DNA of 64,000 bases from Clostridiales bacterium (GTDB taxonomy: Bacteria; Bacillota; Clostridia; Christensenellales; Borkfalkiaceae). Positions 1 to 64,000 of this stretch are shown here, piece after piece. The stretch lies in contig JAFLVO010000001.1 in the NCBI GenBank assembly GCA_022508245.1, forward strand, positions 434,001 to 498,000. The letters are read 5' to 3'. Each line of letters starts with the position of its first letter. Position 1 is the first letter of the stretch. The position numbers and the translations under genes were made by a program. The notes below the pieces were generated by a model. The model searched no databases, had not been told where the DNA came from, and worked only from the letters and a program-made list of their open reading frames with translations.

Positions 1-401
1 TATCCGAAAATATTATTTGCTATGTCGGCGCGGTGAAATACACAGAACTCATAGCAAAGCAGAGCAAGCGCCGCGCCGTGCGAATATCCCACAATTACAA
101 TTCCTTTCACTTTTTTATTGCAAATCGGACCTTTAAGATATTCTCTCGCAGATTTCCAAACACGCAAAAATCCGCGGTGGACGTGCCACGTGTTTTCCAT
201 ATCATTATAAGCTTTTGAGGGGAAATCAAAATTATTTCGCCAGTCGACAATTCCGTTGCTGTGCTCGAAAAAGATATACAGAACGTTCCCTCTTACCTCA
301 GAAAAGAAAGATGCATCGGTTTTTGGTAGCGTTGTATATTTTACGTTCAGCACCTGATTGAACAAACTTAATAAATTATCCCGCAATTTTACGCTCCTCA
401 T
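1..401 (-). CDS. Lipase (class 3-like), 5' part only, cut by the window edge
   Basis: The minus-strand frame is open from an ATG at 401 to the window edge, giving 133 residues without a stop. The central motif GYSHGAALAL matches the nucleophile elbow G-x-S-x-G of class 3 (fungal-type, Mbeg1-like) lipases, and the upstream HRGFLRVW segment resembles the conserved strand and helix ahead of the elbow in that family. There is no signal peptide, so it would be cytosolic or a phage- or conflict-associated lipase. The C-terminal catalytic Asp and His lie outside the window. A terminator at 457-489 separates it from the next minus-strand gene, so it should have its own promoter in 402-456, where I see no clear consensus. 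The motif is seen directly; the function is inferred from family resemblance. Confidence 0.7.
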   Translation of the reverse strand, partial: MRSVKLRDNLLSLFNQVLNVKYTTLPKTDASFFSEVRGNVLYIFFEHSNGIVDWRNNFDFPSKAYNDMENTWHVHRGFLRVWKSAREYLKGPICNKKVKGIVIVGYSHGAALALLCYEFCVFHRADIANNIFG

Positions 402-456
402 GTACTACTAATGTAACATTATACTCATTGAAACTCTGTTTTTGTGCAAAATTAAC

Positions 457-489
457 CCCCGAACCGAAATACTTTCGATTCGGGGGCTA
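457..489 (-). terminator. Intrinsic terminator behind the zinc-ribbon membrane protein gene
   Basis: CCCCCGAA and TTCGGGGG arms form a strong GC hairpin. On the minus strand it is followed by TTAATTTT. It ends the transcript of the gene at 508-981. Confidence 0.7.
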
Positions 490-507
490 AAGTTTATTGG
501 AGAAAAC

Positions 508-981
508 TTATTTTGTAATTTTTAATGTTGCTTTTAAGTATTTATCAACTTTTACATTGGCTTCGGGTTGGGTTTTAGCGTCTACTTTATGTTCGAATGC
601 CGACGTGTTGCCGCAATGGGGGCAGGTAATAGTGCAAGTGTAAAAAAACGTATAACCTTTGAATTCGTGAGTGGACGAGTTATAATTTTCTTTGTACTGT
701 TCGCATACGTAAGTATAATTAACGCTCTTGTCACTATCACCCATAAACTTTTCGCATTCTGGGCATATTGCATTCAGCGTTTGCTTTCCGCTTAAGTAAG
801 CAAAATAGAAACAGCCTAATCCAATCAGCGCTACGACGCCTCCGGCTATGGCTAAATCATTATTAGTAACAGCACCGCCTATAATCAGCAATATGACCCC
901 GACAACAACAGCAATTAGTCCGATTATTGATGGAATCATTGCAGCTTTTAGTGCCAACTTAAATCTTTTTACGCCTTTCAT
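508..981 (-). CDS. Small membrane protein with C-terminal zinc ribbon
   Basis: This is a 157-aa protein of no recognised family. I chose the ATG at 981 because GAGGAG lies just upstream; a longer frame opening at 1041 would run through the promoter. An N-terminal basic stretch (MKGVKRFK) is followed by two hydrophobic segments at about residues 13-35 and 42-66 that should span the membrane. The soluble remainder carries two CxxC pairs (CPECEKF and, about 48 residues on, CPHCGN), a likely zinc ribbon on the cytoplasmic face. It is divergent from the XRE regulator at 1075, and its promoter spacer holds a palindrome, so that regulator probably controls it. The role is unknown. Confidence 0.75.
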   Translation of the reverse strand: MKGVKRFKLALKAAMIPSIIGLIAVVVGVILLIIGGAVTNNDLAIAGGVVALIGLGCFYFAYLSGKQTLNAICPECEKFMGDSDKSVNYTYVCEQYKENYNSSTHEFKGYTFFYTCTITCPHCGNTSAFEHKVDAKTQPEANVKVDKYLKATLKITK

Positions 982-1012
982 TTTTATCTCCTCGTATAAA
1001 TTTATTGACCTA

Positions 1013-1041
1013 ATTATACAAGAAGATTTCTTCTTTGTCAA
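1013..1041 (-). promoter_or_regulatory. Consensus sigma-A promoter of the zinc-ribbon gene
   Basis: On the minus strand TTGACA (1041-1036) and TATAAT (1018-1013) are separated by exactly 17 bp. The palindrome at 1021-1034 lies wholly in the spacer, so a bound repressor would block RNA polymerase. Confidence 0.8.
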
Positions 1042-1063
1042 ACATTTTAAGAAGATTTCTTCT
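1021..1063. promoter_or_regulatory. Two identical palindromic operators, AGAAGATTTCTTCT
   Basis: The 14-bp sequence AGAAGATTTCTTCT (arms AGAAGA/TCTTCT) occurs at 1021-1034 and again at 1050-1063, 29 bp apart start to start, close to three helical turns. One copy is in the spacer of the leftward promoter; the other abuts the likely -10 region of the rightward XRE gene. Both dyads are seen directly. That the adjacent XRE protein binds them is inference from position. Confidence 0.75.
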
Positions 1064-1074
1064 AAAATATTTGT

Positions 1075-1287
1075 ATGGCAAGTATAGGTGGAAAAATTAA
1101 AGAATTACGGATTGAAAAGGGGCTTTCACAAATGCAATTAGGCAAACTCATAGGGGTAAGTCAAAAAGCTGTTGATTATTGGGAGCGTTCGGTTAATGAA
1201 CCAAAAGCAAGTTATATTATAGCTCTTGTAAAGGTTTTTGACGTATCCTTTGACGAATTTTTCGAAAATATAGGAATTGATAATTAA
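1075..1287 (+). CDS. XRE-family HTH transcriptional regulator
   Basis: This 70-aa protein is almost entirely a helix-turn-helix domain of the phage Cro/CI type: the IKELRIEKGLSQMQLGKLIG segment, then VSQKAVDYWERS as recognition helix. It lacks a sensing or dimerisation domain beyond a short acidic tail. It is divergent from the zinc-ribbon membrane protein, with two identical palindromes between them, so it is probably an autoregulated repressor of that pair. No Shine-Dalgarno precedes the ATG, and a TAAAAT box ends only 6 nt upstream, so the transcript may be leaderless. The pair resembles the XRE/membrane-protein pair at 14520-15372. Confidence 0.85.
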   Translation: MASIGGKIKELRIEKGLSQMQLGKLIGVSQKAVDYWERSVNEPKASYIIALVKVFDVSFDEFFENIGIDN

Positions 1288-1302
1288 CAAAGAGAGAGGA
1301 GG

Positions 1303-1469
1303 TGGATTTTGCCGAAAGCCCTAAAGGGGACTTCTCGGCAAACCTTCACTTTGTTCAGTCGAACGGTATAGCTTCAGCTTATACCACCTCCGCACACACA
1401 GCAAAAGGCACTGACAATTAAGTCAGTGCCTTTTGCTGGTGGAGCAATGATAACCTAAAACGAATTTTA
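1303..1469. repeat. Structured intergenic repeat, copy A
   Basis: Copy A runs from GGAGGTGG to the end of a 34-bp motif. It contains an outer pair GGAGGTGG/CCACCTCC, an inner stem TTGCCGA/TCGGCAA, a stem-loop around GGTATAGCT/AGCTTATACC, then a perfect 15-bp hairpin with arms 1401-1415 and 1422-1436. The terminal motif TGGTGGAGCAATGA-N4-CTAAAACGAATTTTA lies at 1437-1469. Its last bases supply the stop codon of the minus-strand gene at 1467. Copy B (2005-2176) shares the start, the hairpin arms and the motif, while the interior differs. Confidence 0.75.
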
Positions 1470-1940
1470 ATCAGGTAAGCAATTATTTTTGTTAAAAAAA
1501 TTAATTACCCAATTTCTACAATATTCTAAGCCTTTATCCTTGTAAATTGCACCGATAACTGCCTCTATATAAAAATCGTGTTGTGGGTGAGGTAACTGTT
1601 TTTCAAGTGGCGCTTCTGTAAAAATATATGTATCATTATAAGCATATTTATATATACCATATTTATTGCACAATTTAAATAACGTATTATTATCTTCCAT
1701 TTTTTGCTTTTTATTTGTGATTTCAGCTTTATTAGACCCTTTATTATACAAACTCTCAGTTAATATGAGTTTCAATACAGTATCACCCAATGTCGCTAAA
1801 CTTTCATCTGCGTATTCTTGTTTTTTATCGTCTAATGGCTTGCAATACATTGCCTTTTTTAGCCATAATAAGTCTGTGATTTCATAGTCAATTTTTTTGG
1901 CTAATTCGTGCATTTTTTCCACTATTATTTTGTCATCCAT
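1467..1940 (-). CDS. Stand-alone RNase III-domain protein (Mini-III-like)
   Basis: The 157-aa protein has the RNase III endonuclease fold signatures: DESLATLGDTVL at 45-56 (compare ERLEFLGDAVL), an ITNKKQKMEDNNTLF segment at 74-88, and IEAVIGAIYKDKG at 125-137. There is no double-stranded-RNA-binding domain, as in Mini-III. E46 and D53 of the first motif and E126 of the last are present. The second Glu of the first motif is Ala49, and the Asp normally three residues before E126 is four before (D122), so the metal site is atypical. It sits alone between repeat copies A and B in a defence-like region. It could be an RNA-cleaving effector or a divergent housekeeping enzyme; I infer the former from context only. 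Confidence 0.65.
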   Translation of the reverse strand: MDDKIIVEKMHELAKKIDYEITDLLWLKKAMYCKPLDDKKQEYADESLATLGDTVLKLILTESLYNKGSNKAEITNKKQKMEDNNTLFKLCNKYGIYKYAYNDTYIFTEAPLEKQLPHPQHDFYIEAVIGAIYKDKGLEYCRNWVINFFNKNNCLPD

Positions 1941-1970
1941 AAAAACACCAAAAGTTAATCTTTTATTTAA

Positions 1971-1999
1971 ATTATATCATAGCGATAATGAAAAAGCAA
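1971..1999 (-). promoter_or_regulatory. Promoter of the RNase III-like gene
   Basis: On the minus strand TTGCTT (1999-1994) is followed after 17 bp by TATAAT (1976-1971), leaving a leader of about 27 nt. Confidence 0.6.
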
Positions 2000-2004
2000 T
2001 GGAT

Positions 2005-2176
2005 GAGGTGGATATTGCCGTTTCCGCAAGCGGAGCCTCGGCAAAGCGTCGCGCCGTAAAGGCGCTCGCGCGAACCGTGGTTCGCAATCCTAACGACCGT
2101 ACACACAGCAAAAGGCACTGACATTTAGTCAGTGCCTTTTGCTGGTGGAGCAGTGAAAAACTAAATCGAACTTTTA
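2005..2176. repeat. Structured intergenic repeat, copy B
   Basis: It begins GAGGTGGATATTGCCG like copy A. The TTGCCG/CGGCAA stem is kept but encloses a different hairpin (TCCGCAAGCGGA). Further stems are GCGCC/GGCGC and CGAACC/GGTTCG. The same 15-bp terminator-like hairpin follows (arms 2108-2122 and 2128-2142), then TGGTGGAGCAGTGA-N4-CTAAATCGAACTTTTA at 2143-2176. Changes that keep the stems suggest selection on structure. The remaining 2177-2284 is AT-rich and carries the likely promoter and AAAGGA ribosome site of the next gene. Confidence 0.75.
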
Positions 2177-2284
2177 TCTATCAAAAATTTAATTTTAGGC
2201 ATTTGAATAAAAAAATTGTCAAAAGTTGTAACAATAGCTTCGTAAAAAACGTCTAAAATATAAAAATTTTAAAGGAAATTACTT

Positions 2285-2644
2285 ATGGAAAATAATTATT
2301 TTGAAATATTATTTAGTGATAATCAACAGGAAGATTTTAACTTCAACTCTCAATCGTTTTCTGCTAACGAGTCAAAAATTGATAAACTTATAGCTAAAAG
2401 TAAGAGTAAAATTTTTAAAATATCGGATGATATTTTAAAAAAAAATATATTAGAAGTAATTGATAAAATTGGCGAGATCTTTACACTTGACGAGAATAAT
2501 CCTTATTGCTTTATTGATGAAATAGAGTTTGGATTAAGTATAAATGTTGATGGAAAAGTTTCAATATTATCAGTTATTGAAGGTGGAGTCAGTACTGGAT
2601 CAACCTTTATACTAAAATTGAGGAGACGAAAAGATAATGTCTAA
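2285..2644 (+). CDS. Trypco-like (trypsin-co-occurring) domain protein
   Basis: This 119-aa protein has an acidic, helical N-terminal half and a beta-rich C-terminal segment at about 76-115 (IDEIEFGLSINVDGKVSI, then STFILKLRRRK). That order, a hydrophobic strand with E-x-G-L, an Asp-Gly-Lys turn, a gap, then a strand ending in a basic cluster, resembles the Trypco domains, small domains described beside proteases in bacterial conflict systems. An AAAGGA site precedes the ATG. Its last 8 nt overlap the metallopeptidase gene at 2637, so the two are translationally coupled. The Trypco assignment rests on my reading of the pattern, without a profile search. Inferred role: recognition or regulatory partner of the protease. 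Confidence 0.55.
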   Translation: MENNYFEILFSDNQQEDFNFNSQSFSANESKIDKLIAKSKSKIFKISDDILKKNILEVIDKIGEIFTLDENNPYCFIDEIEFGLSINVDGKVSILSVIEGGVSTGSTFILKLRRRKDNV

Positions 2645-3839
2645 TTCTGCAATTAATTTGCTGGCATATATTCAGCAAAAATTGAATGGAGATTTACCTG
2701 ATTGCGAATCAATCAAAGCTACGCATCTATCTATGTTAGACGAAATGGAATCTAAATGGGGGACTAAATTTGATAAATCAAACGTTATAGATCGTATAAA
2801 TCAAATGTATTCTGATTTACCCACAAAATTTCAGAATCCGCTTACATACAGTTTGTTAAAAGATATTATAAAAAACATCAAAGATACAGTAGAGAAAAAT
2901 AGTGAGGAACTATCTCTGAAGTTTAAAATTGAAAATAATTATTTTCCTATATTTGGCACTGTATCTATGGGGCAATTTTCAGCTCAAATTTGTTCACCGA
3001 AAAATTCAAATGACTCATTGATTATTTTTAGTGACGGACTTTTTGGCTTTGCAAACTTAATAAGTAAAGTTATTGCAAGCTGTTTGCCGTGTGTAAAAGA
3101 CAAAGACGGTGGATTATCCTATTCAACTGATAAAAATAATATCAAAAATAATATTAAACATGATAACTTACTTATTGTAAGATTTATCGACCTTATGTTT
3201 GCATATATGATGCGTGAAGATCCCCATCGTGCACAGCAATATTTAATTGACAAAGAGCACCTTTATTTGTCTGAATTAATACGTGATTCGTTTGAAATTT
3301 TTGTTGCTGCACACGAGTATGCTCATTATGCGTTAGGGCATCTGTCCGATTCCACTTCTGAAAAACTATTTGATTTCAGTTCTGAAAAAATTGAAGCCAT
3401 TTCTTATAAATGGAAGCAAGAGTTTGAAGCAGACGAATTGGGGGCATATCTAACGGTGTTATATATGGGTAGTAGGGGAATAGATACATTTTTGAGTGGA
3501 TTAGGAATCTGGGTATGTTTAAGCGTAATTGAAGTTATTGAAAAGTTAAAGGCTACATATGAAGATAAGGATTTGGATTTGGTAAATTTTTCAACAACTC
3601 ATCCTCCAATATCTTTACGAAAGGAGTTTTTGATAAAACATTATTCGGAAATTCAGGCAGCTAAAAAATTTTTTGATTCCATAGATTACGTTTTTAATAT
3701 TTTATGGAATTGCTTTTATAAGTTTTTTGACTTTATAAAAGAGTTGCAACAGAAAACAAAATTAGATATTAGTGATTTAAATTTTGAAACTATTCAACAC
3801 TTGCTTTACAAAATAGATTTTACAAGTACTATCAATTAG
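2637..3839 (+). CDS. M48-like zinc metallopeptidase, partner of the Trypco-like protein
   Basis: In this 400-aa cytosolic protein, HEYAH at 226-230 is the zinc-binding HExxH helix. The QEFEADELGAYL segment at 261-272 provides the third ligand (E264) and conserved Asp of the E-x-x-x-D helix, and THPPISLR at 321-328 matches the HPxxxxR element of M48 peptidases. The 200-residue N-terminal part is not recognisable and may sense a trigger. No signal peptide or membrane segment is evident, unlike housekeeping HtpX. It follows and overlaps a Trypco-like gene, and repeat copies B and C flank the pair, as expected of a mobile conflict module. Peptidase activity is well supported; the defence role is inference. 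Confidence 0.75.
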   Translation: MSNSAINLLAYIQQKLNGDLPDCESIKATHLSMLDEMESKWGTKFDKSNVIDRINQMYSDLPTKFQNPLTYSLLKDIIKNIKDTVEKNSEELSLKFKIENNYFPIFGTVSMGQFSAQICSPKNSNDSLIIFSDGLFGFANLISKVIASCLPCVKDKDGGLSYSTDKNNIKNNIKHDNLLIVRFIDLMFAYMMREDPHRAQQYLIDKEHLYLSELIRDSFEIFVAAHEYAHYALGHLSDSTSEKLFDFSSEKIEAISYKWKQEFEADELGAYLTVLYMGSRGIDTFLSGLGIWVCLSVIEVIEKLKATYEDKDLDLVNFSTTHPPISLRKEFLIKHYSEIQAAKKFFDSIDYVFNILWNCFYKFFDFIKELQQKTKLDISDLNFETIQHLLYKIDFTSTIN

Positions 3840-3909
3840 CTTTATTTAACTAAAGAAAGTCAAATAGTAAGTCATTAGTTATGATTTTGTCGCTGAATTT
3901 AAAATAACA

Positions 3910-3976
3910 AAAAAGGACAGGTACAAAACCTGTCCTTTTTCGTGGTGGAGCAGTGAATATCTAAATCGAACTTTTA
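3910..3976. repeat. Terminator plus 34-bp motif, copy C
   Basis: A 13-bp hairpin (AAAAAGGACAGGT at 3910-3922, ACCTGTCCTTTTT at 3928-3940) can terminate transcription from both sides. The motif TGGTGGAGCAGTGA-N4-CTAAATCGAACTTTTA follows at 3943-3976 with the same 18-nt internal spacing as copies A and B. The hairpin sequence differs from A and B, so the motif rather than the hairpin is what is conserved. The stop codon of the minus-strand gene is at 3974-3976, inside the motif. Confidence 0.75.
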
Positions 3977-4741
3977 ACTGAATTTTTGTAGTGATTTATA
4001 AATAAGAAGTAAAAATTTTCGATTTAATTCAGTATAGCTTGTAAAAGCAAATCGTTTATAGTTTTGTGCGGATAAAGCCATTAATTCGAAATAGTCTTTA
4101 AAAGATATTAAGTTCGCAACATTTCTTTTTAAAGTTAAATGAAACCCCTGCGTACAATTTTTAGGAATAAAATATAATGCAATGCGATTTGTTATAGGAA
4201 TTACTTTCTTTGACTTATTTTGTAAAGCATCGCAAAAACAATCTGTAACAAAGAAGTTTGGCTCATTCTGTTTTAATAAGTATATATTATATTCATTTAT
4301 TATTGCATTTATAGCTATAACAGTTAAATTTTTATTGTACATTTTTCGCAAAGCTAAATCATTAAAATCATTAGTATTATTTATTTTGTTTAATTTAGAT
4401 ATTTCTTCTTGTTGAAATTCCTTTTGATAGGGAGTTCTCAAAGCCTGATAATATAAATAAGCTATTAGTTTATGTAAATCTTCTCCTATGGGTAAAATTT
4501 CAGTTTCAGCAATCGTCCTTATAATATCTAAACCAATATCTTCTATCGCTTTCAAGTCTTTCTCAATTTGGTCGTCGGGATAATCAATATTTTCAAAATG
4601 ATATAGGTCATTCTCTACTGCAATATTATTTATCGTGTTTTGTCTGGGCAAAAACTTATCCTTAATAATATCATAAATTAGTATGCCATTATCGCCACAA
4701 AAGTTTTTTATAAATTCCTTTTGAATATAATGATTTTTCAT
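3974..4741 (-). CDS. DUF4238-family protein
   Basis: This 255-aa protein starts KNHYIQKEFIKNFCG, the HYI(P/Q)xxFLxxF opening typical of DUF4238. It continues with the family's NDLYHFEN-like segment near residue 45 and the FFVTDCFCDAL region near residue 163, corresponding to the usual F-x-T-S-D-x-P element. There are no membrane segments. DUF4238 proteins have no established activity but recur in defence-rich and mobile regions. The gene is isolated, convergent with the metallopeptidase gene and divergent from the AIPR gene, and its stop codon lies in the 34-bp repeat, as for the RNase III-like gene. Confidence 0.65.
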   Translation of the reverse strand: MKNHYIQKEFIKNFCGDNGILIYDIIKDKFLPRQNTINNIAVENDLYHFENIDYPDDQIEKDLKAIEDIGLDIIRTIAETEILPIGEDLHKLIAYLYYQALRTPYQKEFQQEEISKLNKINNTNDFNDLALRKMYNKNLTVIAINAIINEYNIYLLKQNEPNFFVTDCFCDALQNKSKKVIPITNRIALYFIPKNCTQGFHLTLKRNVANLISFKDYFELMALSAQNYKRFAFTSYTELNRKFLLLIYKSLQKFS

Positions 4742-4845
4742 TGGCTTTCCTACAATTATCTTTTACTATCATTATAAACAAAATGAACTTCAATAAAACG
4801 AATTAAAAGAACAACACGCTTACTTTTTATATATAGCTCTTTATC

Positions 4846-4874
4846 TTTACAAACTTGTTCTTTTATGATATATT
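4846..4874 (+). promoter_or_regulatory. Promoter of the AIPR gene
   Basis: TTTACA (4846-4851) and TATATT (4869-4874) are 17 bp apart, upstream of a GAGGG ribosome site at 4895-4899. Confidence 0.55.
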
Positions 4875-4905
4875 ATTTAAAAATAATATTTTACGAGGGC
4901 GAAAA

Positions 4906-6645
4906 ATGGTTTATTCTGAACAAAATATTGACGAATTTATTTTTAGTGATGGCGTAAATATTCCCCCTACCGAAGTAGGCAAAAGATTTTTAGATTTTTT
5001 ATTGCTTAAATTGTTTAATCGTACCGAAGAAGAATTAAACGATAATGATTTAGAGGACGGGGTACTTTATCCTGACGGAGCAAAAGATTACGGTATTGAT
5101 GCTTGTTTTATTGATGCCAACACGCTTTATATAATTCAAGGAAAATATAGAACAGAGCATAATTATACGAATGCCTATCAGTTCCTTGAAAGAATTAAAG
5201 ATTTTTTTGATTTGACAGATGCTAAACAGCTTCGGCAGGTTTTAGTGCCTGTCTATAATGCTGTTCATTCAGATGAAATAACGCAAATCAAAATCTATTA
5301 TTTAACGAACAATGACATTACTTATGAAAGACGAAGTTATAGCTACGAAGATAAATGTATTGACAAAGAGAGCTATATAAGCAATAAAGTCAATAAAGAT
5401 ATTTCATTAAAAATTTACGGTACTGAAAGTTTTGCAACCATTAAGACAGGCATATTGTTAGATTTGCCGCCCGAGGTTAAAACTGCAACGGCAGGGTTGG
5501 TACTTGAAAATTATTTTGAAAATAGAGATAAAACATCTATTGTCGCCGAAATTTCATTGAAAAGTTTAGCAAGTTTAGTTGATAAGCACCATAAATATAT
5601 ATTCTTTTCAAATATTCGTGATTATAAAGGTCTTAACGCAATAAACAAAAAAATAAAAGAAACCTATGAACTGCATCCAAAGGACTTTTGGTATTTTAAT
5701 AACGGAATTACTTTGGTTTGTAAAGAATACAATTTAAAACAATCCTATTTAACTATTACCGCTCCTCAAATTGTCAATGGTTGTCAAACCGCATCTACTA
5801 TTCGTGAATGCTGGCGCAAGCAAAGTGAAGATGAGCGTAACAATAATCAAGGCACTATTTTAATAAAAATCATTAAAGATTTAAAAGAAGAAAAGAGAAA
5901 GGACATAACAAGATACACGAATAGTCAAACGGCTGTTACAGGTAAAGATTTCTTTGCACTTGAAGGTTTCCACAAAGAATTGCAAAATAGCTTTAAAGAA
6001 TATGGTTACTTCTATGAAATTCAGACTAACAGTGCAAAGAATAAAACAAAAAACTATCCAGGCAATATAAACTACGCCCACCTGTTCGATAAAAAGTTTG
6101 AAAAAAGCAATTCATTTACGGCAAAAGAAATTACGCAAATATTTGTAGCGGCAATTTTGGAGCATCCAGGCAAAGCCAAAGGTGTAGGTGATTTTATGCC
6201 TGGCGGTTCACAATATGACCAAGTCTATAATCAAGATACACCTACCGACCCGAGATTTTATATTTTACCTTATGGTATTTGGTATTATTTCAAAAATATT
6301 TATAACTATAATAAAAATAAGATTGATAAAGATAGGTGGAAGGCATCGCTCCTCTTCATAACAAAAATTTTCTTTGATTGTATCAGCAAAGTTTATTTTA
6401 ACAACAACGCCAACAAACTCACTATTGATTTTATAAATAAATGCGACGAAATAATAAAAAATAGAGCGGAATTTGATAAATTTGTTAGGATAACTTTCAA
6501 TGTAATAATAGATTTTTATAGAGATAGTCAAATCATAAGCATTATAGGCGACAATTTACCTAAATTCTTAAAAACAGCCGTAGAAGTGAACAAAGAAGTT
6601 GCAAGTATTCTTGTTCAAAAAATCAATTTTGCTTGCGAAGAATAA
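4906..6645 (+). CDS. AIPR-family (abortive infection phage resistance) protein
   Basis: I start this 579-aa protein at the ATG behind GAGGG; a longer frame would use a start inside the promoter. The N-terminal third has a restriction-endonuclease-like core: GID with D65, then a strand ending IIQGKYR, giving D...Q-x-K (Q78, K80) of the PD-(D/E)XK superfamily. The central part shows the AIPR signature: NIRDYKG, FWYFNNGIT near residue 261, and PQIVNGCQTAS near 287. AIPR proteins are linked to phage abortive infection. The gene stands alone behind its own promoter in the island. Family assignment is firm; nuclease activity is inferred. Confidence 0.85.
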   Translation: MVYSEQNIDEFIFSDGVNIPPTEVGKRFLDFLLLKLFNRTEEELNDNDLEDGVLYPDGAKDYGIDACFIDANTLYIIQGKYRTEHNYTNAYQFLERIKDFFDLTDAKQLRQVLVPVYNAVHSDEITQIKIYYLTNNDITYERRSYSYEDKCIDKESYISNKVNKDISLKIYGTESFATIKTGILLDLPPEVKTATAGLVLENYFENRDKTSIVAEISLKSLASLVDKHHKYIFFSNIRDYKGLNAINKKIKETYELHPKDFWYFNNGITLVCKEYNLKQSYLTITAPQIVNGCQTASTIRECWRKQSEDERNNNQGTILIKIIKDLKEEKRKDITRYTNSQTAVTGKDFFALEGFHKELQNSFKEYGYFYEIQTNSAKNKTKNYPGNINYAHLFDKKFEKSNSFTAKEITQIFVAAILEHPGKAKGVGDFMPGGSQYDQVYNQDTPTDPRFYILPYGIWYYFKNIYNYNKNKIDKDRWKASLLFITKIFFDCISKVYFNNNANKLTIDFINKCDEIIKNRAEFDKFVRITFNVIIDFYRDSQIISIIGDNLPKFLKTAVEVNKEVASILVQKINFACEE

Positions 6646-6761
6646 TCAATTTGGCATTTAGGCGTGTGCTTGTCTTGATACAAGCGGCGGCTCGCTAACG
6701 CTCGCCGCCGAGACAAGCACACGCCTATAAACCGAACTTCACAAACAAAAGAAAATAAACA

Positions 6762-6830
6762 AGCCGACACGGAGCGGGCGTACGCCGCTGAACCGCTTGG
6801 CGTATCGCCCCGCTATTCCGTGCGGCGGCT
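6762..6830. other. Large stepped hairpin, left flank of the Rep element
   Basis: Nested stems AGCCG/CGGCT, CACGGA/TCCGTG, AGCGGG/CCCGCT and TACGCC/GGCGTA form a stepped stem of about 25 bp, followed by TTTTATTTTT. It could be a terminator, or a single- or double-strand origin of the rolling-circle-type element. Confidence 0.5.
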
Positions 6831-7030
6831 TTTTATTTTTACTTTCATTATTGCTTTGGTTTCAATGTTTATACTTTCACCAATTATCGACGGTATTTCC
6901 GTAAAGTTGTCTTAATTTTTGCTTTAACGGCATAGTATTATTTTAACAGCCGCAGGTTGCGGTTAGAAAAAGGCGTATAGCAAAAACGACAAGCCGAGAT
7001 TTCCGCATAGGAACAGTGGTTGCGTTTTAT

Positions 7031-7074
7031 AGGCGTAGTACGAAAATTTATGTGTTTTCGTGCTACGCCTTTTT
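7031..7074 (+). terminator. Terminator-like hairpin in the leader of the rep operon
   Basis: A 16-bp stem (AGGCGTAGTACGAAAA at 7031-7046, TTTTCGTGCTACGCCT at 7055-7070) carries one G-T pair and is followed by TTTTC. It lies 31 nt before the first start codon, where it could attenuate rep expression, as copy-control RNAs do in rolling-circle plasmids. Confidence 0.5.
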
Positions 7075-7105
7075 CTATGCAAAAAATTTTTAAGGAGGTT
7101 AGCCA

Positions 7106-7213
7106 ATGCGCCAAATCAAAGTAATCTTACACGGCTTAACGGAAAGTGAGCGGAATATTTTTTATTCCACGCTTTTAAAACGCATCTATGAGCTTATGGC
7201 AAGGGGGAAATAA
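7106..7213 (+). CDS. Small ORF upstream of rep (35 aa)
   Basis: A canonical TAAGGAGG precedes the ATG by 7 nt, and the frame ends 2 nt before the rep start, which argues for real translation. The product begins MRQIKVILHGLTESER and is a short basic amphipathic peptide. Small ORFs just upstream of rep often act in copy control or by translational coupling. I do not recognise the family, and the role is inferred only from position and the strong ribosome site. Confidence 0.55.
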   Translation: MRQIKVILHGLTESERNIFYSTLLKRIYELMARGK

Positions 7214-7215
7214 TT

Positions 7216-8118
7216 ATGCCGTTCCCAGAAACAAAAGTCTATTTTGACGGAAGTCATTATATAGCTATTCCCCACACTGAACGCCCGAAACAGCGGCGTA
7301 AAAAGAATTTGAAAATTGATATTGAAAAGACCGAGAATGAGAAATCGGCAACAGTTAATCTTAAAGAGAAGTTTGACGAACTGTATAAAGAAAAGTCAAA
7401 CAAAAAGAGAGCTGAAAGAAAGCAAGAAATTATAACTGAAATGAAACCGCATTTTAAAAACGAAAATGACACAGAGTTATTTGTGATTGAAAATATAGAG
7501 CGAAAAAACCGCAATAAGATTGTACGAAAAACACGGCTTGCAAGAAAGGTAAATTTACAGCAATGGAACTACTTTTGCACTTTTACCTATGACAGTAAAA
7601 AGCATAGTGAAGAAACATTCAGAACTAAACTCACTAACTGTTTAAGGCACTTATCCAACCGCAAGCAATGGAAATACATAGGCGTTTGGGAGCGTTCACC
7701 CGAAAAGCAACGCCTGCACTTTCACGGAATATTCTATATCCCCGAAATGACAGGCGAATTAAAGGAAGTTACAGATTATAGTTTGAATACGCACAGACTG
7801 CAAACCACTTTACAGAATACATACTTTAATGAAAGGTTTGGGCGTAGCGATTTTGAGCCGATTACGGACAGAACGCTTTTAGGAAATGCAACGGCTTACT
7901 TAATGAAATATATAGAGAAGTCGGGCGAGAAACTTGTGTATTCGAGAGGACTGCCGACTTACTTCATATCTGACATTATGGAAGAAGATATAATCTGCCC
8001 CATCGGGCAAGAGGACAGAAAACTATTACTATTCGATGATTTTACCTGTTGGGACGAGGGCTGCAAGATAGGCGAAGTAAGTCCCGAAACAATACAGCAG
8101 TTACGGAAAAGTAACTGA
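7216..8118 (+). CDS. Rolling-circle replication initiator-like protein (HUH endonuclease)
   Basis: This 300-aa protein has a highly charged N-terminal 100 residues followed by a Rep core: motif I YFCTFTY at about 118-124, the HUH motif RLHFHGIFY at about 165-173 whose two His bind the divalent metal, and motif III YLMKYIEK near 227 with the candidate tyrosine nucleophile. Such proteins nick one strand at an origin to start rolling-circle replication or transfer. It follows a 35-aa ORF by 2 nt and precedes a serine recombinase, the arrangement of a small integrative element that excises and replicates. Motifs are seen directly; the origin is not identified. Confidence 0.8.
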   Translation: MPFPETKVYFDGSHYIAIPHTERPKQRRKKNLKIDIEKTENEKSATVNLKEKFDELYKEKSNKKRAERKQEIITEMKPHFKNENDTELFVIENIERKNRNKIVRKTRLARKVNLQQWNYFCTFTYDSKKHSEETFRTKLTNCLRHLSNRKQWKYIGVWERSPEKQRLHFHGIFYIPEMTGELKEVTDYSLNTHRLQTTLQNTYFNERFGRSDFEPITDRTLLGNATAYLMKYIEKSGEKLVYSRGLPTYFISDIMEEDIICPIGQEDRKLLLFDDFTCWDEGCKIGEVSPETIQQLRKSN

Positions 8119-8167
8119 AAGTATTTTGTCTTTCGTCCGGCGGAGCGTAAACGAAACCGCACTTTCG

Positions 8168-8205
8168 GGCAAGGGTAAAATGCACTACCTATGGTAGCCC
8201 TTGCC
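8168..8205 (+). other. Hairpin between rep and the recombinase gene
   Basis: GGCAAGGG (8168-8175) pairs with CCCTTGCC (8198-8205) and encloses a second hairpin CTACC-TAT-GGTAG. No T-run follows, so an origin, attachment or mRNA-processing site is more likely than a terminator. Confidence 0.4.
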
Positions 8206-8304
8206 GGAAAGGAAAAGTAAAACAATAAACACGCTTAATTATGCGCTTCCGTTTGTTTCGCTCCTGTCGAAAGACAAATCTAAAATCAAAAGGAGTTTAT
8301 GAAA

Positions 8305-9810
8305 ATGAAAACAGCAGTAATTTATGCCCGTTATTCAAGCGACAGTCAAACAGAGCAGTCCATTGAAGGGCAATTGAGAGTATGTGAGGACTACGCAAGA
8401 AACAACGACATACTCATTTTAGATACTTACATAGACCGAGCGATGACGGGAACAAATGACAACCGTCCCGACTTCCAGCGAATGTTAAAGAACAGCAGTC
8501 GCCGTGAATGGAACTATGTTTTAGTTTACAAGTTTGATAGGTTCAGCCGTAATAAATACGAAACGGCAGTACACAAAAAGACCTTGAAAGACAACGGCAC
8601 GAAAGTTATATCCGCTACCGAGTTTGTACCCGATACACCCGAAGGAATTATCCTTGAAAGTATGCTTGAAGGATATGCGGAATACTATTCAGCGGAGCTT
8701 TCGCAAAAGATACGCAGAGGCAACAACGAAAGCAGACATAAAGGAAATTTGACGGGTGGTCGCATTCCATACGGTTATAAGAATGTAAATAAAAAAGCCG
8801 TAATCGTACCCGAACAAGCCGAAGTCGTCCGATACATTTACGAGCAGTATTCAATAGGCGTATATGTTAAAGACATTATCAAAGATTTGACCTCAAAAGG
8901 TATTTACTACTACGGAAAGCCTTTCGTAACCAATACCGTTTATAAAATCTTGAAGAACGAGCGATATTCGGGCGTTTACCACTACAACGGCGAAACATTC
9001 AACAACATTTATCCGCAGATTGTACCGCAGGACATTTTCGATAAAGTGCGTGCAAAGGTGATTAAAAACCAATACGGAAAGAATTGCGTTGAAACGGTAT
9101 TCTTGTTAAGGCATAAAATGAAGTGCGGATATTGCGGACAAAGTATAGTTGCCGAGAGCGGAACTTCGCAGAACGGCGAAAAGAAATACTACTATAAGTG
9201 CAGAGGTCGCAAGGCAAGAGTAAACGATTGCAACAAAGCTCCTATCCGTAAAGACCTACTTGAAAATATGGTACTTGACTTTGTACACGAAGTATTGAGC
9301 AGTCCTCAAAAGATAACCGAGATTGTAAACGGTTTAATGAATTTTCAAGAAAAGTTATCGCAGGATAATACGGTTTTGAATTTACTCATAAGAGAAAAAC
9401 GCAGTACCGATGCATCTATTCAGAACATAATGTGCGCCATTGAAAAAGGCGTAATTACCAACACAACTACCAAGCGATTAAAAGAGCTTGAAGAAGTGCA
9501 GGAAAATTTAGAACGGCAGATTATCATTGAAAGAGGTAAAACCGCAATTAAAGTTTCCAAAGAACAAATAAGAGAGTTCTTTGAACAAGCTCTAAAACTC
9601 GAACCGCAAGTACTCATCAATTACTTAATAAAAGAAATAGAGCTGTTTGACGATAGAATAGACATCTACTTCAACAGCCCTATAAGTAAGAGTCCCGACC
9701 ACAATGGTCGGGGCTTTTCCTTTTACTCGAAAATTATTAAAATTGCATATAAAGTACCGCAACGCAGGAATTTATACAAATTGGATATTGCAATAGAGAT
9801 TAAGATTTAA
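8305..9810 (+). CDS. Large serine recombinase (site-specific integrase/transposase)
   Basis: I prefer the second ATG (501 aa): AAGGAG lies 9 nt before it but only 3 nt before the ATG at 8299. The N-terminal resolvase domain has IYARYSSDSQ with Ser11 as nucleophile and YKFDRFSRN. A recombinase domain follows (GRIPYGYKNV, then PFVTNTVYKILKNERYSGVY), then a zinc ribbon (CGYCGQ ... KCRGRK ... C) and a coiled-coil tail that controls synapsis. These enzymes integrate and excise elements through short attP and attB sites. It is probably the mobility enzyme of the rep element. I could not locate attL and attR. Confidence 0.9.
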   Translation: MKTAVIYARYSSDSQTEQSIEGQLRVCEDYARNNDILILDTYIDRAMTGTNDNRPDFQRMLKNSSRREWNYVLVYKFDRFSRNKYETAVHKKTLKDNGTKVISATEFVPDTPEGIILESMLEGYAEYYSAELSQKIRRGNNESRHKGNLTGGRIPYGYKNVNKKAVIVPEQAEVVRYIYEQYSIGVYVKDIIKDLTSKGIYYYGKPFVTNTVYKILKNERYSGVYHYNGETFNNIYPQIVPQDIFDKVRAKVIKNQYGKNCVETVFLLRHKMKCGYCGQSIVAESGTSQNGEKKYYYKCRGRKARVNDCNKAPIRKDLLENMVLDFVHEVLSSPQKITEIVNGLMNFQEKLSQDNTVLNLLIREKRSTDASIQNIMCAIEKGVITNTTTKRLKELEEVQENLERQIIIERGKTAIKVSKEQIREFFEQALKLEPQVLINYLIKEIELFDDRIDIYFNSPISKSPDHNGRGFSFYSKIIKIAYKVPQRRNLYKLDIAIEIKI

Positions 9811-9833
9811 AAACGGCTAATTTATTCCACAGT

Positions 9834-9959
9834 CCGCTTGACACGAGCCTCTTTTGGGTGTGTTGGCAAGGCAAAGAGCCAAGCCATCAGCCCACAAGGG
9901 GCTTTTGTTTTGCCGTTGACAAGGGGTAGCCTAACACACCCCTATCTCGTGTAAAGCGG
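9834..9959. other. Large stepped hairpin, right flank of the Rep element
   Basis: CCGCTTGACACGAG (9834-9847) pairs with CTCGTGTAAAGCGG (9946-9959), and inside it GGGTGTGTT (9856-9864) pairs with AACACACCC (9933-9941). Smaller inner stems follow. The 3' side (CCCCTAT..CGTG..GCGGCTTTT) resembles the left hairpin's (CCCCGCTAT..CGTG..GCGGCTTTT), so the two may be related sites bounding a 3.2-kb element. Confidence 0.5.
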
Positions 9960-9980
9960 CTTTTGCGGCATAAAACGCCG

Positions 9981-10736
9981 TTATAATTTCAATACAAATT
10001 GTAGCTCGAATAAATTTAAAGTAATTCCCGTTAAGGTATCAGCATCGTGAGTAAATTCTACATTAGCAATAAAGTCATCATTTGAATAAGGGATGATTTC
10101 TTTGGTTTGATAAACTTCGTAATCGTAAATTTTACCTTTTTTTCCATAGCGGACATAATTAACTAACTCTTGCATTTTTTTATCTAATGTAAAATAAAAA
10201 TCATCATCAATGTTCTCATCCAACCGCATTAATTCAAAATCATAATACAGGTAAAGTTCAATAAATATTTTTACTAATAAACGACTAACATTGTAATTAT
10301 TTTTTAGCTCTTCAATACTTATTCCCTTTGAAATCAAGTAGGAGGGTTTATATCCATTATACAGTTTTGCAACCATTTCAGGACTTACCTCAAGATGAAA
10401 AGCATTTGAATTTTTATCAAAATGCATAATCGCAGTTTCATTGCCAAGTAATACATCAAATTGGGGTACTTTCTTTTTCCTGCTTTCAATTAAATGGTAA
10501 GCTCTAATTAATTTAATAGGCTCCATTTCTAAAAATGGCTTTTCAATATTTAAAGCGAAATAATTATTGCACTTGTCGCAAACTATTCCTTTTTTCAATA
10601 CTAAAATATCATTTCCTAATGACTTTGGAATAATATGCTCTTCACTTGTGGTATTTATTTCCTCATTTTGGTTACTGTTAGAATAAATTAAATCAGAATT
10701 GCAAAATGGACATTTTTTTAGTTTGAACTTACCCAT
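9981..10736 (-). CDS. HNH endonuclease-like protein
   Basis: This 251-aa protein opens with a zinc-bound HNH module: CPFC at 9-12, EEHIIPKSLGN near 33-43 carrying the catalytic His, and IVCDKCNNYFA near 51-61 completing the four-cysteine zinc site and the Asn. The remaining 190 residues match nothing I know; they are AT-rich in codon use like the rest of the island. The gene is isolated between the rep element and the tRNA operon and reads away from the tRNAs. Such HNH proteins are usually DNA nicking or restriction effectors. The nuclease fold is well supported, a defence role only plausible. Confidence 0.7.
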   Translation of the reverse strand: MGKFKLKKCPFCNSDLIYSNSNQNEEINTTSEEHIIPKSLGNDILVLKKGIVCDKCNNYFALNIEKPFLEMEPIKLIRAYHLIESRKKKVPQFDVLLGNETAIMHFDKNSNAFHLEVSPEMVAKLYNGYKPSYLISKGISIEELKNNYNVSRLLVKIFIELYLYYDFELMRLDENIDDDFYFTLDKKMQELVNYVRYGKKGKIYDYEVYQTKEIIPYSNDDFIANVEFTHDADTLTGITLNLFELQFVLKL

Positions 10737-10796
10737 AATATTTGCCTTTGGTTTTTATTAAATTATAATACAAATTTAATTAAAAGTAAAAGAAAA

Positions 10797-10827
10797 AACC
10801 TAAACCGAAAGTAGTTCGATTTAGGTT
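10797..10827 (-). terminator. Terminator of the tRNA operon
   Basis: An AACCTAAA/TTTAGGTT hairpin is followed on the minus strand by TTTTTTC, starting 5 nt after the tRNA-Tyr CCA end. It contains CTAAATCGAACT, shared with the 34-bp repeat motif. Confidence 0.8.
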
Positions 10828-10832
10828 CTTCT

Positions 10833-10917
10833 TGGTGGGAGGAGGTGGATTCGAACCACCGAAGTCGGAGACGTCAGATTTACAGTCTGATGCATTTGGC
10901 CACTCTGCAATCCGCCC
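10833..10917 (-). tRNA. tRNA-Tyr (GTA)
   Basis: An 85-nt cloverleaf with anticodon GTA, a long variable arm (CGTCTCCGACTTCG) as in bacterial tRNA-Tyr, T-loop TTCGAAT and encoded CCA. The acceptor strands GGGCGGA and TCCTCCC leave a C4-U69 mismatch. Confidence 0.93.
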
Positions 10918-10953
10918 AAATTAAATTTTTACCCCGCAGAAACGGGGTAAATC

Positions 10954-11029
10954 TGGAGCTGGTGATTGGACTTGAACCCACAACCTGCTGATTACAAATC
11001 AGCTGCTCTGCCAATTGAGCTACACCAGC
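10954..11029 (-). tRNA. tRNA-Thr (TGT)
   Basis: A 76-nt tRNA with 5' GCTGGTG paired to CACCAGC, anticodon TGT in the loop TTTGTAA, T-loop TTCAAGT and encoded CCA. It is fourth in the five-gene operon. Confidence 0.93.
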
Positions 11030-11046
11030 GAATCCGCCCGTTTGGG

Positions 11047-11122
11047 TGGTGCCTTGGGGTGGAATCGAACCGCCGACATATGGATTTTCAGTCCACCGCT
11101 CTACCATCTGAGCTACCAAGGC
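11047..11122 (-). tRNA. tRNA-Phe (GAA)
   Basis: A 76-nt tRNA with 5' GCCTTGG paired to CCAAGGC, anticodon loop CTGAAAA giving GAA, T-loop TTCGATT and encoded CCA. Confidence 0.94.
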
Positions 11123-11150
11123 ATAAAACGCCTTGCGGCGTTAGAAATTT

Positions 11151-11227
11151 TGGCGACCCGAAACGGGCTCGAACCGTCGACCTCCAGCGTGACAGGCTGG
11201 CGCTCTAACCAACTGAGCTATCGGGCC
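11151..11227 (-). tRNA. tRNA-Asp (GTC)
   Basis: A 77-nt tRNA with acceptor GGCCCGA/TCGGGTC (one G-T pair), anticodon loop CTGTCAC giving GTC, discriminator G as usual for Asp, and encoded CCA. Confidence 0.94.
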
Positions 11228-11256
11228 GTAACTACGTAATTGCCGTTGCCAAATAG

Positions 11257-11333
11257 TGGTGGGCCTTCACGGACTCGAACCGCGGACCAATCGGTTATGA
11301 GCCGACCGCTCTAACCAACTGAGCTAAAGGCCC
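11257..11333 (-). tRNA. tRNA-Met (CAT), elongator type
   Basis: A 77-nt tRNA with acceptor GGGCCTT/AAGGCCC fully paired, anticodon CAT and encoded CCA. The paired 1-72 end and absence of the initiator GGG/CCC anticodon stem point to elongator Met. A CAT tRNA read as Ile after lysidine modification is the alternative. It is the first gene of the operon. Confidence 0.88.
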
Positions 11334-11373
11334 GTAAAGCAACGGAATTGCGTGTATCGCACAATGCCTACAT

Positions 11374-11402
11374 ATAATAATATACCCTAAACATTTTGTC
11401 AA
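11374..11402 (-). promoter_or_regulatory. Promoter of the five-tRNA operon
   Basis: On the minus strand TTGACA (11402-11397) is followed after 17 bp by TATTAT (11379-11374), about 40 nt before the tRNA-Met 5' end. The rest of the 11334-11588 gap is AT-rich and must also hold the spoIIA promoter, where I could not recognise a sigma-H pattern with confidence. Confidence 0.75.
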
Positions 11403-11588
11403 GTAATTTTTCGGGCTTTTCGCACACAAATTTTAATGATTTTTTAAAGATTATGTATTGACTTAGAATCAAGCCTTATAAGCCGTGTTTAACTTTGCAG
11501 CCCGACAAAACTATTCATTTATCCAAAAAATCTTACAAAATATTACCTTTTTAATGTATTAAGATTTTAAAAAACACAGGAGGAATTT

Positions 11589-11900
11589 ATGGTTGTAACA
11601 AGTTATTTTCAAGATAAAACATTGTACATAAATCTTTCGGGAGAGATGGACGAGTGCTCGGCACAATCTGCGCGGGCAAAGTGCGACAAGCTGATAGACG
11701 AGTACGTAAACGCCAAAAAAATTATAATAAATCTTTCGGACGTTGCGTTTATGGACTCGACCGGGATAGGTTTTTTAATAGGAAGGTACAAAAAGTCGGC
11801 GGCGTTATCTATTCCCTTATACGTGCAAAAGCCCAATTTTGCAGCGGATAAAATACTTAATTTAAGCGGGATATACTCGCTCATCCCTAAGGCGGAGTAA
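11589..11900 (+). CDS. spoIIAA: Anti-sigma F factor antagonist SpoIIAA
   Basis: A 103-aa single STAS domain. The FMDSTGIGFLIGR motif carries Ser57, the residue phosphorylated by SpoIIAB (Ser58 in Bacillus). In the forespore, dephosphorylated SpoIIAA binds SpoIIAB and frees sigma F. AGGAGG precedes the start. The gene order spoIIAA-spoIIAB-sigF, with 3 nt then an 8-nt overlap, is the standard sporulation operon. A generic STAS antagonist of sigma B type is excluded by the downstream sigma F. Confidence 0.95.
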   Translation: MVVTSYFQDKTLYINLSGEMDECSAQSARAKCDKLIDEYVNAKKIIINLSDVAFMDSTGIGFLIGRYKKSAALSIPLYVQKPNFAADKILNLSGIYSLIPKAE

Positions 11901-11903
11901 ATT

Positions 11904-12341
11904 ATGGCGAATAACTATCTTAAACTTCAATTTTTATCACTTCCCCGCAATCAGGCTTTTGCAAGGGACGCGGTTGCTGCGTTCTGCCTTGAACTTAACC
12001 CGTCGCTCTCGGACTTGTCCGATATTAAGACCGCCGTCTCCGAAGCGGTTACTAACTGCACCGTCCACGCATACAAAAAAGAAGTGGGGACGGTTACACT
12101 CGAATGTGAAATCGAGGACGGACAATTACATATAACCGTAAGTGACGAGGGCAGCGGAATTGCCGACGTAGAGCAGGCAATACAGCCATTTTACACCTCG
12201 CTTCCCTCCGCCGAACGCTCGGGTATGGGTTTTACCATAATGCAGACCTTTATGGATGAATTCAAAGTCGACTCCAAAGTCGGTGGCGGTACTACGGTAT
12301 TTATGACTAAAAGTTTTAAAACGGAAGTGGAGAATGCTTGA
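11904..12341 (+). CDS. spoIIAB: Anti-sigma F factor / serine kinase SpoIIAB
   Basis: A 145-aa GHKL-type kinase: N-box SEAVTNCTVHAY near 49-60, G1 box VSDEGSGI near 79-86, and G2 box ERSGMGFTIMQTFMD near 105-119. It binds and holds sigma F inactive and phosphorylates SpoIIAA. Its reading frame overlaps the sigF start by 8 nt, coupling inhibitor and sigma factor synthesis, which keeps the stoichiometry that forespore-specific activation needs. Confidence 0.95.
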   Translation: MANNYLKLQFLSLPRNQAFARDAVAAFCLELNPSLSDLSDIKTAVSEAVTNCTVHAYKKEVGTVTLECEIEDGQLHITVSDEGSGIADVEQAIQPFYTSLPSAERSGMGFTIMQTFMDEFKVDSKVGGGTTVFMTKSFKTEVENA

Positions 12342-13059
12342 CGTCGAAGAGACGAACCGACTTATCCGCCTTGCCAAAGTTGGCGACGCGGGCGCAAAGG
12401 AAACGCTCATACTCGAAAACAACAACTTAATAAAGAGCATCGTAAGGCGTTACCTCAACAAGGGCGTGGAGTATGACGATTTGTATCAGCTTGCCAGTAT
12501 AGGGCTGTTAAAGGCGATTGCGGGTTTTGACGAAGGGTTCAACGTACGCTTTTCGACCTACGCCGTGCCAATGATTGCTGGCGAGATTAAGCGCTTTATG
12601 CGCGACGACGGAAGTATAAAGGTTTCCCGCGCAATAAAGAGCGCCGCAAAGCAAATCAATCTTTTCGTAGAAAAATACTGTGCTAAGCACGGCACCCAGC
12701 CCACAATCAAAACAATTTCGGAAGAGTTCAATATGCCAGAGAGCGAGGTTGTCTTTACTATGGGTTCGTCGCGCATGCCGGTATCTATCTACAATCAGAG
12801 CGACTACAAAGACGAAAAAGGGCAGGAACTCTTGGAAAAACTTCCCGTAGAGGACAGACAGGAGGAGATAATCGAGTCTTTACAGCTCAAACTCGAGATT
12901 GACAAACTGCCCGAGCGCGACAGAAAAGTTATAATTTTACGTTATTTTCGCGATATGACCCAGAGCGAGGTAGCCAACATGCTTGGAGTATCTCAGGTGC
13001 AGGTGTCACGCATAGAAAACAAAATAATGGAAAATTTCAGAAAAACTCTTGCAGGCTGA
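12334..13059 (+). CDS. sigF: RNA polymerase sporulation sigma factor SigF
   Basis: A 241-aa sigma-70 family protein lacking region 1. Region 2 has YDDLYQLASIGLLKAIAGFD and FSTYAVPMIAGEIKRFMRDD, region 3 starts ISEEFNMPESEV, and region 4 has the LPERDRKVIILRYFRDMTQS helix-turn-helix leading to VSQVQVSRIE. It is the first forespore sigma factor. A terminator follows at 13082-13120, ending the operon. Confidence 0.95.
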   Translation: MLDVEETNRLIRLAKVGDAGAKETLILENNNLIKSIVRRYLNKGVEYDDLYQLASIGLLKAIAGFDEGFNVRFSTYAVPMIAGEIKRFMRDDGSIKVSRAIKSAAKQINLFVEKYCAKHGTQPTIKTISEEFNMPESEVVFTMGSSRMPVSIYNQSDYKDEKGQELLEKLPVEDRQEEIIESLQLKLEIDKLPERDRKVIILRYFRDMTQSEVANMLGVSQVQVSRIENKIMENFRKTLAG

Positions 13060-13081
13060 AAATAAGTCAGAAACTAAATTC

Positions 13082-13120
13082 AACCGTCCCCGAGAAATTC
13101 GGAGACGGTTTTAAAATTTT
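13082..13120 (+). terminator. Terminator of the spoIIA operon
   Basis: AACCGTC/GACGGTT arms with an inner CCGA/TCGG, followed by TTTAAAATTTT. Confidence 0.8.
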
Positions 13121-13143
13121 AGACGTAATTTATAACAAATCTA

Positions 13144-13173
13144 TTTACAATATTATAAATTAAATGATATACT
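13144..13173 (+). promoter_or_regulatory. Promoter of the aminotransferase gene
   Basis: TTTACA (13144-13149), an 18-bp spacer, and TATACT (13168-13173). Confidence 0.5.
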
Positions 13174-13186
13174 AAAATAAATAACT

Positions 13187-13268
13187 CCAAACCCACACAC
13201 GGTTGTAGAGCAAAATTTTGGCTTATCCATTGCCAAAGCTTTTGTCAATCCGTCTTTGGACTGTTTGG
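13187..13268 (+). other. Structured 5' leader of the aminotransferase gene
   Basis: The leader between promoter and start is about 108 nt. CCAAAC (13187-13192) can pair with GTTTGG (13263-13268) and enclose a hairpin in which CAAAA-TT-TTGGC (13211-13222) pairs with GCCAA-AGC-TTTTG (13232-13244). It matches no riboswitch consensus I know (not T-box, SAM, lysine, PLP-related or preQ1), and there is no terminator in it. Confidence 0.35.
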
Positions 13269-13287
13269 TTAATTAAAGAGGTCATAT

Positions 13288-14475
13288 ATGATTAACGAGA
13301 AGAACGTACAATTAGGCAAAAAGCGCTCTACTATAAGAGAGCTATTCGAATACGGCAAGAAGCGCAAGGCGGAGATTGGCTCGGAAAACGTCTTTGATTT
13401 TTCGATAGGCAACCCCAGTGTGCCTTCCCCCAACGAAGTACGCGAGGCGTTGAACGAGATTATTAACACCTACGACCCCGTATTTCTGCACGGCTATACG
13501 TCGGCACAGGGAGATTATTCCGTCCGTGAAACGCTTGCAAACTATACGAATAAGAGATTTTCAACAAATCTGAACGCGGACTGTTTCTACTTAACCTGCG
13601 GTGCGGCGGCTTCGCTTTCGATTTCTTTTAACGCACTTTTAAACGAGGGGGACGAGGTAATAGTCTTTGCCCCTTACTTCCCCGAATATAAAGTTTTCGT
13701 TGAAAACGCGGGCGGCAAATTTGTAGTTGTCGAAAATCCTGAAATGAACTTGGGAATCGACATAGCAAAGCTTGAAAAGGCACTTTCAAAGAAGACCAAA
13801 GCTATAATTATCAATTCGCCCAATAACCCAAGCGGCGTAGTTTACGGCAGGGAAAGCATCAAAGAGCTGTGCGCCGCGCTTGAAAAGCACAACAAAAAAT
13901 ACGGTAACCCCGTCTATATTATTGCCGACGAACCCTACCGCGAGCTCGTCTATGACAAGAGCGTCGAAGTGCCCTACTTAATGAATTATTATGACAGAAC
14001 GCTCGTTTGCTATTCGTACTCAAAGAGCCTTTCTCTCCCCGGTGAGCGTATAGGTTATATCGCAGTCAACAACGCAATGGAGGAGTTTGAGGACGTGTAC
14101 GCCGCGGTGTGCGGCGCGGGCAGAGCACTCGGATTTATATGTGCACCCAACCTCTTCCAGCAGCTCATTAAAAAGGTCTACGACAAAACTTCGGATATTT
14201 CCATATATAAGAATAACCGCGATAAACTCTATTCTGCGTTAAAAGAGTACGGATACGAGGTTGTAAAACCCGATGGGGCTTTCTATCTGTTCGTCAAGTC
14301 GTTGGAGCCTGATGCGTTCGCCTTTTTGGAGAGAGCTAAACAATACGAGATTTTAGTTGTCCCGGGCGATAGCTTCGGTGCCAATGGCTACGTGCGCATT
14401 AGTTACTGCGTCTCACCCGAAACTATCGAAAGATCTTTACCCTCCTTCAAAGCCCTTGCCGAAAGTTATAAATAA
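13288..14475 (+). CDS. PLP-dependent aminotransferase, class I/II (aspartate-type)
   Basis: A 395-aa fold-type I aminotransferase. DFSIGNPSVPSP is the N-terminal substrate loop, INSPNNPSGVVY holds the Asn-Pro-Gly-type PLP and substrate motif, IIADEPYREL the Asp that binds the pyridine nitrogen, and YSYSKSLSLPGERIGY the Schiff-base Lys246. PDGAFYLFV and GYVRISYCV complete the family, the Arg binding the substrate carboxylate. The substrate cannot be read from sequence; aspartate, aromatic or branched-chain amino acids are all possible. It is monocistronic, with a structured leader and a terminator shared with the convergent XRE gene. Confidence 0.9.
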   Translation: MINEKNVQLGKKRSTIRELFEYGKKRKAEIGSENVFDFSIGNPSVPSPNEVREALNEIINTYDPVFLHGYTSAQGDYSVRETLANYTNKRFSTNLNADCFYLTCGAAASLSISFNALLNEGDEVIVFAPYFPEYKVFVENAGGKFVVVENPEMNLGIDIAKLEKALSKKTKAIIINSPNNPSGVVYGRESIKELCAALEKHNKKYGNPVYIIADEPYRELVYDKSVEVPYLMNYYDRTLVCYSYSKSLSLPGERIGYIAVNNAMEEFEDVYAAVCGAGRALGFICAPNLFQQLIKKVYDKTSDISIYKNNRDKLYSALKEYGYEVVKPDGAFYLFVKSLEPDAFAFLERAKQYEILVVPGDSFGANGYVRISYCVSPETIERSLPSFKALAESYK

Positions 14476-14489
14476 TAATGTTAAAATAA

Positions 14490-14520
14490 AACGCCGTCCG
14501 CATTTCGCGGACGGCGTTTT
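14490..14520. terminator. Bidirectional terminator between aminotransferase and XRE genes
   Basis: A near-perfect 12-bp stem (AACGCCGTCCGC/GCGGACGGCGTT) with T-runs on both strands serves the two convergent genes. Confidence 0.85.
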
Positions 14521-14720
14521 TAGTTTATTCTTCCGACAAGCTCGTCAATCGTCACGTCAAAATAATTGGCAATAGTAATAAGTTGACTTATCGACGGCTC
14601 ACAATATCCAGTCTCCCAATGGGAAACAGTCTTTAAGGTTGTATTAAGAATCTCTGCAAGCTGTTTTTGACCTAAACCGTTTATAGTTCGCAGTTGCTTC
14701 AAATTTTCATTGAATTTCAT
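14520..14720 (-). CDS. XRE-family HTH regulator (second pair)
   Basis: A 66-aa protein consisting of one Cro/CI-type helix-turn-helix: NLKQLRTINGLGQKQLAEIL, then the recognition helix LKTVSHWETGYCEPS, ending in the usual IANYFDVTIDELVGR helix. It is divergent from a membrane protein at 14842 with a perfect palindrome across that gene's promoter, so it is most likely its repressor. The same layout occurs at 508-1287, with a different operator sequence. Confidence 0.88.
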   Translation of the reverse strand: MKFNENLKQLRTINGLGQKQLAEILNTTLKTVSHWETGYCEPSISQLITIANYFDVTIDELVGRIN

Positions 14721-14772
14721 ATTGCCTCAACAGTTTTTCTAAATATAAAATATCAATTTTTGAGAAAAATAC

Positions 14773-14801
14773 TTGACATTCTCAACATTTGAGAATACAA
14801 T
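14773..14801 (+). promoter_or_regulatory. Promoter with built-in operator before the 14842 membrane gene
   Basis: TTGACA (14773-14778), 17-bp spacer, TACAAT (14796-14801). A perfect palindrome, ATTCTCAA-CAT-TTGAGAAT at 14778-14796, fills the whole spacer. An extra half-site TTGAGAA lies at 14760-14766, toward the XRE gene. Repression by that XRE protein is the obvious inference. Confidence 0.8.
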
Positions 14802-14841
14802 ATTCTTAATTCATTGATATTTACTCAAGAAAAGGTGGTAT

Positions 14842-15372
14842 ATGGACACTAAAACTAAGTTCTTTTCCTTTATCGGACACCTGGTTTTCGTCGTTATTTT
14901 TTCGTTGATTGCCGGCACAGTAGGCAATCTTCAAACTGTCTACTGTGTTTTATTTAGTATAGGAATTTTCTTTTTGGCAATTGCGGCTACTTTGATGGCA
15001 GACCACGGCGGAACAGGAAGGGTAATCGTTTTTTTTATCGGTTTTGCATTTTTAATTATTCCCGCTTTCGTGCAAATTATATCGGTCATTTCAAGTCAGT
15101 CGGGTACGGTAATTGAAATTTCCTTTTTTGCTATTTGTGTTGCGATTGGGTTTATTGAATGGTTAAGTTGCGGACATTTTGACGGTAACTGGTCTGGATT
15201 TATACTTAGCACTTATATTGCAAGTTTTATTATTATGATAATTATATGGCCTTTAAAAAGTATGATCAGAAACGATTCAACTACTTCGATAGTGATTTTG
15301 GTAGTCGGCATAATTGCGCTTATTATTATGGGTATATTAAGAATCGTTTGGGGCTCGGCATTAGAGGACTAA
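14842..15372 (+). CDS. Multi-pass membrane protein of unknown function
   Basis: A 176-aa very hydrophobic protein with about six transmembrane segments (roughly 8-28, 31-50, 58-82, 90-108, 117-140, 146-170), short loops and few charges. AGGTGG precedes the start. It matches no transporter or enzyme family I know. It is transcribed from the operator-containing promoter and followed after 24 nt by a small soluble gene, so the two form an operon under the divergent XRE regulator. Small membrane proteins under XRE control are sometimes stress or bacteriocin-immunity proteins; nothing here decides it. Confidence 0.75.
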   Translation: MDTKTKFFSFIGHLVFVVIFSLIAGTVGNLQTVYCVLFSIGIFFLAIAATLMADHGGTGRVIVFFIGFAFLIIPAFVQIISVISSQSGTVIEISFFAICVAIGFIEWLSCGHFDGNWSGFILSTYIASFIIMIIIWPLKSMIRNDSTTSIVILVVGIIALIIMGILRIVWGSALED

Positions 15373-15396
15373 AATAAATGTAAAAGGAGTAGAACT

Positions 15397-15747
15397 ATGT
15401 TTGCACACAAAAGAGATGAAGAAGAACGTGAATCAAGAAGACGGGAACAGGAGTACAAAGCGGAGGAGGAATATTTGCGCAGGGGAACAGATTTCGTCAG
15501 GTCTGTGTACCGCATATTCAACGGCGCAACGATGACGGTTGACGGTAAGCGCGTATATATGAAATGCGACGTACGCAGTAGTACGTCCATTGCAATAGAT
15601 TGTAGCGTTGACTCAACCGACGCCTATGGAATTGTAGAAGGTTTTGTTAAATCTTCGGCGTTTGAAGAACGCGTTAAATCTGCAATACGAAGTAAATTGA
15701 CGAGTTACGGTTATCATAGTATGCCAATAGTGCACGTTTATTGCTAA
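15397..15747 (+). CDS. Hypothetical soluble protein, second gene of the XRE-controlled operon
   Basis: This 116-aa protein has a strongly charged N-terminal helix (DEEERESRRREQEYKAEEEY, a probable coiled coil) and then an alpha/beta domain starting FVRSVYRIFNGATMTVDG. AAGGAG precedes the ATG, and a 12-bp perfect terminator hairpin follows. No family recognised and no catalytic motif visible. Its only contextual clue is co-transcription with the membrane protein upstream; it could be a peripheral partner of it. Confidence 0.7.
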   Translation: MFAHKRDEEERESRRREQEYKAEEEYLRRGTDFVRSVYRIFNGATMTVDGKRVYMKCDVRSSTSIAIDCSVDSTDAYGIVEGFVKSSAFEERVKSAIRSKLTSYGYHSMPIVHVYC

Positions 15748-15758
15748 AACAAAACTTT

Positions 15759-15788
15759 ACGCCCGCGCAAAATTGCGCGGGCGTTTAA
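15759..15788 (+). terminator. Terminator after the 15397 gene
   Basis: A perfect 12-bp stem, ACGCCCGCGCAA/TTGCGCGGGCGT (15759-15784), then TTAATT. Confidence 0.85.
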
Positions 15789-15796
15789 TTATATTG

Positions 15797-15825
15797 TTGA
15801 CTTATTTTCAAAATTATTTTACAAT
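15797..15825 (+). promoter_or_regulatory. Promoter of the ruvC operon
   Basis: TTGACT (15797-15802), 17-bp spacer, TACAAT (15820-15825). The -10 box ends 9 nt before the ruvC ATG, so transcription should begin within a few bases of the start codon. Confidence 0.75.
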
Positions 15826-15834
15826 AAATAAGGT

Positions 15835-16332
15835 ATGATTATTTTGGGACTTGACCCAGGGCTTGCAACTATGGGTTACGGAGTGATTGAAAAACAAAAG
15901 AACGACAACATAATTCCGATAGACTATGGTGTTGTGCTCACTCCCAAGGACGAGAGCCTGCCCGTTCGGCTTGCAATGCTCGAAGAGGGTATCAACAAAA
16001 TTCTCAACAAATACAAGCCCGATGAAATAGCGGTGGAAGAGCTGTTTTTTTCAAAGAACATAACGACGGGTATTCCCGTTGCCCACGCCCGCGGGGTTAT
16101 GCTTTTAACCTGTATAAAATACTGCGGAAAGCTCTACGAATATACGCCCAATCAAATAAAGCAGTCGCTGACTGGTTACGGCAAGGCGGACAAACAGCAG
16201 ATGATGCACGTAGTTACTTCTATTCTGCACTTAAATAAAATTCCCCGCCCCGACGACGCGGCGGATGCGCTTGCCGTTGCAGTATGCCATGCCCACACTT
16301 CAAGGTTCGGACTTATGTTCGGTATCAAATAA
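15835..16332 (+). CDS. ruvC: Holliday junction endonuclease RuvC
   Basis: A 165-aa RNase H-fold resolvase. The acidic catalytic set is visible: D7 in GLDPG, E68 in VEELFF, and D141 and D144 in RPDDAADALAVA. It cuts Holliday junctions with the RuvAB motor. It is first in ruvC-ruvA-ruvB-queA-tgt-yajC, a common Firmicutes order. The start is fixed by homology, with the promoter so close that the mRNA may be leaderless; AAGG lies only 1-2 nt before the ATG. Confidence 0.96.
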   Translation: MIILGLDPGLATMGYGVIEKQKNDNIIPIDYGVVLTPKDESLPVRLAMLEEGINKILNKYKPDEIAVEELFFSKNITTGIPVAHARGVMLLTCIKYCGKLYEYTPNQIKQSLTGYGKADKQQMMHVVTSILHLNKIPRPDDAADALAVAVCHAHTSRFGLMFGIK

Positions 16333-16363
16333 GAGTTTAATCCGACAAGAATAAGGATTTAAT

Positions 16364-16954
16364 ATGATAGGTTTCGTAAAAGGTAAAATTTTAAGTTTAA
16401 AGCCCGACGCCGCACTAATTGAAACGGCTTCGGGAGTTGGCTTTGAAATTTTGGTTTCAGGCTCGGCATATTCCTCGCTCGAAGGCAAAAAAGAGGGCGA
16501 GGTCTATACATATATGCAGGTGCGAGAGGACGGAACGTCACTTTTCGGCTTTTCCTCGCTTGAAGAAAAGGAAATGTTTTTAAAGCTGATATCCGTATCT
16601 GGCGTAGGGCCCAAAATGGGTATCGGCGTGCTCTCCTCAATGAGCGCCGCCGATATTGCAACAGCAATTGCAACGGGCGACGTTAAAAGGCTTTCGGCTG
16701 TCAAGGGCTTGGGCAAAAAGACGGCTGAACGCATCATACTCGAACTCAGGGAAAAAGTTTCGCTCTTTGAAAAAGCCGAAGTATCTTCGGGCACACCTGT
16801 TGTAACCGTTTCAAGCGGCGACGAGGATGCTGTAGTCGCGTTAATGACGCTCGGCTTCACACGCACGGAGAGCGTAAACGCAATTGCCCGTGCCCGCAGC
16901 GAGGGAGCAACGACGATTGAAGATATGATTAGACTTGCCCTTAAAGGAATGTAA
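16364..16954 (+). CDS. ruvA: Holliday junction DNA helicase subunit RuvA
   Basis: A 196-aa protein with domain I OB-fold (MIGFVKGKILSLKPDAALIE), helix-hairpin-helix motifs ISVSGVGPKMGIGVLS and SAVKGLGKKTAERIILEL that bind junction DNA, a flexible linker, and a C-terminal three-helix domain (DAVVALMTLGFTRTESVNAI) contacting RuvB. Tetramers hold the junction square for RuvB. It follows ruvC by 31 nt. Confidence 0.96.
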   Translation: MIGFVKGKILSLKPDAALIETASGVGFEILVSGSAYSSLEGKKEGEVYTYMQVREDGTSLFGFSSLEEKEMFLKLISVSGVGPKMGIGVLSSMSAADIATAIATGDVKRLSAVKGLGKKTAERIILELREKVSLFEKAEVSSGTPVVTVSSGDEDAVVALMTLGFTRTESVNAIARARSEGATTIEDMIRLALKGM

Positions 16955-16960
16955 ACCGTT

Positions 16961-17137
16961 CACAAAAATTAAAAGCTATTCTGCGCTTTCAATTTTTCGT
17001 GAGTTTTAGAAACTAAGTTTCTCTGTCCGCAATCTTCACGGGCAAACGTATATAAAATTGCGGACATTCACTTCCACTGAGGCGTAAGCATACGCAAATT
17101 GGGTGCACAAATAAAAAGCGTGGTTTTTATTTGTGCA
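16961..17137. other. Four consecutive hairpins in the ruvA-ruvB spacer
   Basis: The 213-nt spacer contains a long hairpin 16961-17001 (CACAAAAATT..AAAGC / GCTTT..AATTTTTCGTG), then AGAAACT/AGTTTCT (17008-17022), TGTCCGCAAT/ATTGCGGACA (17024-17066) and a perfect 14-bp stem TGCACAAATAAAAA/TTTTTATTTGTGCA (17104-17137). No ORF is seen. It could be a degenerate insertion, an mRNA-processing region or a small structured RNA. Confidence 0.55.
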
Positions 17138-17167
17138 GATCAAAGTTTACGATTAAAAGGTAAAAAT

Positions 17168-18232
17168 ATGTTTTTTGACGATTTTGAAGAAGACGGCGAA
17201 GAGGACAGGCTTGTAAAAAGCACGAAAGGAGAGTACGACGTAGAGGAAAACGTGCTCCGCCCCAAAACGCTTGAAGGCTACGTCGGACAGAGTAAAGTCA
17301 AAGAAAATTTAAAAGTATATATGAGCGCGGCAAAGTCGAGAGGGGAAGTTCTCGAACACGTGCTTTTATACGGTGCTCCCGGACTTGGTAAAACAACCCT
17401 CGCGCACATTATCGCAAACGAAACAGGCGGACAGTTAAAGCTCACTTCCGCACCCGCGATAGAGCGTAGCGGCGACCTCGCGGCAATACTTACCAATCTC
17501 AACGAGGGCGACATACTTTTTATAGACGAAATTCACCGCTTAAACCACAGTGTTGAAGAAATTTTATACTCGGCAATGGAGGACTACGCACTCGATATTA
17601 TCGTCGGCAAGGGTCCCGGGGCAAGAAATATAAGATTTTCGCTCAAAAAATTCACTTTAATAGGCGCAACGACCCGTGCGGGAATGATAGCCAATCCCCT
17701 GCGCGACAGGTTCGGCATAGTCTGCCGTCTTGAAATGTATACCCCCGACGAGCTTGAAGAAATTATCACACGCAGCGCGCGCACCCTCGGCATAGAGATT
17801 GAGAGCAAGGCGGCAAAAGAAATTGCCAACCGCTCGCGGGGAACGCCGAGAATTGCAAACAGACTTTTAAAGCGCGTGCGCGACTTTTCTACCGTCAATA
17901 AAAATTCAACGGTAACCCTTGAAGACGCCCAATATGCGCTCGACAAAATGGAAATCGACAACCTCGGACTTGACGAAATCGACAGGGCGCTTCTGCGTGC
18001 AATGATAGAAAAATTCGACGGTCGCCCCGTCGGCCTTGAAACGCTCGCGGCAACCATAAACGAGGATGCGGGAACGATAGAGGATGTTTACGAGCCCTAT
18101 CTTTTGAGGTTGGGCTTTATCGCAAGAACCCCCCGCGGCAGAATGATACTTCGCGGCGGCTACGAGCACCTTGGTTATAAAATGACTAAAAAGCAGAGCG
18201 AACAGGTCTCAATGTTCGATCCGGACGACTAA
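17168..18232 (+). CDS. ruvB: Holliday junction branch migration ATPase RuvB
   Basis: A 354-aa AAA+ motor. I use the ATG at 17168 ([10 protein letters not shown]); an upstream in-frame extension would be translated through a hairpin. Walker A is GAPGLGKT at 69-76 (K75), Walker B FIDEIHRL, sensor GATTRAGM, and the C-terminal winged helix includes [16 protein letters not shown]. Hexamers pull DNA through RuvA. It ends 1 nt before queA. Confidence 0.96.
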
Positions 18233-18233
18233 A

Positions 18234-19259
18234 ATGCAATACAAAAAGAGTGACTTTTATTACGACCTCCCCGAGGAGTTGATTGCGCAAACTCCCGCAG
18301 AGCCGCGAGACAGCTCTCGGCTTTTAGTTTATAACAGAAATACGAAAGAGGTCGAGCATAAGATTTTCAGGGATATAGCGGACTATCTCCGCGCAGGCGA
18401 CGTACTTGTTGTAAATAACACCAAAGTTTTGCCCGCGCGTCTTTTTGCAACTACTCAAAACGGCGGTGCTGTGGAGGTGCTTTTACTTAAGCGTCTCGAT
18501 ATCGACAAATGGGAAGTGCTCGTCAAGCCAGGCAGAAAGTGCACGGTGGGTAAAGAACTGAAAATCTCGGACGAGCTGTCCCTTGTCGTTGAAGAAATAA
18601 CTCCCACAGGCGAGCGCATAGTCAAGTTTATCTACGGAGGAGTATTCGAAGAAATTCTCGAAAAGCTCGGCACAATGCCACTGCCGCCATATATAAAAAC
18701 TCAACTCAAAGACAAAAACCGCTATCAGACGGTATACGCAAAACACGAAGGCTCGGCGGCGGCGCCCACAGCGGGACTTCATTTCACTCCCGAGCTACTC
18801 CAAAAAATCCGCGGAATGGGAGTTGACATTGCCGAAGTTTTACTTCACGTCGGTTTGGGAACTTTCCGCCCAGTCAAAGAGGACATTATAACCGACCACA
18901 AAATGCACTCCGAACACTATGAAATTTCGGCGGAGGCGGCTGAAAAAATCAACGCCGCAAAGCGCGATGGGAGAAGGGTAATTGCCGTCGGCACAACCTC
19001 CGTGCGTACCTTGGAGAGTGCATCAGACGAAAACGGATTTGTAAAACCCTGCAAGGACGACACGCAGATATTTATCTATCCCCCCTATAAGTTCAAATGC
19101 GTAGATGCGCTTGTGACCAACTTTCATCTTCCCGAAAGCACGCTTATAATGCTTGTCGCAGCTCTAACGGGCAGAGAAGAGGTTTTGTCACTCTATAAAG
19201 AGGCTGTCGATAATAAATATCGCTTCTTCTCATTCGGCGACGCCATGCTTGTCTTATAA
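18234..19259 (+). CDS. queA: S-adenosylmethionine:tRNA ribosyltransferase-isomerase QueA
   Basis: A 341-aa enzyme that transfers and rearranges the ribosyl part of SAM onto 7-aminomethyl-7-deazaguanine in tRNA, giving epoxyqueuosine. Family signatures seen: [64 protein letters not shown] and [12 protein letters not shown]. It is directly coupled to ruvB and paired with tgt, the preceding pathway step. Confidence 0.96.
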
Positions 19260-19269
19260 GCGGCGCATC

Positions 19270-19360
19270 TCTTTGTCGAGTTTGCGTTTTTGCTTGGTCG
19301 TTTACGCTTAGTAAACTCCCTGCGTAAAAGCCGCACTCTCCTCGACCTGCTTGCTTCTAA
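19270..19360 (+). repeat. Structured intergenic element, copy 1 (before tgt)
   Basis: Between queA and tgt, GTCGAG (19275-19280) and CTCGAC (19341-19346) can close a structure containing the hairpin GTTTAC-GCTTA-GTAAAC (19300-19316). A related sequence with the same order lies before pnp (32733-32854), where the equivalent stem is CGAAC/GTTCG and the hairpin is GTTTAC-GCAAA-GTAAAC. The end TGCTTGCTTCTAA resembles TTGCTTGTATCTAA in copy 2. A short TCCCG/CGGGA hairpin follows at 19376-19393. Confidence 0.55.
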
Positions 19361-19420
19361 AACGAGCAATCCTGTCTCCCGTAAAATGCGGGACGCAATG
19401 ATGATTATTTAAAAAGGTAA

Positions 19421-20545
<1,125 letters not shown>

Positions 20546-20600
20546 AAATGTAAAAAAATGTGAAAGTTTGGCGTAAAAATCCAAATATGTGAATTTTTGC

Positions 20601-20629
20601 TTGCCAAATTGTCAAAAAAATATTATAGT
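20601..20629 (+). promoter_or_regulatory. Promoter of yajC
   Basis: TTGCCA (20601-20606), 17-bp spacer, TATAGT (20624-20629). Confidence 0.6.
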
Positions 20630-20655
20630 TATAAAAAAATAACGGAGTGTTTCAA

Positions 20656-21165
20656 ATGTTATCGTATTTGCTTGAAGATGTACCCGATTACAGCACATAT
20701 TTAGTATGGGGTTTCGTAATAATATTTCTCGTTGGCTTTTTAGTCTGGATGTTTTTCAGTTCCAAAAAGCGTAAAAAGCAGGAGCAGGAGGCTAAGGATT
20801 TAATCGATGCCGTTAAGCCCGGCAATAAGGTAAAGACTATTGGCGGAGTATGCGGAATAGTCGTTGAAGTCAACAGCGAAGAGAATACATTCGTATTGGA
20901 AACAGGCAGTGAAGCTGTAGGCAAGAGCTACGTTAAGTTTGACAAGCAGGCTATCTATCAGACGGACGCGGTTGTTGAAAAACAGGCTCCCGCCGTAACA
21001 GAGGGCAGCGAGGCTTCAACGGGCGATGCGGCTTCGGAAAATAAGCCCGCCGAAACCGCGGGAACGACCGAAAACGTTGAAAACAAGTCCGATGACGAAC
21101 CCGTTCTTGTAAAACCCAAGAAAGATAAGAAGGAAAAAAATCAAACGGAAGAAAATAACGACTGA
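20656..21165 (+). CDS. yajC: Preprotein translocase accessory subunit YajC, with long charged tail
   Basis: A 169-aa protein. I start at the ATG 9 nt behind CGGAG; an in-frame GTG at 20647 overlaps that site. One membrane helix (about 17-34: LVWGFVIIFLVGFLVWMF) is followed by the basic SSKKRKKQEQEAKDL and the YajC core LIDAVKPGNKVKTIGGVCGIVVEV. The last 60 residues are an Ala/Glu/Lys-rich low-complexity tail ending KKDKKEKNQTEENND, longer than usual for YajC. It associates with SecDF, encoded 2.1 kb downstream. Confidence 0.92.
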   Translation: MLSYLLEDVPDYSTYLVWGFVIIFLVGFLVWMFFSSKKRKKQEQEAKDLIDAVKPGNKVKTIGGVCGIVVEVNSEENTFVLETGSEAVGKSYVKFDKQAIYQTDAVVEKQAPAVTEGSEASTGDAASENKPAETAGTTENVENKSDDEPVLVKPKKDKKEKNQTEENND

Positions 21166-21180
21166 CAATAATATATTCAA

Positions 21181-21214
21181 AAGCCTCTGCATAGATTAAA
21201 GCAGAGGTTTTTTT
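21181..21214 (+). terminator. Terminator of yajC, abutting the next start codon
   Basis: AAGCCTCTGC (21181-21190) pairs with GCAGAGGTTT (21201-21210), with a run of seven T ending exactly at the ATG of the next gene (21215). The only Shine-Dalgarno candidate, AGAGG, is the 3' arm of the hairpin. Confidence 0.8.
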
Positions 21215-21583
21215 ATGCAAAACAACGTTTTTCAGGTTTTGAAAGCCGTTTTGGCGGCAATACTCATTTCACTTATTTTCGTGCTCGTTTTTACGCTTAT
21301 TATACAGATTTTTACTCTTCCGATCGATATTGTAAAACCTATAAATCAAGTATTTAAGGTAGTTGCAATCGCTGTCGGCGGGCTGCTGTTTATAAGGGGA
21401 GAAAAAGGGCTTATAAAGGGAGCTATCTACGGCGCGTTTGCCGTAATTTGTTCATATCTCATATTTTCTTTGCTGTCTTTATCCTTTGAATTCAGCTGGA
21501 AATTTCTTTTGGAATTGCTCATAGGTATTGTTGCGGGCGGAATTTCCGGTGTTCTTGCCGTCAATATAAAAAACAATGCTTAA
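21215..21583 (+). CDS. TIGR04086-family membrane protein (YrzE-like)
   Basis: A 122-aa protein with four hydrophobic segments (about 10-32, 44-60, 66-88, 94-115), the GLLFIRGEKGLIKGAIYG loop and a GGISGVLAVN end. This is the TIGR04086 pattern, a clostridial membrane family typically found beside the SCIFF genes, as here. Its function is not known. The start codon directly follows a terminator, so expression depends on read-through from yajC. Confidence 0.8.
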   Translation: MQNNVFQVLKAVLAAILISLIFVLVFTLIIQIFTLPIDIVKPINQVFKVVAIAVGGLLFIRGEKGLIKGAIYGAFAVICSYLIFSLLSLSFEFSWKFLLELLIGIVAGGISGVLAVNIKNNA

Positions 21584-21588
21584 ATCGC

Positions 21589-21617
21589 TTGATTTTTTAT
21601 CGAAGTTATTTTATAAT
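21589..21617 (+). promoter_or_regulatory. Promoter of scfA
   Basis: TTGATT (21589-21594), 17-bp spacer, TATAAT (21612-21617), about 50 nt before scfA. Confidence 0.65.
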
Positions 21618-21674
21618 ACTTAAGTGATTTGAGCGGATTTTTTCGCAATAAAAGCTATTCCAAGGAGATTTGAA

Positions 21675-21830
21675 ATGATTAAGACAATTGCAAAACCCCA
21701 GACAAAGAAAGTAACGGGCTGCGGCGAATGCAGAAGCACTTGCCAATCGGCTTGCAAAACGAGCTGTACGGTAGGAAATCAAAGCTGTGAAAGGATTACG
21801 AGAGAACAAAACCCCGAAAAAACAAAGTAA
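21675..21830 (+). CDS. scfA: SCIFF peptide precursor (six cysteines in forty-five residues)
   Basis: A 51-aa peptide with AAGGAGAT before the ATG. Exactly six cysteines occur at residues 16, 19, 23, 27, 31 and 38 (GCGECRSTC ... CKTSC ... C), the invariant SCIFF spacing, after the leader MIKTIAKPQTKKVTG. The radical-SAM enzyme ScfB installs a thioether cross-link on it. It is almost universal in Clostridia, and its final role is unknown. A stem-loop separates it from scfB, probably raising precursor over enzyme. Confidence 0.95.
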   Translation: MIKTIAKPQTKKVTGCGECRSTCQSACKTSCTVGNQSCERITREQNPEKTK

Positions 21831-21840
21831 ATTGATTTAT

Positions 21841-21866
21841 AAGGAGCAGAAAATTCTCTGCTCCTT
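21841..21866 (+). terminator. Attenuator-like hairpin between scfA and scfB
   Basis: AAGGAGCAGA (21841-21850) pairs perfectly with TCTGCTCCTT (21857-21866), then AAATTTGTTT. Partial read-through would give much scfA and little scfB mRNA. Confidence 0.7.
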
Positions 21867-21880
21867 AAATTTGTTTATTA

Positions 21881-23200
21881 ATGGTACACGTTTTTAACTA
21901 TAAAGATAAAAATTACATATACGATTCGGGTAGTGGAAGCCTTCACGAGTGCGACAAAGATACGGCGGACTATATAAAAGCAAAGTACGAAAGCGGGGCT
22001 AATCCGGTCCTTTCCGCAGAGAAAATTGCGGAAATCGAAGGGGACTTAGAGGCTCTCAAAAAAGAGGGGCTGTTTTTAAAGGATGATATAAAGACATATC
22101 CTTTGAAGTCAAAGGAAGTCAAAGCCCTCTGCCTGCACATATGCCACGATTGCAATTTAAGATGCCGCTACTGTTTTGCCGACGAGGGTGCATATCACTC
22201 CGTGCGCGAATTTATGAGCGAAGACACGGCAAAAGCCGCAATAGATTTTCTCTTAAAAAACAGCGGCAACCGCAAGGTACTCGAGGTCGACTTTTTCGGC
22301 GGCGAGCCTTTAATGTGCCTTAAAACGATAAAAAACGTCGTTGCATACGCAAGAGCGGAGGGGGATAAACTTGGAAAGAAGTTCCTTTTCACAACCACGA
22401 CCAACGCTCTTTTACTCGATGACGATGCTATTGACTTTTTTAACCGTGAAATGGAGAACGTTGTTTTAAGTCTCGATGGCAGAAAAGAGATACACGACGA
22501 GATTCGGAAGACGGTAAACGGCAAGGGCAGCTTTGATTTGGTAATCGACAAAGTGAAAAAATTCGTGCGTTCGCGTGGGGATAAGAGCTACTACGTTCGT
22601 GGAACATTCACAGCAAAGAATACCGACTTTTCAAAGGACGTGATTTTTCTCGCCGAAAACGGCTTTGACAGTATCTCTATGGAGCCCGTTGTAACCGATA
22701 TTCCGGACCTCAAAATAGGTGAAGAGCATCTGCCCGCCATTTTGGACGAGTACGAAAATCTCTGCGATAAGTATCTTGAAAAGTACGATAAGGGAGAGGG
22801 CTTTAATTTCTTCCATTTCAATGTCGATTTAGAGGGCGGCGTCTGCCTTCAAAAGAAAGTTTCCGCCTGCGGTGCGGGCAACGAATACTTTTCGGTAGTA
22901 CCCAATGGCGATATTTATCCCTGCCACCAATTTGCGGGCGATAAAGATTTCTTAATGGGTAATGTCTTTGATGGCAAGCTGAATCAAAGTATAAGGGATA
23001 AATTCGCATTGTCCTGCCTATTTACGAGGGAGAAGTGTGATAGCTGCTTTGCTAAATTTATTTGCAGCGGCGGCTGTGCGGCAAATAATTATCACTATAA
23101 CGGAGATATAAATAAGCCGTACGAAATAACCTGTGCAATGATGAAAAAGCGTATTGAGTGCGCAATGCACTCACTTGCGCATAAAAAATCTTGTAAATAA
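21881..23200 (+). CDS. scfB: SCIFF peptide maturase (radical SAM/SPASM)
   Basis: A 439-aa enzyme. The N-terminal 80 residues resemble the RRE/PqqD-like peptide-binding domain. The radical-SAM cluster is CHDCNLRCRYCF (CxxxxxxCxxC context near residues 87-98) followed by DFFGGEPLM. The C-terminal SPASM domain has SACGAGNEYFSVVPNGDIYP plus later CxxC clusters (CDSCFAKFICSGGC) for two auxiliary 4Fe-4S clusters. It cross-links ScfA. No Shine-Dalgarno is visible; the preceding hairpin ends 14 nt before the start. Confidence 0.95.
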   Translation: MVHVFNYKDKNYIYDSGSGSLHECDKDTADYIKAKYESGANPVLSAEKIAEIEGDLEALKKEGLFLKDDIKTYPLKSKEVKALCLHICHDCNLRCRYCFADEGAYHSVREFMSEDTAKAAIDFLLKNSGNRKVLEVDFFGGEPLMCLKTIKNVVAYARAEGDKLGKKFLFTTTTNALLLDDDAIDFFNREMENVVLSLDGRKEIHDEIRKTVNGKGSFDLVIDKVKKFVRSRGDKSYYVRGTFTAKNTDFSKDVIFLAENGFDSISMEPVVTDIPDLKIGEEHLPAILDEYENLCDKYLEKYDKGEGFNFFHFNVDLEGGVCLQKKVSACGAGNEYFSVVPNGDIYPCHQFAGDKDFLMGNVFDGKLNQSIRDKFALSCLFTREKCDSCFAKFICSGGCAANNYHYNGDINKPYEITCAMMKKRIECAMHSLAHKKSCK

Positions 23201-23222
23201 CCTATTAAGGCAAGAAAATTTA

Positions 23223-23251
23223 TTGACTGAATTAAAAATTTTATATATAAT
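23223..23251 (+). promoter_or_regulatory. Promoter of secDF
   Basis: TTGACT (23223-23228), 17-bp spacer, TATAAT (23246-23251), with a 56-nt leader holding ACAGGAG. Confidence 0.75.
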
Positions 23252-23313
23252 GATAGAGTTAAAAGTTCGCGTAATCCGAAATATTCGGTTAAACGCTTTG
23301 GACAGGAGTTAAA

Positions 23314-24834
23314 ATGGGTAAAGTAAAATCGGCGATAATAACCGCAATCCTCGTCGCCGCGATAATAGTACTCGGAGTGTTTGCAGTAATTACTTGTGAT
23401 GTTCCCGGTACGAACGGTGTGAAAAAGTATAACGGATTTATCGGAAACATTCGCTTGGGAAGCGAATTTACGGGTGAAGTATATACTATGCTCTATCCCG
23501 AGGGAGTCATCTCTGCCGAAGATTATCATCTTGGCGAGAACGACGTACACGATAAAGCGGACGACGACTATGAAAACAAGTATGTGAAGCACGGTGGACT
23601 CTATATCGAGAAGGACAAGCTTAAGGACGAAGATGCTGCAAAAGAATTTAAGTGCAGCGTAGCGGCCGACGCTAAAATTCTTGCTAAAAGGTTTGGACAA
23701 AAGAGTAGCTCAAGCTTTTCTGTAAGTCTTGTTGACGATTACGCAATAAAAATTACTCTTCCGACAAGCTTTTCATACGCAGCGTATAAGAGTTTTGAAG
23801 AGGACTACGATTCAACGGCGCGTTCAAACAGCCTTACAAATGTTAGCCATGCAATACAGTATTTGATACCGAGGGGCGAGCTCGCTATTAAAGACGGTAC
23901 GGACGAAACCGCTAAATCTATTTTATCATATAAAGAAACTCCCAACTTTTATACCTATTTCAAGGGCGCTAGCGTTTACTCTATGGGTGGAACACACGCT
24001 TTGAAAATAGACCTTACCGAGGACGGCTTCAACAAGCTAAATGTTGCATTGCTTTCCGGTTCGGGTTCGGCTTATCTCTTTATCGGTGACGAGTGCCTGC
24101 AGTTAACACTTACGATGGGCTCTGCACTCGAAGACAAGTCGATGATGTTTACGATGTCAAATAACAATGAGTCCTATGCAGAGGACTTGGCAATTGTTTT
24201 AGACTCTGTAATTAACAAAAACGTAGTAACGAATTCTTTCAATACCGATAAGGCGGGCTCAGGCACGCAGATAGTAACGCAGACTTCCTCTTTCGGAAGA
24301 TATGCGGCAATATATCTCGGCGTGGTGTTCTTGCTCGTTATAGTCGCCGCAATAGTCGGAAACATTATAAAATACAAAAGACTCGGCATTGTCGGCGGAC
24401 TTATGACTCTCGTATATTCGCTCGTAATGGTAACGGCGTTGCTGGTAATTGATATAGAAGTTACTATGGCGGGTGCGTTCGTACTCATACTCGGACTTGC
24501 GCTTCTGACCTTCTCCAACATAGTTGTATTTGAAGCTGTCAGAAAGGAAGTAGAGGCGGGCAGGACTGTTCATGCGGCTGTCAAAGTAGGATATAAGAAA
24601 ACTTTGGCAACTCTCCTCGATATGCACATTGTCCTTTGGGTAGTGTCTGCAATCGTCGGTTGCCTCTGCGTGGGCGAGCTTGCAGCTTGCGGCTTGATAT
24701 TCTTCGTCGCTTCGCTTGCATCCTATGCGCTGTGTTGGTTCACGCGCTTTATGTGGTACGTTTTGATTTCGCCCGCAAAGGACAAGTTCGGGTTCTGTGG
24801 TTTCAAGAGGGAGGCAAACGACGATGAAGACTAA
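23314..24834 (+). CDS. secD: Protein translocase subunit SecD
   Basis: A 506-aa protein with an N-terminal transmembrane helix (8-29), a large extracytoplasmic domain (about 30-335) and a cluster of hydrophobic segments from 336 to 495. The first conserved motif is degenerate (RLGSEFTGEV for the usual DLxGG), but RGELAIKDGTDET and HALKIDLTEDGFNKL fit the P1 domain. SecDF uses proton motive force to pull secreted chains. The secF gene overlaps its end by 11 nt, which supports the assignment. Confidence 0.85.
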   Translation: MGKVKSAIITAILVAAIIVLGVFAVITCDVPGTNGVKKYNGFIGNIRLGSEFTGEVYTMLYPEGVISAEDYHLGENDVHDKADDDYENKYVKHGGLYIEKDKLKDEDAAKEFKCSVAADAKILAKRFGQKSSSSFSVSLVDDYAIKITLPTSFSYAAYKSFEEDYDSTARSNSLTNVSHAIQYLIPRGELAIKDGTDETAKSILSYKETPNFYTYFKGASVYSMGGTHALKIDLTEDGFNKLNVALLSGSGSAYLFIGDECLQLTLTMGSALEDKSMMFTMSNNNESYAEDLAIVLDSVINKNVVTNSFNTDKAGSGTQIVTQTSSFGRYAAIYLGVVFLLVIVAAIVGNIIKYKRLGIVGGLMTLVYSLVMVTALLVIDIEVTMAGAFVLILGLALLTFSNIVVFEAVRKEVEAGRTVHAAVKVGYKKTLATLLDMHIVLWVVSAIVGCLCVGELAACGLIFFVASLASYALCWFTRFMWYVLISPAKDKFGFCGFKREANDDED

Positions 24835-25837
24835 ACTCAATCTTTCCTCTAAAATACATCTTTTTATAATAATTACTTCGATAATAGTTGCAATAGGCAT
24901 AGCGGTGGGCGTTATCTGCCACTGTGTTGCGGGTAAATATTTCAACTACGGCGGAGATTATGCAAGCTATAAGAGCGTTACCGTAACTTATGCCGACATA
25001 GATTTCAGCGGCAAAAAGGATGACCCCGAAGTGGTTATGGACGACATCTGTGAAAAAGCTTTCAAAGATGCGGGTATAAGCAGCTACACCAAGGAATACG
25101 GCGAGAAGTCTGGCGGCGGTAGCATAACCTATAAGTTTGTTGATTCTATCGACGGAGCAAAGCTTGATAAAGCAGTTGAGGCAATCAACGGAAAAATAGA
25201 TGAAGCGCTTGAAGGCGACTCAATGTTCAGCAATGCGTCATGGCAAACCGTAAACGCAGTTTACGAAGGCAGTAAGGCGCTTTTAAGAGCGGGAATTGCT
25301 ATTGCAGTGGTAGCTGTGTTCCACTTCCTGTACTTCTTAATCCGTTACAGACTTACTATGGCGTTTGCGGCTCTACTTGCCGACGCGCACAACCTTGCAC
25401 TCTATCTGTCCTTGCTTGCTATAACGCGAGTTCCGGTAACTTCTGCAATTGCAACCTTTGCAGTTGTAACAGTATTAATTACTTTGATAGGCACGTGCTT
25501 CCTGTTTGACAAGATGCGCAAAAAGATTAAGTCGGCTGAGAAGAAGGGAGAGGAGTTTAAGGTTGACGATGCTGCGGACTCAACTTTCCTTTTGAACGTA
25601 ATATTCCCCGCGAGCATTGCGGCAGTTGCACTTGTGGTATTCGTACTTATGTCAATAAGCTCGCTATCACCTCTCGCTATCATGGCACCCGTATTTATGT
25701 CGCTCATCTCATGCGCTTCATGCATATACGGTACGGCAATGTTCGTGCCTGCCGTCTATTCGCGCTTTAAGCAAATAGGCGATAATTACAAGGCAACACA
25801 TACCCGCAAAGCCAAGAGTAAAAAAACCGACAAATAA
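24824..25837 (+). CDS. secF: Protein translocase subunit SecF
   Basis: A 337-aa protein. I start at ATG 24824, overlapping secD. One N-terminal helix (about 10-33) is followed by a short extracytoplasmic part (DIDFSGKKDDPEVVMDDICE, then a KEYGEKSGGGSITYKF strand) and five membrane segments with the RYRLTMAFAALLADAHNLAL segment typical of SecF. The C-terminus is basic (HTRKAKSKKTDK), facing the ribosome side. Confidence 0.85.
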   Translation: MKTKLNLSSKIHLFIIITSIIVAIGIAVGVICHCVAGKYFNYGGDYASYKSVTVTYADIDFSGKKDDPEVVMDDICEKAFKDAGISSYTKEYGEKSGGGSITYKFVDSIDGAKLDKAVEAINGKIDEALEGDSMFSNASWQTVNAVYEGSKALLRAGIAIAVVAVFHFLYFLIRYRLTMAFAALLADAHNLALYLSLLAITRVPVTSAIATFAVVTVLITLIGTCFLFDKMRKKIKSAEKKGEEFKVDDAADSTFLLNVIFPASIAAVALVVFVLMSISSLSPLAIMAPVFMSLISCASCIYGTAMFVPAVYSRFKQIGDNYKATHTRKAKSKKTDK

Positions 25838-25845
25838 ATTCAATC

Positions 25846-25869
25846 AAAGGCGGGGCGACCCGCCTTTTT
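25846..25869 (+). terminator. Terminator of secDF, 7 nt before recJ
   Basis: AAAGGCGGG (25846-25854), loop GCGA, CCCGCCTTT, then TT. It ends only 7 nt before the recJ ATG. Confidence 0.8.
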
Positions 25870-25876
25870 ACGTAAT

Positions 25877-28186
25877 ATGAAAAGAATTTTACCCGAGTTC
25901 GAATTTTCGGAGCAACAACTGAATATTGTGCGTACGCTTGCGCGCGAGTGCGGTCTTTGCGAGGACACGGTTAAAATTCTGTACGGCAGAGGCGTGAGGG
26001 ACAGGGAAAGCATATATAATTTTATGCACCCTTCAAAATCGCACTTTATTTCGCCACTTAAAATGAGCGGCATGAGAGAGGCGGTAGATCTCATTACCCG
26101 TGCCCGTGACGAGGAGTGGGACGTGCTTGTCTACGGCGACTATGATGCCGACGGTATCTGTGCCTCAACGATAATGGGTGGCGTTTTGCGCGATTTCGGA
26201 TTAAACCCCATGGTTTTAGTGCCCGAGCGCACTAACGGGTACGGGCTTTCTACAGAGCTTTTAGACGGGTTTTTCGAGGAGTTTTTTCCACAACTTGTCA
26301 TTACAGTTGACTGCGGAATTTCCTGCGCCCAAGAGGTGGAATATTTAAAGGAAATGGGAGCCGAAGTTATAGTGACCGACCACCACGAGCTGCCAGATAA
26401 TATACCCGACTGCATCTGTATAAATCCCAAGTTTAATGACGGATATATCTACGACAATCTGTGCGGTGCAGGCGTTGCTTTTAAAGTCGGTTGCGCGCTT
26501 CTCGGCGAAAAGGCTTATAAATATCTCGATTTTGCGGCTATTGCAACGGTCGCGGACAGCGTTCCTTTGACGGGCGAGAACCGCGACATCGTCTATGAAG
26601 GGCTCAAACTTATAAACAATAACCCATCCAAATGCTACGAGCAGTTTATCAACAAGGCGGAGAGCGTGACTTCTCAGACGCTTGCTTTTTCAATCGCACC
26701 CAAAATTAATGCTGCGGGCAGGATGGGTGACGCTACTGCGGCATTAAATCTCTTTTCCGAGACAGATGAGAGAAAGATTGACGCGCTTGCGGCTAAGCTT
26801 GCCTCATACAATCTTGAACGCCAGAAGTACTGCGAGGAACTCTATTTAAGCGCAAAACAAAAAATTTCCGAGCAAGGTGCAACGGGCAATGTTATAATGC
26901 TTTGCGACGAAAATTGGAATACGGGCTTTGTCGGCATAGTTGCGGCAAGACTGGCTGACGAGTATTCTCGCCCATCAATTCTTTTTGTAAAGAACGGAAA
27001 CGTTTTAAAGGGCTCGGCACGTTCGGTTGAAAACGTAAATATTTTTGAAGCTTTGAAGGCTTGCGATAGCTACATAACCGAATTCGGCGGGCACTCGCAG
27101 GCGGCTGGCGTAAATATAACGGAGGACAACTTCGAGGCACTTCACACTGCCCTCGAAGAGTTTATATCTTCGCACTACAGAGGCGAGGATTTCGCACCCA
27201 CTGTCTATATTAACGGAAAACTTGAAAATGAGCTCTCGCCCAAATTTGTGCGTGAGCTTGAAATGTTAGAGCCGTACGGCATCGGCAACAAGCGCCCGCT
27301 ATTCACTCTTACGGAAAATTCCGTGCCCGCGCGCGCAACGAAAGTAGGTTCTCCGCATATTTCGGTCAAGAGTAACAAGCTTGATCTTATGTACTTCGGT
27401 GGCAGTAAATTCATTCGCCTTATCGAGAGCGGTGCTCCCAAAGAATTTATTTTTGAATACAACGTGTCGCAATTCAGGGGCAAGGAGTATATAAAGGGCT
27501 TTATAAAGGAAATAATCTGCCCGCCAAACTCGGGTGCATATGCCGAAGAAGATATTGCGCTTACCTATATAGAAAATCTTACCGCCGCGCCCGTTGCATA
27601 CGATAAAAAGGGTGTTTCAGAGAGTGAGATTATAAAAAGTTTTAAGAAAAATGAGGCAGGCGTAGCCTATCTTTGTTGGAATTATAAAACGGCGGAGCGG
27701 TTCGCAAAAATTTCAAATACAGAAATCAATTTATTCACTCCTTCGGCAAAGAACTTCAGCTCCGTTATTTTACTTTCGCCCGAAAATCGGGTTGATTTTA
27801 GCGGATATAAAAGAGTAATATTATTAGATGAAGGCGTCTATAATATTCCCTCGCTTTCTGGAAAATGTACAGAGGTTTACGAAAACGGGCAGAAAGTCGA
27901 CTGTCTTGATAAAATTTCCTGCGACAGAAGCGAACTTCTGAAAATTTACGCCATAATTTCTGCAAACGAGCGCGCGTTCGACGGTTTTACGCCATATGAC
28001 GCGGTCAAAGAAAGCGTTTCGGATATCGATAAACCCCAGCTTCTATTTGCGCTTTGCGTGTTTGAAGAGCTAGGTCTTATAACCTTTGTTGATGGCAGAC
28101 TAATAGTTAACAGATCAAAAAAAACAAAACTTGAAAATTCAAACCTCTATAACTCGGTGTCATTACTGATATCCGCAGCGGAATAA
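25877..28186 (+). CDS. recJ: Single-stranded-DNA exonuclease RecJ
   Basis: A 769-aa DHH-family 5'-3' exonuclease. The catalytic metal motifs are seen: VYGDYDADGICAS (motif I), VITVDCGIS, VTDHHELPD (motif III DHH), KINAAGRMGDA, and the DHHA1 part ending GSARSVENVNIFEAL with EFGGHSQAAGV. The C-terminal 200 residues form a Firmicutes-type extension. No Shine-Dalgarno precedes the start because the secDF terminator occupies that place. It heads recJ-rel-MBL-hemZ. Confidence 0.95.
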   Translation: MKRILPEFEFSEQQLNIVRTLARECGLCEDTVKILYGRGVRDRESIYNFMHPSKSHFISPLKMSGMREAVDLITRARDEEWDVLVYGDYDADGICASTIMGGVLRDFGLNPMVLVPERTNGYGLSTELLDGFFEEFFPQLVITVDCGISCAQEVEYLKEMGAEVIVTDHHELPDNIPDCICINPKFNDGYIYDNLCGAGVAFKVGCALLGEKAYKYLDFAAIATVADSVPLTGENRDIVYEGLKLINNNPSKCYEQFINKAESVTSQTLAFSIAPKINAAGRMGDATAALNLFSETDERKIDALAAKLASYNLERQKYCEELYLSAKQKISEQGATGNVIMLCDENWNTGFVGIVAARLADEYSRPSILFVKNGNVLKGSARSVENVNIFEALKACDSYITEFGGHSQAAGVNITEDNFEALHTALEEFISSHYRGEDFAPTVYINGKLENELSPKFVRELEMLEPYGIGNKRPLFTLTENSVPARATKVGSPHISVKSNKLDLMYFGGSKFIRLIESGAPKEFIFEYNVSQFRGKEYIKGFIKEIICPPNSGAYAEEDIALTYIENLTAAPVAYDKKGVSESEIIKSFKKNEAGVAYLCWNYKTAERFAKISNTEINLFTPSAKNFSSVILLSPENRVDFSGYKRVILLDEGVYNIPSLSGKCTEVYENGQKVDCLDKISCDRSELLKIYAIISANERAFDGFTPYDAVKESVSDIDKPQLLFALCVFEELGLITFVDGRLIVNRSKKTKLENSNLYNSVSLLISAAE

Positions 28187-28188
28187 AT

Positions 28189-30315
28189 ATGGAACTACTA
28201 GAAAAAATTCAAAAAAATTATAGCGAAAATGACCGCGAAGTACTGATGGCGGCGTACAATTATGCCGAGGAGATGCACCGTGGTCAAAAACGCGCTTCGG
28301 GCGAGCCCTATTTTACCCACCCCTGCGCAGTTGCCGAAATTTTAGTTGATTTAGGTCTTGACACCCCATCGGTAGCTGCCGCATTTTTGCATGATGTAAT
28401 AGAGGATACCGCGGCTACTGAAGAAGATATATTAAAACGGTTTGGCAAAGAAATTTTAACGCTTGTTGACGGAGTTACCAAGCTCGACAAAATAAACTAT
28501 AACACGCACGAGGAAGAAGACGCAGAAAATTTCAGAAAAATTTTCGTTGCAATGGCTAATGACGTGCGCGTTATTATCATAAAACTTGCAGACAGGTTGC
28601 ACAATATGCGCTCGCTCAACTTTCTTTCCAACGAAAGGCAGCAGCGTATTGCAAAGGAAACGCTTGAAATTTTTACACCTCTTGCCGGCAGATTGGGTAT
28701 CTCGCAAATTAAGTGCGAGCTCGAAGATTTGTGTCTTAAATATCTCGAACCAGAGGCATACGAATTCCTCGTCACTAATATTCATCAGGAACTAATCGAA
28801 AGACAAAATTTTGTTCAGTTCGTCGTAGATCAAATAAAAGAAATGCTGAAAGAGAGCAACATCAAGGGCGAGGTGATTGGCAGGCCCAAGCACTTTTATT
28901 CCATATATCGTAAAATGAAAAAATACGATAAGCCTCTCGACGAGATTTACGATTTAACGGCCGTCAGAGTTATTGTCAACACCAAAGAGGATTGTTACAA
29001 TGTTATGGGCAAAATCCACGACAGGTGGAAGCCCGTACCCGGCAGGATAAAGGACTATATAGCTATGCCAAAGGTCAACGGCTATCAGTCGCTTCATACA
29101 ACGGTCGTAACCAACTTTGGTCAGTTTTTCGAAATCCAGATACGTACCAACGAAATGCATAAAATGGCAGAGTACGGAATTGCTGCGCACTGGAAATATA
29201 AGGAGAACAAGTCCGACGAGAGCAATTTCGATGCCCGCCTTTCCTGGATACGCGATGTAATGGATTGGCAGGGGAGCATGAACGAGTCCAGAGAATTCGT
29301 AGACAGTCTTAAAAACGACTTATACGACAAAGAGCTTTTGGTGTTTACCCCGCACGGTAAAGTAATTTCTCTGCCCCTTGAAGCCACCCCGGTAGATTTC
29401 GCGTACGCAATTCACTCCGAGGTTGGCAATAAGTGTGTGGGCGCCAAGGTCAACGGTAAAATGGTTGCCTTAAATTCCGTACTTACCACGGGCGACATAG
29501 TTGAAATTTTAACGCAGTCCAACAGCCGCGGGCCTTCGTGGGATTGGCTTAAATTCGTAAAATCCGGCTCGGCAAAAGCCAAAATAAGGCAGTTCTTCAA
29601 GCGCGAAATGAAGGAGGAGAACGTTAAAACGGGCAAAGCTATGCTCGAGGCCGAGGCAAAGCGGAAAGGCTATAATTTAAACGAACTTTTAACAGAAAAC
29701 TCTTTCCAAAAGCTCTCAAATAAGCTCGTTTTCAGCTCTATCGATGAGATGATGGCGTCCGTCGGCTACGGTGCCGTTAGTGTCAATCAGGTCATTTTCA
29801 AGCTCATTGATTATTATAAAAAGGAAATGCCTAAGCCTGTAAACGTTGTTAATACGGGCAAAATCAGAACCCCCGCGGGCAGTGTTACTGTGGAGGGGAT
29901 GGACGGGCTACTTGTTCGTTTTGCACACTGCTGTGACCCCGTTCCCGGCGATGATATCGTGGGCTTTGTCTCGCACGGCAGAGGCGTTATCGTCCATAGA
30001 ACGGACTGCCCCAACCTTAAAGATCTAGACAAAAACAGACTTCAATCCGCCTCTTGGACGGGCAATGTCGATGCCGAGTTTGTTGCGGGATTGAAGGTTG
30101 TTGGCGACAACGCTGAAGGGCTTATGGCGTTTATATCAAGCGAACTCGCAATAATGCGCCTTTCCTTAACGCAGATAAACGGCAGAGTAAACAAGGACAA
30201 ACTCGCAGAGATTGATTTAAAAATTCTGTTTAATAAGCGTTCGGATATCGACCTTTTTATCAACAGACTTAAAAAAGATAAGCGCGTAATAGACGTTTAC
30301 AGAATAGCCAACTAA
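28189..30315 (+). CDS. rel: Bifunctional (p)ppGpp synthetase/hydrolase RelA/SpoT
   Basis: A 708-aa long RSH protein. The hydrolase HD domain is intact (THPCAVAEIL, AAFLHDVIEDT, KLADRLHNMRSL), as is the synthetase (EIYDLTAVRVIV, YQSLHTTVV). A TGS domain (VFTPHGKVISLP) sits near 385-445, then a helical region, a zinc-finger/CC part (FAHCCDPVPGDDIVG, HRTDC) and a C-terminal ACT domain. It makes and degrades the starvation alarmone. It starts 2 nt after recJ. Confidence 0.96.
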   Translation: MELLEKIQKNYSENDREVLMAAYNYAEEMHRGQKRASGEPYFTHPCAVAEILVDLGLDTPSVAAAFLHDVIEDTAATEEDILKRFGKEILTLVDGVTKLDKINYNTHEEEDAENFRKIFVAMANDVRVIIIKLADRLHNMRSLNFLSNERQQRIAKETLEIFTPLAGRLGISQIKCELEDLCLKYLEPEAYEFLVTNIHQELIERQNFVQFVVDQIKEMLKESNIKGEVIGRPKHFYSIYRKMKKYDKPLDEIYDLTAVRVIVNTKEDCYNVMGKIHDRWKPVPGRIKDYIAMPKVNGYQSLHTTVVTNFGQFFEIQIRTNEMHKMAEYGIAAHWKYKENKSDESNFDARLSWIRDVMDWQGSMNESREFVDSLKNDLYDKELLVFTPHGKVISLPLEATPVDFAYAIHSEVGNKCVGAKVNGKMVALNSVLTTGDIVEILTQSNSRGPSWDWLKFVKSGSAKAKIRQFFKREMKEENVKTGKAMLEAEAKRKGYNLNELLTENSFQKLSNKLVFSSIDEMMASVGYGAVSVNQVIFKLIDYYKKEMPKPVNVVNTGKIRTPAGSVTVEGMDGLLVRFAHCCDPVPGDDIVGFVSHGRGVIVHRTDCPNLKDLDKNRLQSASWTGNVDAEFVAGLKVVGDNAEGLMAFISSELAIMRLSLTQINGRVNKDKLAEIDLKILFNKRSDIDLFINRLKKDKRVIDVYRIAN

Positions 30316-30323
30316 GGTAAGAA

Positions 30324-30938
30324 ATGAACAATTTTAAGGTAATAAAAGCTTATCCGCGCTCGTTTGCAAGCAATTCCTATATTCTTACTGCGGACGGAAA
30401 GACGGCGGTCGTCATAGACCCCTCGGAGGAGGGTATTTTTGCACTCTGCAATAGAAACGGACTTAAATGCGAGTGCGCCCTCTTAACTCACGGTCACTTC
30501 GACCATATAGGCGGCTGCGGCGAGTTGTATAAAAACGGTGTGCCTATATATTGCGGGGAGAAGGAAAAAGAGTTAATATTTTCAAGAGAATATCTCTCGA
30601 TTTTCGGCGGCGTAAGCGTTCCTAAGTTTGAAATTGCGGGAACTTTCAAAGACGGTGACGAGGCGGAGCTCTGCGGCATTAAGTTTAAGGCTTTGGAAAC
30701 ACCCGGGCATACCGCGGGAAGCGTAACCTATCTTGCAGACGACTGTCTTTTTACGGGCGACACGCTGTTTAAAGGGAGCGTGGGCAGAACGGACTTACCA
30801 ACTGGCGATTTTACAAAAATTCTAGAAAGCGTAAAGAAATTGTCTGCACTTGCGGGTGACTATAAGGTCTATTGCGGACATGAAGACGATACGACTTTGG
30901 AAAACGAAAGGGAGAATAACCCTTACTTAAATTGTTAA
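30324..30938 (+). CDS. MBL-fold metallo-hydrolase (glyoxalase II-like)
   Basis: A 204-aa metallo-beta-lactamase-fold protein: LLTHGHFDHIGG gives the HxHxDH metal motif, ETPGHTAGSVTYL the third His, CLFTGDTLFKGSVGRTDL the bridging Asp, and VYCGHEDDTTLENERENNPY the last His with the family's usual end. It is a probable thioester hydrolase of the YcbL/GloB type; the substrate is unknown. It sits 8 nt after rel and 1 nt before hemZ, its usual position in Firmicutes. Confidence 0.9.
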   Translation: MNNFKVIKAYPRSFASNSYILTADGKTAVVIDPSEEGIFALCNRNGLKCECALLTHGHFDHIGGCGELYKNGVPIYCGEKEKELIFSREYLSIFGGVSVPKFEIAGTFKDGDEAELCGIKFKALETPGHTAGSVTYLADDCLFTGDTLFKGSVGRTDLPTGDFTKILESVKKLSALAGDYKVYCGHEDDTTLENERENNPYLNC

Positions 30939-30939
30939 T

Positions 30940-32301
30940 ATGTTAAACACCAACAGCGAATATCTCCGCCCCGAAATAATGGACGTGCTCAGGGCTCTCA
31001 ACGCCGAAAACGAGGACTTTACCCATTATTTTTCATGCTCGGGCGGAGAAATTTTAAATTGTATAGATTACTGCGGAAAAATTTACGACTTTGCGGAAAA
31101 GTACGAGGCGGAGAACGAAACAGAGCTTAAAAGGCTCATAAAACGCGCTTCAAAGCTGGCGTTTTATAAAGTTTTGTCCGAAATTAAGGGCAGACACCTT
31201 GCTTGGGGGGCTCTTACGGGCATACGCCCCACAAAACTTGCGTATTCGGAGCTTTCGGCGGGCAGGGATTTCAAGCCTCTGTTTGAAAAATTCTGTGTTT
31301 CCCCCGAAAACATAAGCCTTGTTGAAAGCATTATCGACACCCAGCGTGGGATTCACGAGCGGGGTGGACAGGACCTGTATATAGGCGTTCCTTTCTGCCC
31401 GACAAAGTGCGAATACTGCTCGTTTATCACAGCGCCTATTGAAAAAACGCAAATATATGTCGAGAAATATATAGAATGTCTTGTGCGCGAGATATATTCC
31501 GTTAAAGATTTTATTAAAGAATTGCGCTCGGTATATATCGGCGGCGGAACGCCTTTCGTACTCGACTGCAATCAGCTTGAAAAAATTTACTCGGCTTTGA
31601 GGGACATATTGCCCCAAAATATAGAATACACGGTAGAGGCGGGCAGACCCGACGTCTTTTCGGAGGAAAAGCTCAAACTTTCAAAGGACTTTGGCGTTAC
31701 GAGAATTTGCGTAAATCCTCAGTCGTTCAGCGATAAAACGCTTGAAAAAATAGGCAGAAAGCACACCGCCAAGCAGACCTTAAAAGCCTATGAAATGGCT
31801 CAAAAATACGGCTTTGATATCAATATCGACTTGATTGCAGGTCTTGCCGACGAAAGCGCAAAAGACTTTGAAAATTCGCTTAAAACGGCAATTAAACTCA
31901 ATCCTGCCAACATTACGGTTCACACACTTTCATTAAAATCGGGCGCAAAACTCAAAGAAAACGTAGAAAGGCTCAATATCGCAGAAATTTCTGAAATGAT
32001 TGCCTTATCGCGTAAACTTCTGTTTGAGGCAGGGTATGAACCCTATTATTTGTACAGACAAAAGTATCAGGCGGGCGGGCTTGAAAACACTGGCTGGACA
32101 AAACCGAACAAAGCGTGCCTTTACAATATAGACGTAATGGAAGAGATTTCAAGCAACGTCGCAGTAGGCGCAAATTCAATCTCAAAACGGCTTTTTGAAG
32201 AGGGGGACAGAATAGAACGCTACGCCGTTCCCAAGGACATCCCGACTTATATAAGCAAAATTGACAAAATTATAGCAGAAAGACAACAATTTTTTAAATA
32301 A
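30940..32301 (+). CDS. hemZ: Coproporphyrinogen dehydrogenase HemZ (radical SAM)
   Basis: A 453-aa HemN-like radical SAM protein. YIGVPFCPTKCEYCSFIT near 147-164 carries CxxxCxxC for the 4Fe-4S cluster, VYIGGGTPFVL the GGGTP SAM motif, and EAGRPDVFSEEKL and RICVNPQSF follow as in HemZ. It has the HemZ N-terminal extension of about 145 residues before the radical domain. The annotated reaction is oxygen-independent coproporphyrinogen III oxidation. No other heme genes are in the window, so the true substrate stays open. Confidence 0.9.
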   Translation: MLNTNSEYLRPEIMDVLRALNAENEDFTHYFSCSGGEILNCIDYCGKIYDFAEKYEAENETELKRLIKRASKLAFYKVLSEIKGRHLAWGALTGIRPTKLAYSELSAGRDFKPLFEKFCVSPENISLVESIIDTQRGIHERGGQDLYIGVPFCPTKCEYCSFITAPIEKTQIYVEKYIECLVREIYSVKDFIKELRSVYIGGGTPFVLDCNQLEKIYSALRDILPQNIEYTVEAGRPDVFSEEKLKLSKDFGVTRICVNPQSFSDKTLEKIGRKHTAKQTLKAYEMAQKYGFDINIDLIAGLADESAKDFENSLKTAIKLNPANITVHTLSLKSGAKLKENVERLNIAEISEMIALSRKLLFEAGYEPYYLYRQKYQAGGLENTGWTKPNKACLYNIDVMEEISSNVAVGANSISKRLFEEGDRIERYAVPKDIPTYISKIDKIIAERQQFFK

Positions 32302-32317
32302 ATTACTCTTAATTTAT

Positions 32318-32431
32318 TTGCATTTTTTATATTAAGATGTTAAAATAATTGATGTTACGGCTACAAGGCGGTACGAGCACTCAACGGCTGACTTTGTTGC
32401 CCGCAAATAGTTCCATAGGAGGATAAATTAA
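32318..32431 (+). promoter_or_regulatory. rpsO promoter and leader, possible S15 autoregulatory site
   Basis: TTGCAT (32318-32323), 17-bp spacer, TAAAAT (32341-32346). A GC-rich leader of about 80 nt (richer than the flanks) runs up to TAGGAGG. Ribosomal protein S15 represses its own mRNA through leader structures in many bacteria. I see CAAC/GTTG and GGC/GCC pairings but not a certain known S15 motif. Confidence 0.5.
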
Positions 32432-32686
32432 ATGGAAAAGTCTGAAATTATTGCAAAGTACGCTCTTAAAGAGGGAGATACTGGTTCGCCCGAAGTGCAG
32501 ATTGCGCTTTTGACGGAGAGAATAAACCACCTCAATGAGCATCTTAAAGAGCACATTCATGACAACCACTCACGCCGCGGACTTTTGAAGATGGTCGGCC
32601 GCCGTCGCGGACTTTTGGACTATCTTAAGAGCAAGGATATCGAAAGATACCGTGCTATAGTCGCAGCACTCAATTTAAGGAAGTAA
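32432..32686 (+). CDS. rpsO: 30S ribosomal protein S15
   Basis: An 84-aa protein with the S15 signature: [39 protein letters not shown] (16S three-way-junction binding) and [10 protein letters not shown]. It is slightly shorter than the 89-aa E. coli protein, the Firmicutes form. AGGAGG precedes the start. It is followed by pnp, the conserved rpsO-pnp order. Confidence 0.97.
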
Positions 32687-32688
32687 AA

Positions 32689-32727
32689 TAAAAAGGGGCG
32701 GGGCTTTTATAAACTCGCCCTTTTTTA
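32689..32727 (+). terminator. Terminator of rpsO
   Basis: AAAAAGGGGCG pairs with CGCCCTTTTTT across a loop with one bulge, then a T-run. Confidence 0.75.
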
Positions 32728-32732
32728 ATAGT

Positions 32733-32854
32733 TTAATCGATTATATGCTTCGCAATACTGTGTCGAACTCCGCTTTTCTTCGGATTGTTTACGCAAAGTA
32801 AACGCCCCTCGTAAATGCTCGTTCGCCTTGTCTTGCTTGTATCTAATCGATTAA
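32733..32854 (+). repeat. Structured intergenic element, copy 2 (before pnp)
   Basis: An outer 11-bp stem TTAATCGATTA (32733-32743) / TAATCGATTAA (32844-32854) encloses CGAAC/GTTCG (32764-32768, 32821-32825), TCCG/CGGA and GTTTAC-GCAAA-GTAAAC (32787-32803). The order and the last hairpin match copy 1 before tgt, while the closing stem differs compensatorily. Confidence 0.55.
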
Positions 32855-32864
32855 GAGAAAACAC

Positions 32865-32886
32865 GTCTGTAACGGGAGTTACGGAC
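32865..32886 (+). promoter_or_regulatory. pnp leader hairpin
   Basis: GTCTGTAAC-GGGA-GTTACGGAC forms a 9-bp stem 11 nt before the AAGGAG site. PNPase autoregulates through a leader stem in E. coli; an analogous role is possible. Confidence 0.45.
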
Positions 32887-32910
32887 ACAAGAACAGAGAA
32901 GGAGACAGGT

Positions 32911-35004
32911 ATGAATTTTAAACAGTTTTCACTTGAAATCGGTGGCAGAACAGTCACGATTGAAACAGGCAAATACGCAGAGCAGACAAACGGCTCTTGC
33001 GTGGTAAGATGCGGAGAAACGGCGGTGTTGGTATCGGTATGTATGTCGGCAGCTCCCCGCGACGGTATGGACTTTTTCCCGTTGCAGGTAGACTATGACG
33101 AGAAAATGTATTCTATCGGCAAAATCCCCGGCGGCTTCAAGCGCAGAGAGGGCAGAGCAAGCGATAAGGCCATTCTTACTTCGAGACTTATCGACAGACC
33201 CCTTCGTCCACTTTTCCCCAAGGGGCTTTTCAACGACGTAGTAGTTACGGCGCAGGCAATCTCGGTTGAACCCGATATCTCGCCCGAACCACTTGCAATG
33301 ATAGGCTCTTCCGTAGCCCTTGCAATTTCGGATATTCCTTGGGCAGGTCCTACGGGCTCGGTAGTTGTCGGAATGGTGGACGGCAAGTATGTCATCAACC
33401 CTGACCTTGCACAGCGCGCAGTAAGCGCAATTCATTTGAACCTTGCGGGTACGAAAGACGCAATTCTTATGATTGAGGCGGGCGCAAACGAAGTAACCAA
33501 CGACGAAATGGTAGGCGCAATCACCTACGGTTTCGAAGAAATCAAGAAGATTTGCACGTTTATCGAGAACGAAATCGTTCCCGTCGTCGGCAAAAAGAAG
33601 CTTGAAATCGAGCTTTACCACATTCCCGAAGAGCTTGACAAGGCAGTAAGGGAATACGCTTCGGCTAAAATCGATTACGCAATCGACACCTTCGACAGAC
33701 AGGAGAGAGAGGTAAGACAGGAAGCCGCAGAGAAAGAGGTTCTGGAGCATTTTGCAACAATTTACCCCGACAACACTCGCGAAATCAAGGACAGCCTTTA
33801 CTATCTCACTAAGGAAAAGGTTCGCGCTAAAATATTTGATAAGGGCATTCGTCCCGACGGTAGAGGTCTTAAAGACGTTCGCCCCATTTGGTGCGAGAGG
33901 GGCGTTCTTCCCCGCGTACACGGCTCGGCTGTGTTTACGAGAGGACAAACCCAGACTCTTACGACCTGCACGCTCGGTATGATGACCGAGGCTCAGAAGC
34001 TTGAAGGACTTGACGAAGAAACTTCGAAGAGATATATGCATCAGTACAACTTCCCCGGCTACTGCACGGGCGAGGCTAAGGCGCTGCGTTCCCCCGGCAG
34101 ACGCGAAATCGGACACGGCGCACTTGCAGAGCGCGCTCTAATTCCCGTAATTCCCGACGAGGACAGCTTCCCTTACGCTATAAGAGTTGTCAACGACATT
34201 CTCTCGTCCAACGGTTCGTCGTCAATGGCTTCCGTATGCGGCTCTACGATGGCTCTTATGGACGCAGGCGTTCCCATCAAAGCACCCGTTGCAGGCGTCG
34301 CTATGGGACTTATCAAAAATCAGGAAACGGGCGAATTTAAGGTTCTCACGGATATTCAGGGACTTGAAGATTTCCTCGGCGATATGGACTTCAAGGTTGC
34401 AGGTACTCAAAAGGGTATAACCGCAATTCAGATGGATATCAAAATTAAGGGCATTTCCGAAGAGATTATGCACACCGCAATCAATCAGGCGAACGAGGGC
34501 AGACAGTTCATTCTCTCTAAAATGCTTGAGTGTGTTCCCGAAGTTGCGCCTCAGCTTTCCGTTTATGCCCCCAAGATTATCGGCTTCCAGATTGACCCCG
34601 ACAAGATCGGAGACGTTATCGGCAAGCAGGGTTGCGTAATCAAGAAGATTATGGAAGAGACGGGTACGGAAATTGAGTTCAACGAGGACGACAGCGGCAG
34701 AGGCTATATCTCCTGCGTAGGTCCTATCGAAAACGCAGAGAGAGCAAAGGCGATAATTATGAGTATTGCTCACGACCCCGAAGTAGGCGATATGTTCGTA
34801 GGAACGGTTGTAAGAATTATCAATTTCGGCGCGTTCGTAGAATTTGCGCCCGGCAAAGACGGTATGATTCACATCTCCAAACTTTCCAACAAGCGTGTTG
34901 AAAAGGTAGAGGACGTCGTTAAAATCGGCGACACCGTAAAGGTAGAAATCATTAAAATTGGCGACAAGGGCATCGATTTAAAGCTCCTCGAAAAACTTTC
35001 CTAA
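32911..35004 (+). CDS. pnp: Polyribonucleotide nucleotidyltransferase (PNPase)
   Basis: A 697-aa protein. I start at ATG 32911 (MNFKQFSLEIGGR) behind AAGGAG; an upstream in-frame extension runs into the structured leader. It has two RNase PH-like domains (GDGMDFFPLQVDY-type and RGQTQTLTTCTLG segments, with the catalytic FLGDMDFKVAGT and ITAIQMDIK), then KH (IGFQIDPDKIGDVIGKQG) and S1 (FVGTVVRIINFGAFVEFAPG) domains. It degrades RNA 3'-5' with phosphate. A terminator follows. Confidence 0.96.
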   Translation: MNFKQFSLEIGGRTVTIETGKYAEQTNGSCVVRCGETAVLVSVCMSAAPRDGMDFFPLQVDYDEKMYSIGKIPGGFKRREGRASDKAILTSRLIDRPLRPLFPKGLFNDVVVTAQAISVEPDISPEPLAMIGSSVALAISDIPWAGPTGSVVVGMVDGKYVINPDLAQRAVSAIHLNLAGTKDAILMIEAGANEVTNDEMVGAITYGFEEIKKICTFIENEIVPVVGKKKLEIELYHIPEELDKAVREYASAKIDYAIDTFDRQEREVRQEAAEKEVLEHFATIYPDNTREIKDSLYYLTKEKVRAKIFDKGIRPDGRGLKDVRPIWCERGVLPRVHGSAVFTRGQTQTLTTCTLGMMTEAQKLEGLDEETSKRYMHQYNFPGYCTGEAKALRSPGRREIGHGALAERALIPVIPDEDSFPYAIRVVNDILSSNGSSSMASVCGSTMALMDAGVPIKAPVAGVAMGLIKNQETGEFKVLTDIQGLEDFLGDMDFKVAGTQKGITAIQMDIKIKGISEEIMHTAINQANEGRQFILSKMLECVPEVAPQLSVYAPKIIGFQIDPDKIGDVIGKQGCVIKKIMEETGTEIEFNEDDSGRGYISCVGPIENAERAKAIIMSIAHDPEVGDMFVGTVVRIINFGAFVEFAPGKDGMIHISKLSNKRVEKVEDVVKIGDTVKVEIIKIGDKGIDLKLLEKLS

Positions 35005-35019
35005 AATATTAAAAAGATA

Positions 35020-35053
35020 ATCACCCCGCTGAATTCAGTGGGGTGATATTTTA
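35020..35053 (+). terminator. Terminator of pnp
   Basis: An ATCACCCC/GGGGTGAT stem with inner palindrome CTGAATTCAG, then ATTTTATTT. Confidence 0.8.
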
Positions 35054-35105
35054 TTTGCAAAATCAAAACAAAAGTTTATTTTATAACAAAACGACGTTTA
35101 AACAG

Positions 35106-35134
35106 TTGTAAAATATTTAAAAAAAGGTTATAAT
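35106..35134 (+). promoter_or_regulatory. Promoter of uvrBA
   Basis: TTGTAA (35106-35111), 17-bp spacer, TATAAT (35129-35134). The -10 ends 10 nt before the ATG, so the leader would be 0-4 nt. No Firmicutes LexA box (GAAC-N4-GTTC) is seen here. Confidence 0.65.
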
Positions 35135-35144
35135 TTTAAAGGTT

Positions 35145-37112
35145 ATGAAATTCGAATTACACTCAAAATTTGAACCGACGGGCGATCAACCTCAGGCAAT
35201 CGAAAGCCTGACGGAGGGTGTTTTGGACGGCGTTCGTACGCAGGTTTTAGTGGGCGTTACAGGCAGCGGCAAGACCTTCACAATGGCTAACGTCATTAAA
35301 AACGTAAACCGCCCCACGCTCGTAATTGCGCACAATAAAACGCTCGCGGCACAGCTTTGCAACGAATTCAAGGAATTTTTCCCCAATAACCGCGTTGAGT
35401 ATTTCGTTTCATACTACGACTATTATCAGCCCGAAAGCTACATTCCCTCGTCGGATACCTATATTGAAAAGGATATGAGCTTGAATGACGAGATTGATAA
35501 ACTCCGCAACTCTGCTACAAGCTCGCTCGGCGAGCGAGAGGACGTCATCGTTGTCGCCTCTGTAAGCTGTATTTACGGACTCGGTGCACCCGAAGAATAT
35601 TTCCGTCTTGCAATCTCGTTGCGCCCCGGAATGGAGCTTGAACGCGATGCCTTACTTCGAAGATTAGTCGAAATTCAGTACGTAAGAAGGGACATAGATT
35701 TTCAACGTTCGTCCTTCCGCGTTCGCGGCGACACGGTTGAGATTTTTCCTGCAAGCAATTCGGAAATAGCAATACGTGTTGAGTTTTTCGGCGATGAAAT
35801 TGACAGAATTTGCGAAGAAGAGGCGCTTACAGGCAACATAATTTCGGAACTTAAACACGTTTTAATCTTCCCCGCAAGCCAGTACGCCGTAGGTTCGGAT
35901 AAAATGAAAACGGCGCTCTCTATGATAGAGCGCGATATGTACGACGAGGTCAAGGCATTCAAGGACGACGGCAAACTGTTGGAAGCTCAGAGGCTTGAAC
36001 AGCGCACGACCTACGACCTTGAAATGATGCGCGAAATAGGCTATTGTAGCGGCGTTGAAAATTACAGCAGATATTTTGACGGCAGACTTCCGAACGAGCC
36101 GTCTTTCACGCTTTTAGACTATTTCCCCGCGGGCAAATTTCTCGTATTTATCGACGAAAGTCATATGACTATTCCCCAAATCAGGGCTATGTATCACGGC
36201 GACCGTTCACGCAAGGAAAACCTTGTAAATTACGGCTTCCGCCTTAAAGCGGCGTACGACAACAGACCGCTCACTTTCGAAGAGTTTGACGCCCGCGTGC
36301 CGCAGCTTATCTGCGTTTCGGCAACGCCCGCGCCATACGAACTGGAACAGGCAGGCAACGTCGTTGAGCAGATTATACGTCCGACGGGACTTGTAGATCC
36401 AGAAGTTGAAATCCGCCCTACCAAAACTCAGATTGACGACCTTTTGGGCGAAATTAAGGGCGTAATTGCTAAAGGCGGCAGAATTCTCGTAACAACTATG
36501 ACAAAGCGCATGGCAGAGAGCTTAACCGACTTTTTAAAGGAGCACGGGCTAAAAGTCAGATATATGCACAGTGATATAGATGCGTTGGAGCGTATTGATA
36601 TCGTAAACGGACTTAGAAGCGGCGAATTTGACGTTCTGTGCGGCATCAATCTACTACGCGAAGGGCTTGACCTGCCCGAAGTTCGGCTTGTCGCCATTCT
36701 TGACGCCGACAAAGAAGGCTTTTTGAGAAGCGAAACCTCGCTCGTTCAGACCATAGGAAGAGCGGCGCGAAATGCCGACGGCAAGGTTATAATGTACGCC
36801 GATACCATAACCGGCAGTATGAAGCGCGCAATAGAAGAAACCAACCGCCGTAGAAAAATTCAGTCGGCTTATAACAAAGAACACGGAATTATTCCCAAAA
36901 CCATAAAAAAAGAAGTTAAAAATTCCATAGGAATTACCGGCAAAAAGACGATCGGAGATGATATAAAGCTAGCTGATATTCCTAACGAGATTGAAAAGCT
37001 TAAAGCATTAATGAAAGTAGCTTCCTCACAGCTCGATTTCGAAAGGGCAATTGAAATACGCGACACAATCTCGCAGTTAAAAAAGAAACTTCAAAAAAGT
37101 AAAAGGCAATGA
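35145..37112 (+). CDS. uvrB: Excinuclease ABC subunit UvrB
   Basis: A 655-aa DNA damage helicase-like subunit. The start [20 protein letters not shown] is the family N-terminus. It has Walker [10 protein letters not shown], the beta-hairpin [20 protein letters not shown] that clamps DNA, the DESH box FIDESHMT, helicase motifs [13 protein letters not shown] and QTIGRAARN, and a C-terminal UvrC-binding UVR domain ([20 protein letters not shown]). Its end overlaps uvrA by 4 nt (ATGA). Confidence 0.97.
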
Positions 37113-39928
37113 AAGAAGAAATTTACGTAAAGGGCGCGAAAGAGAACAACTTAAAAAATATAGACGTGCATATCCCTCGCAATATGCTTACAGTTTTTAC
37201 GGGGCTTTCGGGCAGCGGAAAAACGACGCTTGCGTTCGATACAATCTTTGCAGAAGGGCAAAGAAGATATATAGAGAGTCTTTCTTCGTACGCTCGCCAA
37301 TTCCTCGGGCAGATGGAAAAACCCGACGTAGAGCTCATAGACGGGCTTTCTCCCGCAATTTCCATAGACCAGAAGACGACCTCGCGCAATCCCCGCTCGA
37401 CTGTCGGCACGGTTACCGAAATTTACGACTATTTCAGGTTGCTTTTTGCCCGCGTGGGCATTCCGCACTGCCCCAAATGCGGCAGAGAAATACGCAGACA
37501 GTCGGTTGACGAAATAGCAGATAAAGTTATGCTTTTGCCCGAAGGTAGTAAAATTATAGTTGAAGCCCCCGTAGTACGCGGTAAAAAGGGCGAGTTTGTA
37601 AAAGAGCTTGCAGGCTACAAAAAGAGCGGCTACGGCAGGGTTAAAATAGACGGCATTATCTACGATTTGCAGGAGGATATACACCTTGAAAAGAATATCC
37701 GCCACAATATTTCGGTTGTCGTAGACAGACTTGTAATAAAAGAAAATATTTTAAAACGCCTCACGGACAGCTTAGAGGCGGCTTTAAAGCTTGCGGACGG
37801 GCTCGTAGTCATCGACTGCGACGGCAAAGAAGAGCTGTATTCTTCAAAATACGCCTGCCCCGACTGCGGAATTTCAATCGAAGAGATTGAACCCAGACTT
37901 TTTTCATTCAATACTCCTTGGGGTGCGTGTCCCGAATGTTCTGGCTTGGGCTTCAAGCAGGTTATCGACCCCGATTTGATTTGCCCCGACAAGACGAAAA
38001 CGCTTCGAGAGGGCGCAATCAGAATAAGCGGTTGGAACCTCGATTCTTCGTCGATGACGCAGATGTATCTGAATTCGCTTTCAAAAGTGTACAATTTTTC
38101 GCTCGACGTACCCGTGAATCAGCTTCCCGACGGCATATACGATATGCTTATGTTCGGCAACGGCGGCGAGAAAATCGAGCTTGCCTATAACGCATACAGA
38201 TTTACGGGAAGTTATCAGACCGCCTGGGAGGGCTTTGCGACCAATTTACAGCGCAGATACAATCAAACCTCGTCAGACAGCGTTAAAATGGATATCGAAC
38301 GCTATATGCATACCTGCGACTGTCCTGCATGCCACGGCAAAAGGCTCAAAAAAGAGGCTCTTGCCGTTACCGTCGGCGGTAAAAATATTGCGCAAGTTTG
38401 CGATATGTCGGTTGACGATTTAAAATCCTTCTCAGATTTCAGCTTTTTCGGCAAGACAGAACACCTCATTGCCGACAGCATAGTTAAAGAAATAGACAGC
38501 CGTTTAAGCTTTATGCAGAACGTCGGCTTGGGTTATCTAACCCTTTCGAGAAGTGCGGCAACCCTTTCGGGCGGCGAAAGTCAGCGCATAAGGCTTGCAA
38601 CGCAGATAGGTAGCGCGCTTACGGGCGTTTTATATATTCTAGACGAACCGAGCATTGGTCTGCACCAGCGCGACAATGAAAAACTTCTAAAATCGCTCTT
38701 AGGATTGCGAGATTTGGGCAACACGCTCATTGTTGTCGAACACGACGAGGACACAATGCGCGCCGCCGACTACATTGTTGACATAGGTCCCAAGGCTGGC
38801 GTTCATGGTGGCGAAGTGGTCGTTTGTGGCACGCTTGACGACGTTATAAATGAGCCGAAGTCTATTACGGGCGATTTCCTTTCGGGCAGAAGAAAGATTG
38901 ATATTCCCGAAGTTCGCTACAAACCAGACGGTAGAGTTTTAAAGGTTCATGATTGTAGCCAAAATAACTTAAAAAATATCGATGTAGAAATTCCAGTAGG
39001 GCTGATTACCGCGGTTACCGGCGTTTCCGGAAGCGGTAAATCGAGCTTAGTCAACGAAATAATCTATCCTTATCTTGCAAACAACCTGAATGGAGCGCGC
39101 CAACAGCTTGGCAACGCGAAATCATTTGATGGCTTGGAACACTTCGACAAGGTAATTGCAATCGACCAACAGCCCATAGGCAGAACGCCAAGAAGTAACC
39201 CTGCAACATACACGGGTGTGTTTACGATGATTAGAGATTTATTCGCAGCAACTCCAGACGCAAAGGAGAGGGGCTACAAGAGCGGAAGATTTTCGTTCAA
39301 TATTGCGGGCGGCAGATGCGAGCACTGTCAAGGCGATGGCATAATTCAGATAGAAATGCACTTCTTACCAGACATCTATGTTCCGTGTGAGGTTTGCGGA
39401 GGGAAGAGATATAACCGTGAAACGCTTGAAGTAAAGTATAAGAACAAATCAATCTCCGATGTGTTGGAAATGACGGTAGAGGAGGCAACGGAATTTTTCA
39501 AGCCTATATCTTCCATACACAACAAGCTTTCAACTCTGTGCGATGTAGGCCTTGGATATATTAAACTCGGGCAGAGCGCAACTACCCTTTCGGGCGGCGA
39601 AGCGCAGAGGGTCAAGCTTGCCACCGAGCTGTCAAAGAGGAGCACGGGCAAAACCTTTTACATCTTGGACGAACCTACCACGGGACTGCATAGCTACGAC
39701 GTTGAAAAGCTCATTTCAATTCTTTCAAGATTGAGGAGCGGGGGTAACACAGTCCTTATCATAGAGCATAATTTAGATGTCATAAAATGTGCCGACTGGA
39801 TTGTCGATTTAGGTCCGGAAGGTGGCGACAAAGGAGGACAAATTATTGTTTGCGGGCCTCCCGAAGAGGTTGCAAAGTGTGAAAACAGTTACACGGGAAA
39901 TTTCCTCAAAAAAATTTTAAAACCGTAA
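37109..39928 (+). CDS. uvrA: Excinuclease ABC subunit UvrA
   Basis: A 939-aa tandem ABC ATPase that finds bulky DNA lesions and loads UvrB. It has two Walker A motifs ([11 protein letters not shown] and [11 protein letters not shown]), two ABC signatures ([13 protein letters not shown] and [13 protein letters not shown]), zinc modules [21 protein letters not shown] and [17 protein letters not shown], and the UvrB-binding region in between. It is coupled to uvrB by ATGA overlap and followed by a terminator. Confidence 0.97.
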
Positions 39929-40008
39929 AAAATACTGTATTTTAGCTATTTTAAGCCAAATTAAGGTGTTAATGAGGTACTATGCGTGACATAACTAACT
40001 AAATTTCA

Positions 40009-40038
40009 TAAAAACTCCGCACTTTTTGCGGGGTTTTT
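40009..40038 (+). terminator. Terminator of uvrBA, 14 nt before the ferritin-like gene
   Basis: AAAACTCCGC pairs with GCGGGGTTTT, with two further T. The next ATG is at 40053 without a Shine-Dalgarno. Confidence 0.8.
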
Positions 40039-40052
40039 TCATAGTTTGTAGT

Positions 40053-40562
40053 ATGCCTAAACCTTTAACTTTGGATCTGCCTTTTCCCTCTACCAATAAT
40101 GTCACACCCGACGCTTTGACGCTTCGGATTATATCTCCTGAATACGCCTCGCCGTCGGGAGAGCTTACTGCTATTTTGCAGTATATTTATCAATCCTTCT
40201 TTTTTAAAAAGGATGGCTACAATGAAATTGCCGACACGCTTGAATCTATTGCAATAGCCGAGATGATTCATTTTAAATTGCTCGGCAATACAGTGTTGGC
40301 ACTTGGCGCTGCGCCGATATATACGCAGTATCCGCCCAGTCCTTTCAACTTCTATTCCACAAAATACGTTACGTATTCCCGAACGCTTAAAGATATGTTA
40401 GCGGACGATATCCGCGCAGAACGGCATGCAATACGCTCCTATGAAAATATGCTGCTTAGGCTGAAGAATCAGCAGGTTAGTGCAATTATCGAAAGAATAC
40501 TTCAAGATGAGAGGCTACATCTTCAGACCTTTACGCAAATTTTAGAGGCTTTCAAATCTTGA
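40053..40562 (+). CDS. Ferritin-like / manganese-catalase-like protein
   Basis: A 169-aa four-helix protein. SGELTAILQYIYQSFFF (first metal Glu), ESIAIAEMIHFKLLGNTVLAL (E-x-x-H pair), DDIRAERHAIRSYENML (third Glu and E-x-x-H-like pair) and RILQDERLHLQTFTQIL (last E-x-x-H) give the diiron/dimanganese ligand set of the ferritin/Mn-catalase superfamily. The opening and the GAAPIYTQYP segment recall clostridial CotJC-type spore-coat catalases, which would suit a spore former, but there is no cotJA or cotJB. The start has no Shine-Dalgarno and lies just behind the uvrA terminator. Confidence 0.75.
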   Translation: MPKPLTLDLPFPSTNNVTPDALTLRIISPEYASPSGELTAILQYIYQSFFFKKDGYNEIADTLESIAIAEMIHFKLLGNTVLALGAAPIYTQYPPSPFNFYSTKYVTYSRTLKDMLADDIRAERHAIRSYENMLLRLKNQQVSAIIERILQDERLHLQTFTQILEAFKS

Positions 40563-40587
40563 CAACAGTGACGGTTTTTTATACAAT
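40559..40587 (+). promoter_or_regulatory. Promoter of the FAD oxidoreductase pair
   Basis: TTGACA (40559-40564, overlapping the stop of the previous gene), 17-bp spacer, TACAAT (40582-40587). The -10 ends 6 nt before the ATG at 40594, predicting a leaderless mRNA. Confidence 0.75.
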
Positions 40588-40593
40588 TTAAGT

Positions 40594-41754
40594 ATGAAAA
40601 AGTATGACGTTGCAATAGTTGGCGGCGGAGCAAGCGGGCTTGCTTGCGCCGTAATCCTTGCAGAGAATTCCGATTTATGCACTGTGATTTTAGAAGCAGG
40701 GGATAGAATAGGAAAAAAACTTGCTTCCACCGGCAACGGGCAGGGCAATGTTTCTAACCTTGATTTAGATATTAATCATTATTTCGGCGGGAATAAGCAG
40801 TTGGTCGAAAAAATTGCCTGTGGCAATCCTTATGAGGCAGAGCGTATTTTCGACTGTATTTTTTCTGCCGACGAGAGGGGAAGAATTTATCCTGCGGGAA
40901 GGCAGGCCTCGGCGCTTTGCGATAATCTTTTGCGCAGACTTGCGGGTAAGGTGGAAATTTTGCTTTCCGCTCCTGTCAAAAATATAGAAAGTGGCTTTAT
41001 TCTCGAAACCGAAAAGGAAAGAATTGCGGCCGATTACGTTGTGATTGGCACGGGCGGCAGTGCTCAACCTGTTACAAAAGGCATTTCTCCGTACGCTCTT
41101 GCTGAAAAATTCGGGCATACTCACACCGCCCTCTATCCGTCGCTCGTGCAGATTAAGACGGACACGGCGCACATTAAAACCTTGCGCGGAATACGCGCCG
41201 ACTGCGAGATTTCCGCTTATTCGGACGGAAAATTTATAAAATCAACGCGCGGAGATGTCATTTTTACCGAATACGGCATTTCGGGCAACGCCGTATTTGC
41301 GCTTTCGCCATATATCACGGACAAGCGTGGCGTTACTCTCTCACTTGCATTTTTGCCAGATATTGCCGAAAATGCCTTAACGGACAACCTTAAAAAACGC
41401 AGAAAGGCGGGTTGCAATGCGAGCGACCTGCTTTCTGGAACTCTCCACAATCAAATAGGTAGGGCAATAATTGCACGTAGCGGTGAGGAAAGCGACGAAA
41501 AAATAGTTAAAATGCTTAAAAATTTCACTATAAGCGTAAAGGAAACACTCGGCTTTGCATATGCTCAAGTGACGCGCGGCGGCATAAAAATGACCGAAAT
41601 TACCGATGAACTCGAAAGCAAGCTCGTAAAAAACTTGTTTTTTGCGGGCGAGGTTTTGGACGTCGACGGAGATTGCGGCGGATACAACCTTCAATGGGCT
41701 TTCACGAGCGGCATGTATGTTGCAGAAAATCTTATTAAAAGAGCAAAAAAATGA
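40594..41754 (+). CDS. HI0933-family (BaiN-like) FAD oxidoreductase
   Basis: A 386-aa flavoprotein. The FAD dinucleotide fold is YDVAIVGGGASGLACAVILA. GDRIGKKLASTGNGQGNVSN is the family's second motif, GYNLQWAFTSGMYVAEN its C-terminal FAD-contact motif, and VTRGGIKMTEI a further signature. Members include bile-acid reductase BaiN and uncharacterised dehydrogenases, so the substrate is open. It overlaps the next gene by 4 nt (ATGA). Confidence 0.88.
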   Translation: MKKYDVAIVGGGASGLACAVILAENSDLCTVILEAGDRIGKKLASTGNGQGNVSNLDLDINHYFGGNKQLVEKIACGNPYEAERIFDCIFSADERGRIYPAGRQASALCDNLLRRLAGKVEILLSAPVKNIESGFILETEKERIAADYVVIGTGGSAQPVTKGISPYALAEKFGHTHTALYPSLVQIKTDTAHIKTLRGIRADCEISAYSDGKFIKSTRGDVIFTEYGISGNAVFALSPYITDKRGVTLSLAFLPDIAENALTDNLKKRRKAGCNASDLLSGTLHNQIGRAIIARSGEESDEKIVKMLKNFTISVKETLGFAYAQVTRGGIKMTEITDELESKLVKNLFFAGEVLDVDGDCGGYNLQWAFTSGMYVAENLIKRAKK

Positions 41755-43286
41755 TAAAACGGCTCGACAACATTAAACTGGGCATCACCGAGAGTGAGGA
41801 CAAGCTTTTAGCCCTAGCAAAGAACAGGCTCCACGGGTTAAAACAGTTTAAAATAATCAAGAAATCTCTCGACGCCCGCGACAAAAATAATATTTTTTGG
41901 GTCTATTCGATAGCTTTTTCGGACGGAGAACCTCTGATTCCGCCCCAAAACTTCGAAAAAATCAAAAAACCGCCCCAAGTCGCCGTTATAGGCAGCGGAC
42001 CGGCGGGACTTTTTTGTGCGCTTGGGCTTTTAAGACACGGCGTACACCCTGTAATAATCGAACGCGGCGAACCCGTGGAAAAGAGGCGTGATACTTTAAC
42101 CGCTTTTTTCGAGACTAAAAAGCTCAATCCAAACTCCAACGTTCAGTTCGGCGAGGGCGGTGCGGGAGCCTTTTCGGATGGGAAGCTCAACACACAGACC
42201 AACTCGGTCTCAAACCGTGACGTTATGGAGCTTTTCCGCCAATTCGGCGCGCCAGAGGAGATAACCTATCTCAATAAACCACATATAGGGAGTGACAACC
42301 TCTATAGAGTTCTTCAAAACATCCGCAAACATATCGCCGAAAATGGCGGAGAGTATAAATTCAATACTCAATTTATTGGTTTTGAGGGCAAGAACGGACG
42401 TATTCGCGCCCTTAAACTCAAAAACACCGTAACGGGCGTGGAGAGTCTTGAAGAGGTGGACTGTGCTGTGCTTGCACTCGGGCACTCGGCAAGAGACACT
42501 TTTAAGATGCTCGCAAGCTCGGGTGTGCAGATGGTACCTCGGGATTTTGCCGTCGGAGTAAGGATAGAGCATCTTTCACAGCAAATAGGGCTTTCGCAAT
42601 ACGGAAAAAGCCACACTCTTTTACCTGCCGCAGATTATAAGCTCGTATCTCACGCGGGTGAAAGAACGGCGTTTACCTTCTGCATGTGCCCCGGCGGAGT
42701 GGTTATCCCAGCTGCGAGTGAGGATGGAGGTGTAGTTACCAACGGCATGAGCCTTTATGCCAGAGGCGGAAAAAATTCCAACTCTGCCCTTCTAGTACAG
42801 ATGAAAAAAGAGGACTTTGGCGAGAATTTGTTTGCGGGTATGGAATTTCAAAGGGAGCTTGAGCGAAAGGCCTTTATTGCCGGCGGCAAAACTTACGCTG
42901 CGCCCGTTCAACTTTTTAAGGATTTTTCTGCGGACAAGCTCTCGCATAGCTTCGGTCAAATCGAGTCCACATACGCGGCAGGAACAAATTTTGCGCCTTT
43001 AAACGAAATTCTTCCCGAAATAGTAGTAAAAACCTTAAAAGTTGCCATACCCGATATGGGAAGAAGGCTAAAAGGGTTTGACTGTCCCGACGGGCTGATG
43101 ACGGGAGTTGAAACACGGTTTTCCTCGCCAGTTCGCATTTTAAGAGGAGAGAAAGGTGAGAGTGTGTCCTATGAAGGGCTGTATCCCTGCGGGGAGGGCA
43201 GTGGCTACTCGGGCGGAATAACCAGCTCGGCGGCTGACGGGCTTGAAACGGCTGAAAAAATTTATGAAAAATATAAAAATCATTGA
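41751..43286 (+). CDS. FAD-dependent dehydrogenase (COG2509-type)
   Basis: A 511-aa flavoprotein of a family usually annotated only as FAD-dependent dehydrogenase or NAD(P)/FAD-dependent oxidoreductase. The N-terminal 85 residues form a small alpha/beta domain (KSLDARDKNNIFWVYSI). The FAD motif is VAVIGSGPAGLFCALGLLRHG near 77-97, then NVQFGEGGAGAFSDGKLNTQT. FCMCPGGVVIPAASEDGGVV and LYPCGEGSGYSGGITSSAAD match family blocks. It is translationally coupled to the HI0933-type gene, suggesting shared redox chemistry. A terminator follows at 43384. Confidence 0.88.
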   Translation: MIKRLDNIKLGITESEDKLLALAKNRLHGLKQFKIIKKSLDARDKNNIFWVYSIAFSDGEPLIPPQNFEKIKKPPQVAVIGSGPAGLFCALGLLRHGVHPVIIERGEPVEKRRDTLTAFFETKKLNPNSNVQFGEGGAGAFSDGKLNTQTNSVSNRDVMELFRQFGAPEEITYLNKPHIGSDNLYRVLQNIRKHIAENGGEYKFNTQFIGFEGKNGRIRALKLKNTVTGVESLEEVDCAVLALGHSARDTFKMLASSGVQMVPRDFAVGVRIEHLSQQIGLSQYGKSHTLLPAADYKLVSHAGERTAFTFCMCPGGVVIPAASEDGGVVTNGMSLYARGGKNSNSALLVQMKKEDFGENLFAGMEFQRELERKAFIAGGKTYAAPVQLFKDFSADKLSHSFGQIESTYAAGTNFAPLNEILPEIVVKTLKVAIPDMGRRLKGFDCPDGLMTGVETRFSSPVRILRGEKGESVSYEGLYPCGEGSGYSGGITSSAADGLETAEKIYEKYKNH

Positions 43287-43383
43287 ATTATCATATTCTT
43301 TACACATTTGCATAGTATAATGCACCCGTAAATAGAATCATATTCCATATTGTTTTACCCTCATTTTTTTCATATTCTCTCTG

Positions 43384-43425
43384 AGGAAACCGCGTTCAAA
43401 CTAACGCGGTTTCCTTATTTTTTAT
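43384..43425 (+). terminator. Terminator of the oxidoreductase pair
   Basis: AGGAAACCGCGTT (43384-43396) pairs with AACGCGGTTTCCT (43403-43415), then TATTTTTTAT. The AT-rich stretch at 43426-43646 that follows shows no ORF or hairpin I trust. Confidence 0.85.
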
Positions 43426-43646
43426 GAAAAACTTATAATTAATTATAATAAATGTAAAAATTTGTATATTTTCGGAGTAGGCAACTATGTTGCAAAAATT
43501 ATGCATAAATGAATAATTAAGAAAAAAACTAAGCCAAAAACATGCGGATAATTATAAATTTTATCTTGCACGCATACTGTATATGATAATATGGAATTGA
43601 CAAATTGAATTTATTTTTAAAAAATTGATAAATTTGCTCAAAACAC

Positions 43647-43676
43647 TTGCATTTTGCCGACTATTTATTGTATAAT
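43647..43676 (+). promoter_or_regulatory. Promoter of the surface-protein/opp locus
   Basis: TTGCAT (43647-43652), 18-bp spacer, TATAAT (43671-43676). The leader of about 110 nt before the AGAGG site at 43782 holds no clear hairpin. Confidence 0.6.
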
Positions 43677-43794
43677 TTATCTGTACGATTTTCGACAAAT
43701 AATGCATAAACTTATAGCGTTGAGTTGCTAGCTTGTTTTGTGGTAATAAATATTGTCGCATTTCGGGCAGACACGGCGATACAGAGGTTAGTAA

Positions 43795-46700
43795 ATGAAG
43801 AAATTTTTAATTGCTTTTCTTGCGGCTTTGGCGTGCACACTTACGATAGTTGCTTTCGGTTGCGAAACGGACAACGGAAACAATGGGACTACTCCCAAAG
43901 AGTATACCGTTGAATTTGTGCCGACGGAAAATTTAGAGTATGTCTGCGACGGGCTCGCAGATGGAGAGAACACGCTCACGGTAAAATCGGGAACTACGGT
44001 AAGCTTCTCTGTAACAGTTCCCGCGTTGTATGATATTCCCGCGGTCTATGCAAACGGTAATACCGTAAAGGTTCAAGAAGGAGTTTACTCGGTTGTCGTT
44101 ACAAGCGATGTAATTATTACGACTGCCGAAGTAAAGATGCCTTCACCCTCATTAACGGGTTCGGGCACGGATGATTCGCCCGTTCTTATCTCAACTCCCT
44201 CGGATTATATTTATATTGCAAACAGAATTAACGAGGGCGATACCTCATTTATCAGTTTATATTACGCACTTGCAAACGATATTGATTTTGCCGGAACGGA
44301 AATTCCCGTTATAGGTAACGGCACTAAGGCATATTCCTATTTCATGGGCAATTTCAACGGCAACGGACATACGATTTCCAACTTTAAAATCAAAACCAAC
44401 GGAATATCGTATGTTGCGCTCTTCGGTTACGTTATTTCATCCGGCGGTATGGACGGAACGGGTATGATCGTAAACCTCAACGTCGATAATTTCGAAATTG
44501 AAGCTCAGGCAAGCACGCTTAGTTCGATGTACGTCGGCTCGCTCGTCGGTTACGGAATTGCCTCAAGCGTTATTGCGTGCAGTGCAACCAACGGCTCTAT
44601 TGTGGTTAACTCCGATAACGCCGTATTCTCGTACGTAGGCGGTGCGGTAGGTATTCAAAACTCGGCAACTCTGCCGAACGGAAGCAGGATCGATTATTAT
44701 CCCGCATCTACAAGCTACGTTCACACAAGCGTAGATATTAGTTGCAGCGGCGGCGTATATGCTGCAGGCGGTGTGGTGGGATACGTCATTTCCGAACACG
44801 AAAGGGCAATTTCTTCCGTTATTAACTGTTATTCCGACGGTAACGTATTCGGCGGAATCAGTTCGGGCGGCGTAGTCGGTAATTTAAGTGATTATTCCTC
44901 AATAGCTAACAGTTATTCTTTGAGCGACGTTTACGCTTCTTCGAGATACTTGGACAACGAAACTTACTCCCACGCATATGCGGGCGGTCTCGTCGGCTAC
45001 ATTGGAAACAACGCAATAATTTCCGACAGCTTTGCAAAGAACGGTTACGTAGGTGGTAGTTCCGAGTCTGGCGAAAATTACGTTCATATAGGCGAGATTG
45101 TCGGCGGAAAGGCGGAGGCGACCGCAGTGGCTGACGAAGGCATACTTTTCAACTGCAAGTCGGGTGAAGAAGTAAAGACCACAGCAGATTTCTTCAAAAA
45201 TACCCTTTACTGGCAGGCTTGTGACTGGGTTATAACCGACGGCTCTTACCCGGTTATCAATTTGGATGAGGCACAGCCCAACGCATTTACTGTTACGTTC
45301 AATTATTCGGGCAAAACTGCCGACAGCAAGCCGAGCAGGGACCTTAAAATATCTTTAAGTGAAGATTTTTATTCGCCTTTGTTCTATTTCTACAGTGCGG
45401 AAAAGAACGTTGACGGAGAGGAGTTCGGCGATACGGTTCTTGCTGACAGCGGCGAAACCTCGTACGGATATTTCTTCGATCAAGAGCTTACCCAAAGGGT
45501 TCCCTACGGTTATATCCCCACGAGAAACATAACCCTTTACACAGGCTTTATAAATTATAGTGCAGTTGCGGGGACTTATTATCTCGTAGCGAGCAACTCA
45601 AAGAGAGAAGTTACGCTCACTCTCCATACTAACGGCTCTTATGTCTACTATGACGGCGTGGAGTTTAACGATTTCTATACCTACAACGGGACTAAAATTA
45701 TATTCGGTAACGCGCTGTTTGCCCGTCTTTCGGCGTCTGTAACGGTCAGCGAAGATGCTTCCGGCAATTCGGTTGCGCGTCCCGACTTAAACTACGGTGT
45801 CGTTAAATTTGCGGCGGTTAAAACAGAGAACGGGCTTAAAATTTTTGACGGCTCTTTCTTCACGGAAGAGAAGTCCTTAATTGCCAACCGCTACGCGCTT
45901 TACGGCGAGTGGTACAACGGTACCGACGAATACGTGTTCTATTCAGATTATACGGGTAAGCTCAACAAACAGAGCTTTACCTATACGTTGACGGCTTCCG
46001 GCGATCTTACGATTAGCATCGGCTCTACAACCAAGACGGGTACCTATATCGACGGAAAAATTACGGTTGATGGAGCACTTCTTTCCAAGTACGACATATT
46101 CAAGGGTGTTTGGGAAATAGCTTCCAACGTAAACAGAAGATACGAGTTTGACGGTAAAAACAGCTGGACTTATAAGGTCAAAGGCGTAGTTAATGACAGC
46201 GGCACCTATACTATAGGTGAAAATGGTGTTGCAACTTTAAAATCGGGTCTTACGGCAGAGATTGACGCAAGCGGACTTCTTCTTATAAAGAAAAACGGAG
46301 ATAACGAATATTTTGTAAAAGACGGAAGCTTCAGCGGAATCTGGATTGACTTGGAGCACAATATTCTTATTCATATTGACGGCTTCGGAAGCTCTCTTAC
46401 CGGTAAAGCGCTCATAAACGAGGGCGGAGCGACTAGTGAGCTTATCTATATCCTCGACGGCTTCTTCGACGGCGACGGAAAAACGCATATAACACTTTTG
46501 AACGGCTATTCGCTGTTCGGTTACCTTACCGTCAACGAGGACGGCTCGTTTACGGGAACTTTCTTCTCGTCGAGCACCAATGAATACTTTGACGGATATA
46601 ATTTCTACCTTTTGGATACTCTCGAAGGCGACTGGGTAGGCGAGGGTGTCCTCGGCGACATTACAATAGACAGTCTCAACTTCAACGGTTTGGGTATTTT

Positions 46701-47931
46701 TGGTAACGGAAGCGTTTCCTTGAACGGTGGACCTGAAGTTGAATACTCTCTCGACGATAATTTCGATGCGACTTTCGGCGATTATAAGGTTGAATTCGAC
46801 GACGAAAACAACGTAATTACGATAACTCTCGGAGACCAAAAGGTTGAACTTTACCGCAAGGACGAAATAAGCGCCTACGTGCTCATTTCAGACGACGGCA
46901 CAAAGTACGCGTTCAACGGCGGCGGCAACCTTTCAAAGGGTGGTAAGCTTACCGTAACAGACGCAGGCGGAAATATTATTGCAGTCCTTGGCTATAAAAA
47001 GGTCAGCGGCAGTATAGCGAATCTCGATTTGGAGATAGAGCTGTACAGCTCGTTTAGAGGAACGGAAACTGTCGGCACAATAACTATAAACGGCTATAAA
47101 TTCGAATTGGATTATACGGGAAGTGTGAGCGGTCTTCCCAAGGGAAAGACAATGCTCAATATAGATAATCCTTTCACAGGTAGCTGGTGTGTGAGCGCGT
47201 TCGATACTACTATCCAAATCGGCAAGTTTGACCTTTCAAACAGCACCGAAGGTAGTTTCCTTGATATGACGAGTACTGCCAAGTTTACCTATTTGCCCGA
47301 TTACGGTTGCTTAGTGGTGGGTTATATTACGGGCGAAATGATTGCACCCGTTGAATTGTATCTCATAATGCTTACAGAAGGCAATATGGTTATTTCAAGT
47401 TATAACGTGCTTACGACAGGCGATAATCTCATCTACTGCGCACCCAATGACGGACTTCAGGGCGAGTGGTACGATACAGTCGAAAACAGCCAGAAAAAGT
47501 TTAGATTCGACGGCTTGGCAGACAGCTTGTACACGGCAGGCGTAGCGTGGAACGAGAGCGGAGAAATCTTCTTCTATACCCGTCGTTTCGGTAATTACTA
47601 TTTCTGGTCGGCAGACGGAGAAAAAGCCTATACGATTGTAAAGAACGGCGATGCGGAAGGCGCTAGTATGGTATACGAGAAGAATCGTTTCAACCGCATT
47701 GTATTCAACGATTTCGATATAAATTCCTGCATTTTAAAGATAGAAAGCGGCGACACTGTTTACAAATTCAATCTCACTAACGTAGAAGTCAACGGAGTTG
47801 AGAAAGAGTATACGATTACAAAAGTAAACGGCAATATTACCGAGCTTACAATCTATGAAGACGAGCAGGACACCAAGGGCGTGAAATTTATAGTAAATCA
47901 CGCTGAAAAGACGATAGAACAAGCAGACTAA
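43795..47931 (+). CDS. Large surface lipoprotein with GLUG-like and G-x-W repeats
   Basis: A 1378-aa exported protein. The signal peptide MKKFLIAFLAALACTLTIVAFGC ends in a probable lipobox (AFGC, a little atypical) with Cys23. Residues 210-440 contain GLUG-type repeats (GSLVGYG, GGVVGYV, GGVVGNL, GGLVGYIGNNA), a beta-helical motif of adhesins. From about 590 to the end, seven beta-rich modules each begin G-x-(W/Y) (GTYYLVAS, GEWYNGTD, GVWEIAS, GIWIDLE, GDWVGEG, GSWCVSA, GEWYDTV). I do not recognise the modules. It starts the locus with the subtilase and peptide transporter, so substrate binding at the cell surface is a reasonable guess. Confidence 0.75.
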   Translation: MKKFLIAFLAALACTLTIVAFGCETDNGNNGTTPKEYTVEFVPTENLEYVCDGLADGENTLTVKSGTTVSFSVTVPALYDIPAVYANGNTVKVQEGVYSVVVTSDVIITTAEVKMPSPSLTGSGTDDSPVLISTPSDYIYIANRINEGDTSFISLYYALANDIDFAGTEIPVIGNGTKAYSYFMGNFNGNGHTISNFKIKTNGISYVALFGYVISSGGMDGTGMIVNLNVDNFEIEAQASTLSSMYVGSLVGYGIASSVIACSATNGSIVVNSDNAVFSYVGGAVGIQNSATLPNGSRIDYYPASTSYVHTSVDISCSGGVYAAGGVVGYVISEHERAISSVINCYSDGNVFGGISSGGVVGNLSDYSSIANSYSLSDVYASSRYLDNETYSHAYAGGLVGYIGNNAIISDSFAKNGYVGGSSESGENYVHIGEIVGGKAEATAVADEGILFNCKSGEEVKTTADFFKNTLYWQACDWVITDGSYPVINLDEAQPNAFTVTFNYSGKTADSKPSRDLKISLSEDFYSPLFYFYSAEKNVDGEEFGDTVLADSGETSYGYFFDQELTQRVPYGYIPTRNITLYTGFINYSAVAGTYYLVASNSKREVTLTLHTNGSYVYYDGVEFNDFYTYNGTKIIFGNALFARLSASVTVSEDASGNSVARPDLNYGVVKFAAVKTENGLKIFDGSFFTEEKSLIANRYALYGEWYNGTDEYVFYSDYTGKLNKQSFTYTLTASGDLTISIGSTTKTGTYIDGKITVDGALLSKYDIFKGVWEIASNVNRRYEFDGKNSWTYKVKGVVNDSGTYTIGENGVATLKSGLTAEIDASGLLLIKKNGDNEYFVKDGSFSGIWIDLEHNILIHIDGFGSSLTGKALINEGGATSELIYILDGFFDGDGKTHITLLNGYSLFGYLTVNEDGSFTGTFFSSSTNEYFDGYNFYLLDTLEGDWVGEGVLGDITIDSLNFNGLGIFGNGSVSLNGGPEVEYSLDDNFDATFGDYKVEFDDENNVITITLGDQKVELYRKDEISAYVLISDDGTKYAFNGGGNLSKGGKLTVTDAGGNIIAVLGYKKVSGSIANLDLEIELYSSFRGTETVGTITINGYKFELDYTGSVSGLPKGKTMLNIDNPFTGSWCVSAFDTTIQIGKFDLSNSTEGSFLDMTSTAKFTYLPDYGCLVVGYITGEMIAPVELYLIMLTEGNMVISSYNVLTTGDNLIYCAPNDGLQGEWYDTVENSQKKFRFDGLADSLYTAGVAWNESGEIFFYTRRFGNYYFWSADGEKAYTIVKNGDAEGASMVYEKNRFNRIVFNDFDINSCILKIESGDTVYKFNLTNVEVNGVEKEYTITKVNGNITELTIYEDEQDTKGVKFIVNHAEKTIEQAD

Positions 47932-47955
47932 TAAATATTAGGAAAGAGGAAAATT

Positions 47956-50900
47956 ATGAATTCATTGCGTAAAAAAATTAGACGCGGCGCTATATCATTT
48001 CTTGCGCTTACTATGAGCGCAACTATGTGTGCGGGCACCGTTCTTATGGATTTTGGCGGTAGAAAATCGGTAACAGCATTAGCCGAGACTGCCGAAAACG
48101 TTAAATTTACCGATATAACGGGGCAAGTAGACACGAGTGCGATCGTGGAGAGCAATTTTAACTCTACGGTGCAGCAGTCGAGTGTTGCAACCTACGAAAC
48201 ACGTACCGTAATAATTTCCCTCGACGGAAACTCACTTATTGATGACGCCAACGGAGAATATTCTGTTTCAGAATATATCAACACTCCGCTCGGCAGACAG
48301 TCTTTAAAGAGAATAAATAGCGAACAGTCAAAGTTTTTGACTTCGCTCTCTCTGCGCGGCATTAAGTACAGCTTAAAGCATACTTATAATTCCGTAATAA
48401 ACGCAGTTGCCATAGAAATTGATACCTCCAACGTGGCAAAGATTAAGAAGATGGGAGGGGTAAGCAGCGCGGTAATTTCCCGCACTTATGCCGCTCCAAA
48501 GTTATACAAGGAGAGTAGCTCGGCATCATCCATTACGAATAATACCAACGTTTATGCAACTGGTATTTACGACTCCTCGGCAGTTGCAAGCTACGAATGG
48601 GGTAGGGGTGCCGGCACGGTTGTTGCAATACTCGATACGGGTATTGACTACACTCACCCCGCATTTCAGACTATGCCGAGCAAACTCGGTATGAATAAAG
48701 ACTATGTAGAAAGCATACTCGGAAGTACCACCGCGTTCAAACGTACTGTTGAACTCGGCGGAACAGTAAATGTTGACGACGTTTACGTAAGTGACAAAGT
48801 ACCCTTTGCCTACGACTATGCAGACAACGATTTCGACGTTTATCCGTCCTATTCCAACCACGGCGCGCACGTTGCGGGTATAGTAGGCGGTTACGATGAA
48901 AACGGCTACGACAGAAAAATAGGTAACGACGTAGTGCATTATGACGAAACGTTTAAAGGCGTTGCAACCGATGCACAGCTCGTTATCTGCAAAACCTTTA
49001 CAGACAATCTTGAAAGCGAAAATATCGGCGGTGCGCTTACCGAAGACATTCTTGCTGCATTGGACGACTGCGTAGCGCTCGGCGTTGACGTAATAAATAT
49101 GAGCTTGGGAACAACTTCAGGCTTCACTACAACCGACGACGGCGACGATGAGGGCGAAATGATGGATAAGACTTACAAGTCTATTCAAAGCCAGGGTATA
49201 AGCCTCATCTGTGCGGCAAGTAACGATTACAGCTCGGGCTTCGGAAGCGTTTTCGGAACCAACCTTGCTTCCAATCCAGATTCGGCTACGGTAGGCTCGC
49301 CCTCTACGTTCTATTCCGCGCTCTCGGTTGCAAGTATCAACGGACAGCGTTCGCCCTACATGATCGCGGGCGACGGCACCGATGCAGAAGAATTCCCCGT
49401 GTTCTACGAGGAAGCGCGCGACGGTAATTCCGTAGAATACGATTTCGACGGCGAACTGTTTGCTATGCTCGACGGAAGTGAAACAAGACACACTTTTGAA
49501 TATGTAGTAGTAGGAAAGGGCGGGGCACAGGACTATTCCACGACCGTAAAAAATCTTTTAAAGGACAAGGCGACAGGAAAATCGCTTGGAAGATTGGCGC
49601 TTATTGAGCGCGGTAATACCACCTTCCTTGAGAAGATTGAGCTTGCCTATGAAATGGGCGCTATCGGCGCAATAATTTACAACAACGTATCCGGCACTAT
49701 AAGGATGTCGCTTGGCGATATAGAGCAGTCAAGGCGTATACCTGCCGTTTCTATAACGCAGGACGCAGGCAACGAGCTTGTTTCGCGTGCACAGTCCGGT
49801 ACCGGCAGAAGATTAGGTAAAATTACTCTTGATCTCTCACTAAACGCAGGACCTTTTATGAGTGATTTCTCCTCGTGGGGAACCACTCCGAACTTAAAGA
49901 TTAAACCCGAAATAACTGCTCATGGCGGAGAAATAATTTCTACCGTTCCCGGCGGTTATGATGCACAGAGCGGTACCTCAATGGCTTCCCCCAACATGGC
50001 GGGTGTAACTGCGCTTGTGCGCAACTACGTAAAGACACAGCTCCTTCCCGCAGACGCTACCCCTGTACAGGTAACACAGCTCACTAATCAGCTTTTATTA
50101 AGTACGGCAACTACGGTCGTTGACCCGTACGGGCTGTTATACTCTCCCCGCAAGCAGGGCGCGGGACTTGCAAGCCTCGATAATATTGTAAAAACCAAGG
50201 CCTATCTCTATACCGATTCAGGCTGCGGCGATTACTGGTATAATGAGCTTGACGGAAGACCTAAGGTAGAACTCGGTGCGGATAAAGACAAGGTAGGCGA
50301 ATATACTTTCAGCTTCAAGATAAAGAATTTCGGCGATAGTCCCTTAACGTTCGGTCTTGATACTACGTTTATGACCGAATCCCTGTCAAGCGACAAGCTT
50401 GCGGTTGCCGAAAAAGCTTATCTCCTTAAAGATATAGCTCCAAAGTATTCCGTAAGCGGAGCATCCTTTGCAGACGGAGAAATTACGGTGGCAGGAGGGC
50501 AGAACGCTACAATTACTGTAACGGTTAAGCTTTCGGATGCCGAAAAGAAGTATATTGAACAGAGTTTTAAAAACGGTATGTTCGTAGAAGGCTTTGTTAA
50601 CCTCAAAGGCTCGGGCGAACAGTGCGATTTAAGTATTCCTTTCCTTGCATTCTACGGCGATTGGGATAATCTGCCCATGCTTGATTACGACTGCTTTGAT
50701 ATAGCTGAATCGCAGAGAGATAAGTCAGTTGAAGAAAAGGATAAACTCAATCCCACAATATTTGCAACGCAGGCGTATGCATCTTACGGCGGAAATAAAT
50801 ACGTAATTCCCATCGGCAACTACGTTTATATTCAGGATGAATTAGAGGATCAGATTTACACCACCGAAGACCACGGCGCGATTTCCCGCTTTGACGAAAT

Positions 50901-53900
50901 AGTAAGCGAAGAGGGCATAGGCAATTACTTTACGGCTAATCAAATACGGTGTCTGTATGCTGGATTGTTAAGAAATGCTTATAAAGTTGAATGGCGCATG
51001 TATGATGCCTACACGGGCGAATTAATAACGAACAGTTACAAAAACAGAATAAGCAAGGCGTATTCAAACGGTGGAGCTGCCGTTCCCGGATTTGTTGAGT
51101 TGAAGCTCACACCCGACGAACTCGGACTTGTCAATAACGGCAAGTACCGCATGGAATTTGACTTCTATTTCAATGAAAATTCCGTCTATTCCAAGGAAAA
51201 TACGTTTGCTTTCAATTTCTATCTCGACTACGACGCACCCGTTCTTCAAGATGCGCGTATCAGATACGAAGACTATAAAGACGGCAACAAAAACAAACAG
51301 AATATTTATCTCGAGCTCGATATATACGACAATCACTACGCTCAATCGGTAATGCTTGCATACATTGATACAACGGGCGGAAGACGCGAGATGAAGCTGG
51401 CAACCGAATATTTCACGCCTGTACAGAATGCTGTTAAAAATGGCGTAACAACCGTTTCTATAGACGTCACGGATATTTGGGAGCAGTACAAAAAGACCGC
51501 AGGTGGACTCATCGTTCAGATAGATGACTATGCGCTCAATCACTCGACCTATGTGCTTGGAACTCTCAACGGTTCGAATATCGGCGAGATGGATACTGCT
51601 TTGAACGCAAACGTAACTCCCGCAACATTCGAGCTTGCAGAGGGCGAGGATAAGATAACCGTAGGCGTGAACGAAACTCATACCGTTGCGCTTAAATATG
51701 AGGGAAATGCAAATATTTCCAACTTTGAGTGGACTGCAAATAATCCCTACGTTAAAGTTAAAAACGGCGAGATAGTAGGCGTGCGCACGACGGGCAGAAC
51801 GCCTGCGACCGTCATAGTCAGCAACCGCAAGGGTGTCAGCAGGACTATTCAAGTAACGGTTGTGGACAATGGCAAGACTCTGGGCTGGCCCTCGATTTCC
51901 TTCGATGTTATTAAAAATTATGCAGACGCTCTCGTCAAAGCAAGCGGCTACGTTCGGGTACATGCGGGCAAGGATATAGCGCTATCTGTGCTTACAGACC
52001 CTTGGTATTATCCCGACAAGCTGGATCTGGTGTGGACATCCGGAAATCCCGCGGTTGCTACAGTGGACGAAAACGGCAACGTTCACACTATAACGAAGGG
52101 TAATGCAGTTATCAAGGCAACTATCAAAGGTACTGCATATTCGGCAAGTGTTTTGCTCGCCGTGCAGGATGAATTTACGATAGACAGTTTCAGCCTTACC
52201 GAATACCACGGCGACGGCATTGAAAAGAACGGTCAGACAGGCGTAGTAGAAATCCCCGACGGGAAGAACATTATGTCGATAGGCGAACGCGCCTTTGCCG
52301 ACAACACGAAAATAACAAAAGTTATAATCCCCAAATCGGTAACGGAAATCGGCGAATACGCATTTATTGGTTGCACAAATCTTAAAGAAGTCTGCTTTGT
52401 TAGCGATGCTGACGACGATTACACTGCCGACGGTTTCGTTTCGGCTTCGGGGTTGAAGCTCATAAGAAAGTACGCGTTCAAGGGCTGTAGCTCGCTTGAA
52501 ACTCTCGATTTGCGCAACTGCAAAGTCATTTCGGTGGCTCACGAAGCTTTTGCCAACTGCGTAAAATTAAAGCAAATTATCAAATCAACTGCAATAGGAA
52601 CGGCGTACGACAGAGCGTTTATGGGCTGTAGCTCGCTTGAATCAATCGATTTATCCGGACTTCACGTCGCGGGAAGAAACGTATTCAGCGGCTGTACTTC
52701 GCTTACGAGTATAACAACCGATAAGTTTACGGCTATCGGCGATAATATGTTCACTTCGCTTCATTACGTATATCAGGAAATGGATTTCGACACTGGCGAT
52801 TGGAATATTAAGGTTACAGACTACGAAGCGTGCAATAAACTTGACAATTTAGTAATAAAAACGGATACGGTGGGTGCAAACGCGTTTGCAGGCTGCACGG
52901 GAATTAAGAACGTAGAATTTACGAACGTAATAAACGGTACAGCCGACGAATCGATTGTGCTGAAAATATCCGATAATGCATTCAAAAACTGCACGAATCT
53001 TGCTACGGTGCAATTTAACGGAAAAGTCAAGAGTATAGGTGCGTATGCGTTTGCAAACACGGCTCTAACTTCCGTAACACTGCCGGACGGTCTAATTTCG
53101 CTCGGTGCAGGAGCGTTCGGCGGCACGAATGCTACCACTATAACCGGCGGAAGTGACTATCAGATAAGCGGAGACTTTATATTGAATAAAGACGGAACTA
53201 TACTGCTCCTGTATATCGGTTCCGGCACAACCTGCGAGATTCCCGCTACGGTGAAAGAGATTGCTGAAAACGCATTTGCAGAAAGTAGCATAACTTCTTT
53301 GACAATTCCGTCAACAATTGATAAAATAGGAGAGGGTGCATTCCAAAAGAGTGCGCTTGCCTCGATAACTATAGAGGCAGACCTTGACCAAATACCTGCA
53401 TACGCCTTCTTGGGAACTCGTATTTCGCAAATAACATTGCCCTCTACGGTAACTTATATCGGCGATTATGCCTTTGCATATTCCACACTCACAACGTTTA
53501 ACTTTACTCCTACGTTGGGCGCAGAACTTGGAAGCTATGTATTCTATGGCTGTAAACAGCTTGAAAATATTGCTTTGGACAGTAAAATTTCAGTTCTCGG
53601 CGACGGTGTGTTTGGCGAATGTGCTGCACTTGAAACGGTAACTCTGCCCGCACTCGAATATCTTGGTGCGTACACCTTCTTCGAAACTCCTTCGCTCGCA
53701 ACTGTCACGTTTGCGTCAGGTGCGAAGGTTACGGGAACTTACACATTTGCAGCACAAACTTCGGAGGAAAGAGCAAACCTTACAATTGTTACGCTTGGTT
53801 CGTCGCTTATAACGATAGGAGAGGGCGCGTTCTACAACTGCGCGGGTCTTACTTCAATCGACCTCGGCGGTGCGGAAATCATAGAGTCAAGCGCGTTCTT

Positions 53901-55425
53901 CGGATGCACGTCTCTTGAGACTGTTACGGGGCTTGAAAACGTTGTATCAATTGGAATGCTTGCGTTCTACAATAGCGGACTTAAAGCGCTCAATCTTACT
54001 AACGCTGAGTATATCGGCGACGGCGCATTTATGATTGACGGCGTAGAGAGTGCATATACAAGTGTCTCAATTCCCAAAGCGGTTACGATAGGAAGCTACT
54101 CATTTGCAGGCGGTGCGGAAAGCTCAATAGCTATTCCGGCAACTCTTGTAAAGATTGGCGGCGGTGCGTTTGCATCTTCTGTAAATCTCACTTCTTTCAC
54201 AATCGACGCAAACAATAAAATATATTTCAAGGACGCGGAGGGCGTACTTTACAGATATATCACGGATAGCGAGTACGAGCTCGTTGCATATCCTGCGGGC
54301 GTTACGGCAAAGACCTTGACCGATGATTATGCTAAAAACAAAAAGACCTACACGGTTTTGGATGGTACGATTTCAGTTGCGGCTTCGTCGTTTGAGGGGC
54401 TTAAAACGGGTGCAATAGAGCACATTGTTCTGCCCTATACGCTCGATCTTATCGGTAGCAGTGCTTTCTTCAACAGCGGAATAAAGGAATATCGTTTTGA
54501 AAGCATTAATGCACCTGTGCTTCTTACGGAGTATATCGATTGGGTTAAACAGTATATCGAAGATTTCGGCGACGTCTACGTAGGTTATTTCTATTCCAAT
54601 TTCGAGGATCACTTCATTAACCACAGTAGCTTTGGGGCAGGATTGAACCCTGCACAGCTTACCATATACTGTCCCGAAAACGGTGTAGGCTACGATATCT
54701 TGATTTATGCGCAGTATTTTGCAAAAACTGTGACTACGGGCATAAATATCGACGATACCACGCGTACAGTCCGCGATTTGATTCTTACCCTTCCTTCGGC
54801 AAGTGAAGTCAGCGGTTGGAAATTACCCGCTAAGCCCAAGAGCGAGGTTGAGGAATTCTCCGAGCTTGTAAAGAGAATACGCAGTCTCTATAACACTATC
54901 ATCAGTGAGAGTCAGCTTGACTTCCTCAAGAATCATAAAGTAACTGATAGTGAAACAATAAATCTTGTTGACAATCTCAGCAACGTTGAAGTTGCGCTCC
55001 GTACAGTGAAAGCGGCTTACGATATTCCCGTCAGCATAACGAGCGTAACGAGAGTAGATGGCTCTTACAAGAATGTATATACTGAGGGCGAAAAGTTCGA
55101 TATGAAGGGCTTGAAGGTTATCGTAACGTATGATGACTTCTCGACCGAAACGGTTGGCGCAGATCAACTTACACTCTTGACTACCGACGCTTTAACGGTT
55201 TATGATCGTTCGGTTATCGTCTCTTACAAAGGTGAAGAGTGCTACCTCGTAATAACCGTAAATAAGAAGGACACGAATTCTCCTGCATCAGGTGGCGGAA
55301 GTAAGGGCGGATGTAACAGCGTATCTGATAATTTTGATAGTTTAATAATAACTTTTGCGGGAGTTGTAGCACTTTTATTTGTTGCAACAGCACTCCGCAA
55401 AAAACAGGGGATGACAAATGACTAA
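47956..55425 (+). CDS. Giant cell-surface subtilase (S8) with Ig-like and LRR_5 domains
   Basis: A 2489-aa exported protease. A signal peptide covers residues 1-45, then an I9-like propeptide (80-175), then the peptidase: Asp227 (VVAILDTGIDYTHP), His302 (NHGAHVAGI) and Ser675 (SGTSMASPNMAGV), with a PA domain inserted near 490-620 as in lactocepin/C5a peptidases. A beta-sandwich region follows, two Ig-like domains (about 1220-1295 and 1331-1405), BspA-type LRR_5 repeats (about 1410-2160: SIGERAFADNTKITKVIIP and relatives), a third Ig-like domain (2355-2438), then GGGSKGGCNS, a membrane helix and a basic tail. Function: degradation of external proteins. The gene overlaps the next by 8 nt. Confidence 0.9.
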   Translation: MNSLRKKIRRGAISFLALTMSATMCAGTVLMDFGGRKSVTALAETAENVKFTDITGQVDTSAIVESNFNSTVQQSSVATYETRTVIISLDGNSLIDDANGEYSVSEYINTPLGRQSLKRINSEQSKFLTSLSLRGIKYSLKHTYNSVINAVAIEIDTSNVAKIKKMGGVSSAVISRTYAAPKLYKESSSASSITNNTNVYATGIYDSSAVASYEWGRGAGTVVAILDTGIDYTHPAFQTMPSKLGMNKDYVESILGSTTAFKRTVELGGTVNVDDVYVSDKVPFAYDYADNDFDVYPSYSNHGAHVAGIVGGYDENGYDRKIGNDVVHYDETFKGVATDAQLVICKTFTDNLESENIGGALTEDILAALDDCVALGVDVINMSLGTTSGFTTTDDGDDEGEMMDKTYKSIQSQGISLICAASNDYSSGFGSVFGTNLASNPDSATVGSPSTFYSALSVASINGQRSPYMIAGDGTDAEEFPVFYEEARDGNSVEYDFDGELFAMLDGSETRHTFEYVVVGKGGAQDYSTTVKNLLKDKATGKSLGRLALIERGNTTFLEKIELAYEMGAIGAIIYNNVSGTIRMSLGDIEQSRRIPAVSITQDAGNELVSRAQSGTGRRLGKITLDLSLNAGPFMSDFSSWGTTPNLKIKPEITAHGGEIISTVPGGYDAQSGTSMASPNMAGVTALVRNYVKTQLLPADATPVQVTQLTNQLLLSTATTVVDPYGLLYSPRKQGAGLASLDNIVKTKAYLYTDSGCGDYWYNELDGRPKVELGADKDKVGEYTFSFKIKNFGDSPLTFGLDTTFMTESLSSDKLAVAEKAYLLKDIAPKYSVSGASFADGEITVAGGQNATITVTVKLSDAEKKYIEQSFKNGMFVEGFVNLKGSGEQCDLSIPFLAFYGDWDNLPMLDYDCFDIAESQRDKSVEEKDKLNPTIFATQAYASYGGNKYVIPIGNYVYIQDELEDQIYTTEDHGAISRFDEIVSEEGIGNYFTANQIRCLYAGLLRNAYKVEWRMYDAYTGELITNSYKNRISKAYSNGGAAVPGFVELKLTPDELGLVNNGKYRMEFDFYFNENSVYSKENTFAFNFYLDYDAPVLQDARIRYEDYKDGNKNKQNIYLELDIYDNHYAQSVMLAYIDTTGGRREMKLATEYFTPVQNAVKNGVTTVSIDVTDIWEQYKKTAGGLIVQIDDYALNHSTYVLGTLNGSNIGEMDTALNANVTPATFELAEGEDKITVGVNETHTVALKYEGNANISNFEWTANNPYVKVKNGEIVGVRTTGRTPATVIVSNRKGVSRTIQVTVVDNGKTLGWPSISFDVIKNYADALVKASGYVRVHAGKDIALSVLTDPWYYPDKLDLVWTSGNPAVATVDENGNVHTITKGNAVIKATIKGTAYSASVLLAVQDEFTIDSFSLTEYHGDGIEKNGQTGVVEIPDGKNIMSIGERAFADNTKITKVIIPKSVTEIGEYAFIGCTNLKEVCFVSDADDDYTADGFVSASGLKLIRKYAFKGCSSLETLDLRNCKVISVAHEAFANCVKLKQIIKSTAIGTAYDRAFMGCSSLESIDLSGLHVAGRNVFSGCTSLTSITTDKFTAIGDNMFTSLHYVYQEMDFDTGDWNIKVTDYEACNKLDNLVIKTDTVGANAFAGCTGIKNVEFTNVINGTADESIVLKISDNAFKNCTNLATVQFNGKVKSIGAYAFANTALTSVTLPDGLISLGAGAFGGTNATTITGGSDYQISGDFILNKDGTILLLYIGSGTTCEIPATVKEIAENAFAESSITSLTIPSTIDKIGEGAFQKSALASITIEADLDQIPAYAFLGTRISQITLPSTVTYIGDYAFAYSTLTTFNFTPTLGAELGSYVFYGCKQLENIALDSKISVLGDGVFGECAALETVTLPALEYLGAYTFFETPSLATVTFASGAKVTGTYTFAAQTSEERANLTIVTLGSSLITIGEGAFYNCAGLTSIDLGGAEIIESSAFFGCTSLETVTGLENVVSIGMLAFYNSGLKALNLTNAEYIGDGAFMIDGVESAYTSVSIPKAVTIGSYSFAGGAESSIAIPATLVKIGGGAFASSVNLTSFTIDANNKIYFKDAEGVLYRYITDSEYELVAYPAGVTAKTLTDDYAKNKKTYTVLDGTISVAASSFEGLKTGAIEHIVLPYTLDLIGSSAFFNSGIKEYRFESINAPVLLTEYIDWVKQYIEDFGDVYVGYFYSNFEDHFINHSSFGAGLNPAQLTIYCPENGVGYDILIYAQYFAKTVTTGINIDDTTRTVRDLILTLPSASEVSGWKLPAKPKSEVEEFSELVKRIRSLYNTIISESQLDFLKNHKVTDSETINLVDNLSNVEVALRTVKAAYDIPVSITSVTRVDGSYKNVYTEGEKFDMKGLKVIVTYDDFSTETVGADQLTLLTTDALTVYDRSVIVSYKGEECYLVITVNKKDTNSPASGGGSKGGCNSVSDNFDSLIITFAGVVALLFVATALRKKQGMTND

Positions 55426-56950
55426 AAAATTAAGGCTCGTTTTAATAGCAGTTTTTGCGTTCATAGCATGTGCATGTATTTTTGCGGGTTGCACTCTCAA
55501 GCCTTCTTTAGAAGATGTGTTGGATGATTTGGATAAGAAAGGCGCAGTCGTTGCAGTTACTTATTTTGCAAACGATGGCAATTTTAACGATAAGACGGAT
55601 AAGGAAGAGGAAGAAGATAAGAACGGCGAAGACGAAGAAGATGAAGATAGCGGCAGTCAAGACAGCGCTAACAGTAATGTTCCCAAAAACAACAACAACA
55701 AAGTAAGGACCATCCATTACAAAGCTGGCAGCAAAGCTATTAGCATTGACTCAATGGACAATTCAAGCTTTGAGTCGGGTTCCATAACCATAGCAGCAAC
55801 CGATGAAGGCAGATACGAGCTTGAAAATTGGTACATTGCTGAAGTTGACGGCAACGGGAATCCCTTATACGAGGACGGAACTCCCTACGAGTTCAGTTAC
55901 GATACCCAATATTTTGACTCAACCAAAAAAATAAAGCATACCGGCGAGCTCTTTGATTTTTCAACTGCACTTGAAAAAGGCAAGCATTACTATTTGGTTG
56001 CCGAGTGGAGAAAAATTCAGACGGTGCATGTGATTCTTGCGGGAGAGGCATCCTCAATTAAGACTGCAGATAAAACTTACGAAAAGGGTGATTTGTTGGT
56101 CGATATGAAATTCGAAAAATCAACCGGATATATTCCCAAGCCTAGCAGTCCGCTCACCGATACGGTTACGGACGCAACGTTTATCGAATTCTATTCAGAT
56201 GAGAATTGTACAGAGTTGTTCACCGGTTGGAACATTAAGTATGAGGACCACAAGGATGATGACCCCGAACATCCTTTTACGATATACGCTAAATATATCG
56301 AGGGAATTTGGACAGTCGTCAAAGATGCGTCAGATGTAAGAACTATGTTTAACGGCTTAACTTCGTCTTCAGACCGTTACTATATCTTTAGTGTTAACGA
56401 TAGTGATGGTAATGACATTAATGATATAGACTGTAGTAAAATAACAGTTACCGCTATTGCGGGTTCTTCCGCCGGTTTAGCATGTGAAATACGCGGTAAC
56501 GGTTGTGAGATAATCGGTTTGAATGTGAGCAGGTCGATTACGGGCGGTACAGATTCGCAGGGGGCTTCGCTCTTCGGCGCAATTAAATCAACTGCCAAAA
56601 TAAGTGATCTTATTCTTAAAGATATTACTCAAAAATATACAGTCAACCCAGGTGCTTGGGTAAATCCTGGTATCTTTTTCGCTTTCACATCTATTCATGA
56701 GGATGCAAAGTTAAATTTCAATAACGTAGTAATATCCGGTACGATGGAGGTGACAATCATACCCAGCACGTCCAATAGGGCAACTTACGTTAAAAATTTA
56801 TCAAGCTATGCCGAAGAATCTAACGGCATTATTATCAGCAGTGTTCACGACGCAAAAAATAATTGGAAATTCGGCGGATATGCGAACGACAGCGAATATA
56901 CCGGCGGAATAACTGTAACGAGTGACGATTCGTGTTTGACGATAGAATAA
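55418..56950 (+). CDS. Lipoprotein of unknown function, acidic linker
   Basis: A 510-aa protein. The signal peptide has a classic lipobox, FAGC (Cys25). A low-complexity acidic linker (EEEEDKNGEDEEDEDSG at about 67-83) and an Asn-rich stretch (NVPKNNNNK) lift the rest off the membrane. Two beta-rich domains follow: one with IHYKAGSKAISIDS and ELENWYIAEVDG resembling InlB/Listeria-Bacteroides-type repeats, and a C-terminal one with CEIRGNGCEIIGLNVSRS and ASLFGAIKSTAKISDL, GLUG-like. It is translationally coupled to the subtilase and 33 nt before oppA. Inferred role: surface adhesin or substrate presenter for the protease. Confidence 0.7.
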   Translation: MTKKLRLVLIAVFAFIACACIFAGCTLKPSLEDVLDDLDKKGAVVAVTYFANDGNFNDKTDKEEEEDKNGEDEEDEDSGSQDSANSNVPKNNNNKVRTIHYKAGSKAISIDSMDNSSFESGSITIAATDEGRYELENWYIAEVDGNGNPLYEDGTPYEFSYDTQYFDSTKKIKHTGELFDFSTALEKGKHYYLVAEWRKIQTVHVILAGEASSIKTADKTYEKGDLLVDMKFEKSTGYIPKPSSPLTDTVTDATFIEFYSDENCTELFTGWNIKYEDHKDDDPEHPFTIYAKYIEGIWTVVKDASDVRTMFNGLTSSSDRYYIFSVNDSDGNDINDIDCSKITVTAIAGSSAGLACEIRGNGCEIIGLNVSRSITGGTDSQGASLFGAIKSTAKISDLILKDITQKYTVNPGAWVNPGIFFAFTSIHEDAKLNFNNVVISGTMEVTIIPSTSNRATYVKNLSSYAEESNGIIISSVHDAKNNWKFGGYANDSEYTGGITVTSDDSCLTIE

Positions 56951-56983
56951 GTTAATTAACCGAAATATAACGGAGGATATAAA

Positions 56984-59560
56984 ATGAATAAAAAATTAGG
57001 TAAAATTTTAAGTTGCGGTATTTGCCTTACTATGGCTGCCGTGTTTACGGCCGGCTGTACGCCAGGTCCATCAAGCGTGGGTCAAGATCCCGAAACACGC
57101 CCTTTCGTAATAGCAATAGGCGCAACTGACGGTAACTTCAGCCCGTTCTTTGCTACAGCGCAGTACGACGTGCAGGTAACAGAGCTTACGCAGATAAGCA
57201 TGCTTACCGGAGACGCAAAGGGCAATATTGCCTACGGAGATGACGAGCCCACAGTCGTGCTCGACATGAAGGAAACTTTTTACGCGGATAAAGAGGGTAC
57301 CATTGTATCCGACGCGGGAAGTATGGACGGAAAAACCGTTTACGAATTCGTAATCAAAAAAGGCATAAAATTCTCTAACGGCTCCGACCTGACTATAAAA
57401 GACGTACTTTTCAATCTCTACGTTTATCTCGATCCCGTATATTTCGGTTCGTCTACTATTTATTCCACCGATATTATAGGTCTTGCCGCATATAGGAATC
57501 AGGACCCTACGGCGGATGCCGACAGCGATATTACGTCTTCGTTTAATGCCGACGCTCAACAGCGTATAGATGACCTTATGGAGTATCTTGAACACGGCAC
57601 GGGTACGGAAGCGCAATTTGCAGACGATATCAAACTTTTAAAGCAACTCTACCGTGAAGAAGTTGAAAGTGACTGGACAACAGTCTACGGCACGCTCGAC
57701 TCTTATACAAAAGAGTATAGCTTTAAATCAAACTGGGAAATTTATTATTTAAACGAAGGCTTGATATCCCGTCTTTACGAACGTCAGGAGAACGGTAACA
57801 TCGTAGAAAAGAAGGATAAGGACGGTAAATATCTTACGAGCCTTGACGAAAAGGATGAAAACGGCAATTATAAAACCGATTTCCGCGAAGAGATGGAGGC
57901 AGCGTTAAGTGATGAAGAACGTATTGCCGACCTTATGAAAGATAATAATATGACCCGCAAAGAGGCTTTGGACTACATCGAGCGCGAAACAGCAATAAAC
58001 AGGGTTTACGACTCCAAAACGTCAACCAACCTTACCCTTCTCTCGATACTAACCGAAGGATGGGCATCTGCAAGTAATCTTCACGACAAATTTGCAAAAG
58101 AGGCAATGTCAGATTACTTTGAAAATAACCGTAAGGATGACGGTTCGCTTAAAGTTCCCAATGTTAAGGGTATAACCACCTATAAGACCTCGACTTTCAA
58201 CGGTAAAAATCTCGGCGAAAGTCACGATGTTTTGAAAGTTGAAGTCAACGGTGTTGACCCCAAAGCTATATGGAATATGGCGTTCCAGGTTGCCCCCGCA
58301 TATTATTATTCGGGTGAATTCAAGGGCGTTCATTACGAAAATATAGACATTGCAAATAATCAGTTTGGTGTATGTTTCGGTAACTCTACTTTCTTTGATT
58401 CCGTTCTCGGAAGTTCTGCAAAGAGTAAATTGCCCGTAGGCGCGGGTGCTTATCAGGCATCTACTCCAAACGGCGGAACCACTACTAACGGTGATGTTTT
58501 CCACAACAATAAGGTTTCCTATTACGTTCGTAACGAATACTTCGAAACGGTCGGAAAAGGTATTTCAAACGCTAAAATAAAATACGTTCGCTATAGGGAA
58601 GTAGAGGATGCCAGCCTCGTGCAGGTGTTAAAGACAGGCGAAGTTGACTACGGCGAGCCCAGCTGTACACCTGAAAACATTAAGGCTTTGCCCGGCGGCG
58701 CGGTTACTCTCGGCTACAAGACGCCAAAGTCTTCCGGTTACGGCTACGTGGGTCTTAACCCCAAATATATTCCCTATCGTAGCGTCCGTACGGCAATAAT
58801 CAGTGCGATGAACGTAGCTACTACCGTCAGATTCTACTCCGAAGAATATGCAGAGGAGATATTCAGACCTATGTCCACTGCAAACTGGGTATACGAATAT
58901 ATTAAAAAGACGCCGTATTACAAAAATGAATTCGACGCAGCCGCAATCAAGAAAAAACTTCAAGATGAAGGTTGGGATTTCAGCAGCGGTGTAGGTAAAT
59001 ATGAAGGGCATACGTTGAAATACACGTTTACCATTGCGGGCGGCACTACGGACCACCCTGCATTCGCAATGTTCAACGATGCAGCTACAATTTTGAATAA
59101 AGCTGGTTTTGATATTTCCGTTACAACCGATACCAACGCATTGAAGAGTCTTGCAACGGGTTCTCTTGCAGTATGGGCTGCAGCTTACACATCGCCCGTT
59201 GACCCCGATCTCTATCAGCTCTATCATCAAGACAGTAAGGCAACGAACGTAAAGAACTGGGGCTATGATGTTATAAAGCAGAACAACAGAGGTCTCTACA
59301 CCTACGAAAAAGAAATTCTTGGAGAATTGAGTGAACTTATTATCGAGGCAAGACAGACGACGTCGCAGATGGAGCGCGGAGCTAAATATAACACGGCCCT
59401 TGACAAAATTATGGAGCTTGCAATTCAGCTGCCTACCTATCAGAGAAACGACCTCGTAGTTTACAACAGAAAACTTCTCGATACCAATACGCTCAATAAG
59501 AGTCCAAGTGCATATGCGGGCGTTCTCAACAGAATTTGGGAAGTAAATTACAGTAAATAA
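56984..59560 (+). CDS. oppA: Oligopeptide ABC transporter binding lipoprotein, enlarged
   Basis: An 858-aa family-5 solute-binding protein. Lipobox FTAGC (Cys25). The opening RPFVIAIGATDGNFSPFFAT and the FVIKKGIKFSNGSDLTIKDVLFNLY block are typical, as is GAYQAST with the AKIKYVRYREVEDASLVQVLKTGEVDY-type region. OppA proteins are usually about 540 aa. Here an insertion of about 220 mostly helical residues (about 170-390, charged, with repeats of ENGNxxxKKDKDGKY type) follows the YLDPVYFGSS strand. GGAGG precedes the start. The permeases and ATPases lie downstream. Confidence 0.92.
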   Translation: MNKKLGKILSCGICLTMAAVFTAGCTPGPSSVGQDPETRPFVIAIGATDGNFSPFFATAQYDVQVTELTQISMLTGDAKGNIAYGDDEPTVVLDMKETFYADKEGTIVSDAGSMDGKTVYEFVIKKGIKFSNGSDLTIKDVLFNLYVYLDPVYFGSSTIYSTDIIGLAAYRNQDPTADADSDITSSFNADAQQRIDDLMEYLEHGTGTEAQFADDIKLLKQLYREEVESDWTTVYGTLDSYTKEYSFKSNWEIYYLNEGLISRLYERQENGNIVEKKDKDGKYLTSLDEKDENGNYKTDFREEMEAALSDEERIADLMKDNNMTRKEALDYIERETAINRVYDSKTSTNLTLLSILTEGWASASNLHDKFAKEAMSDYFENNRKDDGSLKVPNVKGITTYKTSTFNGKNLGESHDVLKVEVNGVDPKAIWNMAFQVAPAYYYSGEFKGVHYENIDIANNQFGVCFGNSTFFDSVLGSSAKSKLPVGAGAYQASTPNGGTTTNGDVFHNNKVSYYVRNEYFETVGKGISNAKIKYVRYREVEDASLVQVLKTGEVDYGEPSCTPENIKALPGGAVTLGYKTPKSSGYGYVGLNPKYIPYRSVRTAIISAMNVATTVRFYSEEYAEEIFRPMSTANWVYEYIKKTPYYKNEFDAAAIKKKLQDEGWDFSSGVGKYEGHTLKYTFTIAGGTTDHPAFAMFNDAATILNKAGFDISVTTDTNALKSLATGSLAVWAAAYTSPVDPDLYQLYHQDSKATNVKNWGYDVIKQNNRGLYTYEKEILGELSELIIEARQTTSQMERGAKYNTALDKIMELAIQLPTYQRNDLVVYNRKLLDTNTLNKSPSAYAGVLNRIWEVNYSK

Positions 59561-59590
59561 TACAAATCTTTTAAGAGAGTTCAATAAAGA

Positions 59591-60586
59591 ATGGTTAAAT
59601 ATATAATTAAACGACTATTGCTTGCGGCATTTATTCTGTTGCTTGTATCAATATTCCTGTACTTCCTTGTAAGGCTGATGCCCGCCAACGCAATAGAGAC
59701 AAAATATTTTCAAACGCACGCAAATTCAGACGAGAATAAAGAACTGTTGAAAGCGATGCTTGCGCGTTACAACCTTGACGACCCCAGCTTTGGCGGTATC
59801 ATAAAAGGTTGGTGGCAGTGGATAACAAGTTTCTTCGCCGGAGATATGGGCACGTCCTTTCAGCAGAACCGTAAGGTTGAGGATATCATCGTTCAGAATA
59901 TGGGAATTTCTTTCTCAATCTCTTTGATATCCCTCATCCTTGAGGTGCTCATTGCAATTCCACTCGGAATTAAGTGTGCCTGCAACCAGTACGGAAAGTT
60001 GGACTACACGGCAACCGTAATTACGATGATAGGCATATCTTTCCCGACTTTCTTCTTCGGCAATATAATAATAAAGTTCTTTGCCGTCGATTTGGGTTGG
60101 TTTCCTGCAAACGGAATTAACAGCAACCTGCTGACAACAGCAACGGGTTGGGAAAGATTTACAGATATGCTTTGGCATATGGTATTGCCTCTCTTCGTAC
60201 TTACGATACTTTCCATAGGTTCACTCATGAGATATACAAGAACGAACACCTTGGAAGTTCTCAACGCAGACTACATAAGAACGGCGCGCGCTAAAGGTCT
60301 TTCAGAGGGCAAGGTCGTGTATAAGCACGTATTCAGAAATACCATGATACCCCTCGTAACCGTGTTGGCAAGCACTCTTCCGGGACTTTTTGGCGGTGCT
60401 ATGATTACCGAAACGATTTTCGGTATCCCCGGTATAGGTAAGATTGCTTACGATTTGATGTATAATGGCGACATACCTTTTATAATGGCATACAATATGT
60501 TTATTGCCGTTTTGACGGTCATAGGAATTTTGCTTGCCGACGTTATGTATGCGGTGGTTGATCCTCGCGTCAAACTCGGTAAATAA
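59591..60586 (+). CDS. oppB: Oligopeptide ABC transporter permease OppB
   Basis: A 331-aa permease with N-terminal helix MVKYIIKRLLLAAFILLLVS, the QNRKVEDIIVQNMGISFSIS region, six membrane segments, and the cytoplasmic EAA loop (DYIRTARAKGLSEGKVVYKH) contacting the ATPases. It ends DPRVKLGK as is usual for DppB/OppB. It is the second gene of the transporter, 30 nt after oppA. Confidence 0.95.
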   Translation: MVKYIIKRLLLAAFILLLVSIFLYFLVRLMPANAIETKYFQTHANSDENKELLKAMLARYNLDDPSFGGIIKGWWQWITSFFAGDMGTSFQQNRKVEDIIVQNMGISFSISLISLILEVLIAIPLGIKCACNQYGKLDYTATVITMIGISFPTFFFGNIIIKFFAVDLGWFPANGINSNLLTTATGWERFTDMLWHMVLPLFVLTILSIGSLMRYTRTNTLEVLNADYIRTARAKGLSEGKVVYKHVFRNTMIPLVTVLASTLPGLFGGAMITETIFGIPGIGKIAYDLMYNGDIPFIMAYNMFIAVLTVIGILLADVMYAVVDPRVKLGK

Positions 60587-60595
60587 GGAGTAGAT

Positions 60596-61699
60596 ATGGA
60601 AGAAGAAAAGATATCCACCCCGGAAGTTGAAGAGGCTGCACAAAGCGGTAGCGGCACAGCTCTCGTAACAAAAGAGGACGAACTTCACGGAGAAAACCTC
60701 TCCGACAGAGTTAAAACTCTCTCTCCCGGTAGAACTGTTTTAAAAAGATTTTTCCGCTCAAAGCTATCCATCGTCGGGCTTGTTATTCTTTTAGCGTTGT
60801 TCCTGATTTCATTTTTCGGCCCGCTCTTTTCGCCGTGGGGCGAAACTGCCCCTGATAGAACGGCGGTGGAGAAGGGTATTCCCGATGTAATGGCAAAAGA
60901 AATAGTCTACGTTGATGAAGATGGTCATGAATGGACCGCCTACGACGTAGTATTCGAGTGGCCCAAAGACGGAGTTTTGGCAAAGAGCAATCTTTCTGCG
61001 GACCATTGGCTCGGCACCGACAAGTGGGGCTTTGATATATTTACAAGGCTTATGCTCGGCGGCAGAGTATCGCTTACCATAGGTTTCGTCGTAATTATAT
61101 TGGAAACGCTAATCGGCGTAGTGCTCGGCGGTGTAGCGGGCTATTTTGGCGGCAAGGTAGATAATGTCATAATGCGTATAGTAGACGTTTTGATGTGTAT
61201 TCCGCAGTTGCCGATAATGCTAATACTTTCGTCAATGTTCCAATACAGGGGCATTGTGGATATTTCAAAGCTATACTATATGATGGGTATTCTAACGCTA
61301 TTGGGCTGGGCAGGTACTGCGCGGCTTGTGCGCGGACAGATATTGTCCCTTCGCGAGCAGGAATTCATGCTTGCCGCAAAGTGCTCGGGTCTTTCAGTAA
61401 AGCGGAAGATATTCAAGCATCTGTTGCCCAACGTATTGCCCCAGCTCATAGTTACTATGACGCTCGGACTCGGCAGCGTAATTTTGATGGAGGCAACTCT
61501 TGGATTCCTCAATATAGGGGCGCCGCTCGGTACGGCAACTTGGGGCACAATGATAAGCGAGGCGCAGGATTTTAACGTGCTTCAGAATTTCCCCAATTTC
61601 TGGATTCCGCCCGGCATATGTATAACCCTTGCAATTCTGGCGTTTAACTTTGTCGGCGATGGTTTAAGAGACGCATTTGATCCAAAAATGAAGAGGTAA
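60596..61699 (+). CDS. oppC: Oligopeptide ABC transporter permease OppC
   Basis: A 367-aa permease. The first 45 residues are an acidic cytoplasmic extension (MEEEKISTPEVEEAAQSGSG). Then FRSKLSIVGLVILLALFLIS, the periplasmic LGTDKWGFDIFTRLMLGGRV block, and EAA loop EFMLAAKCSGLSVKRKIFKH. It ends FVGDGLRDAFDPKMKR, the standard OppC/DppC terminus. A GGAG site lies at 60588. Confidence 0.95.
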   Translation: MEEEKISTPEVEEAAQSGSGTALVTKEDELHGENLSDRVKTLSPGRTVLKRFFRSKLSIVGLVILLALFLISFFGPLFSPWGETAPDRTAVEKGIPDVMAKEIVYVDEDGHEWTAYDVVFEWPKDGVLAKSNLSADHWLGTDKWGFDIFTRLMLGGRVSLTIGFVVIILETLIGVVLGGVAGYFGGKVDNVIMRIVDVLMCIPQLPIMLILSSMFQYRGIVDISKLYYMMGILTLLGWAGTARLVRGQILSLREQEFMLAAKCSGLSVKRKIFKHLLPNVLPQLIVTMTLGLGSVILMEATLGFLNIGAPLGTATWGTMISEAQDFNVLQNFPNFWIPPGICITLAILAFNFVGDGLRDAFDPKMKR

Positions 61700-61703
61700 A
61701 TAA

Positions 61704-63281
61704 ATGTCGGAAACGAATAACGAGAAAAAATCGCATTATATTTCCGGAAAAGAGTCGCGCAGAATCGCGAAAGAAAATATAAAAGCGACTAAATACTATG
61801 AAAAATTAAAGAAAAAGAGAAAAGATCCGTCTGAATACGTTACCGAAATGAAGGACGAGAAGAACATTCTCGAAATCGACGATTTGCACACCTTTTTCTT
61901 CACTGACGCGGGTACGGTTAAAGCCGTAAACGGCGTAACCTTTTCTATACCCCAAGGAGCTACGGTCGGCGTCGTTGGAGAGAGTGGCTGCGGAAAGAGC
62001 GTAACTTCACTTTCCACAATGCAACTTGTTCAGGGACCTGCGGGACAGATTGTAAGCGGTTCAATACGCTTTAAGTCGAATATGTTTAAGCTCGACGGAA
62101 AGGGCAAGAAAATCCCCGTTTATGAGACCAAAGAGGACGAAAACGGACAGGTTCAGACAGTTTTAGACGAGCGCGGTAAGCCCGTTATAAAGAAGAACAG
62201 TCTCGGCGGAAACATGTACGAGATGGAAGAACAAGTAGTGGACATTGCAAAAATGCCTATAAGCACCATGCGTACTATTCGCGGTAGGGAAATTGCAATG
62301 ATTTTCCAAGAGCCCATGACTTCTTTGAACCCGGTATTTACAATAGGCAATCAGCTTGACGAAGTTGCCTTCCTGCATATACAGGGAATTTCCAAAGCAA
62401 AGGCTAAAGAACGCAGTATAGAGATGCTCAATCTCGTTGGTATTGCCGACCCCGAGGGCGTTTACAAAAAGTTCCCTCACCAACTTTCGGGCGGTATGCG
62501 CCAAAGGGTTATGATTGCAATGGCACTTTTGTGCAATCCCAAGCTCATAATCGCTGACGAACCTACTACCGCGCTTGACGTTACTATTCAGGCGCAGATT
62601 ATAGACCTTTTAAGAAATATTAAGAGCAAAATCAACGGCAGCATTATGCTTATCACGCACGACTTGGGCGTTGTTGCAGAGATGGCTGATTTTGTCGTGG
62701 TTATGTATGCGGGCAAAATTATAGAAATGGGCACTGCAGCGGATATTTACGACAATCCTCTGCACCCTTACACGATAGGTCTGCAAAAGAGTAAGCCTTC
62801 TGTAGACAGCGAAGTGGACTCGCTCTATTGTATTCCCGGTTTCGTTCCTAACCCCGTAAATATGCCTAACTACTGCTATTTCCGCGATAGGTGCGACAAA
62901 TGCCGCGAAGAGTGTGCGGGCGATTACCCCGAGCTTATAAAAGTTAGCGATACGCACAGTGTTTCTTGCTATCTCTACAAGGCAGGCACGGACGCTGCAA
63001 AGACTAATAAAGCAGTAGAGCCTGAAAAGGCTGCGGAACCCGCTTCAAAACCCGCAGAACCTTCAAAGAATGCGCCCACAACAGTTGATGAATGTAATGA
63101 AGCGAATACAGAGCAAGATAAAAAGGCAGAGCCTAAAAAACAGGCTTCTGTGACTGTTGTTAAGGCTAAAAATGCGCAATTAGATAAGGACGCTAAAAAG
63201 GTAGTTGTCAAAGATGTCAAAAAATCGGGCGAATTGCACAAATCTGCTAAAAAACAGTCCAACAAGGCAGAAGATAAATAA
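61704..63281 (+). CDS. oppD: Oligopeptide ABC transporter ATPase OppD with insertion and charged tails
   Basis: A 525-aa ATPase, about 180 residues longer than usual. Walker A is [15 protein letters not shown]-loop [15 protein letters not shown], signature [15 protein letters not shown], Walker [17 protein letters not shown]-loop [15 protein letters not shown], and the C-terminal cysteine cluster [14 protein letters not shown] fits the OppD 4Fe-4S/C-terminal domain. Additions: a basic N-terminal 50 residues, an insertion of about 45 residues between Walker A and Q-loop ([20 protein letters not shown]), and a Lys/Ala/Glu-rich tail of about 90 residues. All active-site motifs are intact. Confidence 0.93.
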
Positions 63282-63292
63282 GGAGAGCAAAA

Positions 63293-64000
63293 ATGACAGA
63301 AAATGAAAATGTAACACAGACCTCGTCATCTGAATATCTCCTTGAAGTTGAGGATTTAAAGCAGTACTTCCCCGTAGAGACCAACTTCTTCGGCAAACCC
63401 ACGAAATTTTTGCATGCAGTAGACGGCGTTTCGTTTAAAATTAAAAAAGGCAGGACGCTCGGCATAGTAGGCGAAAGCGGTTGCGGAAAAACTACGATGG
63501 GCAGAACCATTTTGCGCCTTTACGATGTCACGGGCGGAAAAGTCTTTTTCAAAGGTCAAGAAGTTACAAAATTAAAGAACAGAGAGTTCAATAAGCTCCG
63601 TCCCAATATGCAGATGATTTTCCAAGACCCCTACGCAAGTCTCTCTCCGAGGCTTAACGTCGGCGAAATTATCGGCGAAGCGGTGCGCGAGCATAAAATA
63701 GTTAGCAAAGAGGAATACCGCGACTATATTCAGAAGGTTATGAAGATGTGCGGGCTTCAACCCCACTATTTTGAAAGATATCCGCACGAGTTTTCGGGCG
63801 GTCAGCGCCAAAGAATTTGCATTGCGCGCGCTCTTGCACTCAAACCCGAGCTTGTAATTTGTGACGAGCCTGTATCCGCGCTTGACGTTTCAATTCAAGC
63901 GCAGATTATAAATATGCTCAAAGAATTGCAGCAAGAGTTACAATTAACCTACGTATTCATTTCGCACGATTTGTCTGTAGTCAAGCATATTTCCGACGAG
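63293..64000 (+). CDS. oppF: Oligopeptide ABC transporter ATPase OppF, cut by the window edge
   Basis: The first 236 codons are present and the frame is open to the edge. Walker [17 protein letters not shown]-loop MIFQDPYASLSPR (the DPYASL form typical of OppF/DppF), signature SGGQRQRICIARAL, Walker B LVICDEPVSALDVS and H-loop VFISHDLSVVKH are all intact. AAGGAG precedes the start, 11 nt after oppD. The last 80 or so residues lie outside. Confidence 0.95.
   Translation, partial: MTENENVTQTSSSEYLLEVEDLKQYFPVETNFFGKPTKFLHAVDGVSFKIKKGRTLGIVGESGCGKTTMGRTILRLYDVTGGKVFFKGQEVTKLKNREFNKLRPNMQMIFQDPYASLSPRLNVGEIIGEAVREHKIVSKEEYRDYIQKVMKMCGLQPHYFERYPHEFSGGQRQRICIARALALKPELVICDEPVSALDVSIQAQIINMLKELQQELQLTYVFISHDLSVVKHISDE

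Follow-up and report, generated by a model that had tools for sequence, protein, structure and literature searches.

Integrons rely on the tyrosine recombinase IntI acting with attI and attC hairpins, and the target of SCC is rlmH (orfX). SCC and ECC are cassettes of highly variable content, driven by large serine recombinases (LSRs) into a fixed site, some with several att sites (PMC6222049, in the portion drawn on here). Among the table rows listed from a review of IMEs (PMC5704250, likewise in part), those at tRNA ends have tyrosine integrases, and site-specific serine-recombinase IMEs are described as disrupting the genes that they enter. For serine integrases of Listeria, the distance between zinc-ribbon motif and core is 5 bp shorter in attB than in attP (PMC3783163, in the sections cited). 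Among the open-licence PMC papers listed, none describes LSR elements or cassettes of one gene at tRNA 3' ends, and the word tRNA is absent from the main text of an LSR survey (PMC10083194).

The locus described here belongs to a Clostridiales bacterium (GCA_022508245.1, contig JAFLVO010000001.1, positions 434,001-498,000); this whole stretch of 64,000 nucleotides is referred to as the window. A 34-bp pattern occurs in it three times with at most 3 mismatches, always on the + strand (1437-1470, with 1 mismatch; 2143-2176; 3943-3976), and not once in 100 dinucleotide shuffles. At the same tolerance the pattern is confined to these positions in its own genome, where a looser fourth copy lies at G000:C12:60160-60191. 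The motif is very probably the attL of mobile elements integrated by an LSR at the 3' end of a tRNA gene, a reading built on assembled sequence, mostly MAGs. The elements carry varied cargo, including phage-defence genes, and make up a new variety of LSR island that specialises in tRNA ends. Three lie in the window (Table 1), and the third (3943-10838) contains both an LSR gene and a rolling-circle-type Rep gene.

Table 1. Features of elements 1 to 3 in the window
Feature	Position	Strand	Remarks
Intrinsic-terminator-like hairpin, left of first left end	1400..1436	-	z -9.0; would terminate the RNase III transcript
attL (left end) of element 1, A-type arm CCTAAAACGAA	1437..1469	+	putative crossover in GG 1441-1442
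RNase III-domain protein, element 1 cargo	1467..1940	-	PF00636, 6e-12; stop within motif
tRNA-Tyr 3'-like fragment (by eye), GC-rich palindromic unit and terminator	1998..2142		between elements 1 and 2; strand not assigned
attL (left end) of element 2, T-type arm CTAAATCGAA	2143..2176	+	motif match
Pepco-domain protein, element 2 cargo	2285..2644	+	PF24393, 5.5e-8
Weakly M48/capP-like protein with HExxH, element 2 cargo	2637..3839	+	below Pfam cut-off; capP 3.6e-4
Terminator hairpin left of element 3	3907..3942	-	z -8.0
attL (left end) of element 3 (autonomous)	3943..3976	+	putative crossover in GG 3947-3948
DUF4238 protein, element 3 cargo	3974..4741	-	PF14022; stop within motif
AIPR/AbiU-like protein, element 3 cargo	4906..6645	+	PF10592 2e-43; AbiU 1e-50
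Conserved hairpin module upstream of Rep	6654..6830	+	putative replication or transfer origin
Rep, REP_ORF2-G2P family, rolling-circle type	7216..8118	+	PF23343, 1.3e-10
Large serine recombinase (LSR)	8299..9810	+	Resolvase, Recombinase and Zn-ribbon domains
HNH endonuclease-like cargo	9981..10736	-	PF14279
Right-end hairpin: TTCG arm and replacement terminator for tRNA-Tyr	10793..10832	-	z -5.5
attR (right end) TTCGATTTAGG-N7-TGGTGG	10815..10838	+	abuts tRNA-Tyr
tRNA-Tyr, integration target, intact	10833..10917	-	ARAGORN/Rfam search

An earlier note on this DNA had pointed to three identically spaced motif copies, each right after a terminator hairpin, and to two unrelated genes that take their stop codon from the same base of the motif. 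The copies are real, and a strong hairpin lies immediately left of each (z -9.0, -9.7 and -8.0 for copies 1, 2 and 3). The spacing is the same from TGGTGG to CGAA, but the tail of copy 1 is one base shorter; the two stops therefore coincide when counted from the motif end and not from its start, the RNase III stop (1467-1469) lying 30 bases and the DUF4238 stop (3974-3976) 31 bases from it. Stops that coincide in this way are frequent without being universal: 58 of the 81 left ends examined have a convergent ORF that stops 18-147 bases from the motif start (at +30 to +32 in 17 of these 58, by hand count), 11 have at most 166 bases of sequence available on their right, and 12, window copy 2 included, lack a convergent ORF of that kind.

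The motif is present in 14 of 150 genomes, its own included, and, when the genomes of 84,980 species were scanned, in 68 stretches; the genes beside it in different genomes are unrelated. The cultured Pumilibacter intestinalis has left ends on two of its contigs (L044, L072). (This agrees with the suggestion, in the earlier note, of a fixed recombination site that takes up different genes on one of its sides; confinement of the motif to these three places, which the note would have taken as the mark of a local duplication, is not what the related genomes show.) Local duplication, with no mobility, of a motif tied to terminators or to RNA processing (a tRNA-like mRNA 3' end, for instance) would fit a motif that follows terminators, resembles a stretched tRNA 3' end and has genes converging on it, but is scarcely credible for one found in many genomes beside unrelated genes, with an inverted counterpart at the other end of the element and cores matching the target tRNA. 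A degenerate tRNA or tmRNA at the motif was considered and set aside: neither ARAGORN nor Rfam detects one, and the motif reads as a tRNA 3' end drawn out by an extra 5 bp. Sites without the motif also exist (the earlier note had named empty ones as support): among 25 tRNA-Tyr loci examined in the genus, left end and right arm are both absent from 18, and 5 of the remaining 7 were chosen since ends were already known there.

The junction lies inside TGGTGG, between TGGT and GG: related elements match each other rightward of about base 0 in this sequence and differ further left (from base 0 on, L061 and L105 agree at 98.3% over 771 bp, and L055 and L084 at 96.6%). This is the opposite end of the motif from the TTTTA end, where the junction had been placed before; the core idea of gene cassettes is supported in kind, with the amendments that the fixed site is the tRNA 3' end and that the motif is one end of the element. 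The opposite end lies 0.4-11 kb away, and the direct repeat at the element ends is TGGTNN, 6 bp only. Joined on paper, the ends yield a 46-bp attP in which imperfect inverted repeats flank a dinucleotide, TTCG-N18-[GG]-N18-CGAA (in general form, TTCG-N14-TGGT-[NN]-N18-CGAA), with a short core common to attL and attR. Left and right cores agree in all 21 complete elements, most of which were found by the TGGTGG pattern and three, with cores other than GG, otherwise; the distance from the start of TTCG to TGGT is 18 bases in 19 of them and 19 bases in 2, and the arms are reverse-complementary in 17 and differ in 4. The non-GG cores are the same at both ends and in the tRNA (GA and tRNA-Glu in L207 and L257, AG and tRNA-Val in L256).

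The tRNA target has the form [GG]-N13-CGAA, in which CGAA is the T-loop. (CGAA follows the core by 18 bp in the attP arms as against 13 bp in the tRNA targets read; tmRNA has TGAA.) The 5-bp shift of the Listeria integrases recurs here on one attB half only; by eye, no CGAA-like arm is seen in the left half of attB, which implies that attB recognition would rest on one half. Genomic islands of the usual tRNA-targeting kind, inserted by tyrosine recombinases, share the tRNA 3' end as a target that is left intact. They are nevertheless a very improbable explanation: the direct repeat is the 6-bp TGGTNN and not a long block of tRNA 3' sequence, the symmetry of the ends centres on a variable dinucleotide, and among the nine window proteins scanned there is an LSR but no tyrosine recombinase. 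Attachment-site junctions resembling attP are assembled in 24 of 396 genomes (a reversed-pattern control gave 0 among the matches listed) and may be tandem copies rather than circles. The exact full attP pattern has no match in IMG/VR. A viral origin was entertained and dropped; the shorter left-end pattern gives 22 IMG/VR stretches, a number estimated at or below chance for 15 fixed bases in a collection of that size.

Thirty LSR loci were fetched, 13 at 65% identity or more to the window LSR (its clade) and 17 at 56-63%. The right-end arm is found at 18 bases in 12 of the 13 (the 13th has only 226 bp of right flank) and, under the TGGTGG rule, in 0 of the 15 examined at 56-63%. An ARAGORN-called tRNA or tmRNA adjoins the right end in 10 of the 12, and no intact tRNA lies beside the other two (L165, L173); L167 and L196 have a TGGTAG core at tRNA-Met, and L181 has its right end at tRNA-Val. 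In a congener (G081) an LSR 94% identical to that of the window sits at tRNA-Ala with different cargo, its left end identical to element 3 over the first 29 bases and its right end identical too; no orthologous empty site for this locus was found in the window's own genome. The LSR gene lies towards the right end of autonomous elements; out of 22 complete elements checked, 8 have one (broken in L207). No free plasmid or phage form was recovered, the LSR relatives in 5 plasmid and 32 phage records all being below 60% identity (best among the matches listed, 41%), and tblastn detects no LSR relatives in IMG/VR.

On the proposed mechanism, the LSR would cut within the two bases adjoining TGGT (tRNA positions 71-72). 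Its zinc ribbon would read CGAA in attP and, in the tRNA, the CGAA of the T-loop, which sits nearer to the core by 5 bp. The left half of attP would restore A73-CCA and bring a new terminator, and the old tRNA terminator would come to lie behind whichever cargo gene is closest to the left end. Successive integrations beside one tRNA would generate tandem arrays such as that in the window. These arrays also count against the LSR model, because their junctions require attP to react with an already occupied site, a reaction at which LSRs are generally poor (pairings of sites other than attP/attB do not react; PMC3783163, in the sections cited). Other observations counted on that side are the want of a recognisable right end for window elements 1 and 2, the unlike arms of 4/21 elements, the scarcity of clade LSRs in cassette-bearing genomes (2/13, see below), the lack of an orthologous empty site at one locus, and the two right ends without an intact tRNA. 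An array polarity, with older units farther from the tRNA, was abandoned when L162 and L210 gave no such order.

In many relatives only one or two genes are left between the ends. Fourteen complete LSR-less elements of 444-1890 bp have correct ends, and 7 of these keep the Rep-upstream hairpin module, whole in 2 and in part in 5, and so look like deletion derivatives; judged from sequence, LSR-less units are most likely derived in this way from complete elements, and an LSR acting in trans possibly moved some of them. (Covariation in the module is weak, with a term of only 0.08, and the claim that it is proven by covariation was dropped.) That these units are true satellites, excised and inserted in trans by the LSR (perhaps with the Rep) of another element and thus comparable to integron cassettes or cis-mobilisable elements, is a tentative alternative. 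The 14 correctly ended elements, the hairpin modules in half of them, and near-identical units with unrelated left flanks in different genera or families are all consistent with it. Both near-identical pairs, though, include one member whose right part is lost or at a contig end, so that each could derive from a complete element; the module remnants resemble internal deletions; and an LSR of at least 65% identity is present in only 2 of 13 cassette-bearing genomes, the other 11 having none of the clade. Held with the same reserve is a wider proposal, in which one LSR clade might read the T-loop and CCA end of any tRNA with a matching 71-72 dinucleotide and move att-only cassettes of one or two genes in trans. 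In such a gene-capture system tRNAs would serve as universal docking sites behind which single-gene arrays, some defence-like, pile up: integron-like arrays by serine-integrase chemistry.

The elements explain how defence and other genes come to gather behind the tRNAs of one group of Clostridia, and show how each insertion can leave the tRNA and the end of transcription intact. The natural series of cores (GG, GA, AG) that match their targets is a data set for attP/attB discrimination by LSRs and for testing the role of core dinucleotides in target choice, and the LSRs are possible tools for insertion at tRNA ends.

Compared with known systems, these elements resemble the Tn4451/TndX-like LSR IMEs and islands of Firmicutes in having one LSR, very short direct repeats and varied cargo; a Rep gene, present here, is also found in some IMEs of the review table (PMC5704250, in part). 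They differ in using several tRNA and tmRNA 3' ends, which are kept intact, and in their many derivatives with one or two genes. An LSR clade that targets several tRNAs and tmRNA contrasts with the division, drawn from the same part of that review, between serine recombinases that disrupt genes and tyrosine integrases at tRNA ends. IMEs use a relaxase and oriT for conjugative mobilisation; a PF23343 Rep and a conserved upstream hairpin are observed here, and no relaxase was identified among the window proteins scanned. SCC and ECC are likewise LSR-driven cassettes of varied content at a fixed site, and are set apart by target and att sequence, ccr inserting at rlmH and the present elements at tRNA/tmRNA 3' ends. 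Integron cassettes, too, are small units of varied cargo that stand in arrays and share a fixed junction; they differ in the recombinase (here an LSR in place of IntI with attI and attC), and here the att sites are double-stranded with a 2-bp core and a tRNA gene is the docking site. The Listeria rule (Rutherford 2013, PMC3783163, in part) also places the motif 5 bp closer in attB, but here this motif is the tRNA T-loop and is on one attB half only. As in LSR elements generally, element 3 of the window carries within it an LSR with catalytic, recombinase and zinc-ribbon domains.

The 34-bp motif of the earlier note, running from TGGTGG to CGAA and its tail, occurs at 1437, 2143 and 3943 in the window and not once in 100 shuffles, and each copy is directly preceded by a strong hairpin, as had been stated. 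The further claim, that two unrelated genes take their stop codon from the same base of it, holds in part: both stops fall inside the motif, but at 30 and 31 bases from its start, because the tail of copy 1 is one base shorter than that of the other copies. The window's genome carries these three copies and one looser copy on another contig. The pattern TGGTGGAGNNNNGANNNNCTAAANCGAANTTT, with at most 2 mismatches, was found in 14 of 150 genomes (own included), and its reversed control matched nothing in the same 150. An exact 19-base pattern, searched across the genomes of 84,980 species, yielded 74 sites in 68 stretches, with source names of Clostridia type except for two, of which one is labelled Bacilli and the other just bacterium; the carriers include the isolate Pumilibacter intestinalis (Pumilibacteraceae). 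The objections that the motif exists only at these three places, or is a local duplication, therefore fail. In several cases (L048, L069, L072, L074, L103, L106, L108, L017 and L018) the contig stops no more than about 150 bases from the left end, which is expected of multicopy or strain-variable DNA in assemblies.

A search for the inverted arm located the other end of the element, TTCGNTTTAGG-N7-TGGTGG adjoining a tRNA, at several loci (examples in the table). Joining the left end (the motif, attL) to this right end (attR) gives an attP of the form TTCG-N14-TGGT-[GG]-N18-CGAA, symmetric around the dinucleotide. Read on the strand of the tRNA, the right end is predicted to fold into an intrinsic terminator (z -5.5); on this anatomy, insertion would provide the tRNA with a replacement terminator, and the first gene of the element would read into the one that the tRNA used before. 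A different arm, GGTTCGTACTTTAAC or a close likeness, marks the right ends at L208 (11837, the L086 site), L071 and L078; TTCG keeps its 18-base distance in them, and they suggest further specificity variants. At L077 and L091, the right-end hairpin that partners the left end has its TTCG closer to TGGTGG (12-13 bp between), representing a spacing variant or a different system.

Coordinates and neighbours of element features (L-numbers are fetched loci)
Feature	Locus and position	Core dinucleotide	Neighbour
Right end	window 10815		tRNA-Tyr
Right end	L029		tRNA-Ala
Right end	L035		tRNA-Ala
Right end	L032		tRNA-Tyr, cut by contig end
Non-GG core	L207	GA	tRNA-Glu
Non-GG core	L257	GA	tRNA-Glu
Non-GG core	L256	AG	tRNA-Val
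Hairpin module	window 6654-6830		upstream of Rep
Hairpin module	L262 10141-10326		upstream of Rep
Hairpin module	L207 10149-10334		upstream of Rep
GC-rich palindromic unit	window 1300-1436
GC-rich palindromic unit	window 1998-2142
GC-rich palindromic unit	L004 8440-8640
GC-rich palindromic unit	L029 3200-3330
GC-rich palindromic unit	L030 4025-4325

Cores agree in all 21 elements for which both ends are in hand, but most of these were retrieved with TGGTGG patterns, so that the three non-GG elements alone are independent cases. Arms agree in 17 of the 21, and TTCG starts 18 bases ahead of TGGT in 19 and 19 bases ahead in two. L207 (7260-13869; C1:145259-151868 of the window's genome) is that genome's second element with a large serine recombinase (LSR); the LSR gene there is split between two overlapping frames, and among the cargo is a methyltransferase-like gene with weak PADLOC matches. 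In the tRNA targets read, the T-loop CGAA (TGAA in tmRNA) starts 13 bp past the core; in attP arms CGAA starts 18 bp past it. For a Listeria integrase, Rutherford et al. (PMC3783163) proposed, and tested by substitutions, a displacement of the same size, the zinc-ribbon motif of attB lying 5 bp nearer the core than that of attP. Here the zinc ribbon would read the tRNA T-loop, and the attP half would then be expected to look like a tRNA 3' end with 5 extra bp, which may be why the motif does.

Element 3 (3943-10838) encodes an LSR with all three domains (8299-9810) and Rep, a rolling-circle-type protein. The LSR is matched at E <= 1e-60 in 160 of 396 genomes of the order. Thirteen of 30 fetched loci have LSRs at least 65% identical to it, and the right-end arm lies beside 12 of them (including L167/L196, with a TGGTAG core at tRNA-Met, and L181, at tRNA-Val); the right flank of the thirteenth extends for only 226 bp. 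Ten of the 12 right ends adjoin a tRNA or tmRNA called by ARAGORN, that of L173 a tRNA fragment and that of L165 neither. Targets include Tyr, Ala, Val, Glu and Met tRNAs and tmRNA. At 56-63% identity (17 loci, two with no recognised ORF), the TGGTGG rule detected the arm at none of the 15 examined. Of 13 genomes that bear cassettes, only two also encode an LSR of this clade, so insertion by a since-departed LSR, or transfer of the whole region, must be common.

Comparison with a congener, G081, whose LSR is 94% identical to the window's, points to movement. Its element (L262:2794-13777) has a left end identical to window 3943-3971 at every base, N4 included, and the same right end, yet adjoins tRNA-Ala rather than tRNA-Tyr and carries different cargo (including, by reading the sequence, a cytosine methyltransferase-like gene). 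L061 and L105, which belong to different named genera, are 98.3% alike over 771 bp from base 0 of TGGTGG, and L055 and L084 96.6% alike, also from base 0; likeness begins at -1 for L049/L094 and at -5/-4 for L092/L104. Among 25 tRNA-Tyr loci of the genus (five known-occupied, chosen deliberately, and 20 taken from the best tRNA-cluster matches; 4-9 kb each), 18 lack both the left end and the right arm. The distance that separates tRNA-Tyr from the conserved backbone is about 17.1 kb in the window's genome, 3.2 kb in G035 (another genome of the comparison set) and 2.5 kb in G081.

A convergent ORF stops 18-147 bases from the motif start at 58 of 81 left ends; 12 have none, and at 11 the sequence to the right of the motif is at most 166 bases. 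A scan of 55 of the 58 proteins (three near-duplicates left out) gave matches to 56 Pfam families, with related families treated as separate, none of the 25 families listed occurring in more than two proteins; glyoxalase, GNAT, HTH, MqsA, methylase, McrBC, CAAX protease and HNH are among those next to the motif. Models of type II methyltransferases are among the PADLOC matches, in one member; of the seven window proteins scanned, the clear match is AIPR/AbiU. Defence genes are thus part of the cargo and not the whole. At L034 (13028-17513), the left end precedes a gene judged by eye to be TIR-like, an acyltransferase-like gene and, on the opposite strand, a more distant LSR (41% identical to the window's).

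A conserved hairpin module lies upstream of Rep in all eight LSR-bearing elements of the 22 checked (in the window, by coordinates). It has 18 predicted pairs, five of them changed on both sides, with a covariation term near zero, and probably serves as an origin of replication or transfer. The module holds a nearly invariant unpaired stretch. In the 14 LSR-less elements it is whole in two, a remnant in five (two resting on about 20 bases; four lying 74-138 bases ahead of the right end) and absent from seven, which suggests that small units arise through loss of the Rep-LSR block.

With at most 3 mismatches allowed, 24 of 396 genomes have junctions resembling attP, a few of the weakest perhaps by chance; the reversed control gave none among the matches listed. 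For elements 1 and 2, which start at the first two motif copies, no right end was recognisable; the stretch that separates them holds a tRNA-Tyr-like fragment, a GC-rich unit and a terminator. Such GC-rich palindromic units, found between cassettes and tRNAs, comprise, in this order, a tRNA 3' fragment, TTGCCG...GGCAAA..., a terminator and TGGTGG, and appear to restore a docking site. Tandem insertion next to a site already occupied lies outside standard LSR behaviour.

No description of this LSR clade or of such cassettes was found among the open-licence PMC papers that literature searches listed. In a review of IMEs (PMC5704250), site-specific serine IMEs are said to disrupt genes, and the table rows listed place tyrosine integrases at tRNA ends. 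The window system does not fit the definitions of tyrosine tRNA islands, integrons or SCC; judged by its sequence, it appears to be a mobile element that works like an LSR island.
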